Shown piece after piece: positions 1 through 24,447 of a DNA stretch of 24,447 nt. The position numbers were made by a program, and so were the translations under genes. The stretch is from a virus. Below the pieces are notes generated by a model. That model did no database searches. It was not told the DNA's origin and saw only the letters and a list, made by a program, of their open reading frames with translations. Every line of letters begins with the position of its first letter. Positions within the stretch are counted from its first letter, which is position 1. The stretch spans positions 1 through 24,447 of the IMG/VR virus record IMGVR_UViG_3300031746_000165; one strand, given 5' to 3'.

Positions 1-179
1 ACGTGGAAGAAACTGACGGACGTGTCAATCTTGTACGCGCCACGATGATGCAGCCCGACGGCACGCTCGCCATCCTTCCGGGCAAGGTCAGCTTCCCGGC
101 GGAGCGTGAGGTCTACCGGGTGTGCGTAGCCAATGATGCCTACCTCGGACGGGGCGATCACAATGTGCGGGCACGATGA
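1..179 (+). CDS. Partial protein of unknown function (C-terminal 58 residues)
   Basis: An open frame enters from the left edge (frame 3) and stops with TGA at 177-179. The visible part ends with NDAYLGRGDHNVRAR and shows no motif I recognise. Its stop overlaps the ATG of the next plus-strand gene by four bases (ATGA), and that junction is the main reason to believe it is real. A GTG at position 3 could be a start, but the frame is open to the edge, so a longer gene is more likely. It lies opposite in direction to the late structural operon and probably belongs to a separate plus-strand unit. Its function is unknown. Confidence 0.55.
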   Translation, partial: VEETDGRVNLVRATMMQPDGTLAILPGKVSFPAEREVYRVCVANDAYLGRGDHNVRAR

Positions 180-418
180 CCTGCGTCCAGTGCAGCAGCC
201 CGAACACTGGCGTGAAAGCAAGCCGGGGTCCGGCCGTCGCTAACACTCACATCCCTGCCGGTGTCCGAGATGACATCGCGGAGAACATAGGCTTTGTCAC
301 TCCTCACTGGTACGCCCGTCAGCGTGTATGCACTGCGTGCCTGCACGTGTGGTGGACCGTGGAATGTTCAGTCGACTCCATCAACTCCCTACTTCTCACC
401 GAGGCTTCTCATGCTTGA
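176..418 (+). CDS. Small zinc-ribbon protein, NrdR/Ogr-like layout
   Basis: This 80-aa protein has two CxxC pairs, C3-C6 and C52-C55, the classic four-cysteine zinc ribbon. The surrounding pattern (CxxC, then VKASRG, then RQRVCTACLHVWWTVE) resembles the N-terminal ribbon of NrdR, where CPxC is followed by a V-x-SR stretch and RRRCxxCxxRFTTxE. There is no room for an NrdR ATP-cone domain, so it is a stand-alone ribbon, as in small phage regulators of the Ogr/Delta type. It may bind DNA, but this is inferred from the fold only. The start ATG overlaps the upstream stop by four bases, and the 3' end overlaps the next gene by eight bases. It could also be a structural zinc protein. Confidence 0.6.
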   Translation: MTCVQCSSPNTGVKASRGPAVANTHIPAGVRDDIAENIGFVTPHWYARQRVCTACLHVWWTVECSVDSINSLLLTEASHA

Positions 419-797
419 TTCCACTACCGAGATTCGTGAACTGTTAGATCGTGCCCTCACCCGCTGTGACGCACTGCTCGAACTGTATGACCACAACATG
501 CGCGGCAACGAGGAGATCGACATCAGCGATGACAAACCCATCCGGCTCGAGCCGGCCGACATCTACGACTCCTGCGTCGTTGGGTACGATGCGAGCGCTG
601 GCCGCTTCATCTACAGCGAGCGGGCTGTCATCTTCGCGACCATGCACAAGGAGGAATGGAACCTCGACGAGGCGCTCGAGTTCCTGAACGCCAATACCTT
701 CCCGTTGTCAGACGTAGAGGGCGGCCCTATCTTCATGGTGTTCGGGAGAGTCCCCGCGCAAAGCCCAGCTCCCAGTGTGGCATGTCCCGAAACGTAG
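411..797 (+). CDS. Hypothetical acidic protein, convergent with the endolysin gene
   Basis: This is a 128-aa protein starting MLDSTTEIRELLDRALTRCD. The ATG at 411 was chosen because a GAGG ribosome-binding site lies just upstream, and because the frame upstream of it merely shadows the zinc-ribbon gene. The N-terminus looks helical and amphipathic; residues 40-100 are acidic with aromatic residues (FIYSERAVIFATMHKEEW). No family is recognised. It is the last plus-strand gene and runs 65 bases into the end of the minus-strand endolysin gene. The final 15 or so residues are proline- and serine-rich and look like read-out of the antisense strand, so the functional part may end near residue 110. 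Confidence 0.6.
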   Translation: MLDSTTEIRELLDRALTRCDALLELYDHNMRGNEEIDISDDKPIRLEPADIYDSCVVGYDASAGRFIYSERAVIFATMHKEEWNLDEALEFLNANTFPLSDVEGGPIFMVFGRVPAQSPAPSVACPET

Positions 798-1146
798 TCC
801 AGTCCCCGCCCCATGTAAGACTGTAGCCTGACCTCGCTCCATCTGACATGGCACTCCAGGCCCGCTTCACCGAGACAGACAACTCGAGGAAGCGGGCCTC
901 ATCTTTCCAGTCGATGGGGTAGGGCGCGATGTCTACTGCCATAGACGGACTGATGTTGTGCCGTGACTTCGGCCACGCCAGCTTGCTATGTCCAGCCGCC
1001 AGAGCAGCATCCTGCTCGGCCTTTGTACGGAACCCACAAAGGATCGAGAAGTCCGGACCGATCTCGATGGCCGCCTTCATCAACCTCTGCAGCACAGGGC
1101 TGCAGGTGTTGAGTCTGCTCAGGCTTCGCTCGCTGAACTTCGGCAT
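733..1146 (-). CDS. Endolysin: L-alanyl-D-glutamate-type peptidase (M15 family)
   Basis: This 137-aa lysis enzyme is predicted to cut the peptide stem of peptidoglycan at the end of infection. It shows the M15/VanY-like zinc-peptidase signature: SRLNTCSPVLQRL near the N-terminus, GFRTKAEQD (residues 38-46), SRH with zinc ligand H63, AVDIAPYPIDW with D72, and GGDWTTFRDMPHWEL with catalytic D121 and zinc ligand H124. Its length matches single-domain phage endolysins such as that of T5. There is no signal peptide, so it needs a holin. The start ATG overlaps the stop of the one-TM gene by one base (TGATG). Its last 21 codons, including D121 and H124, overlap the convergent plus-strand gene. The family is secure; the exact bond cut is by analogy. 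Confidence 0.93.
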   Translation of the reverse strand: MPKFSERSLSRLNTCSPVLQRLMKAAIEIGPDFSILCGFRTKAEQDAALAAGHSKLAWPKSRHNISPSMAVDIAPYPIDWKDEARFLELSVSVKRAWSAMSDGARSGYSLTWGGDWTTFRDMPHWELGFARGLSRTP

Positions 1147-1421
1147 CAGTGCAGCTTGGCTGCGATGGCCGTGATGTCGTTCTCGACTTTTTCAAGTCGG
1201 CTTCCCAGCCGCTCGATGCTGCGCTCGAAGGCAGACCGGTCAGCCTCGTGGGCTGCTACGGTCTTCTCGAGTGCCTGCACCAGGCTGCCGAGCTGTGCCG
1301 TCTGCGCATCGAAGTACGCCTTCAGCGCAGGCACGATCTCCTTGGCGAGGTACACGATGATGCCGACGGCCAACGCGAGAGCGCCGAGGGGCCCGGACAC
1401 TGCAGCGATTATGCCTTCCAT
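1146..1421 (-). CDS. One-TM coiled-coil membrane protein, holin or spanin candidate
   Basis: This 91-aa protein has one hydrophobic segment at about residues 3-33 (IIAAVSGPLGALALAVGIIVYLA), followed by a charged heptad-like helix (about 45-88, ending EKVENDITAIAAKLH). The layout fits either a small holin with a cytoplasmic coiled coil or an inner-membrane spanin. Its position directly before the endolysin, with a one-base TGATG overlap, favours the holin reading. The start at 1421 overlaps the end of the 64-aa gene by 13 bases. No family signature was seen beyond the topology, so the function is inferred from topology and neighbourhood. Confidence 0.72.
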   Translation of the reverse strand: MEGIIAAVSGPLGALALAVGIIVYLAKEIVPALKAYFDAQTAQLGSLVQALEKTVAAHEADRSAFERSIERLGSRLEKVENDITAIAAKLH

Positions 1422-1603
1422 GTGAGACTCGGGAACAGCGCGAGCTGTGCTACCTGTTCACGGTCGGTGTTCGGCTCGACCTTGGCCAGCCTGCCGGGCA
1501 GCAGGTCGAAGACCTTGGGTGCAGGCAGAGAGACCTTCGGTTCGGGCTTGCGCCCGCCATTGCCGAGGATGTCAAACGACGGGGTCAGGTCTACGATTTT
1601 CAT
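1409..1603 (-). CDS. Hypothetical 64-aa protein
   Basis: This is a small protein starting MKIVDLTPSFDILGNGG, proline- and lysine-rich in the middle (GRKPEPKVSLPAPKVFDLLPGRL). It has no TM segment and no cysteine, and I do not recognise it. The ATG overlaps the stop of the preceding 59-aa gene by four bases (ATGA), and its end overlaps the one-TM gene by 13 bases. It is therefore translated as part of the same cistron chain as the lysis genes. The start-stop linkage on both sides is the evidence that it is a gene. Confidence 0.66.
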   Translation of the reverse strand: MKIVDLTPSFDILGNGGRKPEPKVSLPAPKVFDLLPGRLAKVEPNTDREQVAQLALFPSLTWKA

Positions 1604-1779
1604 TCGACACCTTCAATGTCTGCTTCAGGCACCACGTATGGGAATGTCCAATCTTCTGCAATGGCACGCGCTTCCCACTTAGGAGGGACACCGGTGTAAT
1701 ACATCCTTGCATTCTTGCGCTTGACATGCCAATCGATCGTTGACTGAGGCGTATCTTTCTGGAAGACGATGATGATCAT
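1600..1779 (-). CDS. Hypothetical 59-aa protein
   Basis: This short gene was read directly from the minus strand. It starts MIIIVFQKDTPQSTIDWHVK and ends with PEADIEGVE. It is rich in aromatic residues (three Trp, three Tyr) and contains YTGVPPKWEARAIAEDW. I recognise no family. Its ATG overlaps the stop of the glycine-rich gene (ATGA at 1776-1779), and its TGA overlaps the next ATG (1600-1603), so it fills an otherwise empty 170-base gap exactly. Base composition resembles the lower-GC glycine-rich gene: the sampled line 1681-1740 is 50% GC. It may have travelled with that gene, for example as an accessory or chaperone, but that is a guess. Confidence 0.68.
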   Translation of the reverse strand: MIIIVFQKDTPQSTIDWHVKRKNARMYYTGVPPKWEARAIAEDWTFPYVVPEADIEGVE

Positions 1780-2702
1780 GCGAGCACCAGTATAGCGACC
1801 GATCCAGGCTGACCAACAACAGCAGCAGTGGGAGCCACACCAGCTCCGGTTCCTATTACACCTGCATTGGCAGTGATAGTTCCGAAAGACGCAGTTGTAG
1901 TTGTTATCAGCGCCACCAGACCACCACCGCCACCACTGCCACCACCTGACGAAGCAGTGCCAGTTGCAGCACCATTACCACCTGCACCACCGTTAGCAGT
2001 GATTGATCCGTTATTGACAATGGTCTTTGCACCGATGTGAACGATACCACCACCGCTACCACCGTTCCCGGATGAAGCTGTTCCACCAGTGATATCAGCT
2101 GCACCACCTCCACCTCCCCCGCCACCGTTGAATGTAGAAGTGCCGTTGTAAGTGCGACCTGTCAAAATAGCGGGCAGTGAGTTCCACTTCTGTAAGATAG
2201 TCGGCGACGGCGCACCACCGGCAACTCCTCCAGTCTGGGCAGGAGCACTGACACCACCACCGACACCGCCAACAGGAGCAGCTGCAACATTGTTGAGAGA
2301 GCAGTTTGACGACGCTGTGCCGGCGCTACCACCACCACTGTTGGTCCGTCCCACACCACCTGCACCTGAAGCAGCACCAAAGCCCGTACTGACAATCGCG
2401 AGTGCCGTTCCACCGCTAATGCCTGTTCCACCTGCGATACCGTTGTCGTTGATAGAGCCACCGAGATTGATAGTCAGCACGCCCTTGACAAAGATGTTGA
2501 AGCCACGTGGCTTCAGGATGCCTGTTCCCGTGATGGTCAAGTTGTTGTAATGATAGGGACGAGTGAGAGTAGTGGTGCCACCTGTGATTGTAGCATCGCC
2601 ATCTGATCCATCACCGAATGCTCCATCGAAGAGCGTGGTGCTGGTGCTACCACCCGCTACGGTCTGGGCGAAGACGTCAGTGTTGTTGGAAGTTTGTGCC
2701 AT
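1776..2702 (-). CDS. Glycine-rich virion protein, candidate receptor-binding adhesin
   Basis: This 308-aa protein has an N-terminal part (about 1-85) of beta-type sequence (TLTRPYHYNNLTITGTGI, FNIFVKGVLTINLGGSIND), then about 200 residues rich in Gly, Ala, Ser and Thr. The latter includes glycine tracts near residues 193-205 and 240-275 and the alternating phrase GSITANGGAGGNGAATG. Such glycine-rich domains are typical of phage adhesins, such as the polyglycine sandwiches of the T-even Gp38 type, and of other glycine-rich phage surface proteins. It sits after the internal-protein genes, where T7-like phages carry the fibre gene. Sampled lines are 50-57% GC against 68-70% in internal-protein genes, which suggests exchange. 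The adhesin role is an inference; a structural surface protein is the alternative. Confidence 0.7.
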   Translation of the reverse strand: MAQTSNNTDVFAQTVAGGSTSTTLFDGAFGDGSDGDATITGGTTTLTRPYHYNNLTITGTGILKPRGFNIFVKGVLTINLGGSINDNGIAGGTGISGGTALAIVSTGFGAASGAGGVGRTNSGGGSAGTASSNCSLNNVAAAPVGGVGGGVSAPAQTGGVAGGAPSPTILQKWNSLPAILTGRTYNGTSTFNGGGGGGGGAADITGGTASSGNGGSGGGIVHIGAKTIVNNGSITANGGAGGNGAATGTASSGGGSGGGGGLVALITTTTASFGTITANAGVIGTGAGVAPTAAVVGQPGSVAILVLA

Positions 2703-2705
2703 GAC

Positions 2706-3125
2706 TTACTCCTCCCACGTCAGGGTGATCGCGTCCACGGTGCAAGTGCCCGCGTTCGTTCTGAAGTGACAGTACAGGTTGTCATTCGTCGCGCGCACGA
2801 AGTCGATGTCGATCTTGAAGGTGACTGCACCCTGCGCTGCCGTGGTGACGCCGGTGCTGATGGTCGCCGTGCTGTCCCCGACCCATGGCTGGTCGCCCGC
2901 CGCGTCGAGGCTGAGCCGCGCAGTGATGGTCGTCGCCCCGGCCGCGATGGTGTTGACGTGGATGTACAACGCGGACAAACGTCCGATGCCACGGTTGCCA
3001 ACTGTACCCGGGCTGTCCGCGTACAACGGAAGCAGGTGACGTTGAGCAATGACGTACGCGTTGGTCATGCTGACGGCGAGACCCGTGTGGGTCGATGCGT
3101 GAATGAACTTGCCAGTTGCGGCCAT
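2706..3125 (-). CDS. Small beta-rich virion protein of unknown function
   Basis: This 139-aa protein (MAATGKFIHASTHTGLAVSM at the N-terminus) has alternating hydrophobic and Thr/Ser residues: ATTITARLSLDA, STATISTGVTTAAQGAVTFKIDIDFV and CTVDAITLTWEE. This suggests an all-beta sandwich or jelly roll. A strong AAGGAG lies five bases before the ATG. The stop is three bases before the ATG of the glycine-rich gene. Adjacent to that candidate adhesin, it could be its partner, a trimerising base, or a head or tail surface protein. No family is recognised. Confidence 0.68.
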   Translation of the reverse strand: MAATGKFIHASTHTGLAVSMTNAYVIAQRHLLPLYADSPGTVGNRGIGRLSALYIHVNTIAAGATTITARLSLDAAGDQPWVGDSTATISTGVTTAAQGAVTFKIDIDFVRATNDNLYCHFRTNAGTCTVDAITLTWEE

Positions 3126-3163
3126 GATAACTCCTTCTTCTACGACTACGAGAGTTGACTGAT

Positions 3164-3178
3164 GCGGCTACTCGCCGC
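3164..3178 (-). terminator. Small hairpin in the spacer before the 139-aa gene
   Basis: A perfect 5-bp GC stem (GCGGC, loop GAGTA, GCCGC on the minus strand) starts one base after the stop of the 71-aa gene. It has no U-run, so it may be only a weak pause or an mRNA-end stabiliser. The assignment is tentative. Confidence 0.25.
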
Positions 3179-3179
3179 T

Positions 3180-3395
3180 TTACTTACCCTTAATGATGTG
3201 AGCGTCCACCTTGGCGGCCTTCCCGCCCGTGAATGCGCTCTTTACGCGGGCCGATGCCCATTGGTGTGCGGTCATGCCCGGGCGGCTGCCCGACGAGCCG
3301 TACGCTCCGAGGCCCTTGGCGTACACAGCGCGCACCTTCGCAGGTGTCGTGTTGTACTTCTTGGCCATGCCGGAGTAGTCAACGCTTTTTGGCAT
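3180..3395 (-). CDS. Conserved-looking small phage protein (71 aa)
   Basis: This basic 71-aa protein begins MPKSVDYSGMAKKYNTTPAK. Its core, KVRAVYAKGLGAYGSSGSRPG followed by TAHQWASARVKSAF, resembles a conserved phage family of unknown function with a VRxVYxRGLxA..RPG...QWAxARV pattern; I place it there from memory and cannot confirm it. The start at 3395 was preferred over an upstream in-frame ATG at 3422 because a GAAGG ribosome-binding site precedes it, and because the upstream extension lies wholly inside the 55-aa gene. The remaining overlap with that gene is 17 bases. Its role is unknown. Confidence 0.72.
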   Translation of the reverse strand: MPKSVDYSGMAKKYNTTPAKVRAVYAKGLGAYGSSGSRPGMTAHQWASARVKSAFTGGKAAKVDAHIIKGK

Positions 3396-3546
3396 TGCGC
3401 ACCTTCTTCTCCATGCCTTCACGCATGTCGAACGCAGCTTGCTTCTTCCCCGACTTGTAGAGGGTCGTCGCCTTCGCCAACTGCTTGGCGCGAGGAGAAC
3501 CCGGCGGAGCCTTGTAGGTCTTGGGCAGCGGCTTCTTCTTCATCAT
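3379..3546 (-). CDS. Small basic protein (55 aa)
   Basis: This gene was read by hand from the minus strand because it falls below common length cutoffs. The protein begins MMKKKPLPKTYKAPPGSPRA and is very lysine- and arginine-rich (LAKATTLYKSGKKQAAFD, ending KKVRNAKKR). Its first ATG follows directly after the TAG of the 75-aa gene, and its end overlaps the 71-aa gene by 17 bases, so it fits the operon with no gaps. It may bind nucleic acid or be a small virion component, judged only from charge. A second ATG immediately follows the first; either could be used. Confidence 0.68.
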   Translation of the reverse strand: MMKKKPLPKTYKAPPGSPRAKQLAKATTLYKSGKKQAAFDMREGMEKKVRNAKKR

Positions 3547-3774
3547 CTACTGCACCATGCCCGAAGGCTGGCCAGTAGGAGCCACAGGAGGACCGTCAGG
3601 CACAGGAGTTTCCACAACAACGGGACACTCGGGGCAGGGCGGGCAAGAGTCGGGCGCGTTCTCCGGCAGGCCGATGCGAGTGGACGCAAGCGTGCCCCCG
3701 CCCGCTGCCCCAATGAACGCACTGACGACGGCAACCAGAACATGGATGAAGTTCGGGCGGTGTTGAGGTGCCAT
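3547..3774 (-). CDS. Small single-TM protein with a Cys/Pro-rich tail
   Basis: This 75-aa protein begins MAPQHRPNFIHVLVAVVSAF. The hydrophobic stretch at about residues 9-31 (IHVLVAVVSAFIGAAGGG) is one membrane segment. It is followed by CPPCPECPVVVE and a proline-rich end. The start at 3774 was chosen over an upstream in-frame ATG because AGGGGG lies a good distance before it and because the longer form would overlap the 107-aa gene. The short cytoplasmic N-terminus and longer proline-rich outer part resemble small phage lysis or membrane proteins such as spanins or anti-holins, but the gene is well separated from the endolysin. The cysteines could form disulfides or hold a metal. Confidence 0.66.
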   Translation of the reverse strand: MAPQHRPNFIHVLVAVVSAFIGAAGGGTLASTRIGLPENAPDSCPPCPECPVVVETPVPDGPPVAPTGQPSGMVQ

Positions 3775-3775
3775 G

Positions 3776-4099
3776 CTATCGGCCCCCTGCTTTCGGCACG
3801 CCGGTGTACTGACCGGGCAGGTCGCTGATGCTGGACTTGCCAGTGTCACGCGGAGCCTGGTACTTTACGTTCTGGCCCTCGGGGCTCTGGCTCGTGCGGC
3901 CGGAGCGAGGCTTCCATCCAGCAGCGTACCCGCCGGAGGTCTGCTGACCTGCAGGCTTGGCGATGGTGTAGGTGCCGGGGTTCATGAGGTTCGGAATGCT
4001 CGGCGACTTCGAGGACGAAGTCCCCTTGTGGCCCTTGCTCTTGCCGGGGTTCTTGACGGGGGTGATGTCGTAGCTGACATCGCGCTTGTACTCGGACAT
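3776..4099 (-). CDS. Hypothetical 107-aa Lys/Gly/Ser-rich protein
   Basis: It begins MSEYKRDVSYDITPVKNPGK and is low-complexity and probably disordered (Ser, Gly, Lys, Pro). It has no TM segment and no cysteine. A good TAGGAG ribosome-binding site lies upstream of the ATG. It is the first gene after the 1806-aa internal protein and follows one of the few real spacers, which carries an extended -10 motif, so it may open a separate transcription unit of small genes. No function is recognised. Confidence 0.66.
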   Translation of the reverse strand: MSEYKRDVSYDITPVKNPGKSKGHKGTSSSKSPSIPNLMNPGTYTIAKPAGQQTSGGYAAGWKPRSGRTSQSPEGQNVKYQAPRDTGKSSISDLPGQYTGVPKAGGR

Positions 4100-4125
4100 G
4101 GTGAAACTCCTAACAGGTTGGTAGT

Positions 4126-4134
4126 AGTATATCA
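4126..4134 (-). promoter_or_regulatory. Candidate extended -10 promoter (TGATATACT)
   Basis: The minus strand reads TGATATACT in the 37-base spacer between the 1806-aa gene and the 107-aa gene. This is a TGn extended -10 with one mismatch to TATAAT. The -35 region lacks a good TTGACA match, as is common for extended -10 promoters. An A-rich stretch (CGAAAATAG) lies just upstream. Transcription would start about 25 bases before the 107-aa gene's ATG. The same TGnTATACT string occurs before the capsid gene. Confidence 0.45.
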
Positions 4135-4136
4135 GA

Positions 4137-7100
4137 CTATTTTCGTTTATCTATCTCACGTTTCGGCTGACGCTCCTTCTTGAGTTCGCTGGCCTCCTTC
4201 TCTGTTACCGTGGTGCGGGACTGGATTGCCTTGCGCTGTACAGCTTCGGGCATCTCGGCGCCCTTGAACTTGGCCGCGCCGATGGCGTCAAGCATCTGCT
4301 CCACAATCCCCGCTGGATAGGCCCCCGTAAGATCGGAACCTCCAGCGATCTTGCCATAGTCGTTCCAGATGCGGCTGATACCGCCGACCTGCATCGCGTT
4401 GATGTACTTCTTGTAGCGTGCGAAGTCCTCGTCCGACACCACGAATGCTTTGCCTTTGTAGGCGTTTTCGCTGGGGGATGCGTCCACTGTCTTGGCATTG
4501 AAGTAGTTCAAGAACGCAGTCCCTGCAGCCTCGTTGCTCGTCATCAGCAACGCGATGTGCTCCGGCATGAGCCTGTTCTGGGCAAGCTTGACTTCGAGCA
4601 GGTCGTCCAGCGGAGTATCGCTCGCCGGTATTGCTATTGCCATTTTGGTCAACGGCCCCAGGCGCTTTGCCAACGCTCCCTCTGTGAATACGCGGTTGCG
4701 CCCCTCCGCCGTAGGTCCTGCAACCCAGCTCCACGGGTCGGTAAACAGCGCCCCGGCGATGTTCAACGCGTCAGCGTCGGGCATCATCGGCAGCTGCATG
4801 GAGCTACCGATTTTGTTGGACGAGGCCGTGTCATAGCGGCCAACGATGCGGGTGGTGCCAAGCTCTGGCGCGGCGTAGAACGACAGGTCGTTGTAGTTCT
4901 GGTCGCCGATGGCGATGCGGCTGGGCTGCGTGGTAGCCCTGATCATGCGCGTGATGCGCTCCGGATTCGCCACGGCGTTGCGCATGAACTGAACTACCGA
5001 CTGACGGAAGTAGTTGTAGAACACGAAGAAGTTCGTGCTGAAGAACTGCTCTGGCACAGTCAAGGTGCCGTAGTCGAACAGCGACTTCTTGCCGACGGAC
5101 AGCGCTTCCTCAATGGTCTTGCCGTTTCGAAGCGCTCCGGTCACGGACTCCATGCGCCACATGTTGTCTGTCCACGTTGCGATGGGATCCGCTAGAAGTT
5201 CTCGCGGCCCGGTAGTCAGAGCACGTCGTGCCTGAAGGCCTGTCGTGAGGGCCTTGCCTTCCATGCCCATCAGCTTCTCGGTGCCCATCAGCTTGTTGGC
5301 TTCGTTGATGAAGTCGCCCGACACAGCCGCCTCCATCTGACTGCGGAAGACGCCGCTCCGCAGTGCGAGATCGTACAGGTCGCCGCGCGTGTACACGTTG
5401 CCGAGGGCATCCGTGACTACAGGTACCAGGCGCTTGGCCGGATCCGCGTAGCGACTTCCGAGGAGCAGGATGTTCGCAGCTTCGGGGGTGCGAAGAGGAT
5501 TGGAGAGTCGCCCCGTAGTGAAGTAGGCGATGGCCGGCGCACTCAAGTTGTTGACGCCGTGGAACGCAGGGGCCAACGACAAGATGGAGTAGTAGTAGAA
5601 AGAGTGGTACGCATTGATCATTTGGCGCACTACCCGTACCGCCCTGCCTGCCGAGATGTTCCCGTCGTGCGCAATGTCAGACAGCTTGGCCAGCTCTTTG
5701 AGAAGCTGGCTGTACTTCGCCTCTGATCCGAGGTCTGCCTTGATGCGCTCTGCTATTGCGGGCAGCGCCAGCTTCGAGGCGTCCAGCTTCCCGGTGTACA
5801 GATCGTCGACTCGCTGCAGTGCTTCGTCGATCCTGTTGTCTGCAAGCAGGCCTTCAGACTTCATCAGGTCTACGTGCGTGGTGACGTCCTCGAGCAGCCC
5901 GGCAGGTGCGTCCCCCTTGAACTCGGCAAGGAAGCGGTTCTCCAGGGCGCGGCTTAACTGAGCTGCAGTCTCCGGATCGAGCGAGGTGGTCTTCGAGATC
6001 AGGTCATCAAGAGCGGGGCCCAGTACCGGATCTCCGTCGACAAAGGTGCGCTTTAACAAGTCATCCCAGTACCCAGGAGACGCAGCTTCCTTCTTCACCA
6101 TGTCGTAGAAGAACTTCAGCCCCTCATCCTTCCCGCCTGCAATACGGGTCAGCTCGTCGATCACGGTGCGGCTAAGGTCGGTCAATGCCATGGGCCGTTC
6201 GGGGATCAGCTTCACTGCGGCGTCGGCGATGATCTCGTTGGCGCGCGTGCGGGCATAGGCCACGGCAAGTGCCTCGCTCTTCAGCGTTTTCGGCACAGCA
6301 AGCACGCGACCACCGGCATCGGTGATGCGCGTGTTGACCGTGGTCGACACCATCTTCTGCACTTCTGCGAAGACTTCGTCCAAGCTCTCTGCCAATCGCT
6401 GCGGAGTCATGTCCGCAAGCTTGTCGATTAGTGCGGTGTACTCCCGCGTGGAGGACAGAATCTGTTCGCCGTACAAGTACTGTCCAGAAAAGGCGCGGAC
6501 CCAAGGGCTTTGATCCTTCGACCCGTAGATGAGGCTGTCAATCAAGGCCGTGGCATAGGCCTTACCGCCTGCACTGTTCGTAGTTCCCTGTCCCAGGGCG
6601 ATGATCTTCTCTGTCGAGGAGGCGTCAAGCCGAAGACCGTACGACTCTGCAAACCCAGCGTCCTTGCCAAGGCGGCGGTAGTCGTCGCGCAGAGTACGGT
6701 CGAGGGCGCTTACCTTCCCGCGTGCGTCGGCGATGATCTGCTTCTGCACCGGGGAGATGATGGGCCCGAGACGGTCGGAGCTATCCAACAGCTCGTTGGT
6801 TGTGCGGCGGAACATCAAGGGCAGATCGCTCGTCAGCTCTTGGGCTCGGCGCTGCTGTGCAATGGTCGTTGCGCGCGTAGGTCCGAGGCCCCGTCCCTCT
6901 GCCGGCTTGCCTACTTCTGCCAAGGCCCGAGACTGGACACCCTTCTGCTCTGCCAGGGCGAGGGTGTCAAGCTGGTCGTACGCTAAAGTGCGGATATCAG
7001 CGGCCGTGACGACGCCCGCTTCAATGTTCTTCAGCACTTGCGTTTGTACGGCTTCCGTGATGTGGCCCGACAGGCGTGCTTCGTTCGCAGCGGCAGTCAA

Positions 7101-9557
7101 CTGCGCGGCAATCTCGGGCGTGACTTGGAATCCCTGCTCGACTTTGCCTGCGATTGAGAGCTCGACGCGCCCTGCATCCTGCAAAGGCTTGACTGCCTTC
7201 GTGAAGAAGTCAGTCGCCTGATACTTCGCCGCCAGTTTTTCCGCGTTCGCGGGAGTAGCCAGCGTCCGAGGCGTGACGATGACTACGGCCCCGCCGCGCT
7301 GCATCACCGAGGACAGACCGGTGTCTACCGTCTTGACTCCGGCTTCGAACGCAGCTGCCTTACGCAGCGCACCTGAGAATCGGTTGAGTGCTTCCCCCTG
7401 TCCGAGCTGCCCTGCGATTGCCGAGGCAGTAACACGGTTCTTCTCTGCGCCCTTGAACGCTTCGACCAAGCTGGCCGTGATCTTGGGGTCGGAGCGCGCG
7501 GCTGCTGCAAGGTACGGCTTGAGCAACAGTTCCTCTGCCGTGGTCAGCGGCGTTTTGCCCAGCTTGGCTGCAGCTTGGGCCACGGCATCTGCCTCGTTGA
7601 ATGCCTTCTGCCCTTTCGAGAAGTAGTTGCCGTCGAGGATGCCACGCATCCTGTCGCCTTCTTCCCCGAGGTCCCGAGCGAACTTGGTGTTCGGGAACTC
7701 GGCGCGGACTGCGTCCTCTGCTGCAGAGTGTGCCCGAAACGCCTCGAACTCAACGTCTGCTGCCGGCTTGGCCCCGGTTTCGAAGATGCTTCTTGGGGTT
7801 TTGTCTGCGTCGTACACCGTCTTGTACAGACTGGCCGCCTCCATCTCCTGAGAGAGCTTGCCGCCGTACACCAGACGCACATCGCCGGGGGCCAGCTTCG
7901 TTGCGAGCTTGCTCAACCCCGGGATTGCGTCAACGTAGGAGGACGCCGCGCCCTTGAACGCGTACTTGGCCACTGCGGCCAGGTCTACTGCCCCTTCGAC
8001 AGCCTTTGTTGCCCGGGCTGCTGAGAGTCCAGCCTTGGCCCCGCCGATTGCACCCGCACCCACCGCAAGATCGCCGAGGGACAGCAGATCACCGACAAAA
8101 CCTGCGACCTGTCCGACGACTTCGTACTTCTGCATGTCCGTATCGGGGTTGTACTTGTACAAATCCCCAATTTCCTGCGTCAGTCCGCCGCCTTTAGCCA
8201 CGTTGTACAGCACATTCTCGTACAGGCCGGTGCCTTTGAACTTTTCCGGGCGTCCGGCTGACTTCTTCTCCTGCACAATGTCAGGGGTGAACGCATAGCC
8301 GACCGCTCCGGTTGCCGCGTTGATCAAAGTCATAGCAGACCGCAGCCCGTACATCGTCGGAGACTCGACAGTTGCGCCTGTCGGGTACTCTGTCTGGAAC
8401 AGGACGCCGCCTTTCACGAATCTGTCAGGCGAAGACAGGATCTCGTTCTTCTTTGCCTCGTCTTGCCACCAGTCAAGCGTCCCGTACGCCCCGCTGTTGG
8501 TCTTATTGGTGATCAGGTCGTCGATTTCCTTCTCGGTGTAGGGCCGGGCCGCCGCTCGGGTGGGCGGAGCAACTGCCCCACGCCGTCCGTCCACGTCTCC
8601 GCCGCCGGTTGCGGCCGGAGTGAAGGTCTGCTTGCGCAACGCTGCACGATCTTCCGCTTGGCGTATGCCGAGGTCGACGTCGTTCTTCGCTTTGAGGAAC
8701 GCCATCTGTCCGGGCTCGAGATTGGGCACCGACCCGGTAGTAGTCTGCCGAGACAGGGCGATGCTCAGCGGATCCTTGCTGACAGACACGCCTGCATCCT
8801 TGCCCATCGTGGCAGGGTCTTGCGTGATGGTCGGACCTTTTCCCTGCAACTGCGGGCCCAGTCCCTTGAGCTGCCGCGACATGTCATTGAAGATGTCTTC
8901 GCTGTTCATGCTCGGGTTCAGGTCACGGATGCGCTTGTATGCGGCACGCATCCCGGAGAAGTTCGACCGCTCTGCCTGCTGCTCCGCCGTGGGCAGGTCA
9001 CGAATGCTCTTCTCGAACTCCACTGCATCGAAGGGTTCCTCGACTGCCTTCGGCGCACGAATCTGCGGGCGCATCGTCTCTTCGAACAGGGATACACCAG
9101 GAGGAAGCGGCGCATTCTCTGCATACAGAGACGGCTTCATGCCCGCAACGATAGGCAGGCCGGGCGCGAGCACGGCCTTCACGGAGTTGATTGCAGTGTT
9201 GACACCGGGGCGGTCGACTGACGTGTAAGGGACAGTCGCCCCGGCAAAGCTGCCGACGTACATCGGCTGCTTGCGCTGGTTCATCTCTTCGTCAACCTGC
9301 CGCGAGATCTCGTCGTCAGACACCGGGCCCACAGCCCGTGCCCGTTGCCGAAGGGTCAACTCCTTGCGCAGTTCGTCCTCGGCCCGCGTGAGTTCGTTGA
9401 CATCAGTGGGCAATGACACGATTTGCCGTGCCTGCCTGTTCGCTTCTGTGGCTCCGGGCACCGGGGCGGGCACGGTTACAGGAGGCGCAGGCTTCCCGTA
9501 GGTTTTGCTCTTTGCGCGGATGCTTTGGGCGTATGCGTCACGTTCGGCCGGGGTCAT
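4137..9557 (-). CDS. Giant internal virion (ejection) protein, T7 gp16-position
   Basis: This 1806-aa protein is the largest gene here and is expected to sit inside the capsid and enter the host with the DNA. The N-terminus is charged and proline-rich. A glycine/alanine hydrophobic stretch lies at about residues 478-515 (FVGDLLSLGDLAVGAGAIGG), a helical middle follows, and another hydrophobic patch sits near 1315-1340 (YYYSILSLAPAFHGV). A conserved-looking block lies at about 1440-1530 (WTDNMWRMESVTGALRNG, SLFDYGTLTVPEQFF, FFVFYNYFRQSV); this LFDY-x-LT-x-E-pFxxYxR pattern is known from very large phage internal and polyvalent proteins. It follows the 751-aa gene by 11 bases with TAGGAG in the gap. 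Unlike T7 gp16 (1318 aa), I see no lytic transglycosylase signature. The class is fairly sure; enzymatic roles are unknown. Confidence 0.82.
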   Translation of the reverse strand: MTPAERDAYAQSIRAKSKTYGKPAPPVTVPAPVPGATEANRQARQIVSLPTDVNELTRAEDELRKELTLRQRARAVGPVSDDEISRQVDEEMNQRKQPMYVGSFAGATVPYTSVDRPGVNTAINSVKAVLAPGLPIVAGMKPSLYAENAPLPPGVSLFEETMRPQIRAPKAVEEPFDAVEFEKSIRDLPTAEQQAERSNFSGMRAAYKRIRDLNPSMNSEDIFNDMSRQLKGLGPQLQGKGPTITQDPATMGKDAGVSVSKDPLSIALSRQTTTGSVPNLEPGQMAFLKAKNDVDLGIRQAEDRAALRKQTFTPAATGGGDVDGRRGAVAPPTRAAARPYTEKEIDDLITNKTNSGAYGTLDWWQDEAKKNEILSSPDRFVKGGVLFQTEYPTGATVESPTMYGLRSAMTLINAATGAVGYAFTPDIVQEKKSAGRPEKFKGTGLYENVLYNVAKGGGLTQEIGDLYKYNPDTDMQKYEVVGQVAGFVGDLLSLGDLAVGAGAIGGAKAGLSAARATKAVEGAVDLAAVAKYAFKGAASSYVDAIPGLSKLATKLAPGDVRLVYGGKLSQEMEAASLYKTVYDADKTPRSIFETGAKPAADVEFEAFRAHSAAEDAVRAEFPNTKFARDLGEEGDRMRGILDGNYFSKGQKAFNEADAVAQAAAKLGKTPLTTAEELLLKPYLAAAARSDPKITASLVEAFKGAEKNRVTASAIAGQLGQGEALNRFSGALRKAAAFEAGVKTVDTGLSSVMQRGGAVVIVTPRTLATPANAEKLAAKYQATDFFTKAVKPLQDAGRVELSIAGKVEQGFQVTPEIAAQLTAAANEARLSGHITEAVQTQVLKNIEAGVVTAADIRTLAYDQLDTLALAEQKGVQSRALAEVGKPAEGRGLGPTRATTIAQQRRAQELTSDLPLMFRRTTNELLDSSDRLGPIISPVQKQIIADARGKVSALDRTLRDDYRRLGKDAGFAESYGLRLDASSTEKIIALGQGTTNSAGGKAYATALIDSLIYGSKDQSPWVRAFSGQYLYGEQILSSTREYTALIDKLADMTPQRLAESLDEVFAEVQKMVSTTVNTRITDAGGRVLAVPKTLKSEALAVAYARTRANEIIADAAVKLIPERPMALTDLSRTVIDELTRIAGGKDEGLKFFYDMVKKEAASPGYWDDLLKRTFVDGDPVLGPALDDLISKTTSLDPETAAQLSRALENRFLAEFKGDAPAGLLEDVTTHVDLMKSEGLLADNRIDEALQRVDDLYTGKLDASKLALPAIAERIKADLGSEAKYSQLLKELAKLSDIAHDGNISAGRAVRVVRQMINAYHSFYYYSILSLAPAFHGVNNLSAPAIAYFTTGRLSNPLRTPEAANILLLGSRYADPAKRLVPVVTDALGNVYTRGDLYDLALRSGVFRSQMEAAVSGDFINEANKLMGTEKLMGMEGKALTTGLQARRALTTGPRELLADPIATWTDNMWRMESVTGALRNGKTIEEALSVGKKSLFDYGTLTVPEQFFSTNFFVFYNYFRQSVVQFMRNAVANPERITRMIRATTQPSRIAIGDQNYNDLSFYAAPELGTTRIVGRYDTASSNKIGSSMQLPMMPDADALNIAGALFTDPWSWVAGPTAEGRNRVFTEGALAKRLGPLTKMAIAIPASDTPLDDLLEVKLAQNRLMPEHIALLMTSNEAAGTAFLNYFNAKTVDASPSENAYKGKAFVVSDEDFARYKKYINAMQVGGISRIWNDYGKIAGGSDLTGAYPAGIVEQMLDAIGAAKFKGAEMPEAVQRKAIQSRTTVTEKEASELKKERQPKREIDKRK

Positions 9558-9568
9558 GCAGTAGGCTC

Positions 9569-11824
9569 CTACGGGTTGGTGGCGTCGTGATTCGCAATCG
9601 CCGTAGCAAGCACGATCTCTACTGCACGGTTGCGCGCTTCGGGGTCAGCCTGATACGCGCTCTTCAAGGTAGTCACGGTATGCTGGACACTGAAGCCCTT
9701 GGCCTTGTCCGCAGTGTAGTACGCCGTGGCTTCCTTTCCAACCTTGCTGGCAACGACGCGGCTTAGGCGGTCGGGCTGCTTGGCCAAAGTCAGAGCAGCG
9801 GTCATCCGCTGATCCATCCACTGCGTCTCGGGGGTGGCAGGCCCCTTGTTGATGCCCGCCCCGCGTACGGCTTTGACATCGGCCGCAGCCTTCGACTCTG
9901 CTGCTGCGCGCTGTGCTTTGCTGATCGCCAGGTTCGTCCCACCGGTGATCATGCCGGGGGTCTCGTTCTGCTGCTGCAGCATGGCACGAGACTCGGGCGT
10001 GCCGAACACAGGAGAGCGAGGAGCCGCGTCCGCAGCGGACGGGCCTGCTACCGGGATCGACGGAGGCAGCACGCCTTCAGGCCTTACGCCCATCGACGCA
10101 GGGGGCGCGCCAGCGAGGCGTGCAGCCATCGATGGGATCGGAGCTGCAGTCTGGGTCGGAACGTAGACCGGACGCGGCACAGAGGGCCGCACACCGGGCG
10201 CAACGAGGTCTGCTGTGGGTACGCTTGAGCCACTAAAACCCTGTGACATCATCGAGTCGATCAACTCTGTGTCCTGCGCGCGTCGGCCGAGGACAGCTTC
10301 CAGTTCAGCCCGGCGGTCTGCTACCTGCTGACGACGTGCGTTCGCCGCGACCGCACTCTCGGTTGCGTCTGCTGCTCGAAGCATAGCTTCGTCTTCGGGG
10401 GACAGAACATTGGTCACGTTGTCGGGCGCTTCGCTCTCGGGGCGAGTACCGATATCGGGCTCGTAGTTAGCTCCCCGCACTGGAGGCGTGTACGCAATAC
10501 CCTCGGCACTGGCCGGAGGCGGAGTGTAGGTTGGGCGCGGGACAGGCTGTGGCTGCGGTGCCGGCGTGCTCGGCATGTTGGCTATGCCTGCGGATACCCC
10601 GGCAGGCAGCTGTGCTACCCGGACAGGAGACGGGGCCTCCATAGCCGGGGCAGCTGCGGTTGGGGCAGCCCCGACAGCAGCGGGCGGACTCGCACCCTGC
10701 GCACGGTACTGCGCGATCAACGCCTGCTGCTCTTCGGGCTTCATGTTGTAGATGCCCTGCATCACGTTGCGCTGACGGTACGAGGGGTACGCGTTGGTCG
10801 GACCAAAGCGCCCGGCGTTGATGTCGCGGACACGGGTGATGTAGTCAGGCAGGCTCAACGTCGGAGCGGTCGGGTCTTTCAGCGCTTCGATCTGCAGCTG
10901 GATGGCAGCGTTGACTTCGTCCGCCGTCGCCGTGGCCGGGGCTGCAACCACAGGCACGCCAGGCATCTCGCCCAACGTGGGGCGTTTGGTGACCTGAGTA
11001 GCACCTTCTCGGCGGGACGAGGACTGACGCGACGAAGATGAAGAACCTCCGCCTGAACCCCCTGTCGCTTCAGGGGACGTGAGAGTGAAATAGCTGTCTG
11101 TGATGTCGCCGTGGCCAGAAGCGTTGAGTTCGTCGATGACATCAGCGCGGGCCTGATCGGCATCCACGGCGCTGCTGGTGCGCTGCGCGGTCATTGAGTC
11201 GACCAACGCTTTGTTCTGGTTGTCAGTGTCTGCCTGCTCGGTAGACGGGAGCTTGCCCGCTTGGCGCGCGGTCTTGAGGGCCGTTGCCTTCTCTGCGGTA
11301 CTCGATCCGGTTGCGGATGCAGTGCCTACCTCAGCCTCTTCCGCAGGGGTCAAGCGAAGTCCACCTCCCGCTCCGCCCCCGCCCCCGCCGCGCCCGGCCG
11401 TAGTGCCCGACGACTTGCCTGAGCTCTGTGAAGTGCTGCCTCCGGACAACGTCATCGTGTCCGCCTTGGCCTTCGCGTAGTCCAGCGCGAGACGCTGACG
11501 ATCTGTAGCTTCGCGCAGTGCTGCGATGTTCGCTGCGTCGGTAGCCTTCAACCGGCCCGCTGCGACGTCGAGCTTCATCTGTTCGAGCTCGTCGCGCCGC
11601 TTGGCCAACGACTCCACCTTTGCTTGGTACTGCTTCATCTCCATCTCATACTGGCCGATGGTATTCTTCATCTCCATGTCGGCTTGCTTCTTCGCCAGCT
11701 CGTAGTTTTCAGCCCGCTGCTTCGTGAAGATCTGCGAGATCTGATAAGCGTACGTGTCCTTGTAGTTCTTCATCGCATCCGGGGACACGAGGAAAACACC
11801 TTTGCTAACCTGGGAGATTGCCAT
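9569..11824 (-). CDS. Internal virion protein, T7 gp15-position
   Basis: This 751-aa protein is close in size to T7 gp15 (747 aa) and sits between the 231-aa and 1806-aa genes, as gp15 sits between gp14 and gp16. Residues 15-125 form a long charged coiled coil (EMKNTIGQYEMEMKQYQAK, VESLAKRRDELEQMKLD). It is followed by a Gly/Ser linker (about 128-155), a serine-rich stretch near 260-275, long Pro/Ala-rich segments (about 375-470 and 545-620), and a helical C-terminus. The low complexity suggests a flexible protein that can unfold for ejection. The ATG follows directly after the TAA of the 231-aa gene. Assignment rests on order, size and composition rather than a sequence motif. Confidence 0.72.
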   Translation of the reverse strand: MAISQVSKGVFLVSPDAMKNYKDTYAYQISQIFTKQRAENYELAKKQADMEMKNTIGQYEMEMKQYQAKVESLAKRRDELEQMKLDVAAGRLKATDAANIAALREATDRQRLALDYAKAKADTMTLSGGSTSQSSGKSSGTTAGRGGGGGGAGGGLRLTPAEEAEVGTASATGSSTAEKATALKTARQAGKLPSTEQADTDNQNKALVDSMTAQRTSSAVDADQARADVIDELNASGHGDITDSYFTLTSPEATGGSGGGSSSSSRQSSSRREGATQVTKRPTLGEMPGVPVVAAPATATADEVNAAIQLQIEALKDPTAPTLSLPDYITRVRDINAGRFGPTNAYPSYRQRNVMQGIYNMKPEEQQALIAQYRAQGASPPAAVGAAPTAAAPAMEAPSPVRVAQLPAGVSAGIANMPSTPAPQPQPVPRPTYTPPPASAEGIAYTPPVRGANYEPDIGTRPESEAPDNVTNVLSPEDEAMLRAADATESAVAANARRQQVADRRAELEAVLGRRAQDTELIDSMMSQGFSGSSVPTADLVAPGVRPSVPRPVYVPTQTAAPIPSMAARLAGAPPASMGVRPEGVLPPSIPVAGPSAADAAPRSPVFGTPESRAMLQQQNETPGMITGGTNLAISKAQRAAAESKAAADVKAVRGAGINKGPATPETQWMDQRMTAALTLAKQPDRLSRVVASKVGKEATAYYTADKAKGFSVQHTVTTLKSAYQADPEARNRAVEIVLATAIANHDATNP

Positions 11825-12520
11825 TTAGTTCTTTCCTCCGCCGAGCATTTCGAGGTACTTCGCTGCGTCCGGGTTGCGCCCGACGTAAGACATCAGTCCG
11901 GCCGCGTCTTCCGTGGACATGTTCATCTGCTTTGCGAAGCCTTGAATCTCAGCCTGCGTGGGCTGCTTGCCCTGCTGTGACACGGTCTGGTTGGCCTGCT
12001 CGAACATACCAGCGAGGCCGCCGGTCAGCGCGCCGAGGCCCGCCTGAAGTGCGTCCTGCTTCGCCTGCGATGCGGCGGCAACGCGTGCTTGGATCTCGTC
12101 CTCGAGCTCGCGCTTACGCTGCAGGTTCTGCCCCTCCACGTTCTGCGACACTCCGGCCGCAGCCTTGGCTGCTGCCTCGGCGAGCTGAGCCTGCTGCAAC
12201 GCTGCCGTCCCCGCACCGCTGGCCATGCCCGCTGCCCCTACGGCGCGAGACTGGGCCTGCGCCTGCTGGAGCTGGCTTCCGATCTGGTTTGTACCTGCCG
12301 TGTACATGGACTGCTTCTCTGCCTCGGTCAGACCGAGAGTGCCCAGGTCCTGCTGCCGCCGCAGGGCGGCGAGGCGCCTCTCGTTCTCCTTCTCCGCGTC
12401 CGTCTTGATGATGGCGGGAAGCGCTTCGAGCACGCCTCCGGCCACCGTGCCGATAGCGGAGCCGATGGGCCCGCCTGCCAGCCCGACAATACCACCGAGG
12501 GTTGAACCGATGCCTGCCAT
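11825..12520 (-). CDS. Internal virion protein, T7 gp14-like
   Basis: This 231-aa protein (T7 gp14 is 196 aa) starts with a glycine-rich hydrophobic region at residues 1-38 (GIGSTLGGIVGLAGGPIGSA, VAGGVLEALPAII) that could insert into a membrane. A charged helix follows (40-60, EKENERRLAALRRQQD), then a long Gln/Ala-rich helical region (75-175) and a second Gly/Ala stretch near 180-195. In T7 the gp14 protein forms a channel in the outer membrane for DNA entry; the same role is inferred here from composition and gene order. A TAGGAG site precedes the ATG. Confidence 0.72.
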   Translation of the reverse strand: MAGIGSTLGGIVGLAGGPIGSAIGTVAGGVLEALPAIIKTDAEKENERRLAALRRQQDLGTLGLTEAEKQSMYTAGTNQIGSQLQQAQAQSRAVGAAGMASGAGTAALQQAQLAEAAAKAAAGVSQNVEGQNLQRKRELEDEIQARVAAASQAKQDALQAGLGALTGGLAGMFEQANQTVSQQGKQPTQAEIQGFAKQMNMSTEDAAGLMSYVGRNPDAAKYLEMLGGGKN

Positions 12521-12529
12521 GATGAACTC

Positions 12530-13318
12530 CTATTCCTGAATGATGAACGCAGCTTTGCGGTGGAAGACTTCGACCTCGGACATGAGGACCTTGATGTGGC
12601 CTCTGTCGCAGCGAGGGTTCATTGCTACGTAGAAGTGATGGACACCGGCGGGCAAGTTGGTGAACCCGATACGCTGGCAGTACCAGCGACGGCTGTAGAA
12701 GCCGACCGCGCCGGGGTCTCCGACGCTAGCCCCTCCGACCGTGACGTTGCCGCTGTTGTTGGCGTCACCGGGGAACACGGTAGGGTCGACGGTGACGAAG
12801 CTCGGCCCGTCGTCTTCTGTGAAGCTGTGGCCCTTCGTGCAGAGTTCAATGTCCGAGATACGAAGAACGTCGCCTTCCGTGTGCCCGACGTAGCCGGGAT
12901 TCCGGTTGCGGTGCTGTTCAAGTTGGTAGTTCGCGTCACCCACGCCGAGGTAGGCAACGCTGAACAGCACGTCGGCGGGACGCTCGAGCACGATGCGCTT
13001 GCCCGACTCCGGCATGATTTGGTAGGGGTTGCCTCCCAGCATGTCGTACGGCTTGATGTGCGCGCTGAAGTACCGCTCGTTCACGCGGAGCAGGTCGATA
13101 AACTGCGTGTACATGTCGCCTGTCGTGAACTGGAAGTCGGGCGTGACGTTGAAGAACTCTCCCCGCACGATGTCCGTAGTGTCCACAGCGGCCAGGGTGA
13201 TGTCAGCCTGCACGATGCCGACGTTCAGGTACGTCCGAAGAGCCGTGTTGTTCTGAGACAGCGCCGCCCCCGTCATCGGGGTGTTGGCTACGAAGACGTT
13301 GGGCGGGGTGAACGACAT
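12530..13318 (-). CDS. Virion-associated beta-rich protein, third of three
   Basis: This 262-aa protein starts MSFTPPNVFVANTPMTGAAL and has an early LSQNNTALRTYLN segment, like the NxN helical linkers near the start of many phage fibre and appendage proteins. The rest is beta-type: ITLAAVDTTDIVRGEFFNV, RPADVLFSVAYLGVG, and a closing IKVLMSEVEVFHRKAAFIIQ. It shares size, position and general make-up with the two genes before it. The ATG overlaps the upstream TAA by one base (TAATG). It is likely a tail or head appendage subunit, possibly host-contacting; no family is recognised. Confidence 0.66.
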   Translation of the reverse strand: MSFTPPNVFVANTPMTGAALSQNNTALRTYLNVGIVQADITLAAVDTTDIVRGEFFNVTPDFQFTTGDMYTQFIDLLRVNERYFSAHIKPYDMLGGNPYQIMPESGKRIVLERPADVLFSVAYLGVGDANYQLEQHRNRNPGYVGHTEGDVLRISDIELCTKGHSFTEDDGPSFVTVDPTVFPGDANNSGNVTVGGASVGDPGAVGFYSRRWYCQRIGFTNLPAGVHHFYVAMNPRCDRGHIKVLMSEVEVFHRKAAFIIQE

Positions 13319-14073
13319 TAGTTTCTCACCATAGCACAGACCATCGTCGCTTCTTTGAGCACGATTCCGGCCAGGGTGGCATTGTCAGATACCCGTGCCC
13401 GCAGCTCCACCGCCTTGATGCCGTTCGCTATGTTGGTCAGGAAGCCGCTGATGCTGCATCGCATGCGCTTCGTCGGGTGAGTCAAAGCGTATTCTTGAAC
13501 GTTCACGTAATCAGCCACGCCGGGAGCCGCAACGGCGGTGACATTAGTGATGTCGAACGTCGTGTAGTTGGTGACCGAGTAGCCCCACTCGCAGGTGCTG
13601 ACTTCGACCCATACGTTAGAGTCGTTGAGGTAGTAGAGCTTCAAGTAGAAGGTGTCGTTATCCGCGTTCATGTACGCGGGCAGGACAATGCCTCCGATAG
13701 GATCCTCGTTGTAACCAATGACGTCGTCCAAGTTGATGTCCGCATGGATACGGAGCAGTTCATAGGGGCGCTCCCACACCAGGTTCGGGACGAAGTTGAT
13801 CCGCACGGGGTCGGTCCCGCCGAGGTTGATAGTGACGTGCGTCTCCGACGACACGGTGAACGACCCAACGGAGTTGCAGAACGTCCCCATGTCTGTCGTC
13901 CACACGGCGGCGTTCGCCGTGATATCGACGTGCTCTTGCGACACCCACTCAGTCTGAGTGTTGTTGCTGTCGAGCGACACAGTGTTCGACGCGATGGCGG
14001 TGTACGTAAGGTTCGCCGCCGCAGCAGTAGCTACGACACCATTGAGGGCAGGAGTAGTTGTGATGATGCTCAT
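13318..14073 (-). CDS. Virion-associated beta-rich protein, second of three
   Basis: This 251-aa protein begins MSIITTTPALNGVVATAAAA and continues with TVSLDSNNTQTEWVSQEHVD. Repeated beta strands follow (SFTVSSETHVTINLGG, DTFYLKLYYLNDSNVWVEV, YTTFDITNVTAVAAPG). It has no TM segment. An AGG-type site lies before the ATG, and the end overlaps the next gene by one base (TAATG). The Thr/Val/Asn-rich composition and place after the nozzle gene suggest an appendage or fibre subunit. No family is recognised. Confidence 0.66.
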   Translation of the reverse strand: MSIITTTPALNGVVATAAAANLTYTAIASNTVSLDSNNTQTEWVSQEHVDITANAAVWTTDMGTFCNSVGSFTVSSETHVTINLGGTDPVRINFVPNLVWERPYELLRIHADINLDDVIGYNEDPIGGIVLPAYMNADNDTFYLKLYYLNDSNVWVEVSTCEWGYSVTNYTTFDITNVTAVAAPGVADYVNVQEYALTHPTKRMRCSISGFLTNIANGIKAVELRARVSDNATLAGIVLKEATMVCAMVRN

Positions 14074-14076
14074 GTC

Positions 14077-14817
14077 TTACCTGTACTGGTTACGGCACCA
14101 CAGCAGGCGGTGCTCGAGGCCGATTGGAAACACTTGATTCACGCCGATATCGTAGATTACTCCTGACGAAAACACATACTCCTCGTTCTTGTAGTCGATG
14201 AGCCAGCGCACGTCGATGTGGACGGGTCCGCTCTTGACCGGCGTTGCATACGGAATGGTGTAAGTGAACCGCCCGAGTGCAATGTAGAGCGGACCGGTAC
14301 GCGCAACAAGGACGTCGTTGACAAAGACCCCAAGCTCACCTTTGTGCTGGTCTCTTACTATTTCAATCCAACCCGCAGCCGGTGTCGTGAGGGAGTTGTA
14401 GTAGAACAAGAAGTAGGACTGACGGTGCGTGAAGTCAACGACAGCTTCCCCCTTGAGCATCCCTTCTTGCGCGACGAAGTCCAGCACCCACCCGCTGCGG
14501 TTAGCGGCGAAGGCGGAGGACTCGAAGGCGTTCCATCCCAGCGTCCATTCTTCTACGTTAATGTAGTAGGTGTTGCACGCCTCGGCGACGTAGTACGCCT
14601 GCGATGGGTAGACGTAGTTCTTCTGCGCCGGAGGGCCGACGATGTTGGTGTACGCCGGGGGTACAAGCTGTGCACGTCCGACCGAATCCAACGGCATGTT
14701 GTTCTGGTCGAGACTCCCGTTCAGCTCCCCCACGGCCTGATTGATCTCGTCGTTCTGGGGGTCAACGAGGATGATGTCGCCTGCAAGCTGAGGTCCGACA
14801 GTGTATTGGCGTGCCAT
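14077..14817 (-). CDS. Virion-associated beta-rich protein, first of three
   Basis: This 246-aa protein begins MARQYTVGPQLAGDIILVDP. A longer open frame reaches 14991, but the ATG at 14817 forms a one-base TAATG overlap with the nozzle gene's stop, and the upstream extension is antisense-like junk (HVDQVQDHVHRRHCED), so 14817 is taken as the start. Residues 28-45 (DEINQAVGELNGSLDQNNMP) resemble the NxxLDxNN linkers near the start of phage fibre-type proteins. The rest is beta-rich and aromatic (WTLGWNAF, SYFLFYYNSL, FTYTIPYATPV). It is a probable virion surface subunit attached to or near the nozzle. Confidence 0.7.
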   Translation of the reverse strand: MARQYTVGPQLAGDIILVDPQNDEINQAVGELNGSLDQNNMPLDSVGRAQLVPPAYTNIVGPPAQKNYVYPSQAYYVAEACNTYYINVEEWTLGWNAFESSAFAANRSGWVLDFVAQEGMLKGEAVVDFTHRQSYFLFYYNSLTTPAAGWIEIVRDQHKGELGVFVNDVLVARTGPLYIALGRFTYTIPYATPVKSGPVHIDVRWLIDYKNEEYVFSSGVIYDIGVNQVFPIGLEHRLLWCRNQYR

Positions 14818-17087
14818 TAGGACTTCGCTCCCGGCATCTTGGTGTTCGGAGTCTTCACAGTGCCGCCGATGTACATGATCTTGTACTTGATCAACGTGTG
14901 TTTGTTGGCCGACTGCAACCGGAACGCAAAGTGCGAGATCAACCCGGTGTTCACATCCCAGCGCATCCGGGTCACCTTGTGCTCCTGCCACTTCGCTACG
15001 TCCCAGACTGCAAGGTTCGGGCCCGAGGTGAGGGTGGCGTCCTGCGCAGGTCCGATGCCATTGAGGTAGTCACCAATCTTCGGAGCCACGGTGCCTGCGC
15101 TGACGAACTCAGACGAGTAGTCAGAAGCCCACAACAGTTCGACCTCGTTGTTGCCCTCGGTGATCGTCTCGATGTCTACGGTGAGTACACGCTTCTTGAT
15201 GGTGTCGTCGCCGAAGTCCTCCCATCCGCTCTGCCACACGCCGACCGGGGCGCCGGCGGGGAGATAAGCTACCGAGGTTGTGTCGAAGAAGGAAGCGAAG
15301 GGCATCAGGTCGCCCGACGCATGCCGAGCTGTCCAGACCTGCAACCCCATGCCGGGGTACAGGTTCTGGCTTGTCGGGGATGGGCGTGTGCCGATGATGA
15401 TGTAGCCACTTCGGTCCGCAGTAAGCTGCGTGAAGCGCCAGTCCAGAAGCGGAGACTCCGGGTCTACGGCAGACCGCAGCGTAAACTCGTTCACTGTTGG
15501 GGCGTAGACTACGCCGCGTGTGTTCTCGGTCTGGCCGTCCACGGGGAAGTGGCACCACCACTCCTTCTCGCGAGGGGAGTACACAGCGGTTGCTCTACAG
15601 AGAGAGTTCTTCGAAACGCGGCGTAGCTCCTTCTCGAAACGAGCGCTGACCTTGTTGACTTCGATTGAGGCCCCGCCGCGCAGGCCGCCGGTGATCAGGT
15701 ACACGCCATCGAGGTTGAGGAAGAGGATGCCGACACCCGGCACGAGGCGGATGGTGTTCGTAGCGATGGTGCCGATGGACTGGTTGACCGTGGTGCAGGT
15801 GAACCCGTCGCCCGCTGCGTTCGTGAACACGGCGTCGATGGCCTTCTCACGGAAGACCAGGAGCACATCATAGTAGGGAACCAAGGCCGTTATGTGACCA
15901 CCGTCGCGTACCCCTACGTCGAAGTAGTTGAACGCCGGGAACTGCTCCGGCAGACCCTGTGCCGAGTAGATGAGCTGCGTGGGCGTGGTGTCTCCGCCAG
16001 CCAGCCACATCGCGCCGTTCCACGCCGCGCCGTACTTGTAGCCATTGCTGATCGTGACCGAGTCCGCGAAGGTCGGGGCTTTGTCGACAAGCTGGTTGTC
16101 TGGGATGCAGTCGAGGTACTGCCGCGTGGTGTTGTCGTTGATCTGACAGACGAAGTAGTAGACATCGCCGGCTCCGGTCAGCCCATCTTTCTTGTTCTTG
16201 GTGCGGTAGATACGACGGGCGACGGTGCCGTCGGGGCCGGGCTCAAGCCCCTGCACCATTACGCCGTACTTGCGGGCGTTCGCGTCAGCGTACCGGATTC
16301 GCTGAGCCTCGGTCGTGGCGGGGAACGTGGCGTCGGTGTACACCGTCCAGCTCACGTTAGCCGGATTGCTGACCGGGGACTCGGAGCCAGTGTCCGTGAC
16401 GTAGGTCTGCCGATACGAGTACGAGTTGATTGATCCCTTGTCTGGGTCGCCGAGTCCGAGGTAGTCCCCGGCCTCGAACTGCACGGCCATAGACACCAGA
16501 CTGTTGTTGATACCGTCCCCGGTCGGGGCGACGAATGCGTCGGGTTCGGCCGGGATTCCCGGGGCGGAGTAGGTAGTCTGCACCCCGACGCAGTAGGGCG
16601 TGGGCGTAGGCAGAATGAACCCGAAGGGTTCGAGCTTCGCACGGCCCCACCACTTGAACATCTCGTCATGCCCGTTGAGGAGAAGCGCGAAGCGGCCGAA
16701 GGGCACGAACTGCGTACCGGGCTCATCCACTCGAGGCAGATGGCGGTTCCGTGCAAGCACGATCTCTGAAGTGACTGCATCGCCGACGTTGCCGTAGGTG
16801 TAAGACAAGATGCCTGCACGCTCTTGGATGTAGTACTCTTCAGACCCGCCGTGGCGGGCCCACGTTGCGAGGAAGCGGCACGGAGCGCGAGCGACGGCCA
16901 GCTCTGCAGCGGTCAGGATGAACGGGGTGGCAGGGTACGGGATCAAGGGCTCCCATCCCCGGTCCTTACGCCATCCGCCATCGGGCAGGTAGCGGTGGTT
17001 CTGTACGTTCTCCCCTGAGTTTTGACCAATCGTGTAGCGCTGATCGATGCCGGCAGCTGCGACATCGGGGAGGGCGTTAGTCTGCAT
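14817..17087 (-). CDS. Tail nozzle / tail tubular protein B-like
   Basis: This 756-aa protein is expected to form the distal tube (nozzle) of the short tail. The sequence is beta-rich with repeated blade-like phrases typical of nozzle and stabilisation proteins: AAWNGAMWLAGGDTTPTQLIY, PAFNYFDVGVRDGGHITALV, YDVLLVFREKAIDAVF, VPGVGILFLNLDGVYLITGG and REKEWWCHFPVDGQ. These suggest a beta-propeller-like body, which is also known for T7 gp12 and P22 gp10. It follows the adaptor gene, the usual order. The ATG overlaps the adaptor TAA (TAATG) and the stop overlaps the next ATG in the same way, so it is translationally coupled on both sides. Confidence 0.83.
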   Translation of the reverse strand: MQTNALPDVAAAGIDQRYTIGQNSGENVQNHRYLPDGGWRKDRGWEPLIPYPATPFILTAAELAVARAPCRFLATWARHGGSEEYYIQERAGILSYTYGNVGDAVTSEIVLARNRHLPRVDEPGTQFVPFGRFALLLNGHDEMFKWWGRAKLEPFGFILPTPTPYCVGVQTTYSAPGIPAEPDAFVAPTGDGINNSLVSMAVQFEAGDYLGLGDPDKGSINSYSYRQTYVTDTGSESPVSNPANVSWTVYTDATFPATTEAQRIRYADANARKYGVMVQGLEPGPDGTVARRIYRTKNKKDGLTGAGDVYYFVCQINDNTTRQYLDCIPDNQLVDKAPTFADSVTISNGYKYGAAWNGAMWLAGGDTTPTQLIYSAQGLPEQFPAFNYFDVGVRDGGHITALVPYYDVLLVFREKAIDAVFTNAAGDGFTCTTVNQSIGTIATNTIRLVPGVGILFLNLDGVYLITGGLRGGASIEVNKVSARFEKELRRVSKNSLCRATAVYSPREKEWWCHFPVDGQTENTRGVVYAPTVNEFTLRSAVDPESPLLDWRFTQLTADRSGYIIIGTRPSPTSQNLYPGMGLQVWTARHASGDLMPFASFFDTTSVAYLPAGAPVGVWQSGWEDFGDDTIKKRVLTVDIETITEGNNEVELLWASDYSSEFVSAGTVAPKIGDYLNGIGPAQDATLTSGPNLAVWDVAKWQEHKVTRMRWDVNTGLISHFAFRLQSANKHTLIKYKIMYIGGTVKTPNTKMPGAKS

Positions 17088-18610
17088 TAGTTCACCCGGC
17101 GGAGGGAGGCAGGATCGTACGGAGAGAAGATGCGGCCCGTGATTCCGAACTGGCCGCGCACAATGTCAGTGTCGACGCTGTCGACGTAGCGCTTCTGTAG
17201 ACGGAGGATCTCCTTCTCGTACTTCTTCTGGTAGTTGCCCGCCTGAGCCAGGTTGTCGTGCTTGCTGTAGATGTCGTGCAGCACCTTGTAGATCACCAGC
17301 TGGTGAAACTCGATGGGGAACTCTGGCGTGTCGGTCGGAAGTCCGAGGCGCGCAGGCTTGCGGTAGTAGCGGCATTCCCACTGGCGGAACTGGCGCTCGT
17401 TCGCGTCGTTGTAGCCCTCTTGCACGGGCTCACTCGGGATGCCCGGAATGTAGTCGTAGTAGAAGTCGTTGCCGATGGGGCGGGGGTACGGGCGGAAGCG
17501 GAGGTGCAAGCCGTCGTAGTCGATGTAGCGCTTGTTGCCCGGGCTGACCTGATTGAGGAACTCGATCTGGTAGGTGCCCGCAGTGTCCTCGACACGAACA
17601 GGATCATCGGAGGTGTTGACGAACGGAGTCGCAGGCAGCGCGGCCGTCGAGCCGAAGGTCACTTCACGCCAGACAGGCAGGCCGGGGTTGCGGATGCCGG
17701 TGACTCTGTTGAAGTTCTGATTGAAGTAGACGCGCTTCTTCAGGCCTTCGAACGAGTTCATCACCTGGTCGACGTTGTCTACGTAGCCGGGGGCCGCGAC
17801 GGTCACGCCGTCCCACGTCTTGAAGGTAACCACAATACTGCGAGCGGAGTTGCCGGTGACCTGTAAGATGGCCGACTCGCTCAACGCTCCGACCTTCTTG
17901 CCGCCGTCCGTCTCGAAGGCCCAGCACAGCTCGAGGTAGGTGCCGATGGTGATGCTGCCGGTGCCCAATGCCAGCGTGAGCGTCTCTGCCGGGGGCACGT
18001 TGCTCGTGCCGTAGGGGATGTAGCACTGTGAATAGAAGCTGGTGAAGTCTTCACGGAGGTTCAAGTCCTCTTCGCGGCGCGCCGTGATGCCCCGGATTGC
18101 ACCGTACGGAGGGATCTTCCCGACCGCAGGGGTGTCCTTGTGCAGCAGACCGAGGATCTCAACGGCATCAGCAGGAAGATCGTAGAAGCGGTGCTTCAGT
18201 TTCCAGGTGCTGTTGGTTGCGCTCGTAGTTCCTCGGTAGGGTTCGCGCAGGCGGATCTCGGTGCCCGTGGTCACGGCGTCGATGAAGTAGTCGCGTCCGT
18301 TGATCTCGATGATCTGACCTTCCCACACGTAGGGGTACGAGAGCAGAGCTTTGATCGGGCCGGTGAAGCCGACGCGTCGGCGGTTGTCCGTAACGATGCA
18401 CAGCTTCGTGGTGCCGTCAGGTTGGAGAGACACGATGTCGGGCCAGACGTCCATGAAGATGGTCTTCTGTGCGAAGCGCCAGCGCTTCTCAGTCCAGATG
18501 GCGTTGTACGCATCGCCGACAAGCAGGTCCAGCTGCTCGTTGTAGACGGTCAACTCCGGGGAGTAATCGGTGATCGACTTGATCTTGTTTCGGATTTCGG
18601 TCAGGTTCAC
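17087..18610 (-). CDS. Head-tail adaptor / tail tubular protein A-like
   Basis: This 507-aa protein is expected to bind under the portal ring and link it to the nozzle. The N-terminal helical part (LTVYNEQLDLLVGDAYNAIW, then RWRFAQK) matches the pattern of short-tail adaptors, where a helix with LxNxAxxEIW is followed by Trp/Phe. The C-terminal helical part (EFPIEFHQLVIYKVLHDIYS, YQKKYEKEILRLQKRY) also fits. At 507 aa it is far longer than T7 gp11 (about 196 aa); the middle, about residues 190-400, is a beta-rich insertion. The start is GTG, five bases after GGAG. It follows a spacer with a strong hairpin. Confidence 0.78.
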   Translation of the reverse strand: MNLTEIRNKIKSITDYSPELTVYNEQLDLLVGDAYNAIWTEKRWRFAQKTIFMDVWPDIVSLQPDGTTKLCIVTDNRRRVGFTGPIKALLSYPYVWEGQIIEINGRDYFIDAVTTGTEIRLREPYRGTTSATNSTWKLKHRFYDLPADAVEILGLLHKDTPAVGKIPPYGAIRGITARREEDLNLREDFTSFYSQCYIPYGTSNVPPAETLTLALGTGSITIGTYLELCWAFETDGGKKVGALSESAILQVTGNSARSIVVTFKTWDGVTVAAPGYVDNVDQVMNSFEGLKKRVYFNQNFNRVTGIRNPGLPVWREVTFGSTAALPATPFVNTSDDPVRVEDTAGTYQIEFLNQVSPGNKRYIDYDGLHLRFRPYPRPIGNDFYYDYIPGIPSEPVQEGYNDANERQFRQWECRYYRKPARLGLPTDTPEFPIEFHQLVIYKVLHDIYSKHDNLAQAGNYQKKYEKEILRLQKRYVDSVDTDIVRGQFGITGRIFSPYDPASLRRVN

Positions 18611-18629
18611 GCGGACTCCATGCAGATGC

Positions 18630-18661
18630 GGGCGGTGCGGGACGATTATCCCACACCACCC
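18630..18661 (-). terminator. Strong 13-bp hairpin between decoration and adaptor genes
   Basis: On the minus strand the arms GGGTGGTGTGGGA and TCCCGCACCGCCC flank a six-base loop (TAATCG). All 13 pairs form, two of them G-U. The wobbles pair only in minus-strand RNA; on the plus strand they are C-A mismatches, so the structure belongs to the late transcript. There is no U-run after it, so it is more likely an attenuator, an RNase III site or a 3'-end stabiliser than a full intrinsic terminator. The loop also contains GATAAT preceded by TGG, which resembles an extended -10 and would put a promoter just upstream of the adaptor gene. Confidence 0.6.
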
Positions 18662-18684
18662 GACTTGTTGCTACTGGCGCAGAC

Positions 18685-19209
18685 TTAGATACCGCAGCCG
18701 AGGACGTAGACCTTGACAGGTCCAGCCGCAGCCACAGTCTCCATCGCGTAGCAAACAACGTGACCGATGTTTGCGGCTGTGTTGACCATGCAAGCGCCCG
18801 CTGCGCCGGCAGTGTCGAGCACCAGAGGATCGCCGACAGCGCAGCCAACGGTGGCGAGGTTCGACGCCGTGGCCGGACCGCGCACCACAACCCGGATGGG
18901 CTGGGGCGAAGTCGCGGTTCCGGTGACGGCCTGTGCTGCAACGCCGACTACAATCTTCTGCACGGTGCCGACTGCGTTGAAGTCCGCAGTGATGACAGTC
19001 ACCGACGAGTTGCCGCCGGTAGGGTCGAGAGTCATCCGGGCTGCCGTGACGTCGACCGCAACGAGCTGACCTGCCGTGATGGCAGTCTCGGTGAGGAACG
19101 TCTCTTCCTGCTTGCGGTTGAGCGGGTTGGTGCCCAGCTGTACGTCGGCGCCGGTCGTGACGGACTTGCCAGTAGTTTCGAGGTACTGGAGGATATTGGT
19201 AGTTGCCAT
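18685..19209 (-). CDS. Probable capsid decoration protein
   Basis: This 174-aa protein begins MATTNILQYLETTGKSVTTG. It is followed by beta-rich sequence (AITAGQLVAVDV, SVTVITADFNAVGTVQKIVV, QPIRVVVRGPA, GPVKVYVLGC) with much Ala, Thr, Val and Gly, a composition common in capsid-stabilising proteins. The gene directly follows the capsid gene, two bases after its stop, with GAGGG upstream. The phrase TAITAGQLVAVDV and the end NIGHVVCYAMETV recall small decoration or capsid-spike families, but I cannot name one. A decoration role is inferred from position and composition. Confidence 0.66.
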   Translation of the reverse strand: MATTNILQYLETTGKSVTTGADVQLGTNPLNRKQEETFLTETAITAGQLVAVDVTAARMTLDPTGGNSSVTVITADFNAVGTVQKIVVGVAAQAVTGTATSPQPIRVVVRGPATASNLATVGCAVGDPLVLDTAGAAGACMVNTAANIGHVVCYAMETVAAAGPVKVYVLGCGI

Positions 19210-19211
19210 GT

Positions 19212-20234
19212 TTAGAAGCCCTCGCCGTTGAAGAGAAGTGCGCAGGATGCCAAGTTGTCAGCGATGAGCTGACCCTTCCAGTAGATCTGTGCAGACCGAG
19301 CGGTCGTGCCGGGGATGTACTCGAAGGGGCTGACCGCGAGGTCGCCATCGCTGTGCATGACCAACTTGATACCATCGAAGTTGATGAAGTACATGGTTGC
19401 CTGAAGATTAAGGCCGGTGGTGGCGTTGGTAGGCATGAACACGTCCTGCACCACCGCTGCATTCCCGAACGCCAAGCTCATGTAGCCCGCGTTCAGCTGC
19501 TTCTCGTCGATGTAGCGCTCCTGCAGGAACAACGCGCGGCGGTAGTTGGCATAGCCAGCTTCCGAAGTGAGGATGAGTTTGATCTCACCCATCGGTGCGC
19601 GAGCAGAAGTCTCGGCCGCGATCTGCTGCATGCCCCGGATACCGTCGGTGCCGAACAAGTTGTTCGCGTTGAAGATGCGGTTGAACAGACCGTTGCCGTC
19701 CGGGACGAGCGAGCGAGCAAGACCGCCAACGGTGTTGGTCTGACCAGCCGCCGTGGGTGCGCCCTGCTCGAGGAAGCCGGTCACAGTGGCAACACCGTTC
19801 AGAGTCCCGAGGGAGGTCAGAACAGCGGAGTCACCAGCAACGAGCTGCTTGTTGATCTCGCGGCGAAGCAGACCCATGACGTTGCGCATACGCGCTTCGA
19901 CGATCTTGACGATGGCCTTCTCGCCGGCGTTCTCGAGCTCTTCTTTCTTGGTGACAACGATGGGCGCGACGAAGTCAGACCACTCGTACAGAGCGGGCTG
20001 CATGACATCCTGCACAGCGAGGGAGACGGGCTCGTAGCCGGTCGCGAGCTGGGTGATCGTCGAGTGATTGGACACAGCCAACGGGCGCTGGATCTTGATG
20101 CCGCCGTCTTCGTACTCGATACCACCAAGACGCTTGGCGAAGTCGAGGAAAGGGACGCGCTGGAAGAGTTCGTCTACTTCCCCGTCCCGGATGCTGAACA
20201 GCGTCGAGGAGAGGAGTTCATTTGAAATGGCCAT
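19212..20234 (-). CDS. Major capsid protein
   Basis: This 340-aa protein is the main shell subunit. It lies between the scaffold block and the decoration gene, as capsid genes do, and has the best ribosome-binding site in the window: AGGAGG at 20243-20248, eight bases before the ATG. The N-terminal region (about 1-60) is followed by a helical stretch, residues 95-133 (KKEELENAGEKAIVKIVEAR, MRNVMGLLRREINKQLVAGD), like the long spine helix of HK97-fold capsids. Beta-rich sequence follows, ending YIPGTTARSAQIYWKGQLIA. The fold is inferred; identity rests on order, size, predicted expression and helix pattern. Confidence 0.85.
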   Translation of the reverse strand: MAISNELLSSTLFSIRDGEVDELFQRVPFLDFAKRLGGIEYEDGGIKIQRPLAVSNHSTITQLATGYEPVSLAVQDVMQPALYEWSDFVAPIVVTKKEELENAGEKAIVKIVEARMRNVMGLLRREINKQLVAGDSAVLTSLGTLNGVATVTGFLEQGAPTAAGQTNTVGGLARSLVPDGNGLFNRIFNANNLFGTDGIRGMQQIAAETSARAPMGEIKLILTSEAGYANYRRALFLQERYIDEKQLNAGYMSLAFGNAAVVQDVFMPTNATTGLNLQATMYFINFDGIKLVMHSDGDLAVSPFEYIPGTTARSAQIYWKGQLIADNLASCALLFNGEGF

Positions 20235-20365
20235 TTGTCGGCCTCCTAACTGAATGGTTTTGGGAACAGGACTAAGTCAGTCGGGTGGCCGAAGGGCTCC
20301 GCTCTCCCAGTTCTCTCTTACGGGTGACCTGTTGGGGTTCCGCTGAGGCAGTCGGGAGGAGTTGC

Positions 20366-20377
20366 ACTGCCGGCAGT
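20366..20377. repeat. 12-bp perfect palindrome overlapping the -10 element
   Basis: ACTGCCGGCAGT is its own reverse complement and shares its last three bases (on the plus strand) with the candidate -10 hexamer before the capsid gene. It would lie at the transcription start, the usual place for an operator bound by a dimeric repressor. It could instead be a small RNA hairpin or chance. Confidence 0.35.
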
Positions 20378-20383
20378 ATAGCA
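20375..20383 (-). promoter_or_regulatory. Candidate extended -10 promoter (TGCTATACT) for the capsid gene
   Basis: The minus strand reads TGCTATACT shortly after the stop of the 78-aa gene, with an A-tract (CACAAAAACG) just upstream. The 163-base spacer before the capsid ATG (20235-20397) is the longest gap in the window and otherwise holds only the palindrome and a Shine-Dalgarno site. The -35 position lacks a clear TTGACA, as expected for extended -10 promoters. A dedicated capsid promoter would make sense because this protein is needed in hundreds of copies. Confidence 0.5.
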
Positions 20384-20397
20384 CGTTTTTGTGCGGT

Positions 20398-20634
20398 TCA
20401 GCGTCTACTCTTTTTTCCCACGCATCCCCACTTCTTCCGTGACAGATTGTTCGGGGTGTTGGGGTCGTTCTGTTTCTCGGGGCTCAGCCCCTTCTTGATG
20501 CCAGCAGACCGTGCGCAGTAGCTGTCACCCCGCGATGTGCCAGGTGAAACAGTCGCGCCGACCTGACCGTAGCGCACAGTCTTAGTGCGCCCGGTCGACG
20601 GGTTCTTCACGACCTTCTTGCTGGCCTTCTTCAC
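20398..20634 (-). CDS. Small basic conserved phage protein with Cys motif (DUF6321-like)
   Basis: This 78-aa protein is lysine- and arginine-rich. The core VRYGQVGATVSPGTSRGDSY, then CARSAGIKK, then DPNTPNNLSRKKWGCVGKKS, is a pattern I know from many phages and have seen listed as DUF6321; the role is unknown. The GTG at 20634 was chosen because it forms a four-base GTGA overlap with the scaffold stop and starts where relatives usually start; an ATG at 20676 would give 92 aa but overlaps the scaffold by 46 bases. Two cysteines (CARS and KKWGC) may bind a metal. Its place between scaffold and capsid suggests a head-related role. Confidence 0.72.
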   Translation of the reverse strand: MKKASKKVVKNPSTGRTKTVRYGQVGATVSPGTSRGDSYCARSAGIKKGLSPEKQNDPNTPNNLSRKKWGCVGKKSRR

Positions 20635-21398
20635 TTCGAGGAGCCGTGGGCTTTGTGCCACTGGTAGGCAGTCCATGCGTCCTTGAACTTCGGAGCCTCG
20701 GCGCTGCGTACGGCGTTGCCGGTCGAGGTCTTCATCAGAGTCTCGCGCTGTGCAGTCTTCACTGCCGTGTTCTGCTCTTTTGCGACCTGTCCCTTCACGA
20801 TGTAGTACGCATCCTCGAGCCGCAGCTCGGGGCGATCCATCAGCAGACGCGCAACGGGCATGCGCATCTCGTCCGAGGTCAGGTCGGGGTGCTTGGTCTT
20901 GAACGAGTCAAGCGCGACCTGACGGCTCTGCGTGGCGAGATCCTGCTGCAACGGGGCGAGCATCTGCTGCATCATCTGCGCAGCCTTCACGTCGATCCGC
21001 TCCTGCAGTCCCTCGTCACTCCAAGCATCGTGCTCCAACGGCTTCGCTGCCTGCTCTGCTACCTTCTGTGCGAACTCTGACTTGGTCATCAGCTCCCGGT
21101 CGCGGGCCAGGGATGCGCGCTCTGCCTCGAGCTGCTGCCGGAGCGTGGCAATCTCCGTCGTCTTCTGCGTGTACGAGGCGCGCAGATTCCCAACGAGCTT
21201 GCGCCCGTTCTCCGGCAGGTGCTCGAGGATCTTCTTGTAGTCGGGCAGGCCTTTGTGCCCGCCCTTCAGTTCGGGGTGATCGTCATACGCTGAACCGATG
21301 AGCTCATCGAGGCTGATGTCTTCCGCTTCGGCGGCCTGGACAACTTCGACGGGGGCTTCAGCGGCAGGTGCGACGGGCGTGGCTGCGGTATCGAGCAT
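20631..21398 (-). CDS. Capsid assembly scaffold protein
   Basis: This 255-aa protein begins MLDTAATPVAPAAEAPVEVV. The N-terminus is acidic and disordered (to about 40). A long charged coiled coil follows at about residues 72-128 (KTTEIATLRQQLEAERASLA, RDRELMTKSEFAQKVAEQ), then more helix (MMQQMLAPLQQDLATQSRQV) and a basic C-terminus. This is the usual build of phage scaffolds, which line the procapsid and then leave. It sits directly upstream of the capsid module. AGGAAGGA precedes the ATG, two bases after the stop of the 173-aa gene. Confidence 0.82.
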   Translation of the reverse strand: MLDTAATPVAPAAEAPVEVVQAAEAEDISLDELIGSAYDDHPELKGGHKGLPDYKKILEHLPENGRKLVGNLRASYTQKTTEIATLRQQLEAERASLARDRELMTKSEFAQKVAEQAAKPLEHDAWSDEGLQERIDVKAAQMMQQMLAPLQQDLATQSRQVALDSFKTKHPDLTSDEMRMPVARLLMDRPELRLEDAYYIVKGQVAKEQNTAVKTAQRETLMKTSTGNAVRSAEAPKFKDAWTAYQWHKAHGSSK

Positions 21399-21400
21399 GA

Positions 21401-21922
21401 TTACATCCTTCCTGCGAACAGGGTGTCAGTGGATTCGGCAGAGTCCATCGGGGCTTCTTCCTCCATGGACTCCTCAGCAGGCGCGGACTCCTTGACCTTC
21501 TTGGTCAGGAAGCGCTTGAAGGTGCCGGACTTGGCGGCCATGCCGATGCGCCCAGCCAGGCCCTGCAGTCCGTTGTCGTCGGTGATCACGGTGAGGTCGA
21601 TCTTCGCGTCTTCGGGCAGCACGCCTTCTTCGATGGCGTCATCGAACGCCTTGCCGAACATGGTCAGCAAGCGCATGAACTCCGGGGGCAGGGTGGACAT
21701 CTTGGGCTCAGTGAACCGGTCGTACATGTCCTTGATGCCGAACAGGGGCAGCAGACGGTTGGTCGCTTCGACCAGCGCGTTGGCGGCCTTGCCGCTGAAC
21801 GAACCCTTCGGCGCAGACGCAGAGTACAGTTCGTCCTCGCTCTCTTCGACATCACCCTGACGGGTCATGGCTTCGGAACGCATCGACGCAAGATTGGCCT
21901 TTTCTTCTGGGGACATCATCAT
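21401..21922 (-). CDS. Hypothetical head-module protein (173 aa)
   Basis: This is an acidic, helical protein. Three ATG codons in a row start the gene (21922, 21919, 21916), with AAGGAG just upstream; the first also overlaps the previous stop as ATGA. The middle holds ANALVEATNRLLPLFGIKDM and EFMRLLTMFGKAFDDAIEEG. The C-terminus is very acidic and Ser/Met-rich (ESAPAEESMEEEAPMDSAES). No TM or cysteine is seen. Position between portal and scaffold suggests a minor head or assembly protein. I do not recognise the family. Confidence 0.7.
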   Translation of the reverse strand: MMMSPEEKANLASMRSEAMTRQGDVEESEDELYSASAPKGSFSGKAANALVEATNRLLPLFGIKDMYDRFTEPKMSTLPPEFMRLLTMFGKAFDDAIEEGVLPEDAKIDLTVITDDNGLQGLAGRIGMAAKSGTFKRFLTKKVKESAPAEESMEEEAPMDSAESTDTLFAGRM

Positions 21923-22386
21923 GGGGACTCCTTGGCAGCATCATGGGCATGCGCCTGTTCAAGCATTTGTTTGGCGGGGAAGGTTTCAGTGACGGCCATG
22001 ACCTTGTCCCCGTTGAACTTCTTCAAGTTCTCCCGGTATAGGTTCGCCGTCGCATCAAGTTGTTTCTTCTCGTCGATCTTGCGCGAGGCGAGGGTGTCGT
22101 ACATGGCCTCGCCTCCTGCGTCCTTCTCGTTCACGAAGCCGCGAGCGTTCATGATCTTCTCTTCCTCGCGCTTGTTCGCAACGCGGTGTCCGGCGCTCGG
22201 GCTGAAGAAGCCGTTGCCACTGAGTCCGGAGTTCCAGCCTGCGTTCCACAGCGTGGTCATCTTCGCAGGCATGGACACCTGCTGTACGCCGGCGACGCCG
22301 CATTCCGGACACTTTGAACCCTGCGCCCACTTGACCAGGGCTTCCCACTCGCCGTGCTCTTTGCACACGAAGTCGTAGATGGGCAT
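21919..22386 (-). CDS. FmdB-like zinc-ribbon protein in the head module
   Basis: This 155-aa protein has the N-terminus MPIYDFVCKEHGEWEALVKW, then SKCPECG. This matches the FmdB-type zinc ribbon (MPxYxxxCxxxG...CPxCG), with C8, H11, C26 and C29 as likely ligands; H11 replaces the usual cysteine. Beyond residue 40 it is helical and charged and unlike FmdB (GFFSPSAGHRVANKREEEK, ASRKIDEKKQLDATANLYRE). The ATG at 22386 was preferred over a GTG one codon earlier because FmdB proteins start MPxY and because it makes a one-base TGATG overlap with the portal stop. Its role is unknown; a metal-holding head or assembly factor, or a regulator, is possible. Confidence 0.78.
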   Translation of the reverse strand: MPIYDFVCKEHGEWEALVKWAQGSKCPECGVAGVQQVSMPAKMTTLWNAGWNSGLSGNGFFSPSAGHRVANKREEEKIMNARGFVNEKDAGGEAMYDTLASRKIDEKKQLDATANLYRENLKKFNGDKVMAVTETFPAKQMLEQAHAHDAAKESP

Positions 22387-24032
22387 CACACGCCTCCGAT
22401 GACGGCAGCGGTGTCAGCCGAGGGGGTAGGCGCTGCTTCCGGCGGGGCTACCACACTACCGGGCGCAGCGGACGGGGCCTCCGGTGCAGGTGCAGGCGGA
22501 GCCGCCTCGTTGAACGCTTCGGGCAGGTCGAACAGACGCACGACTTCTGCACGCAGCTTATCGGCGGGGACGCCGAGGCCAGGCAGAACGGCGAGCAACT
22601 GTGTCAGCTGCTGCTTGCGCACCATGTCAGTCATCGGAGTCCCGCCGCCGTCCGTTGCATAGAACGACCAGTCTGCATCTATCTTTTCGACAGAGGCCGC
22701 GCTGGCTCCGGACGGAGTGGCAATGACAATAGTTTCACCGTCGTCGAGCAGCGGGATGAGCATGCGGATGTACAGGGTGACAGCCTGCTCGATGGTGGCA
22801 TCGCGGTCGCGGGCCATCTTGCCCAGCTCGCTCGAGGTGTACTGCATGAGCGCAGTGACCTCTGTTGCCGTAGCCTTGCTCGCTTCGCCGCGAGTAAAGC
22901 CGGCGGTCAAGCTGCCCTTCTGCAGGTCTGACTCGATGTAGTTCAGGTAGGCTGCGTGGTTGCTGCTGATCGGAGTAACCGGGACCTCGGCAATCAGACC
23001 GGCCAGTGTGTCGTTGTCGGTGGGGATCATCGCCCCGTCGATGCCGCTCGTGATCTTGGCAAGAGCCTCGTCGTCGAAGGCTCCTTCCTTGTAGATGAAC
23101 TGACGGCTGTCGCGGCGGACGGCGTTCGCCCAGAACGTGCGCAAAACGTTCTTCTCGAAACATTGGTCGTAGACGCGGGACATAGCAGAGTACCCAATCA
23201 TTGGGCGGTCGGGCTGACGTGCGAAGTAGAAGGGCACGATGTTTGGCAGAGGACGCCCGTCGAAGGTCATGACAGGGATCGCGTCTTTGCTCAGCAGCTC
23301 TGCTCCGTTCTTGTAGTGGCTCGACCAGAACAGCAGCTCGCTGTTCAGCAGGTCGTACATCTCTACGACCTCTATGTACAGGTACTCATTGGGTAACTCG
23401 GCGTTCGACGTGCCATTGTAGCTGCGGTAAGAGCGGTCGTTGTTCCGCTCGTAGTCTGTGAAGTAGTCCCGTTGAGGTGCACCCACGAACTTCTTGTTGC
23501 CGAACTTGGCGATGGCTTCGTCGACAGACAGGTAGTACACGTGGCCTACGAACCTGCAGTCCTCCCATGCCGCGGCATCCTGATCTACGATGATCTGCCA
23601 CGGCGGGATAGCGCGCATCGCGATCTTGCCGAGCAGCGTGTTGCTCTCACGCGGGGCCAGCTTCAGGAAGGAGCTCGTGTAGATGAGCGCCATGCGTGCC
23701 GCGGACTCGACCTGGGTGCGCGCGGACTTGAGGAAGTCGTTGGCGATGGTCTTGGTGAACACCGCATCGCCCTTGCCTGTGATGTCAGGTCCGACCTCGA
23801 CGCTCGGGTACTTGGTGAACAGGCTGCCCATCATGGACTCGATGGTCGCGTAGGCGTCGGCAGTCTCGACGCGGATCGCCGTGTCTGACACGAGGTCAAT
23901 GTCGGCATAGAACTTGGTCATGTACGCGTTCTTATAGCGACGCATCCGAGGGCGTGCTTCGTCCCAGAAGTCGGTATGGTTTTGCAACGCGGCGCGCAGG
24001 AACTGGATGCGGTCTTTTTCGGTACGGGGCAT
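22386..24032 (-). CDS. Portal (head-tail connector) protein
   Basis: This 548-aa protein is expected to form the ring at one capsid vertex through which DNA is packaged and released. Typical portal features include an N-terminal helical part (RIQFLRAALQNHTDFWDEAR), AMRAIPPWQIIVDQDAAAWE with CRFVGHVYYLS (about 140-172), and IVPFYFARQPDRPMIGYSAM followed by the helix with QCFEKNVLRTFWANAVRRDS. ASKATATEVTALMQYTSSEL (about 385-405) is also common in short-tailed portals. The C-terminus (about 505-548) is Pro/Ala-rich. It lies after the terminase, with GAGG before the ATG in a 26-base spacer. Confidence 0.92.
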   Translation of the reverse strand: MPRTEKDRIQFLRAALQNHTDFWDEARPRMRRYKNAYMTKFYADIDLVSDTAIRVETADAYATIESMMGSLFTKYPSVEVGPDITGKGDAVFTKTIANDFLKSARTQVESAARMALIYTSSFLKLAPRESNTLLGKIAMRAIPPWQIIVDQDAAAWEDCRFVGHVYYLSVDEAIAKFGNKKFVGAPQRDYFTDYERNNDRSYRSYNGTSNAELPNEYLYIEVVEMYDLLNSELLFWSSHYKNGAELLSKDAIPVMTFDGRPLPNIVPFYFARQPDRPMIGYSAMSRVYDQCFEKNVLRTFWANAVRRDSRQFIYKEGAFDDEALAKITSGIDGAMIPTDNDTLAGLIAEVPVTPISSNHAAYLNYIESDLQKGSLTAGFTRGEASKATATEVTALMQYTSSELGKMARDRDATIEQAVTLYIRMLIPLLDDGETIVIATPSGASAASVEKIDADWSFYATDGGGTPMTDMVRKQQLTQLLAVLPGLGVPADKLRAEVVRLFDLPEAFNEAAPPAPAPEAPSAAPGSVVAPPEAAPTPSADTAAVIGGV

Positions 24033-24058
24033 GGTGGCCTCAGGGTATCACAAGGTTG

Positions 24059-24447
24059 TCAGTATCGGCGAAGATCGTGGCGGGCACCCTGCTTTCTGGC
24101 CTCGGCAACCTTGCGGTCCGTGATCCATTGTGGCAGGAAGGGCTTGTCAGATACCCGCACCGTGAGTAAGCACTGAAGAGCCAGCGCCAATCCGATGACA
24201 GTATCGCCGTGGTGCAGACCGCCAGTCGGGGCGTACGGCCTGCCCTTCTCGTCGATCTTGAAGGAGCGCAGCTCACCGATGGTCCAGCTATCAAGCTGTT
24301 GAATCTGTCCGCGAGCCAGGGCATCGCGCACACCCTCGAGCATGCGGGGCTTCGACTCTGCGTTGGTCGTCCAGTAGTTGCCCTTCTCGTCCGTCCATTG
24401 GGGGATCGACATGTGCCGTAGCTCTGTCACGATGACGCCGCCCCACA
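24059..24447 (-). CDS. Terminase large subunit, C-terminal part (runs off the window)
   Basis: The frame is open to the right edge (upstream residues read WGGVIVTE), so the gene starts outside the window and only about the last 128 residues are visible. The sequence SKPRMLEGVRDALARGQI, then LDSWTIGELRSFKIDEKG, then GGLHHGDTVIGLALALQCL matches the end of the terminase nuclease domain, where an EL-x-xF strand precedes an HDD-type motif. Here the motif reads HHGD, which keeps one Asp. Terminase packages DNA into the head with the portal, the next gene. The N-terminal ATPase is not visible. Confidence 0.85.
   Translation of the reverse strand, partial: WGGVIVTELRHMSIPQWTDEKGNYWTTNAESKPRMLEGVRDALARGQIQQLDSWTIGELRSFKIDEKGRPYAPTGGLHHGDTVIGLALALQCLLTVRVSDKPFLPQWITDRKVAEARKQGARHDLRRY

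Follow-up and report, generated by a model that had tools for sequence, protein, structure and literature searches.

Bacteriophage T7 encodes its own RNA polymerase, and the terminator that follows its capsid gene is a textbook element. The T7 annotation lists, in order, promoter phi10, gene 10 (capsid), terminator Tphi (at 24210), and gene 11 (tail tube/adaptor, at 24228); genes 11 and 12 are expressed by read-through (PMC5592923). The podophages LUZ100, JG068, and LIMEzero similarly carry a promoter upstream and a terminator directly 3' of the major capsid gene (PMC10134795; PMC3765740).

Stable stem-loops are known from other settings as well. The I-shaped (U-less) terminators of mycobacteria are GC-rich hairpins without poly-U, that lie no more than 50 bp from a stop codon, in a genome of high GC content (PMC12288462); whether such U-less hairpins terminate transcription is disputed in works cited there. 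In selective RNA processing and stabilisation, a stem-loop between genes works together with a cleavage site. For example, a −25.4 kcal/mol stem between two Escherichia coli genes, with a following RNase E site, raises expression of the upstream gene (PMC10667835).

The window considered here (G000) is the whole of a 24,447-base virus record from an uncultured phage. Its minus strand encodes, in order, the portal protein (phrog_156), several unnamed products, the major capsid protein, a 174-aa protein, a 507-aa protein, and a tail protein, with a stem-loop in the spacer between the 174-aa and 507-aa genes (Table 1). As the initial annotation had it, this spacer (74 nt, stop codon to GTG start) is the only one between the gene in the decoration position and the adaptor gene. 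The hairpin begins 22 nt past the stop codon of the former and ends 18 nt ahead of the GTG start of the latter. This is the place of Tphi: in the window, in its relatives, and in T7, a hairpin directly follows the capsid unit, at the junction of head and tail genes, and in both T7 and the window 18 nt separate it from the next tail gene. However, T7 RNA polymerase is the enzyme on which Tphi acts, and the Tphi tail is TTTTTT, whereas the window hairpin is unrelated in sequence and lacks a U-run. LUZ100, JG068, and LIMEzero differ too: all three are T7-like and encode a polymerase of their own, whereas the window unit adds a decoration gene and its stem has a U-poor tail. Comparison of sequences makes it likely that this late-mRNA hairpin is the downstream end of the capsid transcription unit, where it would attenuate expression of the tail genes relative to the capsid genes.

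The 174-aa protein has no PHROG or Pfam match, and its structure model (mean pLDDT 64) was too poor for a structure search. The 507-aa protein is weakly identified as an adaptor by Pfam. Fold comparison with podophage tail structures returned 9k09_d (probability 0.97), 9nwi_A (0.84), 9d83_B (0.82), and 7z47_A (0.77), all of them weak matches with low TM-scores and no E-value below 0.001; these lend the name support, not proof. No match to the adaptor protein was found by tblastn among 50,697 annotated phages, and bacterial and archaeal genomes scanned with the capsid protein yielded no relative.

Table 1. Features of the capsid–adaptor region of the window
Feature	Position	Strand	Basis
Extended −10-like motif, TGCTATACT, directly upstream of the leader	20375..20383	minus	Sequence; similar motifs in near relatives
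Structured capsid-gene leader RNA, candidate 5' part of the capsid unit	20280..20375	minus	Covariance model built from relatives, near-identical contig included, 69.3 bits; covariation
Major capsid protein gene	19212..20234	minus	phrog_9953 major head protein, E 4.5e-27
174-aa gene, decoration position	18685..19209	minus	Open reading frame; named by position alone
RNA hairpin	18629..18662	minus	14 pairs, 2 of them G-U; sequence, folds, conservation, covariation
Hairpin 5' arm	18662-18649	minus	
Hairpin loop (UAAUCG)	18648-18643	minus	
Hairpin 3' arm	18642-18629	minus	
Tail after the stem, CATCTGCA	18621..18628	minus	Corresponds in alignment to U-richer tails of relatives (CTTTTGC, CATTTGC); most of the U-tract lost
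Adaptor gene, 507 aa, GTG start	17087..18610	minus	Pfam SU10_adaptor, E 1.3e-4, which misses the curated threshold

The minus-strand DNA of 18629-18662 reads CGGGTGGTGTGGGA-TAATCG-TCCCGCACCGCCCG, and the RNA CGGGUGGUGUGGGA-UAAUCG-UCCCGCACCGCCCG. A 13-pair stem with a six-base loop had been described at 18630-18661; this is exact, and the outer C-G pair (18629/18662) makes 14. An inner U-G is also closed in the hairpin fold, for 15 pairs when it is counted. The sequence likewise bears out what was described for the two imperfect positions: G-U when the minus strand is read as RNA, C-A in the plus strand. Because those two C-A positions fail to pair, the antisense hairpin is the weaker (−21.1 kcal/mol, vs −29.5 kcal/mol in the sense of the late transcript).

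Folding of the 86-nt spacer region is stronger than chance (z = −4.1; 0 of 200 shuffles equally good). Across the entire 24-kb window the hairpin is only moderately rare: the best hairpin scored at least as well in 2 of 40 shuffled windows, and one coding-region hairpin in the window scores slightly above it. By themselves, therefore, the fold statistics of the window are only suggestive; chance origin is excluded because relatives conserve the hairpin. Rfam 15 families gave no match at E ≤ 1 within 18400-18900. (A further strong stem, AGGCCCGCTTC...GAAGCGGGCCT, lies on the minus strand at 858-899, within the coding sequence of an endolysin-like gene, 733-1146, that is peptidase M15-like with a Pfam E of 7.6e-6.)

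Relatives' loci came from two IMG/VR scans (36 and 80 loci), and conservation was scored over 61 distinct spacers whose adaptors are 25-100% identical. In 56 of the 61, the best hairpin is matched by only 0-1 of 100 dinucleotide shuffles. The hairpin-positive spacers represent every one of the 10 adaptor clusters formed at 60% identity, and 44 of the 48 formed at 95%. The 90 nt upstream of the adaptor have a mean z of −3.3 (n = 65), vs −0.29 for portal (n = 35), −0.55 for capsid (n = 66), and −0.05 for tail (n = 30) at control gene starts. Most of the five spacers without a significant hairpin contain a long-loop or interrupted stem. The real exception, L092, carries a reversed GIY-YIG endonuclease gene (Pfam E 2.4e-11) within the spacer. 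L008, L020, and L026 fill the hairpin slot with unrelated stems whose tail is CTTTTTG.

Position within the spacer bears on translational control, whereby a hairpin near the adaptor ribosome binding site would tune initiation or coupling. The window copy, its stem ending so close to the GTG start, invites this idea. Across relatives, however, the hairpin lies 5-53 nt past the stop codon (interquartile range 12-23) and 16-467 nt before the adaptor (19-41). Inserts of about 400 nt in L019, L062, and L063 raise the distance to the adaptor to 386-467 nt, yet leave the hairpin just after the decoration gene. Moreover, the start codon falls outside the stem, and the U-tracts of relatives do not fit translational control, which we regard as improbable. 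To judge from these distances, the hairpin goes with the upstream (decoration) gene rather than with the adaptor.

Other elements share these spacers. Endonuclease-like genes lie on the opposite strand in L019, L062, L063, and L092, in the first three after the hairpin; the L019 insert protein has a sub-threshold match to a homing-endonuclease zinc-binding domain (E 3.4e-4). In L022, L023, L029, L031, L081, and L096, a conserved leader (TTTACA...GCTAAAGCAGT...CAGACGACCAT) follows the hairpin and precedes the adaptor. A promoter behind the terminator of the L022 clade (TTTACA...TAGTAT) was considered, and found no support in a consensus scan. Four mid-GC relatives (L012, L013, L014, and L018) have a perfect TATAAT 15-25 nt past the hairpin, before the adaptor, with no recognisable −35 box.

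Is the conserved element an RNA? Strand asymmetry says so. Among distinct hairpins, read in coding sense, wobbles number 56 G-U vs 2 A-C with both scored alike (the sequences are related, and the binomial p is nominal only). Covariation of the stem among relatives, which the initial annotation had proposed as a check, is also present: in 12 near and intermediate relatives, compensatory double changes occur at 6 of the 11 outer pairs, and 99% of cells are paired. Outer-stem covariation is 0.507, vs 0.206 (sd 0.029) in shuffled alignments and at most 0.22 in slid controls, in a test confined to the outer 11 pairs, with arms joined by a supplied fixed spacer and the register chosen from folds. 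At the outer wobble of the window, U-G, L006 has U-A and L007 has C-G, the states that flank a wobble intermediate. A low-GC stem set (A2) has zero double changes and therefore adds no covariation.

Together, the G-U bias and the compensatory changes lead to the conclusion that the hairpin is selected as sense RNA. The initial annotation drew this conclusion from the two wobble pairs of the window; the conclusion stands, whereas those two wobbles alone were insufficient to prove it. The same asymmetry contradicts a palindromic DNA element (for protein binding, or as a recombination or insertion hot spot) as the main function. Such an element, with no RNA role, would show no strand preference, and the same site carries stems of unrelated sequence. 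An inverted repeat at a module boundary, with homing-endonuclease-like genes inserted alongside in some relatives, is what the palindrome has in its favour; we find it scarcely credible.

Most polymerases require a U-tract for intrinsic termination. The initial annotation rightly reported no U-run after the stem in the window: the tail holds 2 U in 8 positions, without the tract directly after the stem that an intrinsic terminator has. The other features of such a terminator are present, in a stable, GC-rich hairpin on the sense strand, just past a stop codon. Low-GC relatives carry the textbook form (TTTTTT) at the same site, with AAGGGGTGGGTG-TTT-CGCCCATCCCTT-TTTT. The U share of the 8 nt past the stem drops as GC rises (Spearman −0.80, n = 36; −0.68, n = 61). 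In low-, mid-, and high-GC groups, tail U content is 0.77, 0.51, and 0.30, vs backgrounds of 0.27, 0.22, and 0.16, with the high-GC value drawn from five distinct hairpins only; enrichment over background persists in the mid-GC tails. In aligned columns, the tails of close relatives form a graded set: CTTTTGC, CATTTGC, CACCTGC, CATCTGC.

From these alignments we read a single functional slot that holds terminator-type hairpins, in which the U-tract of the GC-rich clade appears to have decayed while the stem was maintained. Loss of the U-tract alone is no sign of function, because base composition could by itself erode it. In anatomy the window hairpin resembles the I-shaped terminators (22 nt from the stop codon, 2 U of 8).

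The missing U-tract and the −29.5 kcal/mol stem also fit a pure stabiliser: a non-terminating stem that would stand in the way of 3'-5' exonucleases once Rho termination or an endonuclease cut has occurred downstream, letting capsid mRNA outlive tail mRNA. The E. coli intergenic stem described above sets a precedent, and there, as here, a stable stem lies between genes needed in unequal amounts (PMC10667835). Those intercistronic stem-loops differ in working together with a cleavage site, whereas the relatives of the window have U-tracts at the same site, which a mere stabiliser would not need. We consider a pure stabiliser unlikely.

RNase III prefers stems of about 20 bp or more. The initial annotation had offered cutting by this enzyme, which would separate head and tail mRNAs as T7 processing sites do, and double-stranded RNA does sit between head and tail genes here. 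T7 late genes do contain RNase cleavage sites (PMC5592923). However, the ungapped stems are short for this enzyme, 14-15 bp in the window and mostly 9-16 bp in relatives. Stem sequences are unrelated, many are followed by U-tracts, and the T7 element at this place is a terminator, not a cleavage site. The proposal is left unsupported, and RNase III processing is very improbable.

The best reading is thus an attenuator or 3'-end former, which would be a U-poor form of the post-capsid terminator known from other phages. That tail genes are attenuated relative to capsid genes, as the initial annotation also suggested, gains support from the conserved position, the U-tract terminators of low-GC relatives, and T7 Tphi. 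In the proposed mechanism, an RNA polymerase, probably that of the host, would transcribe the capsid and decoration genes; most transcripts would receive their 3' end at the hairpin, and a minority would continue past it into the adaptor and tail genes. The outcome would be an excess of capsid and decoration proteins over tail proteins. The effect on expression, and the way in which a 3' end arises in the U-poor clade of the window, we infer. For the window copy, termination by the host polymerase, weak or independent of U, has about an even chance of being correct; that the stem instead shields a 3' end formed further downstream, by Rho termination or cleavage, is somewhat unlikely.

The host polymerase is named as the likely reader because a T7-type RNA polymerase (PF00940) was not found in the records of 16 relatives, which may be incomplete (the T7 control was positive); this is an inference. 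A sigma-70 consensus promoter scan of 14500-24447 found none, with 1.5 expected, and therefore gives no evidence of a separate tail promoter in the window.

The presumed other end of the capsid unit has a structure of its own. The leader RNA upstream of the capsid gene is conserved over about 95 nt in the near clade. The loop of its helix P1, CTC(C)TCC, pairs with a downstream GGAGAG to form a pseudoknot, with 97% of cells paired; pair types are C-G, G-C, and U-A at one position, and U-A, C-G, G-C, and A-U at another. The apical part of helix P2, capped by a mostly GNRA loop, is 98.6% paired, and the lower part only 66%. Covariation is 0.463, vs 0.136 shuffled and at most 0.12 in slid controls, for a structure derived by eye from the same sequences. 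The leader model matches upstream of the capsid gene, once per matching source, both in the window and in relatives with capsid identity as low as about 64% (L038, L018, L040, L062, and others). An exact pattern of the leader core occurs in 20 IMG/VR stretches, many of which belong to contigs already in the set, and a search of Rfam gave no family at E ≤ 1. This undescribed leader RNA could regulate capsid translation.

Directly upstream, the extended −10-like motif is a possible capsid promoter and transcript start that the sigma-70 scan missed. Low-GC relatives (L089, L083, L091, L106, and others) share a conserved TTGACA-17-TAAAAT-type promoter, placed some 100 nt ahead of the capsid gene. 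Promoter, capsid gene, decoration gene, and terminator therefore form one unit there, as do phi10, gene 10, and Tphi in T7. (The low-GC promoter is followed by a conserved leader of different sequence, GAACTC...GAGCACTC...CATTCC...GGAATACGGTTTAGGC.) In the window, the unit would comprise the leader RNA, the major capsid protein gene, and the decoration gene, with the hairpin closing its end. Tentatively, and with rather less than even confidence, we propose a graded series that runs from the U-tract terminator at low GC to the U-less hairpin at 61-66% GC, with a stem that compensatory changes still maintain. The U-less form would be a functional, non-canonical 3'-end former that closes a capsid unit with the pseudoknotted leader RNA at its other end.

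Distant capsid relatives present a varied picture. Mx8 and BUCT555 lack a strong simple hairpin immediately after the capsid gene. In ppBjS10J-1 and MW202489 a hairpin with a T-rich tail follows the gene after capsid, and in MW202803 a hairpin lies directly 3' of the capsid gene.

The lineage of the window thus has a T7-like layout in uncultured podophages without a detected T7-type polymerase. Attenuation of tail relative to capsid genes looks like a recurrent solution, not a peculiarity of T7. Moreover, the GC-graded loss of the U-tract at a single locus provides a natural set of variants with which to ask whether U-less hairpins terminate transcription or only protect 3' ends.
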